This document shows positions 1-64,000 of a DNA stretch of 64,000 nucleotides, piece after piece. The notes below the pieces were generated by a model that saw only the letters and a program-made list of their open reading frames with translations, was not told the DNA's origin and did not search any database. Source of the DNA: Pratylenchus scribneri (lineage: Eukaryota > Nematoda > Chromadorea > Rhabditida > Pratylenchidae); NCBI GenBank assembly GCA_030063045.1, contig JAQSEB010000200.1:1-64000 (forward strand). The letters run 5' to 3'. Every line of letters starts with the position of its first letter. Position 1 is the stretch's first letter. Position numbers and translations under genes: made by a program.

Positions 1-2622
1 AATTTGGAATTGCCCGAAAGAGAATGGATGATGGAAAGTACGAAAGGTGATCAGCTCTCAATGCAAATTGATGAACTTCGCCAAAATACAACATATTATT
101 TCAAATTGCAAGCCAGAAATGTCAAAGGTTATGGGCCATTTTCTTCGCTAGTCAGCTTTACAATTCCGGAAAATATTCGAAATAACAACAATAATATATT
201 TTACCGTAACAATCAATTTCATGTTGAACAAAATCAAACTTTGTATGATCAGGCAATTGAACTTTTCAGGTAATTAAAAATAATTAATTTTATTACATTT
301 TTGTGCAATTTCAGTTCAAATATTACAAATATTCTTTTGGGTATTGTCACATTAATATTTGTGGTACTAATCATTGCCCTCATAATATTTTGTTCACAAC
401 GTCATTCAACATCAAGCAGAAACAATAAAAATATTCGTCCACAAAAACAAGGCTACATTGCCGGAAGAAGAGAATCGAATTATGGCCAAAATGATGATCT
501 TTGGATTAAACAACAAAATGGTGGAAGATTTGCCACATTGGTGAATACATCCGGCACAATTGGAGGATTGGTTTGTGAGGTAAAATTATTATTTTAATTA
601 ATTGCTTTTTATTAATTTAAATTTAAGGATTTCGACTTTGATGCAGCTCCAAATACAATGACTGATGGCCAGCATCGGATTGTGTTCCTCGATCATCAGC
701 AAAAACAATTTATTGCACCGATGAAACAAATGAATCCGCAACAATATTTGAATTCGCCAATTCCGCCTCATTCTCATTTAATGCCAAATTTTCATCAAGG
801 TAAAATTAAATTAATCAAAATAATCAATAAAAAATGGTAAAAAACTGATAATTGGAGTTAAAAAAAATAAGAAGAAATTAATATTAAATGGTGCTGATTC
901 CTTCAAATCAGCAAAATCACCAAAAATTTCAAAAAATTGCCGTCGAAATTTTGGCCAACGTAATTCGCTGCCACCTCGTCTCTGTTCCTCAACATCAATT
1001 TCTCCAATGATATCCAAGCAAAGGAGAACTGCAGAAATGTTGGAATTGACAAGAAAAAGTGATTCTCCGGCCAGCTATGCATCATTTTGCCCAACACATA
1101 AACAAATCAATTCATCGGAATTTTCAAAAAAATCGACAAGAAGCAAAAGTATCCAGAATATCTCCAAAATTGATGATATCCGGCGATGCAATGAAATGAA
1201 GGATTGCAGCCCATTGTCATTTCATCCACCACCAAATTTTGCTTTAAAACAAGCAAAACTAACATCAGTAGCCGAATATAATGATGGACTTTTGTCTGAT
1301 GAAATGAAACAGAATATTGGGCAAATAAAATGTGTAAATTTTGCATCAAAATTGGTCACTGTGGTTGAAGATGACCAAAATAATGAATTTATTCCTAACA
1401 ACGACGACAATTCGACCAAAATGGAAAATGAGAAAGGTAGAATGAATGAATGATGCACTGATGCTTTTTCATGGATTGCAGCTTTTTTGATTTAAATTGG
1501 CTTATTAATAATGAACTGCATAAAATAAAAACTAATCATTAATTTGAAAAGTGTAAAAGAGAGTGTAATTTATTTCTAACAAAATAAAATATGAAGTGGA
1601 ATAAAAATAAAATAAATTATTTTATTTTGATAATAATTTTCAGCCCAACTCAACACAATGTCTCGCAACAATTATCCAAATCATTTGGTGCAAACAAATG
1701 GACAGGATAATTTAACGCCGGCCACTCCCCGTAATCCACATGTTGTTTATGCCAGAGCCGATAGACAAGTTTGCATTTATTTTTGAATTATTCAATTCAA
1801 TTTTATTATTTTCAGCCAATTGCCAAAGTGGAATTTGAGGGTCCTTCATCCGCATCACCATTCGAAGATGAAAATGGTTCATTTACGGAAATTAGAGGAT
1901 TTTACGACGAAAAGAATGAAACATGCCCTTCGCCGCCATTGCCCACAAATGAAAGACCAAATAGTGGATATCAAGTAGTCAGTAATCCATCGATGCGTTC
2001 ATTCAACAATGCAAAAACTAATGGAAAAGTGGAAGAAGATAGAATGAGGGAACCGCCGGGACAACAAAAAATTGCACACATAGTTCGGCCAATAATCTGT
2101 GTAAATGCCGCAAATTCGTCCCCAAATGCCATTCGAAATATGACCGCTCAAAGGACACCGCCTATGATTGGTTAAATTGAAAAAATTATTTTAAATTGGT
2201 TTAAATAAATTTAAGGTCAAAGATTTACGACAATTGGTAACGGAAAAGTGCCAATAGGACGAGCCACCGCTCAACCACGAGTGAACATCGCAAATGCCAA
2301 TTCAACGGAATCATCAGCCTCGCCTTATTCATGTGTTCGAGTCCAACGAAATTCAAGGGAAATTAATGAAGAAAATGTTTCAATGGGACATCATCAAACA
2401 AAGATGCAACAAAATAATCGAGTAAAAACATTTAAGAGAAATTTATTTTTATTTTCAATTAATTTTGCAGTTAAATAATGGAGGATCGATGGAAGAATTA
2501 AATGTGCAAGAAATTGATCAAATGGTTGGTTTTGTATCAATCATTTTTGAATTATTTCCGAATTTTAGATTTGCACTTTACAAGAACTTCAACATGAATT
2601 CACAACCAATGGAGAAAATTAA
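1..2622 (+). CDS. unc-40: UNC-40/DCC/neogenin netrin receptor, 3' part
   Basis: Nine exons join without frame breaks into 674 codons plus stop: 1-269, 315-579, 628-799, 912-1436, 1644-1768, 1816-2170, 2216-2421, 2471-2524, 2569-2622. The product begins inside a fibronectin III domain (YYFKLQARNVKGYGPFS), followed by one membrane helix (ITNILLGIVTLIFVVLIIAL) and a long low-complexity cytoplasmic tail. The extreme C terminus, SMEELNVQEIDQM then CTLQELQHEF, resembles the P3 motif of DCC-family receptors, which binds partners such as Robo or FAK in animals. This tail separates UNC-40 from other FN3 receptors. The known role is netrin-guided axon and cell migration at the plasma membrane. The extracellular Ig domains, most FN3 domains and the start lie upstream of the window. 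Exon calls are mine from GT-AG signals. Confidence 0.85.
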
Positions 2623-3180
2623 TAGAGTCATTCATTCAAAATTATTCAATCCGTCCAGTCAGTCACGCAGGAATTAAATTTAACAAAAATAATTTAATTT
2701 ATACCCATTATTCCTTTCTTCCTAATTTATTTAAAAGAATGCCCATTATATAATGTCTTTCACATATTCTTCTACCAGCCAAAACATTTCCATCATTTTT
2801 TTTTTCATTGTTCTCCCAATTGCCTGCCCATTCATTCATTTTCATTTGGCCACATTTCTCTTTTTATTCAATTGCCATAAATTCCATTTGCGCATGTCGG
2901 CATTTGACCACAGATATTTGTAATTTATATAATTGCCTCTTCAAACATTTCCACTAAATTATTTTGTATTCCTTTCCTCCTATTTTTTAGCAAATTGCAA
3001 TAACCTTTTCCAGTCAGATATTCTCATTTTTTCCATGACATTATTCATTTGAATATTAAAAAACCCATTCATACTTTTGTATTGTAATTATTAATAAAAG
3101 CATTTTGTTTTGTATTCCAATTAATAAAAAGCTTTTTCTATACTATTTCAAATATAAAATATTTCCGGAAAATTAAAAAA
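2623..3180. other. Gene-free 3' flank of unc-40
   Basis: AT-rich sequence with no supported ORF. AATAAA-like words occur (for example around 3095 and 3123) and could serve as the unc-40 polyadenylation signal. Nothing else is recognised. Confidence 0.5.
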
Positions 3181-3239
3181 TTACAATCCATCAGGAAAAC
3201 TTAATCTAACAATTGCAATCCTCCTGGAAACTTAAAATT

Positions 3240-3610
3240 ACAATTACATTCCCTTTCCGGAAACTAACTTTTACAATTATAATCCCTTTCCGGAATGAAA
3301 AGTGCAATTACAATTCCGGAAAGAAAAGTGCAATTACAATTCCGGAAAGAAAAGTGCAATTACAATTCCGGAAAGAAAAGTGCAATTACAATTCCGGAAA
3401 GAAAAGTGCAATTACAATTCCGGAAAGAAAAGTGCAATTACAATTCCGGAAAGAAAAGTGCAATTACAATTCCGGAAAGAAAAGTGCAATTACAATTCCG
3501 GAAAGAAAAGTGCAATTACAATTACAATCCCTTTCCGGAATGAAAAGTGCAATTACAATCCCTTTGCGGAATGAAAAGTGCAATTACAATTTCTTTACGG
3601 AATGAATATT
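3240..3610. repeat. Minisatellite array 1 (26-bp unit)
   Basis: About nine near-perfect 26-bp units between roughly 3297 and 3525, each carrying GTGCAATTACAATTCCGGAA followed by AGAAAA. More diverged units of variable length flank them. Because 26 is not a multiple of 3, all three frames stay open and give spurious ORFs. The same sequence family recurs at 14.06-14.75 kb and 39.63-39.99 kb. Confidence 0.95.
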
Positions 3611-6600
3611 ATAATTAGAATCTTTCCACAGAAAACTTACAATATTTTAAGAAATTTTTGCACCGTGAGACCTTTCTTTTGTTTTTTTTTTATTTTTTTT
3701 CCAGCCCAATTCACCTTCCTTCCTATTTACAAATTGCAACCAGCCGCCCCAGACATTCAAAAAAGTGGTGGTAAATAATATTATGAATGTATTAATGTCG
3801 TCTGCTGCTAGGCGGCTCTCGTTTGGCCACGGGATTGTAGGGATAAATGGCAATGGATGATGGGGGAAGAGGGAAGGGGGGAGGAACATGCAAGTAAAAT
3901 GGAGCCAAAAAGCCAGAAAAATAGGGCAAAAAATGCAAATCGATGGGATCCACATATATGGGGAAAGAAAAATGGACGAGAATGGAGTCAAGAAACGAGA
4001 AATGCTCCAGCTGGAAGATGGCGATGTTAGGATGATGGGTTTTTAATGGAAAATGTGGCAAAAGTGCAACCACCATTCTCATTCCCATCATTTCACCATT
4101 GGCTTCATCATTGCTCCGATGATCGGCATCTGAAGTTATCCATTGATAATTTCTATTAAGAATATTCTCACATAAAATCTGCTTCCTAACCGTCCCATTC
4201 CATTCCATAAATTCCCTCTTTTTTACATCCTTTTCATTTCAACAATCATCCATTTTTCAATATCCTTTTTCGCCCATTTTTCCACAATTTCCTGCCCACA
4301 AAGGACCAAAAATATTTTAATTTCCGGTCGGTCCATTTGGTTTCTAGCAACGTTTTCAAGTCGACTGCGTGTCTCGCATATTTCCCCCAAAATCATCGTC
4401 ATTCTTGCGCGAACGTGAAGGGCATCATACATCCCCCTACCAAAGAAAGGGGTAATTCCATTCCATTCCATCTTCAATCTAATTTATTTTATTGCCGCTG
4501 CAAATGTTGCAAAGAATTCCTTCCCCCCACCCTTCCCCTTCTTGGTCACGGCAATTTGTTGTGGTTGGTCCATTTGCTGCCGAGAATGTTGCTGCCGCCT
4601 TTTAATTTTGACCCCCGGAAAGGGCATCGGAATTCGGGCTGAATTGTTTCCTTTCCCCTCAAACTTTAATAATGACTCATCCATAAATGCGCCATTCCTA
4701 ACATTTTTGCACTTTGCAAATGACAAACCAATTCATCGGTGTTTTAATGGCTGCTGGCAAAATCAAAAAGCGGATAGGATGGATGGCGAAAGGAATCCGA
4801 AGATATTTGATGGGAAGAATTTCTCATTAAACTGAATTGGTCCCTATATAAGCTCATCAAGAGGGTGATATTCTGCTTTTCCCCTTCAGTTCAATAGTAA
4901 CAAACTTCAAATTAAACTAAATTACTAAATGATTACAAACAATAAAAATGAATGAAACATTTTCTTCATTGTAATTTGTAACCAATTCGATTGGCAGATT
5001 GATTCCCCTTTCCCCCTTCATCATCATTTTTGTGGCCATTTTTTTGCAAATTAATCCATCATTCACTCCACCTGACAAAGAATCAGCCAGCCATCCGTCC
5101 CCCCCCCCCCCCCCCCCCCCCAAAGTCCCAATTGGTTTCTCCCAATTATTTGTTCATCAGTCATTGATCTTCGTATTTTTCGCTTTTCCCAATAAACAAA
5201 AAAGTCCAATTTGTGTCAATCAAATTTTCATGATGTTGCCTCCAGCCATCAACAAACATTTCCATTCTTAAATTACAGTAAATATTTCTCATTTATTTCC
5301 TTTTCATTTTTTCTTCCAATTCATTCATTCCCAGACAAAAATGATGCCACAAAATGAAATGAATTTGGATTAAACAAAATGGATATTTGCCACCTTTTTA
5401 ATTCAAATCCCTTTTCTTCCGCTTCCATCCAAAAATGGCACCCAAATTGGCCATTTCCATTGCTTTGTCAGTCCCCCCCCCCCCCCAACCAATTCATTTT
5501 CACATTCGCCTCCACTAATTTCCGTTGCACGGCATTTATTTTGTTCGCCACACCGGCGCTTTTTGCATACAAATTTGTGCTTTTCTTTTGCAAATCCCAT
5601 TGGGCCAGCAGCTGATTATCGTAACTTTGGCCAACACTAAATGGAATGTATGGTGGCAAAAAGAAAAAGGGCAATGCCAATTTGGTTTTTGCACAAAAAA
5701 AAAGTGAGCGCGGGAGAAGGCCATTGCCCAATCCCCTTTTCCACTCCATCCAATTCAATCCTCCCTTTTTCGTTGTTTGTGATGGATTTTGGGCCATCCA
5801 TCCTTTTTTGACTCATCCCCCGCGCAAATCCCACCATCCTTTGCTTTGGTTGTTTGCATCCTCCCAATTAGCTACTTTTGCAACCATCGAGGTTTTAAGC
5901 CCCCGGTCGACTTTGCCAATGGCCCACATTAATCCCCTCTCCCTTTTTCGGCATTGCCAATGGAGACGGCCAAAAAGGAAAAGGGGGGATATCACGCGAT
6001 GAATATTGAAGAAGAAGCCAATGTGCCACCTTTTTGCCTCATTCATTTTGCCAAATCCTAACTAAATTGAATGACTCAAATTCGGAGGAATGCCCAAAAT
6101 GTCCAATCATATGAAAATGGAGGAGAACAACAAATATTTGCCAAAAGTGGGAGGAAGTCCATAGTTTGCCTTTTTTTCCATCCAATCCAACAAACCATTT
6201 CGCTGATCATCGCCCCCTCCCCCCCCCCCCCCCCCAATAATCATCAGCAGAGTCCAACGGCCCCGTTCCCCGCAGGGGCGGCTGCAAAAATCGCAAAAAT
6301 CATATTTTTGCAGTGTCCTCCTTTTCTCCTTCCATTTTTTCCTTTGCATTTTGCAGCCAGCCCCCTCCCCCCTTTCCATTCCATTCTCCCTTTGCCACCC
6401 GCCCCCAGGCGCCAACAAATCCATTTTTGGAAACGGACGACGACCCTTTTTGCCTCTTTCCATCCCCACTCTCGACCCAAAACCAAAAGAGAGGGAAGAA
6501 CCACCGAATTGGTTGGCCGTAGGGAAAGGCGCCAAATTAATTGTCCCCAGCCTTTTTCATTTTTGGCCGCATTGCCTTTTGGCCTCTTTTTCCCTTCCTT

Positions 6601-8020
6601 CCAATGTTTTTCATTCTCATTCATTCATTCCTTCCAACCAATCAAAAATGTTGGCATTCTCAAAAGATTTATTCTCGACAAAATAAGGTTGCTGCATTTT
6701 CCCTTCCATTCCTTCGTCTTTTCATTCATTCTTCCGGAAAAATATGGCCTTAACAAACTTTTTCCCCTATATTTTCCACTCCACTTCGATGGAATGGACC
6801 AACCAAACCAACAAGGCCAAAGTCAAAGACCATCATCGGCCGTAAGAGGGGACTTGTGACCATATTTAGGAAAAAGGTTTTGGGAGTAGCAAAATGCAGT
6901 GACGGAAATGGAATAGGGGGAATATGTGGGGGGCTTATCAGAAAAAGTAGGGGAAAATTGTACATATTTGGCAATTCCTCCTCCATTACCCCATTCCCTT
7001 TTTGCATTTTGCAGATTTGCATCGATAATAACATTTATAAATGGAATGGAATGGAATGGAATGGACCATCCATCCATCCATCTAAATAAAGCATCAAAGG
7101 CCAAACATGTGGTTGGTTGGTTGGTTGATTATTTTAGTGATTGAAAATGTGATCATTGGATTCAAAGAAATATAAATCCATTGGCCAATTCTCTAATCCA
7201 TTATTCTCCTTCAAATCCATTTTGCGCATATTTTCCCTACGCTTTTTTTCCATTTTGCCTATAATTTTCTCGCTCCTATTCCTCCCTGCAAATTTCCAAT
7301 TCCAAAGCAGTAGGCCACAAGCAGTGCTGGCCAATTAGCGTCATTTTCGTTTGGCCAATCCTTCCCTTCACCCACTTTTGCATGAAAAAGACTGGCTGAG
7401 TGAATGTTTGGTCGCACCCCCCCCCCCTCAATCTGCCATTTCCAACATATTATTTATACTACAAATATATTCGATGAATATGCAAAAACCATGGGCAACC
7501 GAGTAAATAATATCCCCCACCACGGCCTTTTCCATTTTCCAATGGCTTCGATTCGGCTGCAAAAAATAATATTCACGCAAATTGGACGGACGGCACAAAC
7601 ACAATTTGCACTTGCATTGCACACTCCTTTTTGGCCCATTCCTTTTCTTGGCATTGTTCTCCTTTCCTTTCCTTTACCCAAACCCAAATGCCAATTAGCC
7701 GAATGCGCATATTCCCCCCCCCCCCCCCTTCATCAGTCTATCACGCGTTTTTCTCCTTAAAATCCTCCGTCCCAAATTTGTCATTCCTTTCCCCCAAATA
7801 ATCTTCGCCATTTATTTTGCTAATAAACAAAAAAAAAAAAAAATGATGGACTTTGCCCATCGGTGGTTGGCCAATTCGATCCAATCCATTCAATCCAACA
7901 ACCTTTTCCATATTTCCATTATTCTTTTCACTGCCCTTTTCCCCCTTTTCACGCAAATTCCACATCCGTTGCCATTTCCCTTTTCCCACACCCATTTTTG
8001 ACTCATTTTTGCATTTGCAG
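3611..8020. other. 4.4-kb gene-poor intergenic region
   Basis: No ORF here shows recognisable protein features; the ORFs are translations of C/T-rich or A-rich low-complexity DNA. The region holds poly-C runs at 5099-5121, 5473-5486, 6219-6235, 7417-7427 and 7714-7728, a short (GGAAT)n run near 7041-7063 and a TATA-like word at 4845-4852. It ends at a splice-acceptor-like TTTGCAG just upstream of the F-box gene. It may hold regulatory DNA or non-coding RNA, but nothing specific can be supported. Confidence 0.5.
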
Positions 8021-8040
8021 CTCAATTAAATTATTATTAA

Positions 8041-10464
8041 ATGACTGCAATTTTGGTCCGTTCCAGCCCGCAAGGGGTCAATCCAGAACGTCGACTTTCG
8101 GCCACAATTTTTAGCATGGATTTTTCGCATCAGCCAATCAAAGCTTTTGGGGAATTGAGGAGGACAAAAACGGAAAAGAATGAACGAAAAAAGGCAAAAA
8201 TAATAATGGAAGAACCAAAAATGATTGGGGTTGAACAATTGTCGGACAAATTGTGGCAAAAAATAATTCACAATTTGGGGGTAATTGACCGAATTCGACT
8301 TGGCCAATGCTGCAAAAGAATGCGCCAATTGGCATTGGGGGGAAATTGTTGGGATGATGCCAAATCATTGGAAATTAGAGCAGATTTTACTGCCCCAGGT
8401 TGGAATCATTCATCCCATCCTTTCATTCATTCATTCATTCCATTTTTTTTGTAGATTCCCCCTATAGTATTTGTCCATCGCCCCCATCGTTGATTGGCCC
8501 TTCTTCTTCTTCGGCCGCCCTCCTTGTCGGCCTTCCCTCATTGGTTCGACCGAATAAGCCCAAAAGGCAGCCAAAAGGATTCAGAATTCGGCTCCAATTC
8601 GCCAATGGCCGTTCCTCCAGAATTCGAACATTTTTGGGCAACGGTGACCCGGATTTGGCCGAAAAGCAGTTGAAGGCCCTTCTCAATCGACTGGGCCCCC
8701 TGTCCGAATTGACCATTTGCGATTGTTGCCTTTCGGACCGTTACCGTTCATCCATTATTCCCCGTTGTGCCAATTCCCTAAAATGCCTTCGACTTTGGAA
8801 TTGCCACCGTTGGCTGGATGGCTCCCAACGATCGCCCCAATTGCTTTTCGCCCTTCTTGGCCTTCCTTCCCTTCGCCAACTTCTCTTTTTGGATTCTTCC
8901 CCGGCCCAACCCGAATCAAATTGCCGTTGGCTTTTCTCCAAGCAAATGGCCCGTTCCATTGTGGCCCCTTTGACTGAATTCCAATTGACCAATTGCCGAT
9001 TGCCACTTCGTTCCCTGGAAATTCTCCTCCCAAAATGTGGCAATTCCCTTCGCCGATTGGCCATTGGATGCACTTTTGGCAAAGACCAAAAAAGGAAGGA
9101 TTATTTGCGAATTATTCGACAATTCCGGGAATTGGCCGATTTGGATTTGCCGCCTTTCATTTTTCATTTGGAAGATAAGCCCCAGCCTGATCAGTGGGCC
9201 CAGCGTCTTTTCCAAAGTTTGCCCCAGCTTCGGGCCCTTGGATTCAGGTGCATCCCTCCTCACATTTGCCCATTCATTCCATTTTTCAGGCATTTCAATT
9301 CTTCGGCCCTTTTTCGTTTCATTGAATTCCATTTGCCCAAGAATGTCCGTGTCCTTCGTGTCCATCATAATTCCCATCGAGTATGTCCAAAACATTCCAA
9401 ATTCATTCAATAAATTCCGTTCATTTTAGGTCCCAAATTTCGCTGAAATTGGCCTTGGTTCCTCATTTCCGCCCCTCTCCTCCCAATGCCCGGCTCGTTC
9501 TGCTTCTTTGCTACTTCCGGGCTCTCCCGAAAGTCAAAAACCATCTGCCCATCCACAAAAGAAGCATTCCATCATTTCCCGTTCCTCAATTCTCTCCTCC
9601 TCCCGTTCCTCCGATTCCCTCGGCTGTCAGGGTTCGCCCAGTGCCCATTCCATTTCGGCCCAGCCCAATCCATGCCGTTCTGCCACTTTTTGTTCTTCCG
9701 GTCCCCAACAACAGCCATTTTCTTCTTCCTCATCCTCTGCTTGTTCCTCCCTTTCTTGGACCGCATGGCCATTGGCCTCCTCCTCCGCTGTTCCTCAATC
9801 AAAAAGGGCAAAATCATTTTCGGTTGGCCCCGACGATGCATTGTCAATGGCAACATCCTCAACTTGGTTTGTCACATAATTAATTAATTGAATATTTAAC
9901 TATTTCCAATTTAGGTGCACTTTGAGCACAGCTGAAGAATGCGGCGATGGATGCCAAAATGAAGAAGAAAATGGAGGAAAAAGACTTTTGGCGGATTTGG
10001 CCCGAAGAAAATTGACAATTTTTGCGATTGGCGAAGAAAGGCAAGGAGGGGCGACTGGAAGGAAGAGAGGCGGCGGCAACGGTGGCCGACAACAAAGATT
10101 GAGGCGAAGCAAATTTGCGGGAGTGGAAGTGATTTATGTGAGAATAATATAATAATTAATAAATTCATTAAAAATTTATGAAGGTTTCCTCGGCGGAAGC
10201 AATTGTTTCGCAGGAAGTTCTTGGCCGAATGGGCTCACCAATCCAATCCCCCTATGTTTATACAACGGGCCAATCTGCCAATCAAAATGGTGGCGGCGGA
10301 TGCCAAAATAATCGAAAGGGAATGAGGGTTATTCGAGGCGATTTGGTCCGAACAATTCCATTGGGTAATTTAATTAATTCATTCATTTTATTCAATTTAA
10401 TTCACTATTTTCAGCTTCACTTGGAATGGAATCTGACTGGGAAAGTGATGAGGAAACTGCCTGA
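8041..10464 (+). CDS. F-box protein with LRR-like region and Ser-rich tail
   Basis: Seven exons (8041-8398, 8455-9247, 9290-9380, 9430-9866, 9915-10137, 10184-10364, 10415-10464) give 710 aa. The start is 20 nt after a TTTGCAG acceptor at 8020, which fits trans-splicing. Residues about 60-105 (QLSDKLWQKIIHNLG ... RLGQCCKRMRQLA) look like an F-box, the part that binds SKP1 in SCF ubiquitin ligases. The next ~250 residues are Leu-rich with irregular LRR-like spacing and conserved Cys/Trp, as in F-box/LRR substrate receptors. The remainder is Ser/Pro-rich, then basic, and ends in a short acidic segment. The substrate is unknown. I do not recognise a named orthologue; FBXL or FBXO33-like families are possible. 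Confidence 0.7.
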
Positions 10465-11039
10465 ATAATTTGCATATTTCACAGCCATTTTTGTACAAAA
10501 ATTATTAACCCAAATTCTAATTTGCATTCCATTTTTTTGTTTTCAATTTCTGCCTTTCTCAATTTTCCGTCCAAATTTTGTATTTTTGTTGATTTTTTTC
10601 AAATTATAAATTTATTTTCGCCTCACTCAATGCAAAATGAGGGTTCATTTTCATCTGTGTTTGGGGAAAGGGTGTCTGACTGCGGTAAAATTGCGTGGTG
10701 CCAATTGCCATCCAGCAGTTAATTATCGCCCCGGGCAACGTTGCGTGGGTAATAGGTGGCCGGGGGAATAAAATTGAATGGAATGAATGAACATAATGGA
10801 TGGGGAAGCCGCCAATTGGCCGAGCATAATATTGGTGGCAGCCGCCTCACCCCAAATTCCCTTCCTCTTCCTTTCGGCTTATGCAAATCGGTGGCATTGG
10901 CCAAACCCTTCTCAAAGTGAATCCGTCCATTTTCCCTCATTCAAATTGCCTTTCCTAAACACATTTTGCCCATTCAAATTCGCCAATCGCAGCCATTTTG
11001 GAGCCCACTTCGCCTTCCCAATTTCCGGCTGATCGGCCC
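10465..11039. other. Intergenic between F-box and RGS genes
   Basis: No supported coding sequence. It contains the F-box 3' flank and AT-rich DNA, then moderately GC-rich DNA leading to the proposed first RGS exon. Confidence 0.4.
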
Positions 11040-13758
11040 ATGTGGCGAAGCTATGCGGCCGGTCAAAGCACATTTAAGGCGAAAAGGTTGGTCAATAGAA
11101 TTATAGGGAATATTTTATTATTTACTCAAACTTTCTAAATGGCTCATTATAAAATGTGGTTATTTTTCGGGATGAATGCAAAATCCATTATTTACCTATT
11201 AGTGGGAATATTGTTTTGTTTTGTTTGTGTTAAAATAATGAATGAATGAATAAATTGGGGGAGGGAATCCATCCTCCCATTCCATTCCATGCCCTCCAGG
11301 GACATTCCCCCTTCTATTAGCCAAAATTCATGGATAAATTATCTTCCCAGCATTTTTTGCCTATTCCCAAATCCTCATCCCATTTTCCTCCTAATTTCCG
11401 TGCTCACATATTTTCCCACTTCTTTTGTTCATTTCCTGCCTTTGCCATCGGCAGGCCGGTTGTCTTGGCAATAAAATGAACAAAAAGGCCACTCAATTTG
11501 CGTGTAATTCTCGCGCAATTTGGCCTCCCTTCCACCCAAATTCCATATCCATTTTCTACCCAATTTTTTATGTTCTTTCCATTTTTATTTTCCGTTCAAC
11601 ATTTTTCCCAACATTTCCACAAATTTTCGTCATTTTTGCACTTTTCTCACGTCAATTCCCCTCCCACCTATCCTTTTTTTGCGCACTCCACCAATTCCAC
11701 AAGAACCACCTAATTGGCATTTCATTCCCCAACAAAATTTGACTATTCTCTCCCCCGAGGGCACTGAAATATTATTTTGACAGCCAATCACCCAATTTCC
11801 CTCTCCATCTTCACTCCACTTCCGCAATTAGTTATCCCATCCGACAAAATACCCGTCTCTCTTCATATTTCCTATTTAATGGTCGGCACATGATGGCCCC
11901 AATGGCAATTTCCCTTCTGAATCCTTTTTCCATTCATTTTCCACATTTCCTTCAATCCATCTTTTAAAGGAAGAACACCGCATCTGGCCATTCGCCCGAT
12001 TCCCAGCAACAACTTGCGCATTCAAATCAACTTCGTCGCCGTTCTTCCTCACTTTCTTCATCGTTGGAAGAATTTCGGGTTAGCACAAGTCAACAAAAAA
12101 GCCAACAAAAAGTTGAAGAAAACACTAATAAGGGAGACGAAAAGGAGGAAGAAGAAGAGGAGGAGGAGGAGGAGGAAGGAATTGTTCTGCAACAATTCAA
12201 AACACGTTCATCCTCAATTTTCATTGACCCAACAACCCCGGCGGCCCATCCACCACCACCACAAAGGGCCCTCCATTCGGCAGCCGCATTCATCCCACGA
12301 AAACCGAGTCCATCTTCTCCTGCCGATTCCCTCCTTTTGAGTCCTCCGGTTGAGGCATTTGAAAGGTTGAAAACCCCTCCATTGGGAGAAATGCCACCGG
12401 TCAAAGACAATGCCGCCACCGGCGGATCGGCCAACATAAATGGACGATTTCGATCCGGCTCAGCAACCAATAATAATAACAATAATATGGATGGAAAGGT
12501 GAGGGAATGCCACTTCAATTTGATTATTTATTTTCAGCCCACGGCAAATATGTTCGAGAAAGATTCCCGTTCGGATCGACCTCCCCCACAAATGCCAACC
12601 ACCGATGGAATTGAGGCATTTTGAGAAGGGATTAATTCCAAACATAAAATATGATGCATTTTAGTATCCCCGTGCCGCCTCATGGAGTTCGTCGACTGTG
12701 GCCGAAATAATGCGCGACCCAATTGGTGGAAGCATCCCCACAAATAAATAGCATATTTCCCCATTTTTTAGGCCGTCAAGTTTTTCGATGTTTTTTGCAC
12801 GAATCTTTGGCCGAAGAAAATTTGCTATTTGTGGAGGAAGTGGAAAAGATGAAGAAGGAAAAGCAACCGGAAAAAATTCGACAAGGGATTAAAAGCCTGT
12901 TAGAACGTTATGGCCAATTCATCAATTTGAGCAGTGTGGCAATGAGTGTGGGTGAATGGGGGAAGGGGAAAGATTATAACGATTGCCATTTATGCAGAAA
13001 TTGAGGGAGGCAACGAAATCGGAAGTGCCAGACCCAAAAGCATTGGAATTGGCACATAAAGTATTTCTTTCCAATTTGCATTTGATTGATTCCCCAATTA
13101 ATTCCCCAAAGGAAATTTACAAATTGTTGGAAAATGATCAATTCCCTCGATTCCGCCGCTCAAAACTTTATCTTGGCTTTTTGGAACAATTATTGCCACG
13201 TTCATACGCAGAACGTTGGATGACCTCATTCGATGCCCTTCTTGGCAATCAAGTTGGACGGCATCATTTCAGGTCATCATTCCGCAATCATCCAATTCAT
13301 TTCAACCATCCAAAATTGCAGGCAATTCTTATTCAGCGTGCATGCCGAAGAGAATTTACGCTTTTGGGAATCGGTCATTGAATTTCGTCAATTGAAGAAT
13401 AAATCCATTGCCATGTTGAATATGGGCCGGACAATCCAACAACAATTCCTTCGTGAAGGCGCACACAATGAAGTAGCCAAAATAATAATTTCCTTTTCCC
13501 ATTCATTCATTTTTACCATTTCCTCATTCACGACAGGTTTTCCTTCCTTTTGGTTTACGTCAACGCGTTGAAAAGCGAATCCGGGCCAAGGATGTAGATG
13601 AAACACTTTTTGATGATGCGGTAAAACATGTTGAGCAAATCCTCAAAAATGACCCATACGTTCGATTTATCAATTCAAAGGTGAAAATGGGGGAATAAAT
13701 TATAGGCAAAGTTGCCTTTTTTAAGGATTACAATGATCTTCTGGCAAAATTGCATTGA
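11040..13758 (+). CDS. rgs-3: Double-RGS-domain G-protein regulator (RGS-3-like)
   Basis: Exons 11970-12498, 12538-12615, 12665-12725, 12772-12947, 12998-13272, 13322-13472, 13537-13680 and 13726-13758 join in frame. A small candidate first exon, 11040-11086 (MWRSYAAGQSTFKAKR), has the right phase for 11970 across an 883-bp intron; this makes 497 aa but is tentative. The N-terminal ~220 residues are acidic and Ser/Pro-rich. The first RGS domain begins STVAEIMRDPIGRQVFRCFL and runs to RFRRSKLYLGFLEQ. The second starts WMTSFDALLGNQVGRHHFRQ and ends NDPYVRFINSKDYNDLL. RGS domains accelerate GTP hydrolysis on G-alpha; C. elegans RGS-3 also has two and dampens sensory signalling. Intron 12616-12664 uses a GC donor. 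Confidence 0.75.
11087..11969. other. Gene-free stretch, possible first intron of the RGS gene
   Basis: No supported ORF. A good donor at 11087 and an acceptor ending at 11969 bracket it in matching phase, but 883 bp is long for this window, so it may instead be intergenic. Confidence 0.35.
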
Positions 13759-14055
13759 ATGATGAATTTATCCAATCAATCAATTATCTTTTGTTTTCAA
13801 TGTCCATATCCCATCCCCTCGTTAATTCGCTCATTTCCATGGCAAATATCCCCAAATTATTTTCTCATGCTATTCCAATTATATTGCTCGATGCTCGGTC
13901 TAATTTTTTCTAAAATAAATGCGTGTCGAAGGATTAAATTATTTTATTCTATGGTCGTCCTATTTCCTAAAAAGTGCAAATTGTTTCATAAAAAAATGAG
14001 AAATTGGTTTGATTTTTATGAGAGAAAGAGATGGTATTTCGGAAAGATTGTAATT

Positions 14056-14750
14056 TGTTCCGGTTAGGTTGTAATTTTCGTTCCAGAAAGTGCAATTGTA
14101 ATTGTAAAGTGCAATTGTAATTTTCATTCCGGAAAGTGAAATTGTAATTGTAAAGTGCAATTGTAATTTTCTTTCCGGAAAGGAATTGTAATTGTAAAGT
14201 GCAATTGTAATTTTCATTCCGGAAAGTGCAATTGTAATTTTCATTCCGGAAAGGAATTGTAATTGTAAAGTGCAATTGTAATTTTTATTCCGGAAAGTGC
14301 AATTGTAATTGTAAAGTGCAATTGTAATTTTCTTTCCGGAAAGTGCAATTGTAATTGTAAAGTGCAATTGTAATTTTCTTTCCGGAAAGTGCAATTGTAA
14401 TTGTAAAGTGCAATTGTAATTTTCTTTCCGGAAAGTGCAATTGTAATTGTAAAGTGCAATTGTAATTTTCTTTCCGGAAAGTGCAATTGTAATTTTCATT
14501 CCGGAAAGGAATTGTAATTGTAAAGTGCAATTGTAATTTTTATTCCGGAAAGTGCAATTGTAAAGTGCAATTGTAATTTTCTTTTCGGAAAGTGCAATTG
14601 TAATTTTCATTCCGGAAAGGAATTGTAATTGCAAAGTGCAATTGTAATTTTCATTCCGGAAAGTGCAATTGTAATTTTCATTCCGGAAAGGAATTGTAAT
14701 TGTAAAATGCAATTGTAATTATAATTTTCATTCCGGAATGGGATTGTAAT
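14056..14750. repeat. Minisatellite array 2 (46-bp higher-order unit)
   Basis: Tandem units of about 46 bp, cleanest at 14330-14480, combine TTTCTTTCCGGAAAGTGCAA with a second GTGCAATTGTAATTGTAA half. Some units are shortened by deletion. It carries the same TTCCGGAA palindrome and GTGCAATT words as arrays 1 and 3, but in the opposite orientation. The long minus-strand ORF across it is an artefact of the repeat. Confidence 0.93.
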
Positions 14751-15180
14751 TTTAATTCAGTTTTAATTAAATAATGTTCAATTTTTAAATCTTTTAGGAA
14801 AAACAAAAGTACGATTTATTGTCTTCATTTATTCTTAAAATTGAAGGCCATTGTGAATTATTTTAGGCGACAATTAGTGATGAATGAAAATATAAAATAA
14901 TGATCACAATTTATTGGGAAGAATGAGAATTAATTTAAAAGTGTACAAAAATGGAAGAAATGAGGATGAAGTGATTTTTAATAGCTGAACAGGAAGAAGG
15001 AATTGGGATGTGAGGAATTGTCTGGGCAAAAAGCACAGAAGGTAGGAAGACTAACCGAATAAAAAACTAATAAAATTGATATAAAAATTGAATAAAAAAG
15101 GGAATATGGAGAATATAATTGAGCAATAAAATTGGGTGGAATATCAAGGAATTGAATCGAACAGGAAACAAAGCTCACAT
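14751..15180. other. Gene-free 3' flank of tbc-2
   Basis: AT-rich sequence with no supported ORF or RNA. It lies between the minisatellite and the end of the convergent-side tbc-2 gene and may include its 3' UTR. Confidence 0.45.
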
Positions 15181-18100
15181 TCAGATTTTGAATTTGCCGC
15201 TCTGAAATTGGGCAAAATTATTTTTAAAATTATTCACAAAAATATTGCCCCACCTTATGCTGGAGATAATAATTCTGACGACGGGACTCGATCAATTTGG
15301 CCGGAAATGGATTCAAAGTGTTGAATGCAATCTGTTGAGGAAATTGAATTAATATTAAATGGATTGATGGAAAGGAATTCACCTTTGCTAGGGCCTTGTA
15401 ATCGGTGATCATCGAGGACAAATTGCTAAGGCATGTGTGGACACCGGAAAATGAGGAACATTCCATCAGACGGGATTCGACCAGCCTCAAAATTGCCAAT
15501 GCAAAGCGAAATAGAACCTGAAAATATTTTATTTAAAATAATGAAAATAAATAGCCAAAAATTACTTTGTTGCCTTCATACAAAAATACATCGAAAATTT
15601 TGATATAAACCTGAATTAGAGTAAATTATTTAGAAATGTCCCCTGTGACTTACATTATGGGAGAGAACATCCACAAAAATTGTGAGGAACCAGCTGAGGG
15701 TGAACAATGACAAATTCACTTCCAATTTTTGCAAATGTGAATGAAGGGATGGCATTTTGTCCTGGACCAAATCCAACAAAACCCTTTGGTCTATGACTGC
15801 GCCCACCAAATTTGAGGAATAATAATTGACCGGTTGTAGACGTTCGACGCAGGCAACCAAAAACCAAAATGCCTGCGATTCCTCCAAGTACAAAAGCCCA
15901 ATGGCGCCAAGACGGTTTAAACCCTAAAATATGGAAAAATGGCTGGGTGAATGGATAAATTGATTAAACTGGCCTGGCAATATTCCACATTTTTATTGTG
16001 CGATCGAAATGCATACAGAATATTCTTCAGTTCGCCTGCCTTTGGACTTTGTTCCGTTTCGAAGAGTTTATTGTTGGGCAAAGTTCGTGCCAAATCCAAG
16101 TCAATCTATTTTTTAAATTAAATTAAAATTAATTTTAATTAATTACCTGTTTCAATGCTGAATCCTCCTCCGAATTCAATCGATGCGATTTTCGTAACAA
16201 ACATTCATAATAGCCTTTTCCAGTCTCAACCTGCAATGGACCGACCAAAAAATCGACCAACCTAAATAAATTGGATATTTTAATTAAATTAATTTTTGGT
16301 TTTACCCGCTCCAAACTCGACTCCTGTATGCGTGTGGAATTCCGCATCGAACCAATGTTTTCAGTTGTGGTTGTCTGCTCATTGGTTGGAGCACATGGTT
16401 CACCAAAAATGCATCCCATCTGGCCAACCAATCCACAAATTCCTTCAATTAATTTGTTCTCTTTTTTTTAATTTTAAAAAAAACTTGATTATTTCCCGGT
16501 TCAATGCTTGACAAAATTTCTTCTGAGCGTTTTTGTGAGTCGGCGGCCATTTTCAATAGCCAATCCTTGTCCTTTGTTGGTTGCAGTGGTTTTTCGTTTA
16601 ATTCATTGAAATAGGCGAAATATGAGGTTGAAGGGGCGCTACCCGAATTTTGTGCCATTTCTTCGGCATTTGGTGGTGAACCCTAAAAATAATTTATTCA
16701 CATTATTCCCTCCTCCTTTTTACCATATTTTGTTGGCCGCCGGATTCATAAAATGATTGGGAAAGTTTTGGTGGAGATGAATGTTCTTCCTTCTTCTTTT
16801 CCCCTTCATTTATTTTTATTTCTTCTTCCATTTCCAATTTTTGCCCTCCCTTTCCTTCTTCCGCTTCCATTTTTGCTTGCAATATTGCTTTTCGACTCCT
16901 CGGCGATGTCAAATAGAATCCAAGTGAATCCGTCTCCGGGTCCTTATTGCGTAGGATTCCTCCATTCAAATCTTCATATGCCGTAATTGGGATGCCCCTT
17001 GGATCGGAAATGAATGCGGCAAGGGCCGAAGGAGAGCGCATCTATGTTTTGATTGGAGGATATTTTAATATTTTTAGTATTTAAATTAACCGTTTCCAAA
17101 GCCAATGAATTGTTGGCATTGTGCATTCTCATTGGGGAATGTGGCCGGGAAACTTCATTGATCAAATCTTGGATTACGGATGGTTCAATGACTCTCCTTG
17201 GTTGGTCGGATGATCGAAAATGGTTGAGGAGCATTATATATTTTGTCTTCAATTGATAATAGAATGCTTCCAATGTAAAATTTTGCCGAATTAAACGCCG
17301 TTCCCTGTCCTCCAATGCTTGGATTATTTTTTGAAGTTCTTAAATTAAATTTAATTCCCCAATTTTCCCATCATTTTTGACTTACCAATCACTTCATTAT
17401 TCAAGAATTTATTCTGATTCCGGTATCCATCAATTAAATCCTGCATTTCATTCAAATCATTCACATCCGTCTCTTTGAACACATTTTTGGCGGCAATGTC
17501 CGTCGGCGTTCCAAAATCGACCAACAATGCTTCGGTCACTTCTGCTATAAAATTTAGTAGAGAATTAATTTTAATAATTATAAAAAAATATTAATTACGA
17601 GATGTACAAAAAAATGGAATTGGTTGACTTCCAATTCGGGGAATTTGTTGTTGGGAAGAAGGTCCTCCATTTTTCAGTGAATTTGATTGATTTGATGGTT
17701 TTTCTTGTTGATTATTATTTTGGTTTTGTTGTTCCGCATATCGAAGTATTAATTCCTCTTTGGTCCGCACCGATTCTTGGTAGGCCTCAACCGTCGCATT
17801 CAATGAACAATTTTCGGATTCCAACATCCTTCAAATTCATTCGAATTAATTTTTAATATTTTTCTCTAAAACCTGTTCTCCGCCCGAAGATTCTCAATTT
17901 CCCTCCTCAATTGGGATTGGGTGAATTGCATTTTTGTCAAATTCGATTCTCTCTCAATAACAAATGCCAATTTGTCCATATCCGATGTGGCGTCCACGCA
18001 ATATCGTTGTCTATTATTCAGCCAAAAATTCATTTCAAATTTATTCCCCAAAATTGCTTACAATGCGTCCCTTTCGTTGTGGGCGGCAACGACGCTTTTT

Positions 18101-19376
18101 TTCAGTGAAATGACCAAATCCTGATAAACCACCAAATCATCGGCCAATTCATAGCATCGATTCCGTAATTGTTCCATTGTTTGGGAAAACTAAACAAAAA
18201 AATATTTGAATAAATTCAACTGAATAATTTTGGTGAACTTCTGAACATCGATCACAATTTTCTTTTGGCAATGGGAATATCAAATTTGGTTGGCCATGAC
18301 TTGTTTGCGAAATTGTCCTAAAATTGTAATTAATAAAATCATTTTCGGTCATAATTTTACCTCAACGAATTTCTGGCCTTTTGAATGAATTTTTTGGTTG
18401 GCAATTCCAATTGATTTGCTTCCTCCGTCACTTTATTCAACAATTCTTCGATGGATTGAATATTATGAATGGGTGGGGGTATTTCAAGACTCCCCGGATG
18501 CAATTCACCATCCTCCCTCAAATAGAATGTTGACCTTGATTCATTCTAAAAATAAATAATTTATACAAATAAATTATCCAAATAAACCTGCCTCATTCAT
18601 TAAAGGCGAATGGGCCGTTGGAATGGAGACTGGCAATGTTCTTGAATTGGATTGGTATTGGTGGTCTTCTTCTGCCGAATTGTTTGCATCATGAACGGAT
18701 TGTTCCAATTTTGTGGATGATTCCTGATAATTTTATCATTTAAACAACTCTACCAAAACTGACTTGTTTATTATTCGTCGAACTGCTGGCGCCAATTTCA
18801 GGAAATGTAAATTCTTCTTTTGGCTCATTTCCATTCATCTTGCCATTTTGGAGTGTTTTTTGATAATATTGTTTCCGATTATATTGAAGACCACTCAGCC
18901 AATCAACTCTAATTTTATTGTCTGAAGCCTCGAGCACATAGCATTTATTGTCAACACTTAAAATGGAACATTTTTATGGTTTTTTAATCTTTTGTAACTA
19001 ACTGAATTTCGAATGTTCCATATTCGCGTGGATTAAATGTGAAGGCGGCACCAGAAAGTACAATTCGCCCGGCACAATTGATGTCATTTGGACTTTTATA
19101 CCTTAAATATTTATTTGCATTGTTTTATTTATGAACAATTCGAACAAACCAATACAACACAGGAGTATCAATTGGGAGCACAAACCAGTATTTCTTCTTA
19201 TTCATACCAATAATTGGACGTTGTTCAAGCTATAAATTGTGCTTAAAATCATTATTAAATCACAATATACAAACCCTATACAAATATCCGTCCATTCTTG
19301 TCTGCTTCTTTGTTTGTAATATCGATTCCGCTGGTTCCGGAATGTCCAACACTGATGAGTCTTCATCGCCATTCAT
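15181..19376 (-). CDS. tbc-2: TBC-2/TBC1D2 (Armus)-type Rab GTPase-activating protein
   Basis: A multi-exon minus-strand gene starting MNGDEDSSVLDIPEP at 19376. Domain order is a PH domain (TRMDGYLYR, KKKYWFVLPIDTPVLYWF, ending with VDWLSGLQ), a Ser-rich linker, long coiled-coil segments, and a C-terminal TBC domain at about 16.4-15.4 kb. The TBC domain keeps the IDLDLARTLPNN arginine-finger motif and the NVEYCQ glutamine-finger motif. Together these inactivate Rab GTPases; TBC-2 acts on RAB-5 and RAB-7 in endosome maturation. PH-coil-TBC order is diagnostic of the TBC1D2 family. The last exon is uncertain: reading through ends at 15230, while splicing to 15203 ends at 15181. Internal exon edges were not all fixed. 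Confidence 0.87.
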
Positions 19377-19974
19377 TTTTTTTCAGAAATGCTTAAAATA
19401 TTAATGAACTGATGACTTGTGAGTTGTGAGAATTTTAATCATTAAATGATAAAAATTTTTGAGGGATGGAATGAGGGTAGGGAATGGATGTGGGTTGCGA
19501 ATTGCGATCTACAATCTGATCACTGAAGAGCAAATATTCACTATTTAGGCTCTATAATTTACATACAATTTAGCCCAACTAAAATAAATTAATTGAGGAA
19601 GAGGAAGAAGCGAGGCGAGGTTAAGCCTTCTCGTTGAGCGTTTTAGTGGTTTGATGAGGGAAGGAAAAGGGAGGGAGGGCAATTGCCTGCGCATGCGCAT
19701 ATGCGCATGATGACAAAATATCCAATGAATAAATATAATGATAAAATTTTTTAATAAATTTTATATTCAAATTTTATTAGTATCGTAAAATTTTTATAAA
19801 ATCAATTGGATGTCCACAACTCAACCTCAATAAGAGGGAATAATAATTATGTAAAAAACAAAATTAATAAAATTGATTGTAAATCCAACTTGTTTTCTTC
19901 TTCATCTTCATTTCCCACGAAATTTCTCAAATTCCTGGAATTGAATTTTATGAAATTTTTCAATTTATATTTAA
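19377..19974. promoter_or_regulatory. Upstream region of tbc-2 with palindromic GC/AT element
   Basis: Gene-free. At 19688-19699 it reads TGCGCATGCGCA, which fits the NRF1 consensus YGCGCAYGCGCR. It overlaps an 18-bp perfect palindrome, CATGCGCATATGCGCATG, at 19692-19709, about 315 bp upstream of the tbc-2 ATG. Promoter function is inferred. Confidence 0.4.
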
Positions 19975-20554
19975 TCAAACCTCGATCATCTTTGCCACCT
20001 TCTCATCCTCCACCAAATTTCCCTTTGGTTCCCATGTCGGTTTTCCCTTTCCATCTGCCCACTCCACATAATAAAATGTCTCCTTCTCCCCTTGTTCATT
20101 CTCCTTCGTCTCCTTGGCCAAAATATCCTTCACCACCCATACCACTTCCTTCTCTTCTTCTGCTGGTGATTGTTGCCATCGGCGAAGTACATCTGGAGCA
20201 ACCTAGAAATGGGATAAATTTAAATAAATAATCATTCATTCCTACCCTTTTCAGGTAAAACTCTGTCTCAATCGAGGTGTTGTGTTGGTTGGGCCCATAA
20301 ACATTGTACATTTCGATGTTGGAGCAGTGCCAACGGACCACATATTCTTTCTCGACCTTCCCCTTCTTAAATCCTCGGATTTCCTTCACAATGTAGGATT
20401 CTGGATGATCCAGAATCCATTCAACGTCCAACTTTGTTTCTTCCCCCTGAATAGGCTATTCATTACATTTCCCCAATTCTCAAATCACCTCCTTTTTCTG
20501 CATTTCCAATTTATCTGTCGCCAATTCAGCTAAAACCTCCAGTTTTTCGGTCAT
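19975..20554 (-). CDS. Small protein with two chromodomain-like modules
   Basis: Exons 20489-20554, 20246-20446 and 19975-20202 join in phase to 164 aa plus stop. After a short N-terminal helix (MTEKLEVLAELATDKLEMQ) comes a chromo-like module, VEWILDHPESYIVKEIRGF ... EYVVRWHC. A second, clearer chromodomain follows: VVKDILAKETKEN ... FYYVEWADGKGKPTWEPKGN. Chromodomains bind methylated histone tails through an aromatic cage; candidate aromatics (Y, W, W) are present in the second module. No shadow domain or enzyme domain is visible. HP1-like, CHD-derived or nematode-specific origin cannot be told apart here. Confidence 0.78.
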
Positions 20555-21178
20555 TATTGTTAGCACTTGATGATAAGGAATATTAATGAATTGTTAATCT
20601 AAATTGAATGGAAATTACTATTTGGGGATTTGTCAAATATTTATTCTTTCTATGTTTGGGCCATTGTTGCGCCCCAGGGCAAATTCATCAATGTTTCATT
20701 CATTTCATCCTTCCCCGGAGGACATTAACAAACGTTGGCAAAATATGTATACAGTAATTGTAAACCATTTTATTTGGCCTTTCGTCAAATTCAAATTAAA
20801 CCCCAGTGGCCATTTTCGTTAATCCCACTTTCTTTCAAGTCAAAATTCTCCAGATTCCCCGTTTCTTCCATTTTGCCAATCAAATTCATAATTCATCAAA
20901 TTTTGAATTTCCCTCGAGCATTATTCCCTCTTTTTGTGCCCATCATTTCCTTTTGTTTATTTTTCAACCAATAATTTGAATATTTTTGTGATTTTGTCGT
21001 CTCCCAAATTGGCCCACAATGCCGTTCACATGGAAACGCCTCAAATGCGCCAAACTTCAAAAGCAGCTACAAATTTGAGAGAATAAAATAAAATAATAAA
21101 CTTATTATTATTTGGATTCAATAAAACCCCTTTCCCCAATTATTTCCATTTATTTTCCAATATTTTCATTCAATTAAA
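20555..21178. other. Divergent promoter region, chromo gene / nekl-1
   Basis: AT-rich, no supported ORF. It separates the minus-strand chromodomain gene from the plus-strand kinase gene, so it probably carries both promoters. No specific element was recognised. Confidence 0.4.
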
Positions 21179-24100
21179 ATGAAATCGACTGGCACTGGCA
21201 CTCCATTGTATTCATATTCGCCCCAATCTTCGCCGATCACAAAAAATGCTCCAAATTTTGATGAGGGAGGGAATCGGGAGAAAATTGGTCGTTTGGCGCG
21301 ACATTCATCGGCAGATTATGAACGAATTCGGGTGGTTGGAAAAGGTACAAAAAATGAAAGGGAATTTGGGGATGAATTGAATTGAACATAAACACAAAGG
21401 TTCATTCGGGATGGCCGTCCTCTATCGACGAAAAGACGACGATTCATTTGTGATTTTGAAGGAAATTAATTTGCATGAATTAAGTCATTCAGAAAGAGAG
21501 GTTTAAACATTGAACTTAGCAAAACAATTACCGAATATTCATTTAAAAAAGATGTCCCTAAATGAAGTTCGACTGCTTTCTCGTCTCGACCATCCTCACA
21601 TTATTGCATTTTATGATTCATTTGAGGAGGATGGAATCCTAATGATTGAGGTTATCAAATTTAGAATAAACCATTTTGCCATTTATTCAATTTTCCATTT
21701 CATTTTGCAGATGGAATACGCGGATGGAGGGTAATTCATCGTTTAAATGGGATTAATCCATTCCCTCAATTTCATTCCAGAACATTGGCCCAATTTTTGG
21801 CACGTCAATCTGAAGCATTGGATGAATCCAAAGTGATGGACATGTTCGAGCAAATGACCAGTGCCGTTTCATATCTTCATGATAATAATATTTTACATAG
21901 GTCAAAACAAAATTATTAGGGGAAAAAATGCATTTAAATATATTTGCCTGAATTTGAAGGGATTTGAAGACGGCAAACATTTTCTTGACCAAAGAATTGA
22001 TGGTCAAAGTGAGTTGTTGGCACTATTAAAATATTCATTCATTCCATATTAATTAGGTTGGCGATTTTGGCATCAGCAAGTTTGGGGGAAAAGGGAAGGG
22101 AATTAAGGAATTGAATTGGAATTTGGCAGGCGAATGGGCACCGAAACGATGGCACAAGGGGCACAAACCATTCTTGGCACTCCATATTACCTTTCACCGG
22201 AAATGGTCCCCAAAAATGTTGAACATTCATTCCCCCTTTTGAATTTTAGTGCGAAGGCAAAACTTACAATGCAAAATCGGATATTTGGGCATTGGGATGT
22301 TGCCTTTATGAAATGTGCAGTCTAAAAAAGGCATTCGATGCCGACAATTTGCCCACTTTAATCCACAAAATAATCAATGTTCTGTCCATGAATTCACAAA
22401 TGAATATTCCCACATTTTTTAGAGTGAATATGAACCATTATCCAGGGAATGGTACGCACAGGAAATTCGCATTTTGGTTCGAGATATGCTCAAAACCGAT
22501 CCGGAACAAAGACCAACGGCGGCACGTGTCCTCGAACAAGTGAATTTAAATTAATTCAATTCTTAATTTTTAAAAAAAGGTTCGCCGTTTTCGTTCATTG
22601 AATGCCCAAAAAGGTGGAATTGGCAATTCATTGTCAAAAACGAAAGGAAATATCCTCGGAGCAAATGGCCTCGTAGAAGGCATCAAAAACGATGCAAATT
22701 GCTCCTCCTTTTCTGCCCTTTATGGCTTCGATGTATTCAATGTGACACTTTCAGCGGTCCAAGAATTCCCTGCCAGAGTCCGAATCAAACAGGCAAAACA
22801 ATGTTGATTTCCTTTCTCAAATTTACCTTTCCCTTTTTTCGATTGCCGTCAGTCCAACCCATCAAATTCTGCTCACTTTGGAGGGTCGCGTTTATAGTTG
22901 GGGCGAAAACCGATTTGGCCAATTAGGCCACGGGGACAGGAAAAAGCGAGTTGTGCCCACCCAAATTGAGGCATTGGAGGGAAAAGGAGTGTCAAGGGTG
23001 GCCGCAGGTCGGCACATAAATTTCCCTCTTCATTTAATTTATTTAAATTCAGGCAAAAACTTTTCCCTTTTTTGTGCCGGTCGGGGAATTGTGATGGCAG
23101 CAGGCCATCGGCAATTAATTGGAACGGGGCCAATTGGAGAGGATCAGTGAGAGATAATTTTAATTGAGAGTGAAATTCACATTTAAAGGACAAAACCCAA
23201 AATAGTGGACGCTCTTTTGACGTTAATTAAATTTTGATTATTATTTTAATATTCCATATATTTAGGGAGGATATTATTGACATTTGTTGCGGCGATGAAC
23301 ATTCAGCCGTTTTGACAGTTTTATTTGAATATTTTTATGAATGATTTTGAATGAATTTGCCCCCAAGGAATCTGGTACCTTATTCGTTTGGGGTCGGGGC
23401 GAAAATGGAAGGCTGGGAACGGGCGGAATAAAAGATGGTTTGGAATATGGATTTGGATTAATTTATCAAAAATTCTCATCAGAATTTGTGCCAATCCGAA
23501 TCCAAATTCCCACTCGCCAATTGATCAATAGCATTGTGTTTGTTTTTTTTTTATTCATTTTTGATTCATTTCTTCTCGTTAATTTTGACAGATGTGGCCC
23601 AAATTCCACAATTTTGATCACAAATAGTGGCACCGTTTTGGGAATGGGCTCAAATCGACACAACAAATTGAATGTTGGCAAAAATGGTGCCCTATCCTTT
23701 TGTGATGATCATTTTTAAGTTGAACCAACGAATTGGCTTCTTCCGGGACATGAAAAATGTTGGGCCACCCCTTCAACAAGTTGAGGATGTTTTGGTGCCA
23801 ACCGCCGTCAAACCATTCCCATCCCGAGTTGTCAGTGCGTCCCTTGGCCTAAATCACAGCGGAGTGCTGTTGGAGAATGGCCAAGTGCATTTGTTTGGCC
23901 ATAATGGGAATGGGGAATTGGGAATGGGAAATAAGCAGCCAATGCCGAATAATTGCACTCGACCAGTCAAAGCATTGTTGGAAAAAGCCTGCGTGGTCGG
24001 CCATTCCTCCCAATTTATTTTATTATTTAATTAGCATTTAATTTGTGGCGATGGATTCACAATGGTCGGCACACTGGACAATGAAATATATTTTTGGGGC

Positions 24101-25103
24101 AAAAAAGGGGGTGGTGGAGAGGAGGAAAAAATTAGCATGGAAAAAATGTTGAAGGAGGGAGATTCGGATGGGAGGAGACCGAGTCGAGTATTTCAAATGG
24201 CAAAAACAAGGGAAGGATGGCAATTATCATATCAGGAACGAATCCAAGTGGAAATATGGCAGCCAGTTTTGGTGCTTAGGTTAGCCAATTTTCGTATGGT
24301 TTTTGTGAATGTTTTTCAATTGATAAAGATTGGACATTTGTCGAGAAGGAAATGCAAATTTGATGGGCAATTCAATCCAATCCACCAATTCATTCCCTTT
24401 AATTGGATTAACTGCATTGGTTTGCTCTGGGAAACGAGTTTATTGTGTGGTTTATGTGGCAAAAGAACAACAACAAAAGTTGGTCAAAATTCAATGCCAA
24501 AAATTGTAATATTAAATTTGAAGAAAAAGCATTGAAGAACCGAATGATGTGGGTGAAATGAAAAGGGGAAAAGGAAGAAGACAAAGGCGAAGATCAGCAC
24601 CGGATGCATTATCGATGAAAAGTATGGAAACATGGATAAAGGATGAATTGGACAATGGCGAATTCATTCCATTCAGCAACAGCCAACAATCAGTTAATAA
24701 ACATTAATCGGTTAATATTCAAATATTGTTTTAAGCAGTCAAACAGCCGAGGGGATTCTTCATTGTTACTAAAAAGTGAACAAAAATTACGAAAAGAGAT
24801 TGAATTGTTGCGTGGCCAATTGCAGGAACAAAAAAGTACATTCCATGGCCATGAAAAGCAAATGGCCCAATTACAGGTGCAAAACAATCATTCTTGTAAA
24901 TATTAATTCCAATTTGATTGAAGGCAAAATTGGCGGAATTGCAGAATTTACTTCGACGGCAACAAAGCGTAATGATGGCTGATATTCCCTTGGGCAATTC
25001 GCCACCACCCGAATATCCTGGCGAAAAGCCCACCGTACTCCGGAATACGATTGTGCCACCCCCGGAAATAAATCAGCCAAGCAAAGCTTGTGCCATTTTA
25101 TGA
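21179..25103 (+). CDS. nekl-1: NEK9-type kinase with RCC1 repeats (NEKL-1-like)
   Basis: Starts [16 protein letters not shown]. The N-terminal kinase has the glycine loop [15 protein letters not shown] (exons 21179-21344 and 21400-21500), catalytic [13 protein letters not shown], magnesium-binding GDFGISK, and activation-segment [11 protein letters not shown] short Ser-rich linker (exon 22755-22792) leads into RCC1-type repeats ([51 protein letters not shown]). A C-terminal coiled coil follows ([19 protein letters not shown]). Kinase-RCC1-coil order matches NEK9 rather than NEK8. NEKL-1 and relatives act in mitosis, cilia or moulting endocytosis. The kinase-RCC1 junction needs an intron at about 22671-22754 and a GC-AG intron at 22793-22852. 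Some RCC1 exon borders remain approximate. Confidence 0.83.
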
Positions 25104-25216
25104 TTATCAATTTATATTAAAATTAAATTAAAGCTATTCATATTTATGCCAAGAAGTCAAAATAATGAGAATAAGGCGACAATTGGAAGGGGGAAATGAA
25201 AAATGGGTGGAAATAA

Positions 25217-26143
25217 TCAAAGAAGTCGATCGAGTAAGAAAGCCAATGAAGAGGCCATCCAAACATAGGCAACCCAACAAATTTGGCATACGGATTGGGG
25301 AAGGGAGGAAATGGCCAAACGCCAATGATTGGGTCGATGTGAGGGAATGGCCACAGGAAGTTGGTGGCATTCGTCGGTGATTGAGGGGCAGATTGATGGC
25401 GACGGTGGAAATGGAGGGAGGGGAATGGTGGATTGGGACATTGGCGACTGGGACTGATCTGTTAGATGATTTTAAATTGAAAATAAATTGGTGAATTTGG
25501 ATTATTCTGACTTGCCAGTCTTTGCCCATGGACGAATCCGTTTTGTGCCTTCTCAAATTGTGCCGACTGCCGCCTTGAACATATTCTCGGCATTTTGTGT
25601 CCTTTCCCATTCGATTGGTTGGCCTCTCCACCTTCGGAGAGGATTTCGGCCACCAATTGTTCCATTGGCTGATAACTGATTTATTTGGCCATAAATAATC
25701 ATTTTCCCCAAATTTACTCCTTCAAATCCTCAATCCTCGATGTCCTCGCCGTTTCCAACCCAATCAAATCCGCTTCATCCAATTTTCCACAATCCAAATA
25801 GTCGGCCGCATTGCTGGGTGTATCATCCGCAAATTTTGGCATTTCAATCCGAATTTGGTCTTTTCCATTTGATTTTGTCAACGGCCTTTTCTGGGAAGGG
25901 CCAACGGTAGGAAATGGCTGAAAAACGAAGGAATCCAATAAAAATAAAGGGAGAATTGCCAACTTGGTAAATGCCCAAACTGGCAACGGACAATTCACGT
26001 GCCGTGTAAACTGGCGAACTATTTTCGATTGCCTCACGGCGTACAAATCTACAACAACAAATCAATCCTGGCGATTTACTTTGCCGTTTCCTCTTCTTTT
26101 TGTGAAGTGGCAATTCTGGAATGATCGGCCCATTTGGGGGCAT
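25217..26143 (-). CDS. Uncharacterised protein, multi-exon
   Basis: Start at 26143 lies 11 nt after a TTTTTCCAG acceptor, which fits SL trans-splicing. Exons join in phase: MPPNGPIIPELPLHKKKRKR ... ASLGIYQ, then PFPTVGPSQKRPLTKSNGK ... SRIEDLK, then DYQPMEQLVAEILSEGGE ... HGQRLA, then a Pro/Ser-rich exon ending LLDRLL. The 42-bp intron 25674-25715 removes what looks like a stop directly after LKE. The N terminus has a basic KKKRKR patch (possible nuclear signal), the centre is acidic, the tail is low-complexity. No known domain was recognised. The frame of the last exon is uncertain because two frames stay open. The gene is convergent with the kinase gene. Confidence 0.5.
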
Positions 26144-27417
26144 TTATTTTTGCCTGGAAAAATGGTCAAATTAAAGGGAATATGGGGATTGGTGGATGAC
26201 CTTGAGCACCGATTGAAAATAATGTTCAAAAATGGGAAATTGAATGAATTGGACACATTTTGAATGAATAAGTGGAAGGATGTGAAGGAATTGTCCACTA
26301 AAAAATGAGTTTTGGGAGAAGGGGGAGGGGACGATATGTACCAGCTGGAAATGGAAAATGCTGGGGGGGGGGGGGGGAGAATGGGCATCTGCTGGTAGAA
26401 AAATGGGCGAATGGAATTGGAAAAGGGGGGGGGGGGGAGAATGTCCCGCGGGGAGGCAAACGGGGAATGAATGGATTGGAAAGGCCCAAAAATGGTTAAA
26501 AGAAAAAAAATGAAACCTTAACCGATCGAAGAAGAAAATGGGAAATGATTGAAAGGAAAGGAATTGGATGAAAAACATGAAATCGTAAAAAATGCAGGAA
26601 AGAATATTGGAAATAAACATTGATTTTGGAATATTAAATCATTCCCCGAATTATTTTCTATTCATTTTTATTCAATTTCAAAATGATAAGAATAAAATGG
26701 AATTTGTTGGGTTTATCAATTCCTTCAAAATCGCATCAATCATTGGCCATTTCCCATTTTTGTCGGTAAATCGAGTGTGAAGGGGTCAAAGAAGGTTGGC
26801 GAAAAGAACGATTTAATGAATAAAAAAAACCGGATAAATTGAAAAGGGGGAAATGAACGGAGCATTTGGTTGGGGTTGTTTACGTAGAATATTTGAACCA
26901 ATTTTGGCAAGCATAAATAATAGAAGAAATCGAGAAAATATGGGGAAAAGGTGCGAATATTTTGTTATGGCAACGGAAATGGAGGGGGGTTGGAAACCAA
27001 AAATGGGCAGCGAAATGGCACATTTGAAAGGAAAGGCGCAAATTTTAAGAAGAAATGATCAAAACCATCGTATAAAAATTCATTTCTCATCATTCATTCC
27101 TTCCAAATTAAATTCGTATATTTTCCCTCCAGCTCCAATCAAATAAATATGAATAAATCCAATTCATTTAATTCACATTAAATCATTCTTTTTATTCCTT
27201 TTCACAATAATTCTTTTTCGAATATATTGTAAAACAAACAAAAAATCCAAATAAAACCGAATTGACGTAAAATGATTTGGCCAAAAAGGGAAACAGGGGG
27301 AAATGGACAGGAAAAAAGGGGAAAATTAACTGCAAAATGAACAAAAAGAGGACAATCCGTTGGTTTCTTTACATTTGATTTCATCCAAATTCAAATTATT
27401 CCCAAAATATCCCTCCT
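26144..27417. other. Gene-free region upstream of the unknown gene, downstream of flp-25
   Basis: No supported coding sequence. It contains two poly-G runs (26363-26377 and 26425-26437). On the coding strand of the gene at 25.2-26.1 kb these are poly-C tracts about 220-300 bp upstream of its start. The rest is A/G-rich low-complexity DNA and the flp-25 3' flank. Confidence 0.45.
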
Positions 27418-28202
27418 TCATCGTCTTCTCCCAAATCGAATATAATCATATGTATTTTGTCGATTGGCCTTTTTGTCTGCCGCCATCTTCTTTTCCATAA
27501 ATTCAATCGGGACAGAACGGCGCCCAAATCGAATGTAATCATATGCCCGTTTTTCTGCAAAAATGGCGAAAATATCAAGTAAAATGCCCTCAAAATTGTA
27601 CCAGTTCGAGGCATTGCGGCCATTTCGTCCATGGACCATCCGTCAAATTCCAATAATTCCCTTCCTTTTGGGAACATCCGGGCACCACCCGCCCGACTTT
27701 CCCTCATCATTGGAATTCCATCCTCGAATTGGCCACCAATCCGAGCGAATTTTCGGCACAAAAATTCGATTTGGGCCAATGAAAGGACTTGGCTGGGGAT
27801 CCGTTTCTGTTGGCCAGATTGGCAGAAACTGGAGTGGAAATAGGCGATTGGATTTTGATGTCGAAGACCATTGAGAGGGCCTGCAAAAAATGGAAGGAAT
27901 TGAGGAAAGGGAGGAAGGAAATGAATGGAAGGAAAAGGGAATAATAATTGTTTTCCAGAAAAAGTGGCAAAAAAGGGGATTGGACGGATTAATATTTGGC
28001 TGGGCAAAATTGGAAATGAAAATGAATAAATAGAATTGGTTTGGATGCTTAATTTGAGGGATGGATGTCCTTGATTAACAAACTGACCGATTCCGAATGG
28101 GCCATATGATCCAAGGCCATGGGATCGATGGGCCAAATTGAATGCTGGGATGAAGGAAGAAATGAGGCAAAATGAGGCGATCAAATTGAAGCGAAGAAAC
28201 AT
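27418..28202 (-). CDS. flp-25: FLP-25-type FMRFamide-like neuropeptide precursor
   Basis: Exons 28088-28202, 27602-27880 and 27418-27554 join in phase to 176 aa. The N terminus MFLRFNLIASFCLISSFIPA is a signal peptide. The C-terminal exon holds two peptides: KR-AYDYIRFG-RR and NTYDYIRFG-RRR at the very end. Dibasic sites flank them and the glycine donates the C-terminal amide. YDYIRFamide is the known core of C. elegans FLP-25 (ASYDYIRFamide), which supports the symbol. Mature peptides should be released from dense-core vesicles and act on GPCRs. The peptide exon lies in a different frame from the long unspliced ORF, so a simple ORF scan misses it. The middle exon is a spacer without recognisable peptides. 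Confidence 0.88.
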
Positions 28203-29120
28203 TTTAATACGGTGGAAGGGAAAATGGGAATTTTTGATTCACCCTGAAGGCTGAAAATGGAAAGGGAATATTTTAAGTGAATGAATTTATGGAAAGTTGA
28301 AATTAAATTTGGATTGTCCCAGACAAATGGTTGCGTGGGAGTGGATGGCCACAATATTAAGGTGGAGAATGATGGCACCATCCCCTGCGGGGTTATTCCG
28401 GATAATAAAATAATTCGTCCTCATTGATGAATGAAGAATATGGGCGGAGTGGAATGGGATGGATGGATTGGGATGTAAAGCAGCAACAATGGCAAAACCA
28501 GCACCAAATTGGAGGATTAATCCTCTCCCTCCCTCCATTTTACCCATTTATGAGGGTCAATTCTCCGTAGATGGTGTTGTCGTCTTTTCATTTTCATTCA
28601 TTTTCTCGAGAATAGCTGGTGGTTGGCCATGGACTCGATTGGCATTTGAATGCCCTTGTCCCCTTTTCCATTTATTTATTATCGAAGAATAAAAAGGAAA
28701 GTGGAGAGAGGGTGGCAGGTGTTTTGGTGCCCATTTTTGCCTACTTTTCTTGGCCATCTTTTTTGCCCATTTTTTATTGGAATATGATTTTGACTTTGAC
28801 TGATTTGTTGTGTGCCATTTTAGCCTCAACCGTAACCTTCAAACGAAAAAGCACCTGCCTACTCAAAGAAATCCCCTGAATTGAGCCATTTAGAATGGGT
28901 AAATGTGATGAGGAAGAAGAATTGGAATTTACGCAAATTGAATTGAATTTGCGCACTTTTGGTGGATGGACAAATTAATTGGAAAATGAAATCATCAAAT
29001 GGATAAATTTATTTATTTGAATTGAATTGAAAATAGAACATATTATTTATGATGGAATGAATGATGCAAACAAATCAAATGAATGAATGAATGGATTCCA
29101 TTTTTGGAATTAATTTAATT
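28203..29120. other. Promoter side of flp-25 and 3' flank of coiled-coil gene
   Basis: No supported ORF or RNA. AT-rich DNA with short TGAATGAATG runs (around 29060-29095). It presumably includes the flp-25 promoter. Confidence 0.4.
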
Positions 29121-30329
29121 TCATTTGCTGTTCATTGTTTTGCCCTTCAGCATTGCCGGCGGTGCCGTTGCCCTTTTCAATTCATCTTCCGCATATTTTG
29201 CTTGTTTTTCCGCAATCAAACATTTCGTCTTCAATGCCTCCGTTTCCTTCTTCAATTCGCTGCCTGCTTTCATTGCCTCTGCCAATTTATTTTGTAATTC
29301 CTCGATTTTGGCCTCCTTCTTGTCCAATATTTCATGACTTTTTCGCAAATCCTCTTCCGAAAGGGAACATCGCCTTTTGTATCTTTTGATCTAAAAAAGA
29401 ATTAAAATTTAATGTTTGAATCCCAAAATTAATTCACCTTTTCTTGGCATTCTCTGAATTCTCGTCCCATTCTCTCCATTTCCCTTCTGTTCGCCTCCAT
29501 TATTTCCCTTAATTTCAAATTTTCATCGTAACTTTCCTTCAGTTGTGATTGCAAATTTGAAATTTCCTCATCATCTTTCATTGCCTTAAATAATAAAAAT
29601 TAATTTTATTTGGATTTTTCACAATACAAACATCATGAACCAATTTCTCATTGTCTTTTCGCATTTTCTCGTTTTGGACATCCAATCCCTGAATGAGTAA
29701 TAAATTTATTCTAATTACTTTTCCCCTTCTTTTTACCTTATAATCACTTTCAAGTTCTTCCAATTCCCTTTCGAGTCGATCATTTTCTGTGGCCAAATCC
29801 CTTATTCTTTTTGTCAATCTTTCCTCAACCTGATCAAATACTAATTTATTATTTTGTCAAATAAAAATACCTCCCGTCTCGATTTCTCCAGCTCTGCTTT
29901 TTTGCTTTCAAATTCATTGCGAATTTTCTCCAATTCTGTTTCTTTTTCTCTACGCAATTTTTCATTTTCCTAAAATAATTTGAATTTGAATTAATATAAA
30001 AAATTATATATTTAATTTACCAATTGAAGTTTTTCAATCTCTTTGGCCATCGTTGTTTTGTCCTTTTCCAAAAATTCCACATTCTTCGCGAGTTTTTCCC
30101 TTTCAATTTGATCATTTTGCGTTGGCTTAAAAGGAAAGCTTAAATTTTATAAAAAATTATTTAAATTTACATAATAATTGGGAGCAGGGCAAGGGATGAA
30201 TTGATGAGGAGGAGGCATTGGTGCGGAAGGATATGGATTAGCATTTTGGGTGAACATTGGATGGCCATATCCGGCCATCAACGGTTGCTGCCATTGTGGA
30301 TATTGCGGATTCATTTTTTTTTTTTGCAT
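29121..30329 (-). CDS. Coiled-coil protein with Pro/Tyr-rich N terminus
   Basis: An ATG at 30329 lies just after a TTTTTAACAG acceptor; a second in-frame ATG follows at 30314. The N terminus is Pro/Gln/Tyr-rich (MNPQYPQWQQPLMAGYGHP). About seven exons then encode an almost unbroken charged coiled coil (EREKLAKNVEFLEKDKTTMA; ERLTKRIRDLATENDRLERE; EELQNKLAEAMKAGSELKKE), ending AMLKGKTMNSK. Such rods serve as scaffolds in centrosome, Golgi or cytoskeletal proteins. Nothing here fixes which, so no function is assigned. Exon edges between coil segments are approximate. Confidence 0.7.
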
Positions 30330-30792
30330 ATAATCTGTTAAAAATAAATATAACATCATTAATAAGAAAAAAAGTGAATTAAAATGAGAATTTTAATTTT
30401 TTCTGAAGTTTCTTAAGCTCTTTTGGTTTTTAACCAATCAATTTCTAAATGGAAGACTCTCGAGCTTTGAGAAATTCTTGATTCGAGATCGGGATTGATT
30501 CGAATCTTCAACGTTCAACATCTAACTTCGATGTTTTTTTTGAATTTGCGTTTAATTTTATTATTAGGATAAAATGTCATTTTTGGATATTTTTTCATTT
30601 TTGGAGCGATTCGATTCGGATTCGGGTCGGGGTTCGGGGGGATTCCGCTTCCGCCAGATCATGATCAGCAGATCCGGCGCCGATTCCGTCGATGTCAAAT
30701 CGGTTAGATTCTCTGTTTTCATTCGATTTTTATTTATTCTTTCTTGGTATCCTAAAATACATTAATTTATCAATTTATTGGATCATTTAAAA
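30330..30792. other. Divergent promoter region, coiled-coil gene / ankrd49
   Basis: Gene-free apart from a 63-codon open frame at 30574-30765 (MSFLDIFSFLERFDSDSG) with no recognisable family. The stretch 30600-30700 is more GC-rich than its surroundings. Confidence 0.35.
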
Positions 30793-31649
30793 ATGTCAAA
30801 AGAAGAAGCAGAAGTTACTAAGAATTTTACGGAAGAACTAATCGACGATGAAGAAAATATACACAATTTTACCGAAATGATAGAGGCTAAAAATTCAATC
30901 GAAAATAATCAATCAATGGCACCATTTGTTTCCGGGTGGGAAGAGGATGATCAAGATATTACAGAAAAGGTAATAATTTAATTTTAATAGATCTAATCAA
31001 CAAATTTTTATAGGATATGACAGACCCAATTGAGCAATTTTTGACGGCTGCTGAAGAGGGCGACCTAAACACATTACAGAGAATGTATGAAGATAATCAC
31101 GGACTTTTGATGGTTAATTTCTCTAAGAAATAATTGAAATTAATATAATTTTAGGCTCAAGATCGAGACAAATACTCGGCACTTCATCGAGCAGCTTACA
31201 ATGATAGAAAAGAAATAGTAGAATGGTTAATTGGAAAAGGTTTATTAATTAAATTATATAAATTAAAAATTGAATTTAAGGAGTTGACCTTGAAATGAGA
31301 ACCGGCGATGGTTGGACTGCTTTGCATTGTGCAGCATGCTGGGGAAATTATGAAATTGTTGGAATTTTATTGGCAAATAAAGTTGATGTGAATAGCCGAA
31401 CCGAGATAAGTGACATCATCGTTTTTAAAAATTAAATTCTTTCATTTTTACGGCAAAATAGTCCCACTTCATTTGGCAATCAATTCACAATGCAAAGATC
31501 CGCATAAACATTTTATGACGGTTAAATATCTTTTGGAAGCACCCGGAATTGAAATGAACGCCATCAATGGGGCAGGGGACACTCCACTGAGTTTGGCCAG
31601 AAGAACGAATAAAAAAATATTAGAATTACTTGAATTCCATTTGAGATAA
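30793..31649 (+). CDS. ankrd49: ANKRD49-like ankyrin repeat protein
   Basis: Exons run from 30793-30969 and 31014 onward to the stop at 31649. An acidic N terminus (MSKEEAEVTKNFTEELIDDE) leads to four ankyrin repeats: LTAAEEGDLNTLQRMYEDN, RDKYSALHRAAYNDRKEIVE, GDGWTALHCAACWGNYEIVG, and IIPLHLAINSQCKD. It ends GDTPLSLARRTNKKILELLE. The order, and the ARRT end with a short terminal helix, match human ANKRD49. That protein's role is poorly known (spermatogenesis or autophagy links have been reported). The exon at 31463 begins after an intron starting GTGACATC, giving NSRTEIIPLHL. Confidence 0.87.
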
Positions 31650-31779
31650 ATTTTTCATATAATTTGCATAAATTATTTATTTATTTTTGATTCAAATTTG
31701 TCAAGAATATTCATTTTTATATGAATTGTTTATTTTTAATGCATTATTTCAATTCCAATTAAATAATATTTAAAAAAAG

Positions 31780-32967
31780 ATGCCATTGAAGAGGAAAAAG
31801 CAACAAGAACCTCATCCTCATGGTCAATCACAAAAAGAAGAAAAGAAGGTGCGCAGAGTGGTAATTGATTCGGATTCGGATGAACAGGAATTGGAAGAGG
31901 CAAAGAAAAGTAAATTAGAAATGGAGGATGGCGACGATGAAGTGGTGGACGAGGTTAATTAATTTAAATAATTAATTAATTTTAATACATTTAAATTAAA
32001 TTCAGATTGATATTTTCTTTATGCCCGCAGGCAATTCAACAACAACGCTGGAGGGGGATGACCACCCAATTGTTGGCCTCAATCGATTGCAATTTCCGCA
32101 ACAACACCCAAAATTATTGGAACAATATTTCGCAGAGGATGGCGAATTTGGTGGAAAATGCAAAGCACATTATAAATCCCAAGTGAGGCATTTAAAATTG
32201 CAATTTGGCGAAGGAGAAGAGGAAAAAATGAGAACAAAAAACAACCAAATGAATAATCAAGGACGACAAAATTGCGAAGGAATTGTCGATTTATTGATGA
32301 GGTCAACAAAATTCAAAATATTTTCAATAAATTAGTCAAAAATAAATTAATTTTTAATATTTTATTATTTTGATTTTATTTAATTTTAGGTCACCTTCCT
32401 CCTCTTCATCCACCTCAACGGCCATTTCATCCATTCCAAAGGCCAAAAAGAATTCAGCAATTTTTATGGGTGAAGGATGTTCCCAGCATGCGGCATTCAG
32501 CCATGCCGTTGGCATTTTTAATCAAAGTGGCCAAATTTTTTGCATTAATTTAAAAAATGAAATTAATTTTAGGCAAACTTTTTCTTCTTCCAATCGACAA
32601 AACTTACGAAATGCGAAAACCATTGGAAGGAAGCAGCGAAAAAGAGGCGGCAAAATTAACCCAAAAAGGCAAAAATTATCCAAAATTAATTAATTAATTA
32701 CAATTCAAATTTTTAGCAGCCAATTTGAAGGCCCCCTCCTCTTCATCGGCACAAAATAATTCATCAGATCCTTCTAATTTGGCCCCTCTTCGAGTTCGAT
32801 TCGCCCGGGCAGAAAATGAATTCCAAAAACGCCGACGGGAACAATCCGCCATTTTCAAGCAAAAAATGGTGGACAAAGACCAATGGATGCCAATGGAGGT
32901 GGAAAAATCGGAATTGGCCAAATTTTATGGAATGAATGATGGAAAAGTCCGGAGGGACGGGCAATGA
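31780..32967 (+). CDS. Probable RNA polymerase III subunit RPC5 (POLR3E)
   Basis: Exons 31780-31953, 32006-32301, 32390-32511, 32573-32668 and 32717-32967 join in frame, the last two junctions through GC-AG introns. The N terminus is basic then acidic (VVIDSDSDEQELEEA). After the acidic stretch comes DEIDIFFMPAG, which fits the EEIDVYL start of RPC5. AAFSHAVGKLFLLPID matches the pattern of the conserved segment in which a repeated hydrophobic strand reads LHLTPL. APLRVRFARAENEFQKRRRE followed by DQWMPM resembles the RPC5 dimerisation-module end. RPC5 pairs with RPC4 in the Pol III TFIIF-like subcomplex in the nucleus. The match is by motif order, so this is moderate confidence; otherwise an uncharacterised nuclear protein. 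Tail-to-head spacing from ankrd49 is only 130 bp. Confidence 0.6.
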
Positions 32968-33276
32968 ACACTTTTGAATAAATTTTCACAAATATTTTTT
33001 TATATTTTTTTTTGAATAAAATTAGATTTTTTACTTTTGATTTTTATTCATTTTTATTTATTTTTTATTTGGAAATGGAATTAGGTAAATTAATAAATAA
33101 TGAAATGATCACACTCAAAACCTTTACTATACCGAGAATTGTCCAATAATTTATGAGTGGGAGAGGGATGGAAATGGACACTTATCAGCATTCAGTAGTC
33201 AAATTTTGTCATTTTTATTTATAAAATATTCATGAAAATATCAAATCAATTTGTCAAATAATAATTTGGTGTTTTT
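32968..33276. other. Convergent intergenic spacer
   Basis: AT-rich spacer between convergent genes. Poly-T and AATAAA-like words (for example near 32980 and 33016) are consistent with 3' ends. No gene is seen. Confidence 0.4.
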
Positions 33277-34859
33277 TTATTCTTCCTGTTCTGCTTCAAA
33301 TTGGAAACACAATTCAGTGAGTGCCCTTTTCAATTTGAGTGCGGATTGGGGCGAATTTGAGTGCAAAGTGCGAACTTGACTGGCAATGAACATTCCTTGA
33401 AGGCAAAATACGGTAATGATGAAGATATTTGCCCATATTCTATACCGAATATTTCGAATTGATCAGAAGCGGAGGAAGAAGAACAATTTGGCCCATTTCT
33501 TCCCTCATGTTGCCCTCCTCGACCTTTATGGCCATTTTGCTGATGTTCAATTTTGTCCTCCATTTTGGCCCTTTTCATCGATGTTGTCCCAATTCCATTT
33601 CCACTCATTATTGTTCCTCCTTTCCTCCTCCTTCCATTCGATGCTTCTGCTATTTCGGCTGCCCCTTTTGTCAACCATTCACTCAACAATTTTGGCAAAT
33701 CCCCATTGCTACTGCTGCTGACAATTATGAATATTACAAGAAATGGTGCCATTGTCCACACTCACCTTTCACCGAATGAAGTTCCGCCTCCATTCATTTG
33801 GGTACTTCCTCCACAATTTTCAGTCGTATTTTGAAATTGTGATCTACGATATTAAAAACAATTAATTCCTCAATTCCCACAAATTGCCAACCCCAGCATT
33901 AAAATGTGTCCTAAAGGATCGAATGATTGGGTGGCCACCGATTGATCAATGCCATTGGCAACATCTTCTTCCTTTTCCACTTCCTCCTCATCCATTCGAT
34001 GTTCTTCCCCATCTTCATCATCTCCTCCTCTTCCTTCTTCCTCATCTTCTTCATCTTCTCCTGCCTCCTCCTTCACAATTCCATTGCCAATGTTATTTTC
34101 CATTGCCAACAATTCCCTCGCCGATTGGGCAACATCCGCCAATTGTTGGACCATCGAGGCAGAAGCAGAGGATTCATCTGCCATTGTTCCATTATTGTAG
34201 GTCGATGGATTCTTTGAGCAACGTGAATATGAGGTGGCATTTGAGCGACGAAATGGGAATTGGTTTTGAGGAATTTGAGTTGGAGCAGCCATTGTGATAG
34301 TCGTCGACTTTCTCTTCGACGCTGAATTCGATGATGCCGGCGAAGATGGCACTTTTTTGCTCCTATTAAAAGGAAAATATATTACGGTAATGGGATGAAA
34401 ATGCACCATTTTTGCATTGCTTTGAATATTTGTGAACGTTCATGGTCAGCAATAAATTGCATCTGAATAACCAAAAATAATTAATTCCCTCTCAATTACA
34501 ATCCAAAATTGCCTTATTCCAATATCGCCAAGTGACATCCGTATCCCCACATCCATTGGCCACAACTTTCTTCAGTGTTCTATTAAAAATGTCTCGTAGT
34601 TTCTTCCATTCCACTTGCATTTCTGGCCCTAAAAATGTTCATTTACTCACATCTTTCATCAATTTTTCCCACCTGAATATCTATTTTTGCCATCCGAAAG
34701 CAAATCAGCCACTTCACCAAATGCAGCCCTCCTATTCTGCACATCTTGATAATCTGGCGTGGAACAGTCCCAAATAACCGGCCTTTCATGGACGGCCTCA
34801 ATTAGGGCATCTTTTTGTTCCGTTGTCAGGCAACAACTTGGAATTGCACTCGGTGCCAT
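33277..34859 (-). CDS. MADF-BESS domain transcription regulator
   Basis: Starts MAPSAIPSCCLTTEQKDALI at 34859. The MADF domain spans the first exons: ALIEAVHERPVIWDCSTPDY, NRRAAFGEVADLL, then QVEWKKLRDIFNRTLKK and WRYWN. A Ser-rich region (KKVPSSPASSNSASKRKSTT) and a strongly acidic EDEEDEEEGRGGDDEDGEE segment follow. Splicing at about 33450-33505 (donor after EIFG) brings in an exon ending at 33277 with FIASQVRTL ... ALKLKRALTELCFQFE, which resembles a BESS motif. MADF domains are Myb-like DNA-binding folds and BESS motifs mediate protein contacts, as in Drosophila Adf-1. The target genes are unknown. Intermediate exon borders are inferred. Confidence 0.8.
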
Positions 34860-35858
34860 TTTCTTTTAAAAATATAACAAAAATAATTGAAATCAATGAA
34901 AAATATAGCTAGAAAGAAGGACAGTTTCGAAATTGGCCACAACAGCAGAAAACCAAAATTTTGGGTGAATGAATGGAAATTGGGGAATAGCTGGGCAACT
35001 GCTGCTGCTCTAAAAGATGGCAAAGAAAATGTGGGAAGTGGTTGGGGCTGGTGGGATTGGCTGGATGGATGGAGCTGCTGACTGCTCTTGCCTTTGCTGC
35101 TGCTTTTCCCCCAATTCTTCGCTTCACATTCCCTTCCATCATTTTTCCGTTTGCTTGGCCGGGTCGCGTCGTCCCCATCCACCAACCCCACCCCCCCCCC
35201 CCCCCCCCCCCCCACTCGTTGTTGTCGTCGTCGTTGGCCCAGCTGCCCTTGGCCGTAGCTGCTGCTTGACTGCTCGGCTGTTGCTACGGCGCACGACGAC
35301 CGTGAATGAGTGGAATGGAAGGAGGAAGAGGAGGATGGCTTTCAGCTTTTCAGCCACCTCACATAGCGCATTCCCCTCCCTCCCTTCCCTCCTTTTCGCC
35401 AGCCATTTCCTTGCTCTCGAAGAAGAAGACAACCGGACAACCCAGCAACGGCCAAACAATCCCCCCTCCTTCCCCCCCCCCCCCCCCTCCCCCCAATTCC
35501 TCCTTGGCCAGATGCTCCTCCCGCCATTGATGATGCTCCCCTCTTCCCCTCCTTCCCTTGGCCAATGCAATGTGGCGGGACGCGGGCGGTCGATGGGAAT
35601 TTGGAAAGAACGTAGGATGTTGTCAAGTTGCCCAACCAGCCGACCCAACCCATCAATTTCGGCTGGACTTGGCCACTGGTTATCCATGCCCTTATTTCAT
35701 TTCGGCAAATGTGCTGATTTCCTTGCAACTATTCTACGTTTTTGCCAGCTTTTTCAGAGTTGTGAGAGGAAAAAAAGACATTGAAACTGAAATAGATTTA
35801 CACAATAATACAATGAATAAATGGCATTTAAATGAATAGGTTTAATGTTCCATTTTAA
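34860..35858. other. Gene-free region with two long poly-C tracts
   Basis: It contains poly-C runs at 35191-35213 (23 nt) and 35472-35487 (16 nt), CTG/GTC-rich low-complexity stretches and repeats of (GTT/GTC). The several overlapping long ORFs are low-complexity translations and are not supported as genes. Confidence 0.5.
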
Positions 35859-36435
35859 TCACAACTCGCTCATTTTCTCCCCTCTTTCTTCATTGTCCTT
35901 TTTGGCCATTTCGTCATTGTCATTTTCTGCCATTTTTCGCCTCTCTTCTGCTTCTTCCCTTTCGGCACTGGCCAAATCCCGTTCTTCGCTTTCCTTTGCC
36001 CGAACTTTTTCCAACATTTCTAAATGGAATGGCAAAATATGAAAATGGGAATGAATGGAACAAACTGTCGCTGGCGCAACAAAAACTAATTCCACATTTG
36101 GCAGCCACACACCTCAAAACAAAATATTTCAACAATATTTGAATATGTTTTTACATATAAGGCTTTGGGCATTTGCTTCGTTCCTTCACGGCCGGATTGC
36201 ACGTATGGGCCGAATAATCCTCAGGACGGCGCAAAACTGACCAACCCCCGGGGCAATATTCATCTGAATGAATGGTGGGGTGGGGGGCGATGAATTGGAT
36301 TAGAATGGACTGACTGGAAGCACAGGAAGCACCAACATTCTCGAAGCCGAATCCCATGGTCAATCTAGGTATTTGGACGAGAAAAATGGAAAATGAGATT
36401 GAAAAAAGGAAAGAAAATGGAAATATTGATGGCAT
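35859..36435 (-). CDS. Secreted Cys-rich (lustrin/WR1-like) protein
   Basis: The ATG at 36435 gives a clear signal peptide (MPSIFPFSFLFSISFSIFLV). Splicing after FENV joins DEYCPGGWSVLRRPEDYSAH, then TCNPAVKERSKCPKPYMCVA, then AKCGISFCCASD. The spacing C-PxGW, C-N, CP-Y-C, then CC fits the six-Cys lustrin/WR1 type module common in nematode cuticle and secreted proteins. The last exon is a highly charged helix (KMLEKVRAKESEERDLASAE) ending KMSEL. The function is probably structural or extracellular; the charged tail is unusual for the family. The exon choice rests on matching phases at three introns. Confidence 0.68.
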
Positions 36436-36809
36436 TTTTGGATTAGATAAATGAATGGAAAATGCGCGAGGGAATGAACAAGGGGAAGGGCATTTGAATT
36501 TGAATCGATTTGTAACATTTTGAACCACTTTTCGGTTATTTTGTAAATAGGGAATCGGTATCTTCACCCATTTCCCCTTTGAAAGATGCTAATCTCCAAA
36601 TTATTCCCTCATTCCTTCCGCCAAGCCTCATCAATGACCCAAAAATGGATGGTATTCGATTATTTTTTATCAGCCAGCCATCATTTCCATTTTTCTCGAT
36701 ATTATAAACAAATAAATTCCGGTTTAATCGACCAAATATTTGATGTCCTAATGTCCATTTCCACGCTAATATTTTTCTGAAAATATTCTTTCTTCTGTCC
36801 CTTCATTCA

Positions 36810-38511
36810 ATGTTGACCGGCGGCTTTTTCCTTTCCCCTTTTTTGCTGCTCTTTTCCCTCCCCCTTTTTATCCCCCTTCATTCATCACATGGAGCAGCAG
36901 CTGGGCCAGCCGGCAGTGTATTTGGCCAACAAATTGTCAGTGGAGAAATGGCCAAAAACAACAATGATAGTCGTCGATTTTCAGCAGAATTATTTGGGTT
37001 TGTCATCAAAATGGAATATTCACCAAAATCTTTCATTTCATCCAGCATTCCCCTTTCAATCCATTCCCAATTCCGTTTATTGACCAATTTGAAGAATATT
37101 CAATTTGGCCAATCAATGCCAATCATCCAACCATTGAATGCCTTTTTTGAACAATTCTTCGCCGTTACCAACAGTATTGATAAGGCACAATGGGAAGTTG
37201 GATTGCCCACCGAATTGGAAAGACGCCAAATGCGAAAAGTAATTGAGGGGATTTCTCCTCAAAATCCAAATTTTATTCCAGTTGATCCTTTTCCTCTTCC
37301 AATTGAATGATTTTGGGCCAATTGCTGCCAATTCCACATTTCTTGTCCAATTTTCTCCAATTTTGGCCAAATCCATTAAATTAACTTTCATTCAGGTCTT
37401 CCCCACCTTCCCTCGATTTCCCTTCATTTATTGTAGAATTATTTTTGTATTGTTCATGAATTATTGCCTCCATCCCCTTCGGGTCGTTTTCGCCGTTTTT
37501 GGGGCTATTTTGTGCTTAAATGCCGAGGATGCCATTCCCCCATTGGTCCAAATATTCATCATTCTGCTCCTCATTTCCAATCCGATGGTTCAATTCAATT
37601 AAATTCCATCATTCTCATTGAAAATTCCCCCCAGGCAATGTTTGCAATGAAGCGGCTTCAATTTTCGAACAAACCAATTCTCGTTCATTGGTCATTGCCG
37701 GCGCCTCTCGATTTGCTGTTCGAGGGTTATTTGTTAATGTCTAATTCCGAATTAATATTTGGCCATCATTAGAAAATATTCCTCTCCATGCCAACCAAAA
37801 AATGCATTGGCCGATTCGGCGCACAATAATCAAACAATGTTCCATACAATTTGCACTGCATTGTTGGATGCATCCAAAATTGATGGAGGCGATCACATTT
37901 TCATGCAATGGCATGGAATGGCCGAATCTAGGTCATCAAAATAATTTAGCCAAATAATTCATTCATTCTCGGTTTTTTAGTGCAAATTCCAGTGCATTTT
38001 TGAGTGTTGGAGTTGATGGGACCCACCCAATTTATTCAAAATCAAATTCCAGTGTTAATCGAGTGGGAAAAGGGGAATATAGGGAATGAATTCGTATCAC
38101 AATTCAGTTGGTTTCAACCGTAAATGGAATTGCCGGTGAAAGAGTGGCATTCACACCGGCGGAGGATAAATCATGCCGATTGATTGCTTCAAACAACGTT
38201 TTTGGTCGAATCGTGAATGGAGCACCCTTGAGGCAGAGTTGTTTAGTTCCGGCTAAAGCAAAGGTTAAGCAAAATGGATTGCATTTCCATTTATGTTAAA
38301 TTTGAAGAATATCAATGGCCAATTCATTCACATCGAACAAAAAAGGGAAATACGTGACAATTGGGTGAATTCATTAATATTTGACAATTTTATTATATTA
38401 ATTTTAATTCAGTCTATTTGGTCAAATGCAATCAACCATGCATTTAGAAGGGCAAATAACATTGATGATAATGAGGAAATGTATTTATTGAATAATGAAA
38501 ACAACAAATAA
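36810..38511 (+). CDS. Secreted protein of unknown family with conserved His motifs
   Basis: Starts with a signal peptide (MLTGGFFLSPFLLLFSLPLF). Exons run through QPLNAFFEQFFAVTNSIDKA, LNDFGPIAANSTFLVQFSPI, and then the conserved-looking core NIHHSAPHFQSDGSIQ. Later blocks are GDHIFMQWHGMAESSANSSA, GTHPIYSKSNSSVNRL and ASNNVFGRIVNG, ending with RDNW-SIWSNAINHAFRRANN. The HHSAPHFQSDG and QWHGM histidines look like metal or active-site residues. I recall similar HGM-containing secreted proteins in fungi, oomycetes and nematodes, but cannot name the enzyme. The last splices (38264-38309 and 38366-38412) remove stops seen in the raw frame. The first exon's donor was not fixed. Confidence 0.6.
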
Positions 38512-38562
38512 ATAACAATTTTAATTTTGCGATTTATTATTTTCCAATAATTTCATTTTCTT

Positions 38563-39185
38563 TTATTGTTTTTTCATTGCCATTTTCTCATCAATTATTT
38601 CATATTCTTTCTTGATTTCATTCACATCTCGTCCAGCTTTACCAAAACGGGCCTATAAAATTTAATAAAATGAATATAATAATTTATTTCTTGCCTTCAA
38701 TAATTCCTCATTTATTGCCTTATTTGTATCTTTGCTAATTCGATGCATCAATCTTTCTGCATTTTCCCATGGCCTTTGCTGGTATCCCAACTTTTCTGCT
38801 TGTTCTACAACAAAAAAGATGTATTTTTATTTTTTTTTTATTATTTACCCTGGAGGCTATTTTTCAATTTTTTGCGTCTTTTTTGCTGCATTTGTTCTGC
38901 TGGTTTTTTAGTCAATTTCATTAATTCCTGCAATTCCCGCATTCGCCAAGTGGTCGGTTGATTCTCCAACATTGATTCCGTTGGAGGTTTATTCTTCCTA
39001 AATTCACAAATCATTTGGGCTAATTTTTCAAAAAAACAAAACCTTCTATTCTTTTTCTCCATCACTTTGGATGGCCTAGGCAATTCAATTTCATCGCCAC
39101 CAATTTCCACGACAATTTGATTATTTTGAAATTTGGAATCTTTTTTTGGTGTTTTCTTTGCCGGATATCTTCGATGTCTTCCCAT
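38563..39185 (-). CDS. Small basic protein, possibly CCDC137-like
   Basis: Two main exons. The product starts MGRHRRYPAKKTPKKDSKFQ, is strongly basic, and has a helical charged centre (RMRELQELMKLTKKPAEQMQ, QKRRKKLKNSLQ) followed by YQQRPWENAERLMHRISKDT and NEIKKEYEIIDEKMAMKKQ. The charge and helix pattern resemble nucleolar or chromatin proteins of the CCDC137 type, but the match is weak. Treat it as a conserved hypothetical nuclear protein. It is convergent with the secreted-protein gene, only 51 bp away. Confidence 0.6.
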
Positions 39186-39630
39186 TTATTTAATTATTGC
39201 TGAAAAAGTGCATAAAAATTGAAATAGTCAAATGCAAATTTGTCTGATCACAAATTTTGCTCCCCATCCTCAATCCCGAGCATGCACGAAAGATGAGATT
39301 GCCCAGCCAACAATGACAATGCCCTTGGGCCATTAGACATTATATCCAATTGATTAAAAAAACAAATTAACCAAATTTAAATTTTTATGAAAATAGCTAG
39401 CTTTAAAATTAAAGAATTGCTTGTCTTTTTTTTTGAATAAGATATTCAAAGGAGGCAGCAGGCAATACGAAGTGGTTGAATTGCCCTCTAGATCTAGAAA
39501 TACCGTATTCTCTTTTCTTCTATTTGACAGCGGAAGAAAGGAAAGTCTTTTGATTTAAAAGAAGGAAAAGAAGGGGGCTCCTTTATTCTCTCTTTCTGCA
39601 GTTATCGACTCTGGAAAAATCACAATTATA
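39186..39630. other. Gene-free promoter side
   Basis: No supported ORF. AT-rich DNA leading into minisatellite array 3. Confidence 0.35.
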
Positions 39631-39995
39631 AATAATTCTCTTCCGGGATGAAAATTACAATTGCCTCAATTACAATCCCTTCCGGAAAGAAAAGTGCAAT
39701 TACAATTCCGGAAAGAAAAGTGCAATTACAATTCCGGAAAGAAAAGTGCAATTACAATTCCGGAAAGAAAAGTGCAATTACAATTCCGGAAAGAAAAGTG
39801 CAATTACAATTCCGGAAAGAAAAGTGCAATTACAATTCCGGAAAGAAAAGTGCAATTACAATTCCGGAAAGAAAAGTGCAATTACAATTCTGGAAAGAAA
39901 AGTGCAATTACAATTCCGAAAAGAAAAGTGCAATTGCACATTCCGGAATGAAAATTACAATTACAATTACAATCCCTTTCCAGAAAGAAAATTAA
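39630..39995. repeat. Minisatellite array 3 (26-bp unit)
   Basis: About nine 26-bp units, almost identical to array 1 and in the same orientation (GTGCAATTACAATTCCGGAA + AGAAAA). The edges are diverged: a T replaces a C at 39891 and the final units carry ATTGCACATTCCGGAATG. It is intergenic. Confidence 0.95.
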
Positions 39996-40382
39996 ATTCA
40001 ATTTGAATACTTTCATTTTTCATTAAAAATAAATAAATTGCATAAAATTTGACTGAATAATCGCCGAATTGTTTTCTTCATCCAGCCCATGCCCATCCCA
40101 ATTTATTTTCCCTCAATTCCAATCCGAAGACCCTCCAACCACCCAGGGCCGGCAATTATCGTTCGGCGCGAAAACTTATATGGGCCCTTTGAATGAAAGA
40201 AGTGAAGAAGACAAACCCAATCCAAAAATGAGAGAAATATGAATGAAATGAATGAATGGATTATTGAATGGGAGAAAGCAACATAAAGCAGATTTAGATG
40301 GAGGATTGGTTGGGCGATGAGGAAGTTTCCTCCAATTCTCCAAGTTTTTGAACGCAATTGTACAATAATAAAGTTGAATTGG

Positions 40383-43300
40383 ATGTATCAATTTATTTCC
40401 GTTTTCCTCCTTCTCCTCCATTTCCCTCCATTTTTCTCCAATTCCCAAATCAGCTCAAATGAGGCCAACAATTCATCATTCTCAGGCATTTCCCTTGTTC
40501 ATTTAGTCAAATTCCACATCTTTCCATTCAGTGGCCGTCCGTTGTTCGGCCAATGCTATGGAAATGTTCGTCCAATTTAGGGAGCCATTCCATGGGCGAT
40601 TGAAGGTTCGACCAAATGGACAATGTTTTGTGAATGGACGAGGCCGATTGAATGTTGGATTCCGGTTGCCTTTGGATGAAAGGCATCAAAGAAAATGCTC
40701 AATTATTCGGGTGGATGAATAGGATGGAATAAAATAATAATTTAATGGCACAGGGGGAGGCAGAATTCATTGCCATCGTCGATTTGGAAATGAATTCAAA
40801 TTTGACAGCAGCAAACGAAAATTCATATTTTGTGCGATGTCCAATTCTCTCAAAGGAAATTGAGCAGAAGAAGGAGAATGGCAATTTGAGTGCCAAACTT
40901 GGGCTATTGGACGCAGAAATGCGCATTATTGAGGAAAAAGGGCAAATGATGAATTTGAGTTTAGAAACGGCAAAAGGACAAAAAGGTGGGAGAGAATTAA
41001 CATTTTAAGAATGGATGAACATTTTCAGCTCATCTCCGACAATGCATTGCTTTTTCCCATTTACCTGGGCCCGATGGAAAATTGCAGGCAATTCATTTGG
41101 GGAATGAGGCAAATTGGGAGAGGGGGAATTATTATTGTACATAAAATTCATTCAGAATTCATCCTGCGGCCAATTCAATGATGACGGCCATAATTTTGTT
41201 CAATTTTGGCCGCCAAATTTTGAGGGGAAAATGGAGGGTGGCAAATTCTTTGTCCAATGCGAAATTGTGCAAAATGAAGGAGAAAATGAGGTGGGGAAAG
41301 GAAACCGCAATTTCAATTTATTCAATGGAAAATGGCTTGTTGGGGATATTCATCCAAAAGGGGGAATGGATTATTTTTATCGCCCGAACAATTCTCGTTG
41401 ATATCCTCTGGCCCTTCGCGCCCTTTGATGGCCCAAATATGTCAAAATTCGGTCAATTCCGACTGAATCCTGTTCAAATAAAAATATTCATTTTGTAAAC
41501 CAAAATGGCCAATTCCCACCTCTTCTCCTCTTTTTTGCTGTGCCCGCATAAATTCGACCAATTCGGATGGATTTGAAATGAGCATAGCTGATTTGGTGCC
41601 ATCATCCAATATTGGAATTTGTTGTTGATCGTCGATCATTTCTATTTTAATTAAATTCTCAAAATTGTCCATTTCCCCCAAATTAACCATCAAAAGTCGA
41701 TTCAGCTCTTTTTCCGAATAATTCTCGAGTCCGTCGAGATTGTCGATCCATTCCTTCATATTTAAATATGAAAAATATTAAAATATTCCAGAATATACCA
41801 CTTCCACTCCTTTTTCCAAATAATTCACGGCCTCTTCTCTTTTGAAGGGCCTCAAGCCGAATGCTGGAGGGAAAATCATCGAATGAGGAATCATCGAAGG
41901 GCGAGGCCAACACAATTGTCCAAAACAATAAAAACAATGAGAATTGGGCGATGGCGGATTTTGTTGGGGACATTCAGAGAATTTGAGTGATTTTTGACTG
42001 AAAAATTTGGGGCAAATGAAATCTGCGCTTTGAATGAATGAATGCGCGTTTTGGCAAAATTCATTCGCCTTAAATTTCCCTCCAATTTTAAAAGTGTTCA
42101 ATTCAATCTGAAAAGGCGTCATTTTCACTGAAATTTCATCCAAAAAATGTTTTTCTCGTCTAAAATGAGTTTGGCATTTTCCAAAAAAAACTTTGAAGCG
42201 CATTTTGGGCGGAATTGAATGGAATTGTTGGGCATTGGCCATGGATGGATGGTTGCATGCCCTACCCCCAAAGTAGACCATTCCCCCATTCTCCCTTTAG
42301 TCCCCATTTTCATTCATTTCCCACGGGCTCGCATTGCCTTCGAAATGATCTTCAAATGTGCCCTTTACCCCATCATCATTTAACGCCCACAGCATCACCG
42401 CCGGAAGGGGGGGGGTGGGCTCATCTTTTTCATTGCTTTTTGATGCTTTTCGCGCCATTTGCATCCTAAAAAAAGCTTTTCCCAGCTGTCGGCATTTTTC
42501 GGGCCAAAAACATTGTTTGAGGAAGGAATTTAAGCGAGAAGGAGGATTTGGGTTGGTTTTGAATATGAATTCAATTGGATGGAAGCAATGGAGGGGGGGG
42601 GGGGGGGATGTTGGGGTGAGGGAGGCGAAAGCCAATGCCACATTGGCCGAAAGGGAAGGGGAAGGGGTGCGCCCTAAACGTCAAAAGTGGAAAAAACTCA
42701 ATTTTCCAAACGAGTTACCCCTTTTGGCCATTTTCGGCACTTGGACACCGACAAAAATGGTCAAATTTGCCCTTTTCTCCCCCAAACCACCCAAAACAAC
42801 TCCTTTCTACCAAAAATTCAATTCCAGGCATGCACCTCAAATTCCTCCTCAATTGGCCCTTTGCATCATTCATTGGCCAGCATTCGATTGGCCTATCCCC
42901 TATCGAGTTCCACTACCATTGAATGTTCATCTACTGCTCCCATAGAGCATTATTTATTGGCCATTTTGCTGGGAATTCTGCTCGCATTGGGCATTGCTTC
43001 GATTTGTCTTATTGGTGTCCATTTGCTGGGAAAAAGACAAAATCGACGGCAAAATAATCGGAGGACAATGCTTTTGATGGGGCAAAAAGGAAAGAAAAAT
43101 TCAAAACGGGTTCAAAGTGAGTTACAAAAATATGAAATTGGGGCATAAAATTGGAATAATTAGGGAATAATTCCTGCCCTATTTTCATTCATTCATTCAT
43201 AATTAATCCAAATTTCAAAGGGAAATATAAACAAATTTGGTTTATTATGGCCAAATCGGATTAATCCCTTAAAATTGTTTCTCACAGTTGTTTGTCCAAC

Positions 43301-43766
43301 AATTTCCTCATCAATGGCTGCCGCCCATTATTCTTCCAATTCATCAATTTCATTCGGTTCCTCCCCAATCCAACAACCTGCCCTTTTTTGTTGTCCACCT
43401 CCTACGCCTCCACCGCCACCACCCTCCCATCAACAATGTCCGGCCGAATGCCCTCAATGTCCATCTCCGACCAGCACCATGACCACCGCATTGGCACTTT
43501 CCCTTGACAAATTGCCGGAACCACCCAGTTTGAGTTTGGCCGAAATTAGTCAACTCAATTTGGCATTCAATGGATTCATTTTGGCCAATGGAAATGGAAA
43601 TGAGGAAAAGGAGGAAAAAGAAGAAGAATATTTGACACAAAAACAAGGGGAAATGACAACGACGATGCCACTGCCACGTGTTTATAGTTTTGGCGGAATT
43701 CGATTGAATAGTCAACAATTTGGCAATGACAATGAGGAAAATAATGTTGGATGGATTAATTATTAA
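40383..43766 (+). CDS. ZP-domain (cuticlin-like) membrane protein
   Basis: The ATG at 40383 gives a signal peptide (MYQFISVFLLLLHFPPFFS). Exon 2 (40532 on) starts the ZP module: AVRCSANAMEMFVQFREPFH, CFVNGRGRLNVGFRLPL, then VDLEMNSNLTAANENSYFVR. The ZP-C half reads LRQCIAFSHLPGPDGKLQ, SCGQFNDDGHNFVQFWPPNF, KFFVQCEIVQ, then AC. A membrane helix (HYLLAILLGILLALGIASIC), a basic stop-transfer segment and a Pro/Ser-rich cytoplasmic tail (43.3-43.77 kb) complete it. ZP proteins polymerise in apical matrix such as alae or lumen linings. Introns 40486-40531 and 41088-41155 use GC donors. Joining the ZP-C exon ending 41290 to 42828 (same phase) creates a 1,537-bp intron containing a neuropeptide gene on the other strand. 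Confidence 0.72.
41291..42827 (+). other. Proposed long intron of the ZP gene
   Basis: The donor at 41291 (after ENE) and the acceptor ending 42827 share phase 0 and would join the two halves of the ZP protein. The interval holds the minus-strand trh-1 gene, a poly-G run at 42593-42607 and otherwise low-complexity DNA. No plus-strand exon was supported inside it. Confidence 0.5.
41377..41973 (-). CDS. trh-1: TRH-1-like neuropeptide precursor (RELF-amide)
   Basis: Exons 41799-41973, 41688-41753, 41520-41641 and 41377-41469 join in phase to 151 aa plus stop. The signal peptide is FSLFLLFWTIVLAS. Three amidated copies are visible: KRR-GRELFG-KR, SRR-TRELFG-KR, and RARGYQRELFG-R at the C terminus. 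GRELF-amide is the known C. elegans TRH-1 peptide, the nematode thyrotropin-releasing-hormone homologue that promotes growth via TRHR-1. The spacer between copies two and three is acidic (MIDDQQQIPILDDGTKSAML). Each copy sits in a separate exon, so the unspliced ORFs hide copy three. The gene appears nested in the opposite-strand ZP gene's intron. Confidence 0.88.
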
Positions 43767-43831
43767 TTATTCATTCATTTCATTCACAAATGTTCAAAAT
43801 ATATTCAATTCAATTTATTTTTGTTTCATAT

Positions 43832-45440
43832 TTAAGTGACCAATCGTCGATAAGGATTGACAATTTGTGGTTTGCTATTTTCGTCCGGTGGTGAATGTGC
43901 CGGCGGTGCCGCACGATGAACATCTTTTTCGGAATTAATTAGTCCTCATTTCCCACCAATTTCCCCATTATTACTCGCATATTCTCCCCCCGGTGGTCCG
44001 CCAGTCTTCAAAGGGATTGCCTGATAGCCCGGTGGTTTTTGTTCATAATTTTGTGGTTGTTTCGGCGGCAATTCCTGATAGATTGGCTTTTGTACTTCAT
44101 AACTGGGTTTTGGTGCCGGAATTTCATAAGGAGTTGGTGGCCTCTGTTCATATGGCTGCGGCGGTTTATTCAAAGCAATGGATGGGCTAGCCTCATATCC
44201 GCCCACCGCCGCCACTTTATCCACCCCTTGGCTTCGAGGTGGACAAGGACAATACTAAAATCCATATTATTGTTTGAATTTGGCACAAATTGGATTCACC
44301 TGGGCATCCTCTCCCGGCTCTCCGATTGCCCCTTGCTGTCCAGGTTGCCCATCCGCCCCCAAAGTGCCGATACTCCCAGTTGGCCCTGGTGGTCCCGGCG
44401 CACCTTAAATTTGATTTCAACTCATCAAAATTATCCCCCAATTTTCGAACCATCATTTCCTCTTTGGCCATCTGCGCCCGGATATCCGTCCGCCCCTTTT
44501 GGTCCCTGTCAAATTGTGAATAATTTACAAAAATTCATTCCAACTTGTGGGCCTGTTTCGCCTTTTGCCCCTGGCTGCCCTTTTTGGCCCCGAATCCCAT
44601 CTCTCCCAGGTGGGCCTGGCTCGCCCAATTTTCCAGCTTTTCCTGCCTCTCCGGGAATGCCAGGATTTCCTGGATAACCGGCCCTTCCCTCTTCGCCTTT
44701 TCTGCCGGGTGGTCCAGGAAGGCCTTCTGGGCCTGGAGGACCGGCTTCACCCGGAGGACCAGGTGGGCCTGAAATGAAAGGAAATATTATAAATTATGCC
44801 TTTATTCTATATAAATATTTCCCTAAAATGTTTTTATATTCAAATAAAATTACCGGTTGGTCCATGAGGACAAACGCGGCAGCCGGCATTCTAAATAATA
44901 ATTTTTAAATTGTAAATATTTCATGAAATTATATTCACCGTATCAATAGTGACCGGTGGCGCAACGCCGGGCAATCCGGGTGCACCAGGCGGTCCTCTGC
45001 CTCCTGGCAATCCATCTTCGCCCGGTTTCCCGGGTGGGCCAGGTGGACCCGCCGGACAATTATTCAAGGCATTGCACACTAATAGTGAAGGATTGAAATT
45101 AATGTATTTTTGGCAATTAACCGCAAGTTGGCCCTTGTACAAATGCATCTTGTTTTGCGTAAGTATTATGCAGTGGATATGCTTTTGGCAATTCGCCTCC
45201 CCCACCGCCATATGCTTGGCGTCTGGCACGAAATGTGCCATGAGGGAATTGGCTTTTGACAATTTGAATTTTGGCCCAACTTTCAGCGGCCAATGCTTTG
45301 AATTCCTCCGCATCAATTTTCAATTGTTCATTGATATTCCCAATTTTGATAAGTAACAAAGGCATATAAAAGAAAATTGTAAGCAACGAGCCAATCGAAG
45401 AGGCAATGGCCAAAAGGCCAGCCATCCGGGCCGAAATCAT
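43832..45440 (-). CDS. Cuticle collagen
   Basis: The ATG at 45440 gives the nematode collagen N terminus: [20 protein letters not shown] with a membrane anchor. A subtilisin-like site follows (TFRARRQ), then a Cys cluster ([16 protein letters not shown]), Gly-X-Y blocks split by introns, a middle CRVCPHG cluster and a terminal YCPCPP. A long tail follows that is Tyr/Pro-rich ([20 protein letters not shown]). A 33-bp intron near 43924-43956 joins NGEI to [20 protein letters not shown] and the end YRRLVT, instead of stopping at 43946. Such collagens are cleaved, trimerise and are cross-linked in the cuticle. The tyrosine-rich tail could support di-tyrosine links. Confidence 0.95.
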
Positions 45441-45784
45441 CGAATCGGAGAAAAGTTGGGCTTTTGATGGACTGATTTTGTGTAAAATGGCAATTTAGGC
45501 GCCTTTTATGTCCTTTTTGCAGCCAAAATCCGGAATGGGCGGCTAACCGGCTTTTATTCTGATTGATGTTATTTGGATGGAAGGAGGATTCAGAAGGAAT
45601 GAGGGAAATAATTGTTCATAATTGGAAAATTGAATGAATTTGCCTGAGGGAATACTCAAAGGGAATTGGAGGGAAGAAAGGAAAGGGGATATAAAAATAA
45701 TGGACGGGAAGGCAGAACGGTGGGCAAATGGAAAAATAAACGAATGGGAGAATCATAAATGTTTTTTTTTCATCAATTTATTAT
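45441..45784. other. Collagen promoter side / dynein light chain 3' flank
   Basis: About 340 bp without a gene. It probably includes the collagen promoter; no element was recognised. Confidence 0.35.
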
Positions 45785-46368
45785 TCATCCCCATTGAAAA
45801 ATGAGAATGTGAATTTTGCCGGCCACAAAATGAACATAATTGGCCTTAAAATAAATGGTTAAATAAATTATGAGAAGGCATGAATAACCCAAGTAACATG
45901 TGAACCAAAATTGCGACCAACAATGACGTGCCATGTTTGCCCAGTGAATTCATCCATTTTCTTTTTAATATCGCTGGCAATTTCCGATTCCAAATTCAAT
46001 GTCTAATAATAAAATACAATCAAATTAAGCTAATTTTGGCAAAACAAACATCCAATGCAATGTTGGCAATTTCCACTGCCTAAATTCATCAAAATTAAAA
46101 TTTCAATTCCCTTTTTTTTACTTGTTTTTGTTGGTCTTCATTCATACTCGTATTCCGAATCACAACCGAAAGTGGTTCAGTCAAACTTTTTTGATGCCGT
46201 AATTTACTATTATTTTCCTCATTTTTGCCATTCTCATTTTCCTGTTTTTGTGCCTGTTTCCACCGCCGAGTTGCATTCCTATGGATTAGTGAAGGGAATC
46301 AAGCTCAAATGGAGGGAAACCAACCTTCGAATGCTAAAGTTTTTCCTCTGCAAAATATTGCTGAACAT
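45785..46368 (-). CDS. LC8-type dynein light chain with N-terminal extension
   Basis: Exons join as [33 protein letters not shown] ... [46 protein letters not shown] ... [16 protein letters not shown], and [19 protein letters not shown]. The core has the LC8 signature: the NTSM loop, EDQQKQAVEIA helix, [19 protein letters not shown] and the final beta strand [13 protein letters not shown]8 is a dimeric hub that binds short linear motifs in dynein and many partners. A charged N-terminal extension of about 45 residues precedes the usual start. The last splice, which replaces the TWVIHAFS stop, restores the terminal strand. Confidence 0.87.
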
Positions 46369-46523
46369 TTTAAAAAGAACACCAATTTACAATGAAGAAG
46401 AAGAACAATGAATGTGGATATGGAGGCTGGAAATAAGCCGATCGACTGGCTTTGTCCCGCAAACAGCTGTCAATATTCCCCTCATTTTTTTCCCATTAAT
46501 TTGTGCCCAATTCCCTTAAAATT

Positions 46524-47311
46524 CGCGGGAAGACGTTTCAGTGCCGCCAGTTCAGTGCCGCCGTTTCAGAGCCGCCGTTTCAGTGCCCGCCGTTTCAGAG
46601 CCCGCCGTTTCAGTGCCCGCCGTTTCAGTGCCGCCGTTTCAGTGCCCAGCCAAAAGGGGGACGTTTCAGTGCCACATATATTTTTATCGTAATTAAGCAT
46701 ATAAGATTTATAAATGTGTCATGTATTAAGTACCATTCGACTCCTCTCGATGAGCTGAGTTCGAATCTGCAAAAATTTTCTGCCGGAGGTCGCATAGAAA
46801 AAAAAAGTTACAATATAGTAAAATTTGGAAAAGTGAAGGGTCCCCCCTATGGGTCGAAACCTGAAAAAATTTTGAAATTTTTCCTTGGACAAATTATAGT
46901 TCAATCGACGCGTCTCGATTAGAGAAGCTCGAATCTGCCATCAGTTTCTCATAAAACCTAAAAATATAAAAGTTATGGCCATTTATAATTTCACTTTTAG
47001 GGGTAGGATTAGGGATTTTGGGCTAGGGTTAGGGTTATGGTAGGTTTGGCATGGGTTCTAGGGGCTAAGGGATAGGGATATGTAAGGGTTAATATAAATG
47101 CATTACCTAAGCCCGGATCCCACATACTTTAGTGATTTTTACAAGGTGGCACTGAAACGTCCCCCTTTTGGCTGGGCACTGAAACGGCGGCACTGAAACG
47201 GCGGCACTGAAACGGCGGGCACTGAAACGGCGGGCTCTGAAACGGCGGGCACTGAAACGGCGGCTCTGAAACGGCGGCACTGAACTGGCGGCACTGAACA
47301 GACCCCCACCG
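46524..47311. mobile_element. Foldback-type element with tandem-repeat inverted arms
   Basis: Arms at 46537-46675 and 47146-47298 are near-perfect inverted repeats. Each is built from tandem 14-18-bp GCCGCCGTTTCAGTGCC-like units plus a shared CAGCCAAAAGGGGGACG segment; the right arm has one extra unit. The spacer of about 470 bp is AT-richer and non-coding, with GGGTTAGGGTT-like words near 47025. TTAAAATT directly flanks both outer edges (46516-46523 and 47312-47319), a likely 8-bp target duplication. No transposase is seen, so it is non-autonomous. The GC-rich arms contrast with the surroundings. Confidence 0.85.
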
Positions 47312-47441
47312 TTAAAATTTTGTAGAATTTAATTGAACATGCAGAAAACATATTTATTTATTCCAAAATCAAAGAAGAAATATTATAAAAGTTCATTTTT
47401 CAATTTCCATTAAAAATGTATTCATTCATTCATTCAAAGGC

Positions 47442-48296
47442 CGTACATTCCCCAATTGATCAATGAGCCAATGTCCTTTTTGGCAATTGTCCACGTATTC
47501 GAATCCAAATTATTTTTTATCCGTGTAAGAATCTGAATATTCGTTAATTTCTGGATTCTATTATTCCAATTCAAAATTTATTGCCGTTTTCATTCGATTG
47601 AATGTGAAGAATTGAAGGGTCATTCGATATTGTTGATTCAAACAGGCATTCACCCCCTTTCCTCTGCTTTTCATCGATGTCACTTTGGTTCTCAACTGCA
47701 AAACTAATTAATTTTAATTACGAATTTTACTGCCTGATTCATGAAAGGACTCAAATTGTTCATCAATACGGTGGTTAATTTGCCAATGATTGCGGTGGTC
47801 GCATCACTTCCTCCCAAATCCTTTGTCAATGTATTATAAATGTTCAATCCCTGCATCAATTGAGTACCCGTCAGGGATCCCACAACAACATTCATCACAT
47901 CTAAATCCAATCCAACAATAATTTCCATATATGCCCCTCAAAATTGACGACCATTTTGCATTGTGGCTGCGTCCTTCCCCTGATAAAAGTCCATTGAAAG
48001 TGTATCCAAACAATCAGACAATTGTTGATCCGATAAAAATGCCGTAGCATGACTAAATAATATTGTAAGAAAGCATTGACAACTCTAATGACAACGGACG
48101 TTTTTATTTTTGTGATTGCCTTTGAACGTAATGCAATAGTGGTTGGAGAAGTTATATCTGATGCGCAATTCACAAAAGAAGGGTGGAAAGGAGAAATGGA
48201 CAAAAATACAAGGAAGAGTGTCTTTAATAGGCAATTGGTCAATTTAATTTGATAAAAATTATTTAGTGTTTTATATTTGTAAAATAACATTTTCGA
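47442..48296 (-). pseudogene. Secreted nematode protein gene with in-frame stop
   Basis: The ATG at about 48290 gives a hydrophobic leader (LLKTLFLVFLSISPFHPSFV-NCAS). Splicing (intron about 48048-48094) continues THATAFLSDQQLSDCLDTLS, then KDAATMQNGRQF followed by a TGA in frame, then GAYMEIIVGLDLDVMNVVVG and further exons with LRTKVTSMKSRGKGVNACLN and ending LINWGMYGL. The in-frame TGA at about 47944 either disables the gene or lies in a 15-nt segment bounded by GT and AG. No known family was recognised. The size, leader and helical content fit small secreted nematode proteins. It neighbours repeats on both sides. Confidence 0.5.
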
Positions 48297-48440
48297 GGGG
48301 AAATTGAATGGATAGAAATATCCGATTACTAGGTTAGGCGTTAGGGCCATAAATAATTCCCAACCAAAAATTAAATTGGAAGACCATAATAATCCTTTTT
48401 TAATTGGCAAAAACAAAGTAAGATTATCTAGGATTTTATT
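48286..48440. repeat. Copy A of a duplicated segment
   Basis: About 150 bp that reappears, diverged, split around the LTR retrotransposon: 48630-48691 on the left and 52894-52980 on the right (shared TAATTCCCAACCAAAA, AAATTGGAAGACCA, TTAATTG-CAAAAAC words). Copy A overlaps the 5' side of the secreted-protein gene. Confidence 0.75.
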
Positions 48441-48454
48441 TATAATTGATATTT

Positions 48455-48625
48455 TCACAATTACAATTGCCTCAATTACATTCCCTTTCCAATTGAAAAT
48501 TAAAATTACAATTGCACTTTACAATTACAATTGCATTTTCCGGGATGAAAATTAGCAAATTAAAATTGCCTACAATTAAAAATTGCCTTCAGGTTACAAT
48601 TACAATTCCTATATTACTATTTTGG
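48455..48625. repeat. Degenerate remnant of the minisatellite family
   Basis: It contains ACAATTGCCTCAATTACA, TTTACAATTACAATTGCATT and TTCCGGGATGAAAATTA, words also found at the edges of arrays 1 and 3, but no regular period is left. Confidence 0.6.
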
Positions 48626-48691
48626 TTTTAAAAATAGCATTTTTTATGAGTTAAGGATGGAAATATTCGATAGGCTGGGACTACAAATAAT

Positions 48692-49138
48692 TGAGGGAAA
48701 CACACAAAAATTCTTAGACTCGTTGTTTGACTCTGTTGTTTCCCTCTTTGGTTTAAAATCAAATTCAAGGCCAATGAAATACAAATAAATTCTTTATTAT
48801 CTGTAAAGCCTCAAACTTGGGTAATTAAACCATTCAAAAGAATGAAATGTATAAAAATGACAACTAAAATGAAATGGCAATTTAATGCTAAAAGGCTAAA
48901 CGAGCCGAATATGGCTCGAAGAAAATGAATGAAATGAACAAACTAAAAATGTCGAGAAAAAGATTGGCTGAATGAAAATGAATGGATGGGCAAATCCGAT
49001 GAGAAATTGCTAAAGGGAAATTGTAATAAAGGAAATTATTAAGGAAGACGATCGCTAAAATGGGGGAAATGAAATGGGGCAAATTGTGTGAGAAAATATG
49101 ATTGTAATCTTTCCAATTTGTGGACTCTGTTCACAACA
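48692..49138 (-). repeat. 3' LTR
   Basis: 447 bp starting TGAGGGAAAC and ending TTCACAACA on the plus strand. On the element strand it begins TGTTGTGAAC. It includes the 22-nt SL1 sequence at 48810-48831 and an AATAAA about 14 nt downstream on the element strand. Confidence 0.95.
48810..48831 (-). other. Exact nematode SL1 leader inside 3' LTR
   Basis: On the minus strand these 22 nt equal the canonical SL1 exon (starts GGTTTAATTACC, ends AAGTTTGAG). It is followed by GCTTTACAG, not by a GT donor, so this is not an SL RNA gene. Confidence 0.95.
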
Positions 49139-49169
49139 CTCCCCAAAAACGATTTGTTGGCCCTCTTCA

Positions 49170-51950
49170 TCAATCCATTGAATCATCCATGAAGATTGGT
49201 GCCGGATTGTTCCATCGTCTTCGTGCGTCGATTCTGCCACCCCGTTGACGCCATTGTCGATGCAATGCATGAGGCCGCCTATCCGCCGTTTGCCTATATT
49301 CAATTCCCTCTTCAATTCTTCCATGGCGTCCAAGGATGCCTTCTTGGTCCAAATTAATATTTGGATTTATTAATATCGCCTCATTAGGCAGACTTTCTTT
49401 TTGCTCATATTTTGCAAGCCCTTTCTCATTCTTATCTAATTCTTCAGCGATTAATATTGCCACCATCGATTTGACAGTTTCGGCTCTTTTCTTCTTTTCA
49501 ATTCTATTATTGCTTTTCAATTCAAGCAATTTTGCTTTTTCTCGATTCAACTTTGTTGAATTTGTTTTCAAACTATGGGCTATAGTGTGTTTAAGCCTTT
49601 TCCATAATGACAATTTTCTAATATCAATATGAAATGATTTGGCTTCAATTGTAGCCATTGCCATTTCATGCAAAATTTCCAATTCTTCTTCTTTTGATTT
49701 GTCCAATTTAATGTTTAAATTTCTTACGGTCCCTTCTTTCGACGGGTATTCCTTTTTGGCTTCCACAATAATTTTTTCTTCAATTGTTGAAGACATTATT
49801 TGTGAAATAATGGGATTTGTTTTTTGAGTGCTGGAAAAATTACCCGCTCCACTCAATATTTTTCCAACTATTGATTTGGAGATCCAAAAGCCACTTGGCA
49901 ATTGTTTTTCTCGAATTATATTGAATTCATTATAATAGTCAATTCCGATTAATAAATCCGGAATTCGACATTCTGGTGGATTGAGTTTGTTGCGTTTTAA
50001 TTCGCTTGCACTTCTCTCATCCAATTCTACCGTATTTATGGGACGCAAAATTTTGCTTGTCCTTTCTGGGTACATTATTTTGTCCCCTTCTTTCTTTGTT
50101 TTGATGCCAATTTTTGTCAATGCCATTGTAAATGTTCCTAAATTTTTACCAGCGAAGCCAGATAAGGCAATTTGAGCTGGGATTCTTGATTCTAATTGTA
50201 GCTTTTGTGCTAATTTTTCTCCAATATAAGTCCTTTCACTCATATTGTCGAAAGTTGCAAGTGCGAAAGCACTTTTCTCTGGATATTCAGGGTTAAACAC
50301 CTGAATAATTTTACTATAGAAGAGCTTTTTCTGATTTCTAATAACTCTTCCTTTCTCAATTTCTGATGAGTTTTTCGATTCGCTTTCATTTGGCTTTCTA
50401 ATGGCACGAATCAAAGATGTATGAGTATGGGCTGTGGTTTGCACTTCAGCCTTTTCTTCTCCCTCTTCTTCTTCTTCTGATTGAGGGTCTTCTTCTTCCT
50501 CTTCCTCATTTTCGGAATTGTCGGAAGTTTCTTCTTCGGCCATTTTCTTTTCTCCGAATTGGAAAAAACATAATGCCTGATTATGGCCTGATTTTTTACA
50601 AAATCGGCAATATTTTGGAGGATTAGGACAATCACTCTTTGAGTGTCCCTCCCCAAAACAACCTAAACAAAGGTTTTGTTTTTTAATGCATTCCACTCTC
50701 GCCTGTGCGGTAGGGAATTTTTTGCATTCTGAATTCCAATGAAGATTTTTTAAATCTTTACAGAATTTGCATGGCCTTGATGGCTTTTTCTTGATCATGG
50801 CTACCACTTTCTGTGTGGAAGCCTGAATTGTGGGCTTTTTTCCATTATGCCCTTCTTTTCCCTTCCCTTCTTCCTTTCTTTCTTTAGGATGGGATTGGGA
50901 ATAAATTTCTTGGACAATTTCTTCTTTTCGGACAATTGCCCTAAAATGGGTAATGAATTGGTCCATGTTCCAATTCAGTGTACCAATCTCTTCTTTCTTT
51001 AAGAGAATTTGTCGTAAAATGGGCTTGGTTAATTTCTGTTCAACCATTAGCCAATTCGAAGGTACATTTACCTCTTGACCATTTGCTTTCAGCAATTGGA
51101 CTATTCTTTCCAATTCAACTAAAAGTTTTTGATCCTCTTCGAATGATTTACTTATTTTTAGATTGATTAAATCTAAATTTAATTGTCTGATGACTGATTG
51201 GCCATCATTAAATTGATTTTTGAGTATCTCAATTGCTACATCATAATTGTCGTCATCAATTGTTCTGATGCCTGCCAAAAGCAGTTTTGCTTGGTCTTTA
51301 ACAAGACCTTTCAACTCTATTAATTTCTCAATTTTTGTAATTGCTGTATTGTCGTGAATGGCAACTTTATACAATGGCCACCATTCCGCCCATTCTGATT
51401 TGCTCCCGAAAAATGCCTGGAGCTTAAGTGGCTTAAGGGATAGTCCCTGTCTAGCCGGAGCCGCCATATTCTCTGTGGCTGCTCTTAGAGCATTGGTTTG
51501 CTCAATGGCAGCATTTCTTGCCGCTTCTAATTGCTGCATCAATAAATTTTGTTGTTCTTGACGATTTTGTTCCTCATTTGGAACAATTGCGTCCAATCTT
51601 GCCCTTATTTGGACAAATATTTGCCTCAAAGTTCTCGCCTTTGTATTGGCCAATCGAATTGTAGCTGCAGCATTTTGAGTATTTTCAAATTGGTCTTGGT
51701 CTTGGACCATAGCCGGCCTCTCTTGTGCCGAGGCTCTCTCCACAAGTTTGGACCATTGGTCCCTAACATGGGCAATTTCTTCTATTGCCATTTGAATTTC
51801 TCTAATTTCTAATTCAACTTCTCCATGAGCTTCATTAAGCTCATTAATGGTCATTGGATTTTCATCTAAAGCTTCCCTTACAGGGTTAGCCATTATTTCT
51901 TTTAAGGACGCTATTGCATCCTGTATACGATTCTTGAAACACTTGCTCAT
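49170..51950 (-). CDS. Retrotransposon gag-protease polyprotein
   Basis: 926 aa. The N-terminal ~200 residues are coiled and Gln/Ala-rich. Residues about 185-345 look like the gag region of BEL/Pao elements (LKLQAFFGSKSEWAEWWPLY). Zinc knuckles follow at about 390-460: CKFCKDLKNLHWNSEC, CLGCFGEGHSKSDC and CRFCKKSGHNQALC. A protease-like region begins near residue 565 (ATFDNMSERTYIGEKLAQ, where the usual catalytic DSG/DTG is replaced by DNMS) and is followed by DLLIGIDYY. After residue ~880 the frame runs into sequence that reads differently from pol, so reverse transcriptase onward is missing. It is intact as an ORF. The acidic stretch EEEEEEDPQSEEEEEGEE precedes the protease. Confidence 0.85.
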   Translation of the reverse strand: MSKCFKNRIQDAIASLKEIMANPVREALDENPMTINELNEAHGEVELEIREIQMAIEEIAHVRDQWSKLVERASAQERPAMVQDQDQFENTQNAAATIRLANTKARTLRQIFVQIRARLDAIVPNEEQNRQEQQNLLMQQLEAARNAAIEQTNALRAATENMAAPARQGLSLKPLKLQAFFGSKSEWAEWWPLYKVAIHDNTAITKIEKLIELKGLVKDQAKLLLAGIRTIDDDNYDVAIEILKNQFNDGQSVIRQLNLDLINLKISKSFEEDQKLLVELERIVQLLKANGQEVNVPSNWLMVEQKLTKPILRQILLKKEEIGTLNWNMDQFITHFRAIVRKEEIVQEIYSQSHPKERKEEGKGKEGHNGKKPTIQASTQKVVAMIKKKPSRPCKFCKDLKNLHWNSECKKFPTAQARVECIKKQNLCLGCFGEGHSKSDCPNPPKYCRFCKKSGHNQALCFFQFGEKKMAEEETSDNSENEEEEEEDPQSEEEEEGEEKAEVQTTAHTHTSLIRAIRKPNESESKNSSEIEKGRVIRNQKKLFYSKIIQVFNPEYPEKSAFALATFDNMSERTYIGEKLAQKLQLESRIPAQIALSGFAGKNLGTFTMALTKIGIKTKKEGDKIMYPERTSKILRPINTVELDERSASELKRNKLNPPECRIPDLLIGIDYYNEFNIIREKQLPSGFWISKSIVGKILSGAGNFSSTQKTNPIISQIMSSTIEEKIIVEAKKEYPSKEGTVRNLNIKLDKSKEEELEILHEMAMATIEAKSFHIDIRKLSLWKRLKHTIAHSLKTNSTKLNREKAKLLELKSNNRIEKKKRAETVKSMVAILIAEELDKNEKGLAKYEQKESLPNEAILINPNINLDQEGILGRHGRIEEGIEYRQTADRRPHALHRQWRQRGGRIDARRRWNNPAPIFMDDSMD

Positions 51951-51959
51951 TTTCTAATA

Positions 51960-52200
51960 TTTTATATGGCAATTTTTAGAAATTTCTTTTTGGAATAAAT
52001 GGCAATTTATTAGAAATTGCTTTTTGGAATAAATGGCAATTTATTAGAAATTGCTTTTTGAAATAAATGGCAATTTATTAGAAATTGCTTTTTGGAATAA
52101 ATGGCAATTTATTAGAAATTGCTTTTTGAAATAAATGGCAATTTATTAGAAATTGCTTTTTGGAATAAATGGCAATTTATTAGAAATTGCTTTTTTGGAA
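51960..52200. repeat. 34-bp tandem repeat in the retroelement leader
   Basis: About seven copies of a 34-bp unit containing GAAATTGCTTTTTGGAATAA and ATGGCAATTTATTA, between the 5' LTR and the gag start (upstream of the ORF on the minus strand). Confidence 0.92.
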
Positions 52201-52254
52201 TTTTTATTTCCCAATTTTTCTTTTAACCACACCTTCTTTTTGATGAGGACAAAA

Positions 52255-52430
52255 GAAATGGCCAATTTTGCTCCAACCGAAGGTCACTCGGCAAAAAGGC
52301 ACAAATGAATGATGAAAATGGCCAATTGCTCCAACCAATGAGAGGTACTCGGCAAAAGGCAATGACGAAATGCGAATGAAGATGGCCAATTTGCTCCAAC
52401 CAATTAGAGGCACTCGGCAAAAAGGCTTAT
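52255..52430. repeat. Three ~60-bp direct repeats in the retroelement leader
   Basis: Three diverged copies, each with GGCCAATTTGCTCCAACCAA followed by GAGG-ACTCGGCAAAAAGGC, immediately inside the primer-binding site. Confidence 0.85.
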
Positions 52431-52432
52431 TA

Positions 52433-52444
52433 GCAGGGTCGCCA
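52433..52444 (-). other. Putative tRNA primer-binding site
   Basis: TGGCGACCCTGC on the minus strand, two bases from the 5' LTR. It starts TGG as expected for pairing with a tRNA CCA end; the primer tRNA was not identified. Confidence 0.7.
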
Positions 52445-52446
52445 CG

Positions 52447-52893
52447 TGAGGGAAACACACAAAAATTCTTAGACTCGTTGTTTGACTCTGTTGTTTCCCT
52501 CTTTGGTTTAAAATCAAATTCAAGGCCAATGAAATACAAATAAATTCTTTATTATCTGTAAAGCCTCAAACTTGGGTAATTAAACCATTCAAAAGAATGA
52601 AATGTATAAAAATGACAACTAAAATGAAATGGCAATTTAATGCTAAAAGGCTAAACGAGCCGAATATGGCTCGAAGAAAATGAATGAAATGAACAAACTA
52701 AAAATGTCGAGAAAAAGATTGGCTGAATGAAAATGAATGGATGGGCAAATCCGATGAGAAATTGCTAAAGGGAAATTGTAATAAAGGAAATTATTAAGGA
52801 AGACGATCGCTAAAATGGGGGAAATGAAATGGGGCAAATTGTGTGAGAAAATATGATTGTAATCTTTCCAATTTGTGGACTCTGTTCACAACA
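52447..52893 (-). repeat. 5' LTR
   Basis: 447 bp, apparently identical to the 3' LTR by eye. It carries the second SL1 copy at 52565-52586. On the element strand the SL1 begins at LTR position 308 and is followed by AATAAA, which would place it at the start of the R region if the RNA begins there. Confidence 0.95.
52565..52586 (-). other. Exact nematode SL1 leader inside 5' LTR
   Basis: The same 22 nt as in the 3' LTR, with no GT splice donor after it. It lies about 615 nt upstream of the gag ATG on the element strand. Confidence 0.95.
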
Positions 52894-53062
52894 TAATTCC
52901 CAACCAAAAAATTAAATTGGAAAGACCACAATAATCATTTTTAATTGTCAAAAACGAATTAAGATTATTTAAATAGAATGGAACTGAACATTTCATTTAC
53001 ATTTATCTATCATATCAATTAATAATATTTGTCCTTTCCCATTCTTCTTCATTCATTTGTTG

Positions 53063-54787
53063 TCAATACAGGAAGGATGTCGCCTTTTCCATAACCTTGT
53101 CCAACATTTTCTGCTGCTCGTCAATCTACAAATTTGAATAATTAAATTAATTTGCTTCCGTAGAAGGAATTTAGCTCACATTTGTCTTCATTTTGGCGGA
53201 ATTATTCAGCATTTTCTGCACCGCATTTTCATAATCGTCTGTGGCAATCAAGAATTGTCGGTCCATTTTCTTAATTTTCTGCTGATGTTGTCGAATATTT
53301 TCCTTCACATTGGTCAATCTTTTCGCCATTTCCTTCTCGTCACTAATTATTTTAAATAATTTATATAATTCCATATTCCATTTAAAACTCACTTTTCCAA
53401 TTGATTTCGCTGTTGTCGAATTGCCTCAATTTCTTTTCGGCTCATCTTCACCTCATTCTCCAAATTTCGCATTTTGCTTTCATATTTTCCTTCCAATTCC
53501 TCCAATTCATGCACCAATGCCTTTCTTTGCTTCTCCAATTCGTTCAATTCCTAAATTCCCAATTTATTCTTAAATTGCCATTCCCCAATTTCAAACTTGT
53601 TTGCATTTATCCTCAATTGTGCGAAATCCAAGCATTTTATCCTGGGCTGCCTCAATTTTCTTGATGTCTTCCGTAATGACCCCAAAGCATTGTCCAACCA
53701 TTTTGTATTTTGCCAATTCTCGTTCCAATTTTCGACGTTCTTGCCTAAATAAAATAATCAATTTTTAGTATTATTCAAAAAACCAACAAGGTAGTGTCCA
53801 TTTTTGCCTGCATTTTCTCTCTCTCCACCTTCAAATTCTTCAGTTCCTGAATGATTCGATCCGGTGAATTCACAGTGTTCATTTCCAGTCTTTTGCCAGT
53901 TTCTTCAAGTTCACCAATTTTTCGCTTGCTTAATTCCTTAAAAATTATTTTTTTTTTGAATTTAATTCCCATTTAAAATCGACAATGCGCTCTTCCATCT
54001 CCTTTAATCGAACTTGGATATTTTCACAGGTTTTCTTTTCTGTCTCCTTTTTGCCCTTCTGCTCATTGAATTTTTGTTGTAATTCAATTTCTTTCTTCTC
54101 CAATGTCTTTCTGGCTGCCTCAAATTCTTCAAGTTCTTCCTTTGCTCGGTCCAATTGCTTAAATTTTAATTGTTTTTTTTTTATTTCCAATATTACCTCA
54201 ATTGCTTTCATTTCCAATTGCTTCTCAAAACTCACAGAGCGGCATTGGTCTTCCTTAAAATTTTATGGTTGAAATATTTATGTTTTATTTTACTTACAAT
54301 TTCATTGTCGACTTTGATAAATTCTTTGGTAATTTCACATTTGAAATTGTAGAAGCGAATCATTTGGCTGAGAAAATTTCGAGTTCGACGAGGATCTGGC
54401 TCCAGAAGGTCCGTGTAACAGAATTCATCACTTCCATTGTAGATGCTGTTAAAGACGAGGTTCCTAAAAATAATATGCATTATTTGGATTTTATCTTAAA
54501 ATAAACTTACACTGCTTCTCGTGTTTTCACAATGAACAATGGTCGGGACATAATCTCAGAACACTTTTCATCGCCCGGATCGACTGACATATCCTCGAGG
54601 ACCATTTCACAGAGGAAAAAATAAGCCTGGATAATTTCGTCAATCTGTAAATTTAAATAAATTTATATGCTTAATTTAATAGAAAAATTACTTTGCTGGA
54701 AGGATTGGCGAGTAACTCTGTCGTGATATTTATTGCTGGTGCCTCTTTTTTGAAAAAGCCGATTATTAAGCGATCCGCCGAAGACAT
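53063..54787 (-). CDS. him-10: Kinetochore protein NUF2 (HIM-10)
   Basis: Starts MSSADRLIIGFFKKEAPAIN at 54787. The N-terminal CH-like domain has LEDMSVDPGDEK, NSIYNGSDEFCYTDLLEPDP and RRTRNFLSQMIRFYNFKCE, which matches the Nuf2 PxPxRTRxFLSxxINFxxF pattern. The rest is a long coiled coil (KQLDRAKEELEEFEAARKTL; KLNELEKQRKA-type segments) over about eight exons, ending LDKVMEKATSFLY. NUF2 dimerises with NDC80 and anchors spindle microtubules at kinetochores. The stop lies only 170 bp from the retrotransposon LTR, so the insertion is in its 3' flank. Confidence 0.9.
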
Positions 54788-55386
54788 TATAATTATTCCA
54801 AATTAATATCAAATTAACTTAACTTTTGTTTGTCTTAATTAGGTGTTTAATTAAATAATTTTAATTGCACATTTCACTTGAAAATGAGAATATTTTTATT
54901 TTGTTATCTTTTCCATTTTTCATCGTTTATGAATGATTTGACTAATTAAAATAATAATTTAAACATGTTTAAATAGTTTTCCTATATGCTTGATCTCAAT
55001 TCGTGGCTTTTGAAACCGATCAAACATAATTCAACTTTCATCCAATCAGATCAATTCCCGATTCCCCCAATTTTTTTTTTCAACTCCATAAAAAATTTTA
55101 AATTGGCATTATGATATTAATTTGGGATAAAAAATCAAAATTTGGATCATTTGTCATTTTCCCTAAATTTAAATTCTCGAATTTCACTGATCTGAAACAT
55201 CTCATCTGATTGATCTGATTTTTTGAAAAATAAATCTCGAAATCACAATCAATATCAACATCACATTGCTTTATTGACCAGCTATAGAAGAGATCAGATC
55301 AAACCAATACACTAGACTAGAGCAGCAAAAAAAGTTTAATTGTTATTTAGATAAATTCTGGATTATTGAAAAGCCCAAAATTTACA
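54788..55386. other. Divergent promoter region, him-10 / SAP18
   Basis: AT-rich and gene-free. Short GATCAGATC-like inverted words occur at 55045-55310 (ATCAGATCAAT, CTGATTGATCTGA, GATCAGATCAAA). No known element was assigned. Confidence 0.4.
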
Positions 55387-56133
55387 ATGACCTCATCATC
55401 CCATGTTGTTTCCCAAGTTGAAGTCCCCATAGAGAAAACAATTGATCGAGAAAAGGTTTGCAATTATAAAAATTAATTAGATAAAAATTTTTCTATTGCA
55501 GGTTTGCCCTTTGTTATTGCGTATTTTCATGGCCCAAGGCCGACATAATTCAGCAAGTGATTTTTCTCGCGGCACAGTACCTCCTAATGAATTGCAAATT
55601 TACACTTGGTAAATTTAAATCATTAAATTAAAATAAGAAATAATATTCAGGTTGGATTGCACTTTGAAAGAATTGCAATCGCTCATCAAGGATGTAAATC
55701 CGGATGTTCGACGCCGAGGCACTGAATTCAATTTTGCAATAAGTAAATATTTTAATTCCATCAAAATTCTAATGAAATTTACGTCATTTTAGTCGCTCCC
55801 GATCGTTATTCTGCTCGTTATACTCTAAGAGAAGTTGGAATCACAATAAGTGGGCAAAGAGCACCGGATGATGATAAAACGGTGATTTTGATTTTATTTA
55901 AAATATTCATTTAAAACAATTTTATTTAGTTGGCTCAATGCAAATATGAAGTGGGCGATTATATTGATGTGGTCATCACCCAACCGGATGCCGGAATGGT
56001 CGGACGAGGAAATGGGGCCACCGCAGCTTATGGAGGAGGAGGTCAACGTCGTTCTGGAGGCGAAAGAACTGACCGCGACCGTGATCGATTTGGCGGCGGT
56101 GGTGGTCGTTATGGTGGGGCATACGGACGTTGA
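55387..56133 (+). CDS. SAP18: SAP18, Sin3/ASAP-complex subunit
   Basis: Starts MTSSSHVVSQVEVPIEKTID. Five exons give REKVCPLLLRIFMAQGRHNS, FSRGTVPPNELQIYTWLDCT, LKELQSLIKDVNPDVRRRGT, EFNFAIVAPDRYSARYTLRE, GITISGQRAPDDDKTLAQ, CKYEVGDYIDVVIT, in the exact order of the SAP18 ubiquitin-like fold. SAP18 is part of the ASAP splicing/exon-junction complex and of Sin3-HDAC. A Gly/Arg-rich tail (GGGGQRRSGGERTDRDRDRF) extends beyond the human protein and resembles an RGG RNA-binding segment. Confidence 0.96.
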
Positions 56134-56313
56134 ATGATTGGAACAATTTAACCAAATTTTGATATCTTACTCTTATTCTCTTTTTTTATTTATTTAATTT
56201 GGTTGAATAAATTATTATTTAAATTTGTTTGCATAATTGGAAATGTTATTTTTACTTTTTAAATACCATTTTTGGCTTTATTAATTTGAATTAAATCGAA
56301 TTAAACGAAAAGA

Positions 56314-59128
56314 ATGAGCAACAATTATTATGCATCCAATTCCGCTGATGCCCATGCAAATGGATGCAATAATTGTGGACTTCAAGAAATGAATTCGAAT
56401 TCATCGATCAACAGCCGTTCCACATCATATAGTAAAAATTAAATATTTAATCATCAAAATTAATTAAAATTAATTTAGATCCTCTAAGTGAAATTCAGCA
56501 CACTTCCAATTTGCTTGGACAAATTTCCAATCTTTATTTGAACGAAGATTGCAGTGATTTAACATTGATCGTCGATGGCCAACATTTTCCGGTCCATCGA
56601 GTCATTTTGGGCTCAAGGAGTGCTTATTTTCAGTTAAATTAATTCAAAATAATAATTAAAAATAATTTTATTTAGTGCAATGTTATATGGTGGTTTAAGA
56701 GAATCAAATGAAAATGAAGTGAATTTAATTGAAACTTCGGCTGAAGCATTTAAAGTAATGCAATTATTTTATATTAAAATATTAATTAAGGTTTTACTGA
56801 AATACATTTACACTGGAAAACTTCAATTTCGGGCATTGGAATTCAATTTAATATTGGAAATACTTGGATTAGTACATAAATATGGATTTTCTGAATTGGA
56901 GACGGCAATTCCCGAATATTTGAAGGTTATTTAATATTTAGTAATAATTAATTGTTTTTAGTCAATTTTGAAAAGCAAAAATGTTTGTGCGATATTCACG
57001 GTTGCCCATCATTATTCAATTGAATGCCTAATTTTGGCATGTTTGGATTTTATTGACAATTGTGCAGAGGAAATATTACAAAATCAAGTTAATTTTTTTT
57101 GTCCAAATATTATTAATTTATTCACTTTTTTGAAGACATTTCTTCAATTGCCGGCCCAGGCTTTGATTAAAATTCTTTGTCGAAATTCATTTTGTGCATC
57201 CGAATTGGAAATATTCGATGCAGTCAAACAATGGATTCAAACACATCCGGAGGAGGTTGGAATAAATAAATTCAAACAATAAAATTAAAATTAATTTTAG
57301 GCTGATTATTTCGATTCAATTTTGGCTCAAATCCGTAATATCAAATTGTTTGAATCTAATTTTAATTCATTTTATTTTCAGGTCTTCCACTCATAAAAAT
57401 CGACGATCTTTTAGGACAAATTCGCGATTCTGGCCTCATTTCCTCCGATCAAATTTTGGACGCAATCAAAGAACAAAATACACTCAAAAGTTCCCAACTT
57501 AAATATAGAGGATTTCTTTGTAAATAATAAAAATATTAACCAAAATTAATATTAAAATAATTTTAAGTCCCCGGCGTGAATATTGCTACTCCCATTTTTG
57601 GGGCAAAAGTGATCAGCGGCGATTTTCGGACAGCATTATTAGGCAATAACCAAAATACGGCGGAAGAAGATGGAAATGGAATTCCAATCGATCGGACATA
57701 TGCAAAACATTTAATCAATTCAAAAGATTCAAATTCAGCCGGAATTGGAATTACAATTGAATTGGGCCGGCCATTCATCCTAAACAATATTCGATTGCAT
57801 TTAATGGACAGAGACCAGCACGCATATTCATATTATATTGAGGTTTAATTAATTAATTAATATTTAAATTAATTTAATTGTGATTTAAGGTTAGCATTGA
57901 TCAAAATGATTGGGTCAAAATAATTGACCACACCACATATTTGTGCCGTTCAAAACAAAATCTTCTTTTTGAAGAGAGAGTAATCAAATATATAAGGTTG
58001 AATTAATTTTAATCCGATTTTTAATCCATATTCAATTTTAGAATTGTTGGGACGAATAGTTCAGTGAATAATTATTTTTTGAATAATTATTTTCAATTGG
58101 GAAATTTCGAAGCATTTTATACTGCAGAGGAATTTGAAATTGATTCGCAAACAACATTACAAAGTAATTTAATTTAATTAATATTTAATTATTTTTAATT
58201 AAAGTTCCGCGAAATAATGTTGCCACAATTGAATCCAATGCAATTGTTATTGAGGGAATTTCGAGGAGTCGGAATGTTCTTTTGAATGGGGAAACAACAA
58301 ATTATGATTGGTTAATTAATTAGAATATATTTTAAATAAATCAAAAATATTTCAGGGACAATGGGTAATGCTCCTCCCATTCATTTTGTCAAATTTAATT
58401 AATCAATTTTAGATATACTTGCCATCAAATAGGTAAAAAATTGATTAAATTGATAATATTCAATAAAAATGTTAATAAATTAATTATTGAAAATTTAAGG
58501 ATCCGGTGCTTTGGTCGTTCAATTGCCTCAACCATATTTGATTGGATCAATGAGGTTCTTTATCAATTTATTTTCGCACTTTATTTTATTTTTTATAGAG
58601 TTTTATTATGGGATTGTGATGGTTTGTGAATAATTAATATTAATTAAAATTATTAAAAAACAAGGTCGATGTTATTCATTTTATATTGAAGTGTCAACGG
58701 ATCAACAAAAATGGACAAAAGTGGCAGAATTTAATGAATGCAGGTTAAAATTAATTAATATTCCCACAATATATTAAACCAATTAATTATTTAGAAGTTG
58801 GCAAATTGCAAAATTTGACCCAATTCCAATTGTTTTTGTGCGAATTGTTGGCACATACAATTCGGCAAATGAAGTAAATTTAATTATTAAACATTTGTAA
58901 TTAATTTTGAATTTAAAGGTTTTTCATCTTGTCCATTTTGAATGTCCATCCGCAGAAGAAACAATTTCGACGAATACATTGGAAACTTTGCCGTCTTCCA
59001 GCAATGAGGGAATTCAAAAAGAGGGGAGTAAAACATCAATGGAAACCATCGATGAAGAACCGACGGATGATGAAGAAAATTCCATCGAATTTCCAATTAC
59101 TTTATTTGATGAACAAAATGGAAAATGA
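56314..59128 (+). CDS. hpo-9: BTBD9-type BTB-BACK protein (HPO-9)
   Basis: Starts MSNNYYASNSADAHANGCNN. BTB domain: LYLNEDCSDLTLIVDGQHFP, HRVILGSRSAYFQAMLYGGL, VLLKYIYTGKL. BACK domain: CAIFTVAHHYSIECLILACL, ICRNSFCASELEIFDAVKQW-type block. Two F5/8-type C domains follow (GIGITIELGRPFILNNIRLH, YSYYIEVSIDQNDWVKI; then CYSFYIEVSTDQQKWTKVAE, FVRIVGTYNSANEVFHLVHF). This order is specific to BTBD9. The known role is as a likely CUL3 adaptor linked to dopamine, iron and synaptic function. The tail is acidic. About fifteen small exons; a few internal edges are approximate. Confidence 0.94.
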
Positions 59129-59248
59129 AGATGAGGAATTTACAAATTAGAAAAAGAATATGATTCGATTTAATAATTTTTATTCATGTGAAAAAAAATA
59201 CATTATTAAAATGCACAGTAAAATGATTAATAAATGTTCGCTTTTTCA

Positions 59249-59609
59249 TCATCCCCAAGCCGGCGTTAAACTATATTGAATGTAGAGAATTCCACCACTC
59301 TCCGAACCAAAACATTTGTACAAATCACCAAACTGAAAATGATCAATTTTTGGTTTAATTATTTTGGTTATTTTTACCGTGTGTTCCGGTGATGGGCAGA
59401 ATGTCTCTTTCACAAAAATAAAAAGTGAATCGGCCGGCTTCAATCCCAATAATTTCCTTAAAATTTGTTGTTGAAATTGAAAAACGGTCCAATTTGCGTC
59501 GCATTTATATTTTGTAAATTCTTTCTTCAATTGTGGGGCGGCACCAATTGGTTTCAAATGCAACATTATTTTGCCAACATGAGCAGTGTTTGGTAAAGAA
59601 ATTATTTGC
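59249..59609 (-). CDS. lgg-3: ATG12 ubiquitin-like autophagy protein (C-terminal part of a joined gene)
   Basis: The region reads KQIISLPNTAHVGKIMLHLK, PIGAAPQLKKEFTKYKCDAN, WTVFQFQQQILRKLLGLKPA, SLFIFVKETFCPSPEHT, then after an intron FGDLYKCFGSESGGILYIQY and the exact end TPAWG. The FAPSPDQ-like and LYxCFGSDG motifs and a terminal glycine, used for conjugation to ATG5, identify ATG12. The ATG12-ATG5 conjugate drives LC3/GABARAP lipidation. There is an internal ATG at 59566, but the reading frame is open upstream and joins the methyltransferase through a 38-bp intron (59610-59647). Confidence 0.9.
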
Positions 59610-60556
59610 CTTTAAAATATTTATAAAATAATAATATCAAAATATACTTCGGTTGTTCATCAATGCATTTTGTGAATTTTAGCACAAATAAATGCTCATT
59701 TCGGCATTTCCGTTCAATCACTTTTGTTCCAATTAAATTAAAATTCTTCCTTAAATTAATATTTATTGAGAATAAAATTAAAATTAACTTTGTCTCCTGA
59801 TGTGAAATTAATTCATCCACTCCATTCTCTTTGAGCGCGACCAAATAAAACAATCCTTTTGGCGATAATATTTCAGAGACAATTGGCAATAATTTATCCA
59901 ATAAATTTCGACCTCTTACTCCACCAGCAAAAGAATATTCCTGTAATCGTAATATTTTAATTTTAAACTAATATTTACCTCTTCTTTGGATGCATTTGTG
60001 TCTTCCGTTGGTACATATGGCGGATTCAATAATAAAATATCGATTGAATTTTTAAGCCTTGAAATTAATGGATCCAAAATATTGCTTAAATATTAAAATT
60101 ATAATTAAATATAAAAAATAAAATAAACCAATTAATTAAATCCAAAAATTCAAATGGAATTGAATTCATTGCTGCGGTCCTTTTTGTGCATTTTAAAGCC
60201 GAATTATTCAAATCAGTACAAATTGAAAATAATTTTGAACTAAAAAATTAAATTAATATGGAAAATAAGCGCATAAAAACCTGGCAAGATTGGAAGATTT
60301 GTTCAAATTTGATGAAAGAATTTGATGTAAAAATGTTGTGACCACACCGGAACCAGAACCAATTTCCAATGAAAGTGACGGATTCAAATTAATTATTAAC
60401 TAAAAATATTAATTAATTAGTAAACAAAATTATCCTCACTTCTCTTTCCTTCTCCAATGCGTCGATGAATAAAAAAGTATCCTCGGATGGAGGATAAACA
60501 TTATTATCGCCTTCTTCCGGATCAATTTTATATTTTGGTGTTGGAAATTTTTGCAT
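59610..60556 (-). CDS. mtq-2: HemK2/N6AMT1-type protein glutamine methyltransferase
   Basis: Starts MQKFPTPKYKIDPEEGDNNV. It shows VYPPSEDTFLFIDALEKE, the SAM-binding LSLEIGSGSGVVTTFL, CTDLNNSALKCTKRTA, the catalytic NPPYVPTED (NPPY), EYSFAGGVRGRNLLDKLLPI, SPKGLFYLVALKENG, and ends HLFVLKFTK as N6AMT1 does. With TRMT112 it methylates the GGQ glutamine of eRF1. All exons are in frame. Instead of stopping after FTK, the frame continues CIDEQPK and splices in phase into ATG12; if the donor is not used, it stops 48 nt later. Confidence 0.9.
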
Positions 60557-60813
60557 TCTTTTTATTAAAAAAATTCACTATCATTATTTTTATCAAATCT
60601 ATTTTAAATAAATAAAAGCTAAAGTAACAATTAAAACTCATAAAATAATTTTAATTAATGTTTTTATACATCCGAAGTGAAAAATTCAAAAAATTAAGAT
60701 TTTATTTTTACTGTGAATCACATTTTCATAAGCAGGGAATAAGCTAATAAGATTATTTAATTATTCATCTGAATCGGAATTGAATATTATTGTGAATATA
60801 TCTAAATGTGAAT

Positions 60814-63291
60814 TTAAGTTCTATTCTTCGTTTCGCTTTTCGCCTCATCACTTCGATTTCCTCCTTCAGCATCCAATTGCTTCCCCAAATATTCCCAATT
60901 GTGAACCATCAATTTTTGAATGGCTAAATAAATTAATTTAATTATTTATCTATAATTTGAATAAACCTAAAAGTGCATGATATCGAACATTTGGGTCCTC
61001 GGCACTCAACAATTTCATCACTGCCTGCTTTCCTTGGTATTGTTCAACAATTCTGATGAATAATAATTAATATAAATTTAAAATATTAAATTAATGTTTA
61101 CGTTTTTCCACGCGGATAATGTCGAACATATTCCCCAACATCATGGGCGGCCACACAAAGCACCAAAGGATCACCACTTGTGTCAAGGAGTCTAATCAGC
61201 ATTCTAAATAAATTTACACATTTATTTATTTATTTAAATTAATATTTTACTTGATAAGTTCAAAATTCTTTTCATTGAATCGTTGGGCATTTTCTCGCCA
61301 AAATTTTTCAGATTTATGCACCGGACTCCATTGCAATCTCCCAGAGCGTATTTCGGTACAATATTCATCAAAAGAGCTCAAATCCTGCACTGAAGTGTGC
61401 AAACGTTCAGAAAGGAATTCAATATCCTCCAACTAAATTATTTTTTAATTATTTTATAAATTAATTTTGGGTAATATTTTACCAAATCTTCATCGTCAAA
61501 TTTCTTCGCATCCATTAATTCCAATGTTTTGAGTGTTTTACATTGGACCATTTGCAAAGCAGATTCACGGACTAAATCTCGATTGTCAATTTTCTCGAGT
61601 AAATTTCGGAATGTATGCAAAATTATTCGAACGACTTTTTCCTAAAATAATAAAATTAAAATTGATTTAAAAGAAGTAAAAACCTTTGAACATTCAGAAA
61701 GAATATCGCCCAATGCTTGAATAACGCCCGAACTTTGAATATATCGCGCAATGTTGCTATTAAATGACAAACACCTAAATTTAATATTATTATTAAATTA
61801 ATTGAATTAATTAAACCAAAGGCAGAATATTAGTTGATATTGTAATTGGAAATTTGCCCGTCCATCCAAAGCTGACATTATGCTGGGCACTCCATCGGTG
61901 GCAACAAATGCATGGCGATATTCCTCAATTCGAAGCATCATTTGAAGGCATCGAACCGAAGTATTGATATATTCATTATTCTTTAACAAATGAAATATTA
62001 TTGCGTGCGAATTTTTGTCGAAAGATTAATAACTTACTAAGTGCTTGATATTAAACCTAATCCAATCGATAGAGCTAGTTAAGATACATCTATTGGCCTA
62101 ATGATTGTCGGGGTTTAAATAAGAACCAAAAAAAGTTATAAACAAAATGGTTTAAACAGTTTAATGGACAAACTTGGCTGTCATTAATATATCAATAGAC
62201 GAATCCCGATTAGCTCTTATAGGGGTATAAAGTTTATATGGTTACGATGAATCATTAAGAATAGGAGGATGAGGATATCCGGTAACACAAATGCTTTTGA
62301 CACTATTTTTATTGATATTTAGATTTACGTTGATTTAGGGTTTATAAAGAAGATTTAACCATCTAAATAAAAACGATAATTTTAGCTTAGTGGGTTGACG
62401 CTTTTTGTAAAATTGAGGTCCCGGGTTCGAATCCTCTCCGAGGTAAATATTTTTTTTTGGATTTGATTGTCACTTTTTATGCATTTTTATACATTCTACT
62501 TATATTTCTAGAAAAAAAATACAATTTTTGGTGCCTAATGCGTTAGTCTAACCAATTATTCTAAAAACCGATCGTTCGGCAAAACGCAAAAGAATATTTT
62601 TTCGAAATAATTTTAAAAGCGAACCGAATTGCGTAATTCTCCTTTGATAAAGTTGTAATAAGCATTCAATTCCTGTCCTTCCATATGGACAGTGCCAAAA
62701 CATGCTAGTTTGGCAAAAATTGCGGACATCTAAATTATACATTTTAATTGTTTTAATTTAATTATTAAAAAATAACCTGATTCACAATGAAACCATCATT
62801 TCTGGTCAGAATTCCTTGAAACCAGGACCAAACTGTGCGTTTTTGTCGTCTTGAATATTCATGGAATATTTCAACCCTCGTTTTGTCTTCTTGCAATAAA
62901 TCATCGAAAATAGTTAAAACATATCGAATTAGCTGGTCTTTGGCCACTTCAATGATTAAATTAATTATGCATTTTGCCGAATTGTTTGGGTCCCGATTGA
63001 GTACTTCGTCGCGTTCAGCTTTATTTTTGGCTGCTTCCAATGCCACAATGAAATTGTATTCATTTTGAGGAACCAGCTGGGAGCGTAAATATGAAGTCCA
63101 ATTTGGTTTATTCACTGGGCTTCGAATTTCGGCGGCCTTAAAATTGAAATTAATTCACAAAAATGATTACTGATTTTCACCTCTAATTGTAATTTTGAAG
63201 TTGCGGTGGTCATATCCACCGGGGTCATGTGGTGTCCGGCAGCAATTTCCTCAACTTGTTCACCCAAATTCCCATTTTGTTCCATTACCAT
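60814..63291 (-). CDS. vha-15: V-ATPase subunit H
   Basis: Starts [20 protein letters not shown]. Conserved blocks in order: [148 protein letters not shown] and [20 protein letters not shown]. These are hallmarks of the HEAT-repeat regulatory H subunit of the V1 sector, needed for proton pumping. Intron 61981-62624 is 644 bp, far larger than the others, and carries a tRNA-like insertion. A Ser/Thr/Arg tail ends the protein. Confidence 0.96.
62383..62457 (+). repeat. tRNA-derived (SINE-like) sequence in vha-15 intron
   Basis: It has an A-box TAGCTTAGTGG (62383-62393), a B-box GGTTCGAATCC (62424-62434) and a T-run (62450-62458), as in Pol III genes. The 3' side CTCCGAGG finds no matching 5' acceptor strand, so it is not a functional tRNA. 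It is on the strand opposite vha-15. Confidence 0.6.
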
Positions 63292-63603
63292 ATTTTGGTT
63301 ATCTAATTTAAAATTTTACAGGAATTTTCCTTAATAGTTTTGTTTTTTTAATTTAATTTTTAATAATGATCTCGGCTCTCGGACCAAAACCAAAAATCAA
63401 ATTTAATATTCTTTTAAAGAGATAATAAAAAGGAAAATCGTTTCATATTCCAATAAATGTGGAATAAATTTGAAAAATATAATAAACAAAAAATTTTTAT
63501 GCACAAAATTTTCTCGAATTTTTTAAAAAATTTTTTGAAAATTTATCAAAACATGTAAAAAAATGTAAATGTATATCATGGAAATGGAATAGAAAAAATA
63601 TCA
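63292..63603. other. Spacer between vha-15 and CRIPT
   Basis: AT-rich, no ORF supported. It holds the vha-15 5' flank and the CRIPT 3' flank; both genes are on the minus strand. Confidence 0.4.
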
Positions 63604-64000
63604 TCATGTCAAACTTTGTCTATATTTCTGCGTTTCAATTTGTTTTCGTCCGCACATTGGACAAATTCCCTTTTGGTATGCGCAATCTTTTCAAAATATA
63701 AATTGAATAAAACATTCCAAAATATGTTTATGTTCCCTCACCTTGACAGTAATACGCTGCAATATGATGGGTCATTTTGTTGCAAATTCGACATTTCTTG
63801 AAATCACCAGCATTCGGTTTAAATCTGTGAAATTGTTTAAAAATTATGGAAATTGAAAATTTTAATTGAATTACTTTTGTTTTGCACTGAGGAATTTATT
63901 TTCATTTGTGAGTCGTTTGGTGGATCCGTGAACATCCTTTTTCACATGAACCGTGGCCAATTTTGAGAGCTTTTTCTCACCTAAATTTATTAATTAAAAT
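63604..64000 (-). CDS. cript: CRIPT (cysteine-rich PDZ-binding protein), 5' partial
   Basis: The window contains exons GEKKLSKLATVHVKKDVHGS ... NKFLSAKQK, then FKPNAGDFKKCRICNKMTHH ... YYCQ, then DCAYQKGICPMCGRKQIETQ, ending KYRQSLT. The CRIC-CxxC spacing (CRIC, YCQDCAY, CPMCG) and order match CRIPT, a small zinc-binding protein implicated in minor-spliceosome and synaptic functions. The N terminus lies beyond the window edge (acceptor at about 63981). The C terminus ends S-L-T, whereas mammalian CRIPT ends in a PDZ ligand finishing in valine. Confidence 0.93.

Follow-up and report, generated by a model that had tools for sequence, protein, structure and literature searches.

The two LTRs of a BEL/Pao-type element in the window, which is the whole 64,000-nucleotide stretch of Pratylenchus scribneri DNA analysed here, each contain an exact copy of the 22-nt spliced leader SL1. 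In the host genome, exact SL1 recurs in LTR-like contexts of further BEL/Pao-like groups, in most cases a short way before AATAAA, where R is expected to start. The presence of SL1 in the LTRs suggests that RNA tagged with the leader returned to the genome as a DNA copy, and SL1 may now help the elements to copy themselves. Judging from sequence comparison, we give a probability of about 0.6 to the reading in which a genomic RNA was first trans-spliced and then reverse transcribed, with SL1 now serving as the start of R. The original prediction had offered two origins, of which the reverse transcription of a trans-spliced genomic RNA is the better supported, while a built-in SL1 is possible as the present-day state.

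As listed in Table 1, the window element is flanked by direct LTRs, which were 100% identical over 300 nt and, in a second comparison, over 441 nt. Its bounds are close to the predicted span (48692 to 52893), and both SL1 copies were exact where the prediction had placed them. The AATAAA, described there as lying about 14 nt downstream, begins 11 nt after SL1. SL1 is followed by GCTTTACAGATAATAAAG and not by a GT donor and the SL RNA body, which bears out the view that it is not an SL RNA gene. The proposed absence of GT after SL1 holds for the window element; however, it fails as a general test, since SL1 is followed by GT in LTRs of groups C and F.

Table 1. Features of the SL1-bearing element in the window.
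Feature	Position	Strand	Basis
Short LTR element of BEL/Pao type (4.2 kb), no pol	48693..52893	(-)	ends by eye; LTR identity
Target duplication AATTA, 5 bp, both flanks	48688-48692 and 52894-52898		read by eye
5' LTR, TGTTGTG...CCCTC	52448..52893	(-)	bounds by eye and LTR comparison
3' LTR, identical to 5' LTR	48693..49138	(-)	bounds by eye and LTR comparison
Exact SL1, 5' LTR; putative start of R	52565..52586	(-)	exact match; position relative to other families
Exact SL1, 3' LTR	48810..48831	(-)	exact match
AATAAA, 5' LTR, 11 nt after SL1	52548..52553	(-)	sequence
AATAAA, 3' LTR, 11 nt after SL1	48793..48798	(-)	sequence
TGGCGACC, candidate primer binding site just inside 5' LTR	52437..52444	(-)	sequence
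34-bp tandem repeats, leader between 5' LTR and gag	51939..52244	(-)	repeat family D1
Open frame, 926 aa: gag and protease-like domain	49170..51950	(-)	profile matches

The open frame matches DUF1759 (PF03564) at residues 180-314 (E = 3.3e-16) and the protease-like DUF1758 (PF05585) at residues 551-701 (E = 1.1e-7). No pol match was found in this frame, and an element without its own pol would need pol in trans. A protein search with gag residues 150-360 returned two matches among 1159 candidates, both from Mytilus edulis, and no nematode relative. The leader repeats (family D1) comprise seven overlapping reference-length copies with a spacing of 34. The TGGCGACC motif is probably the primer binding site, a role assigned from sequence and not from a primer tRNA match; the motif recurs in groups A and D, again inside the LTRs. 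Scans of the window with ARAGORN and with Rfam gave no match.

The host genome contains 227 exact SL1 copies (68 + 37 + 26 + 96), and the reversed pattern gave none in each of the same searches; no SL1 was found in the viral and prokaryote sequence collections. Outside an SL-RNA-gene context lie 132 of the 227 copies. Among the 118 of these that were read, 117 resemble LTR contexts, which fall in seven BEL/Pao-like groups (W, A, B/E, C, D, F and G), and one is unassigned; 13 of the 14 unread copies lie within LTR matches. Same-strand SL1 copies 1-16 kb apart form 42 pairs, and the best block shared by 18 of the 24 pairs compared is 395-1015 nt long with an identity of 98.2-100%. The Pao-type pol (PF05380), absent from the window element, is enclosed by 17 of the 18 pairs 9-13 kb apart, giving 17 Pao elements of groups A, B and G with exact SL1 towards both ends on the same strand. 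The distance from the end of SL1 to the end of the LTR is 120-226 nt in the families measured.

The window element and its kin have a pair of direct LTRs and a short target duplication, and 5-bp duplications were read by eye for the window element, for the L063/L064 pair and for three group A elements. DUF1759 was detected in groups W, A, B, D and F; for A, B, D and F the gag pieces showed PF03564 alone, and the identity to the window gag is 26-32%. These features agree with BEL/Pao LTR retrotransposons, which have a DUF1759 and DUF1758 gag-protease, a Peptidase_A17 pol and 5-bp target duplications. The LTR flanks of different groups are near background identity (medians 0.52 and 0.50), as determined from anchored alignments, an earlier identity matrix being too noisy.

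Most of the BEL/Pao loci scored in this genome are not associated with exact SL1. No same-strand exact SL1 lies within 13 kb of 130 of the 150 scored pol loci (263 candidates), and none of the 150 scored gag loci (of 467), which leave out the lower-scoring SL1-bearing gags, has exact SL1 within 6 kb upstream; SL1 is therefore dispensable for BEL elements as such. Upstream of four SL1-free gag loci, where the LTR was not clearly reached in all cases, the best SL1-like scores were 13-14 of 22, which is noise level. In the original prediction, the mimicry idea was to fall if related copies lacked SL1; in the window family, 36 of the 39 site-spanning LTRs have exact SL1 and the other three have near matches. 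Site-spanning matches without exact SL1 that were left unread comprise four group A LTRs (C4 and C188) and ten group F LTR matches. In group F, the one LTR considered as a possible SL1-free ancestor (L151 on C1) was rejected, as it looks like a deletion between two ATTTTG repeats.

The base directly before SL1 is the most variable of the 100 upstream positions in the pooled non-window families. It differs in 49.5% of 107 close pairs, much of this signal coming from one group F polymorphism, and the mean is 4.6% at positions -9 to -100. Variability is likewise elevated at +4 (28%) and +5 (16%). The window family shows no variation at -1 to -4, and its SL1 is conserved no more than its neighbours. 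In this count, the window family took in two group D rows, L060 and L100, on account of their first four bases.

Extra TTTGAG units follow SL1 in copies of six groups. The 32 CCCAAGTTTGAGTTTGAG sites belong to groups A, B, C, D, F and H; 30 were read, the other two being second LTRs of elements already read, and none lies in an SL-RNA-gene context. No such unit was found in 29 window-family contexts. The extra units fit what is expected from trans-splicing into SL1 itself. No AG directly precedes SL1 in 81 non-SL-RNA contexts, so a present-day acceptor would be the AAG or GAG of SL1 itself (AAAG/G in group D, with the slash marking the splice point), which we take to be weak acceptor sites by consensus. 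A TTTGAG unit could be gained through slippage between two AGs. The LTRs of one element pair (L137/L138 on C174) differ by one unit, and two LTRs on C114 (L105/L149) differ in R too; these differences are signs of change after insertion. The 20-nt partial repeat of SL1 in L045 is not accounted for by an AG acceptor.

In mosaic LTRs, each judged from one LTR and never from both LTRs of an element, halves from different families meet at SL1. The informative sites to the left and right of SL1 are divided 95:2 and 8:80 in L101, 71:18 and 28:58 in L106, and 94:14 and 5:63 in L109; the exceptions in L106 comprise, among others, a block at either far end. When 45 non-window LTRs were scanned, the mosaic rule selected 13 LTRs at SL1 versus 0-3 at ten other joints. 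Most of the 13 are parental LTRs to which L101 and L106 give a recombinant appearance, and the L045 match is an artefact of its tandem SL1. The rule selected L109 at +60 and not at SL1, and under a stricter rule only L106 was retained at SL1 among the non-window LTRs. The window family was uninformative, with 16 matches at SL1 versus 17 at -90 and at -100. A loose discordance count was discarded, as truncated copies produced many discordant pairs at every joint.

The joints at SL1, the variable base before it and the TTTGAG units fit an RNA 5' end at SL1. The predicted location of SL1 at the U3/R boundary is supported both by its position and by the joints between families. From this evidence we infer the RNA 5' end, the trans-splicing of packaged RNA and the use of SL1 in strand transfer. 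In the proposed mechanism, host trans-splicing would have replaced the 5' part of the element RNA with SL1, which would thereby form the first bases of R and the 5' end of the reverse-transcribed RNA. Copying such an RNA would give minus strong-stop DNA ending with the complement of SL1, and SL1 would become joined to U3 and appear in both LTRs. Any RNA starting with SL1, be it a product of trans-splicing or of transcription beginning there, would then be perfectly matched at the 3' end when the first strand is transferred, so that SL1 would serve as the leading part of R. Because the same 22 nt are common to the families, strong-stop DNA of one family could land on the RNA of another, which would join the U3 of one to the R-U5 of the other at SL1. 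More tentatively, and with well under even odds, the families may depend on host trans-splicing to replicate in each cycle, with a fresh SL1 added at or inside the LTR SL1, guiding first-strand transfer and providing a common site for the exchange of promoters (U3) and R-U5 between families.

Less probable than the main reading is a hard-wired leader, in which SL1 was captured once or a few times and transcription starts at its first G. The RNA would then bear SL1 with no trans-splicing today, and the sequence would be maintained by selection acting on the start site or on translation. Such a leader would agree with the window-family LTRs, in which GAAT is retained before SL1 and TTTGAG units are absent, with the missing AG described above, with SL1 copies of group H whose first base is changed in all four LTRs read, and with AT-rich, TATA-like stretches seen by eye 20-35 nt upstream in several families. 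However, the TATA-like stretch is not conserved in the window family (TATACA, GTACA and ACTCA variants), the 6-nt unit in six groups is more easily explained by splicing at CCCAAG/TTTGAG, and selection would have to preserve all 22 bases exactly in groups that are no longer similar in their flanks. L054, placed in the window family by its R, ends with TGAT before SL1.

A single BEL/Pao capture, passed on by template switching or recombination at SL1 instead of arising by many captures, is unlikely. The mosaic LTRs suggest transfer between related families, but the recipient must already have SL1 or other homology, and distant groups (window, A and D) share nothing else recognisable around SL1. 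Such a spread is compatible with SL1 as the start of R. That the LTRs carry SL RNA genes or pseudogenes, or were inserted into SL RNA genes, is highly improbable: the GT after SL1 in groups C and F points that way, but SL1 in the LTRs is followed by a short tract and, for most groups, AATAAA instead of the body GTACTT..., and the upstream block AACGCATCTGCAATTTG shared by the printed SL-RNA-gene contexts is absent from the LTR contexts. Rfam gave no match at the LTR loci and recognised only U4 snRNA among ten loci with SL RNA or LTR SL1, which is a weak test, as the SL RNA genes scanned were also missed. Chance or an assembly artefact is practically negligible, as had been predicted for chance: no match was found in 100 shuffles with up to three mismatches allowed, the reversed pattern was never found, and many families and loci are involved.

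The link between trans-splicing and retroelements was predicted to be new, which is too strong. In Brugia malayi, according to the sections of a 2020 paper drawn on here (PMC7181701), 60 of the 120 exact SL1 copies outside SL RNA genes lie within 1 kb of PAO elements, two same-strand copies occasionally flank one PAO element, and the authors infer trans-splicing of expressed PAO RNA followed by integration. The present case is alike in its exact SL1 outside SL RNA genes, in the Pao elements and in the proposed origin; the same sections of that paper contain no SL1 at R within LTRs, SL1 exchange, TTTGAG units or variable -1 base, and in the present genome the exact copies outside an SL-RNA-gene context number 132 of 227. 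Dinoflagellate DinoSL relicts are likewise trans-spliced leaders made genomic by reverse transcription, and multiple leaders in retrogenes record repeated rounds; in the portions of that report used here (PMC6050394), the cargo is cellular mRNA, whereas here the leader lies in element LTRs at the expected start of R. RNA of Cer1, a Ty3/gypsy element of C. elegans, is also trans-spliced to SL1. In the portions used of the Cer1 report (PMC3315495), SL1 was found only on the 2.4 kb spliced RNA, which speaks against trans-splicing of genomic RNA as a general rule.

Counts of exact SL1 overstate the number of SL RNA genes in this genome, since more than half of the copies lie outside their context. 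In several families, a leader that the host ordinarily adds post-transcriptionally is now a fixed and seemingly working part of the LTR. Should R indeed begin with SL1, trans-splicing would be part of the element cycle and no barrier to it, and families would exchange regulatory halves at this common joint.

As shown in the table below, the BEL/Pao-type LTR element carries the exact 22-nt spliced leader SL1 in both LTRs, as the original prediction held. These LTRs are identical to each other, no further SL1 site with up to three mismatches was found in the window, and 100 shuffles of the window gave zero matches. The AATAAA that had been placed about 14 nt downstream of SL1 is present, and begins 11 nt past it. 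A 5-bp duplication, AATTA, flanks the element (by eye), and a probable primer site, TGGCGACC, lies between the LTRs together with a single 926-aa frame containing DUF1759 and DUF1758. No match to pol was found in the element, which indicates a short, dependent BEL/Pao-type element. Repeat-rich matches between other SL1 sites (L071/L072, L084/L085 and L088/L089) suggest that related elements also carry tandem repeats in the leader. Near the element, and outside it, the window contains a large foldback of CACTGAAACGGCGG-type repeats at 46537-47298, with 110-nt arms that are 100% complementary and 542 nt apart.

Features of the LTR element and the evidence for them
Feature	Position	Strand	Remark
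SL1, exact	48810-48831	(-)	Pattern search of window
SL1, exact	52565-52586	(-)	Pattern search of window
LTRs, TGTTGTG...CCCTC	48693-49138 and 52448-52893	(-)	Ends judged by eye
34-bp tandem repeats, leader between LTR and gag	51939-52244		Window element

The assembly searched (227 Mb, window included) contains 227 exact SL1 copies, which are followed by A/C/T in 68 cases, GA/GC/GG in 37, GTC/GTG in 26 and GTA/GTT in 96. One GTC/GTG site (L127) has an SL-RNA-type context, and two GTA/GTT sites (L095 and L096) are window-family LTRs; 132 copies lie outside the SL-RNA-gene context and 95 inside, the latter class resting on 14 distinct inspected contexts, with the rest sorted solely by the bases 3' of SL1. 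A U4 snRNA gene (L012:2037-2173) was seen among the SL RNA genes. Contexts were inspected for 118 of the 132 other copies, and 117 of them were assigned by flank resemblance to the LTR groups W (the window element's family), A, B/E, C, D, F and G; in a further group, H, the first base of SL1 is changed. The remaining 14 sites lie inside LTR matches, except C188:76887. The exact SL1 at L117 (C164:287376-287798) has no recognised LTR context and fits none of the groups; it may stem from a trans-spliced mRNA that was retrocopied, or belong to another element.

Copies of groups W, A and F were also retrieved with an LTR query, independently of SL1. The concern raised with the original prediction, that related copies might lack SL1, was not realised in W: among the best 40 of 45 candidates, 39 LTRs span the site and 36 of these are exact; one of the other three differs by a single substitution, another by two, and the third by a substitution combined with a deletion. 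In group A, 35 of the best 40 of 47 candidates have the exact SL1; among the other five, a single substitution was seen in one LTR that is 73% identical to the query. Four LTRs of this group, which form two pairs (C4:386770/397945 and C188:86163/98829) and match the query at 96-98%, lack the exact SL1, and Pao pol sits between the C188 pair. For group F, the best 40 of 57 candidates gave 41 rows, 28 with the exact SL1; of the other 13, three were inspected, two of them being parts of a single LTR from which the site has been deleted and the third a row that stops short of the site. In close W pairs the neighbours of SL1 are as invariant as SL1, which indicates that it is not specially conserved inside W. 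The strong case for conservation is between groups, where SL1 is identical and flank identity is at background (medians 0.52 and 0.50).

In the groups measured (A, B, C, D, E and W), the start of SL1 is 306-844 nt from the 5' end of the LTR, and 120-226 nt of LTR remain after it. Groups W, A, B/E, C, F and G have a signal of AATAAA type no more than about 20 nt past SL1; in the inspected contexts of D, none was seen so near. Placement upstream of such a signal is that expected for the R start of an LTR.

The SL1-flanked elements are BEL/Pao. Same-strand SL1 pairs 1-16 kb apart number 42, with recurrent spacings of 2.6, 3.4, 3.6-3.8 and 12.6 kb. Among 24 pairs compared, 18 have a top-matching block 395-1015 nt long, with 98.2-100% identity (L041/L042 and L051/L052, about 30 kb apart, are possibly separate elements), two belong to a tandem array at 99.8%, and four (L071/72, L073/74, L081/82 and L088/89) gave partial or repeat-dominated matches. 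L017-L019 (C15:1306940-1312172) form a tandem array of the 2.6 kb family, its three LTR copies spaced exactly 2616 nt apart. DUF1759 is present in W, A, B, D and F, the others being 26-32% identical to W. Peptidase_A17 (Pao pol) is enclosed by 17 of the 18 SL1 pairs spaced 9-13 kb, the open frames reaching 3,697 aa. SL1 accompanies a minority of pol loci: of the 150 scored (among 263 candidates), 130 are without an exact copy on the same strand within 13 kb, 17 are flanked by SL1 on both sides and three on one side. None of the 150 scored gag loci (of 467 candidates) has an exact SL1 within 6 kb upstream; gags that do carry SL1 have lower scores and are not among these best-scoring 150.

Outside the window family, 49.5% of 107 close pairs disagree at the base before SL1. 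This is the top value among 100 positions upstream, compared with a mean of 4.6% at -9 to -100; much of it comes from one F polymorphism, and A, B/E and G vary there too. Positions +4 and +5 are also raised (28% and 16%), and in W positions -1 to -4 are invariant. If strong-stop DNA ends at the U3/R joint, changes are to be expected there. With U3 and R-U5 each of F or G type, all four combinations exist. The LTR L101 is like G on the left (95/97 informative sites) and like F on the right (80/88). L106 is like F on the left (71/89) and like G on the right (58/86); all 18 left exceptions and 22 of the 28 right ones each form one far-end block. L109 resembles an A relative on the left (94/108) and A on the right (63/68), and passed the mosaic rule at +60, not at SL1. 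When 45 non-window LTRs were scanned with this rule, SL1 gave 13 passes and each of ten other joints 0, 1 or 3; these passes do not stand for as many events, since recombinants also give their parents a recombinant appearance. Under a stricter rule L106 alone of the non-window LTRs passes at SL1, and no pass occurs at the other joints in that set. The apparent mosaic L045 was rejected as an artefact of its tandem SL1. W is uninformative here: through odd single copies it has 16 passes at SL1, 17 at -90 and another 17 at -100.

Transfer of strong-stop DNA from an RNA of one family to an RNA of another would produce such joints at SL1. Conversion at the DNA level is also possible, because some elements (on C114 and C174) changed after insertion. 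At L105/L149 (C114), 2.6 kb apart, the U3 end is common and TTTGAG and R-U5 differ, a sign of recombination after insertion. The position of SL1 and the joints between families support the reading that R starts with SL1.

An extra TTTGAG after the end of SL1 was found at 32 places (A 9, B 3, C 2, D 11, F 3, H 4), of which 30 were inspected, the other two being second LTRs of inspected elements; in A, B/E, C and F there are also copies without it. SL1 contains CCCAAG/TTTGAG, so that trans-splicing of SL1 with the AG inside SL1 itself as acceptor would yield precisely this 6-nt addition. AAA precedes SL1 in D, where AAAG/GTTTAATT would therefore be a second acceptor, and the C77 arrays (SL1, TTTGAG, GTTTAATT...) are consistent with splicing at both acceptors. 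The rival source of the unit is slippage from one AG to the other, and slippage-like changes do happen, at L045 and in the C174 pair. L060 and L100 on C77, 33 kb apart, each have three tandem SL1 copies that repeat every 27 nt, with two TTTGAG units closing the array.

In Brugia malayi, 120 SL1 copies are reported outside SL RNA genes, of which 60 are no more than 1 kb from a PAO element; the authors' inference is that expressed PAO RNA received leaders, which were then integrated (PMC7181701). In C. elegans Cer1, SL1 is on the 2.4 kb RNA and was not found on the 8 kb RNA (PMC3315495). DinoSL relicts are a dinoflagellate parallel to genomic SL1 (PMC6050394). The portions of PMC3156134 and PMC4054857 that were consulted contain nothing on SL1 in LTRs, and full-text literature searches, judged mainly from their listings and mostly outside subscription journals, showed no report of SL1 at R in LTRs.

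SL1 in LTRs is real, repeated in this genome and informative. The original prediction offered two origins, an RNA beginning with a built-in SL1 or reverse transcription of a trans-spliced genomic RNA; the latter is the better supported, with SL1 as the R start, and resembles the origin inferred by the Brugia authors. A trans-splicing origin of the LTR SL1 is likely. The bold and testable part of this reading is that SL1 may be renewed by trans-splicing in each cycle.
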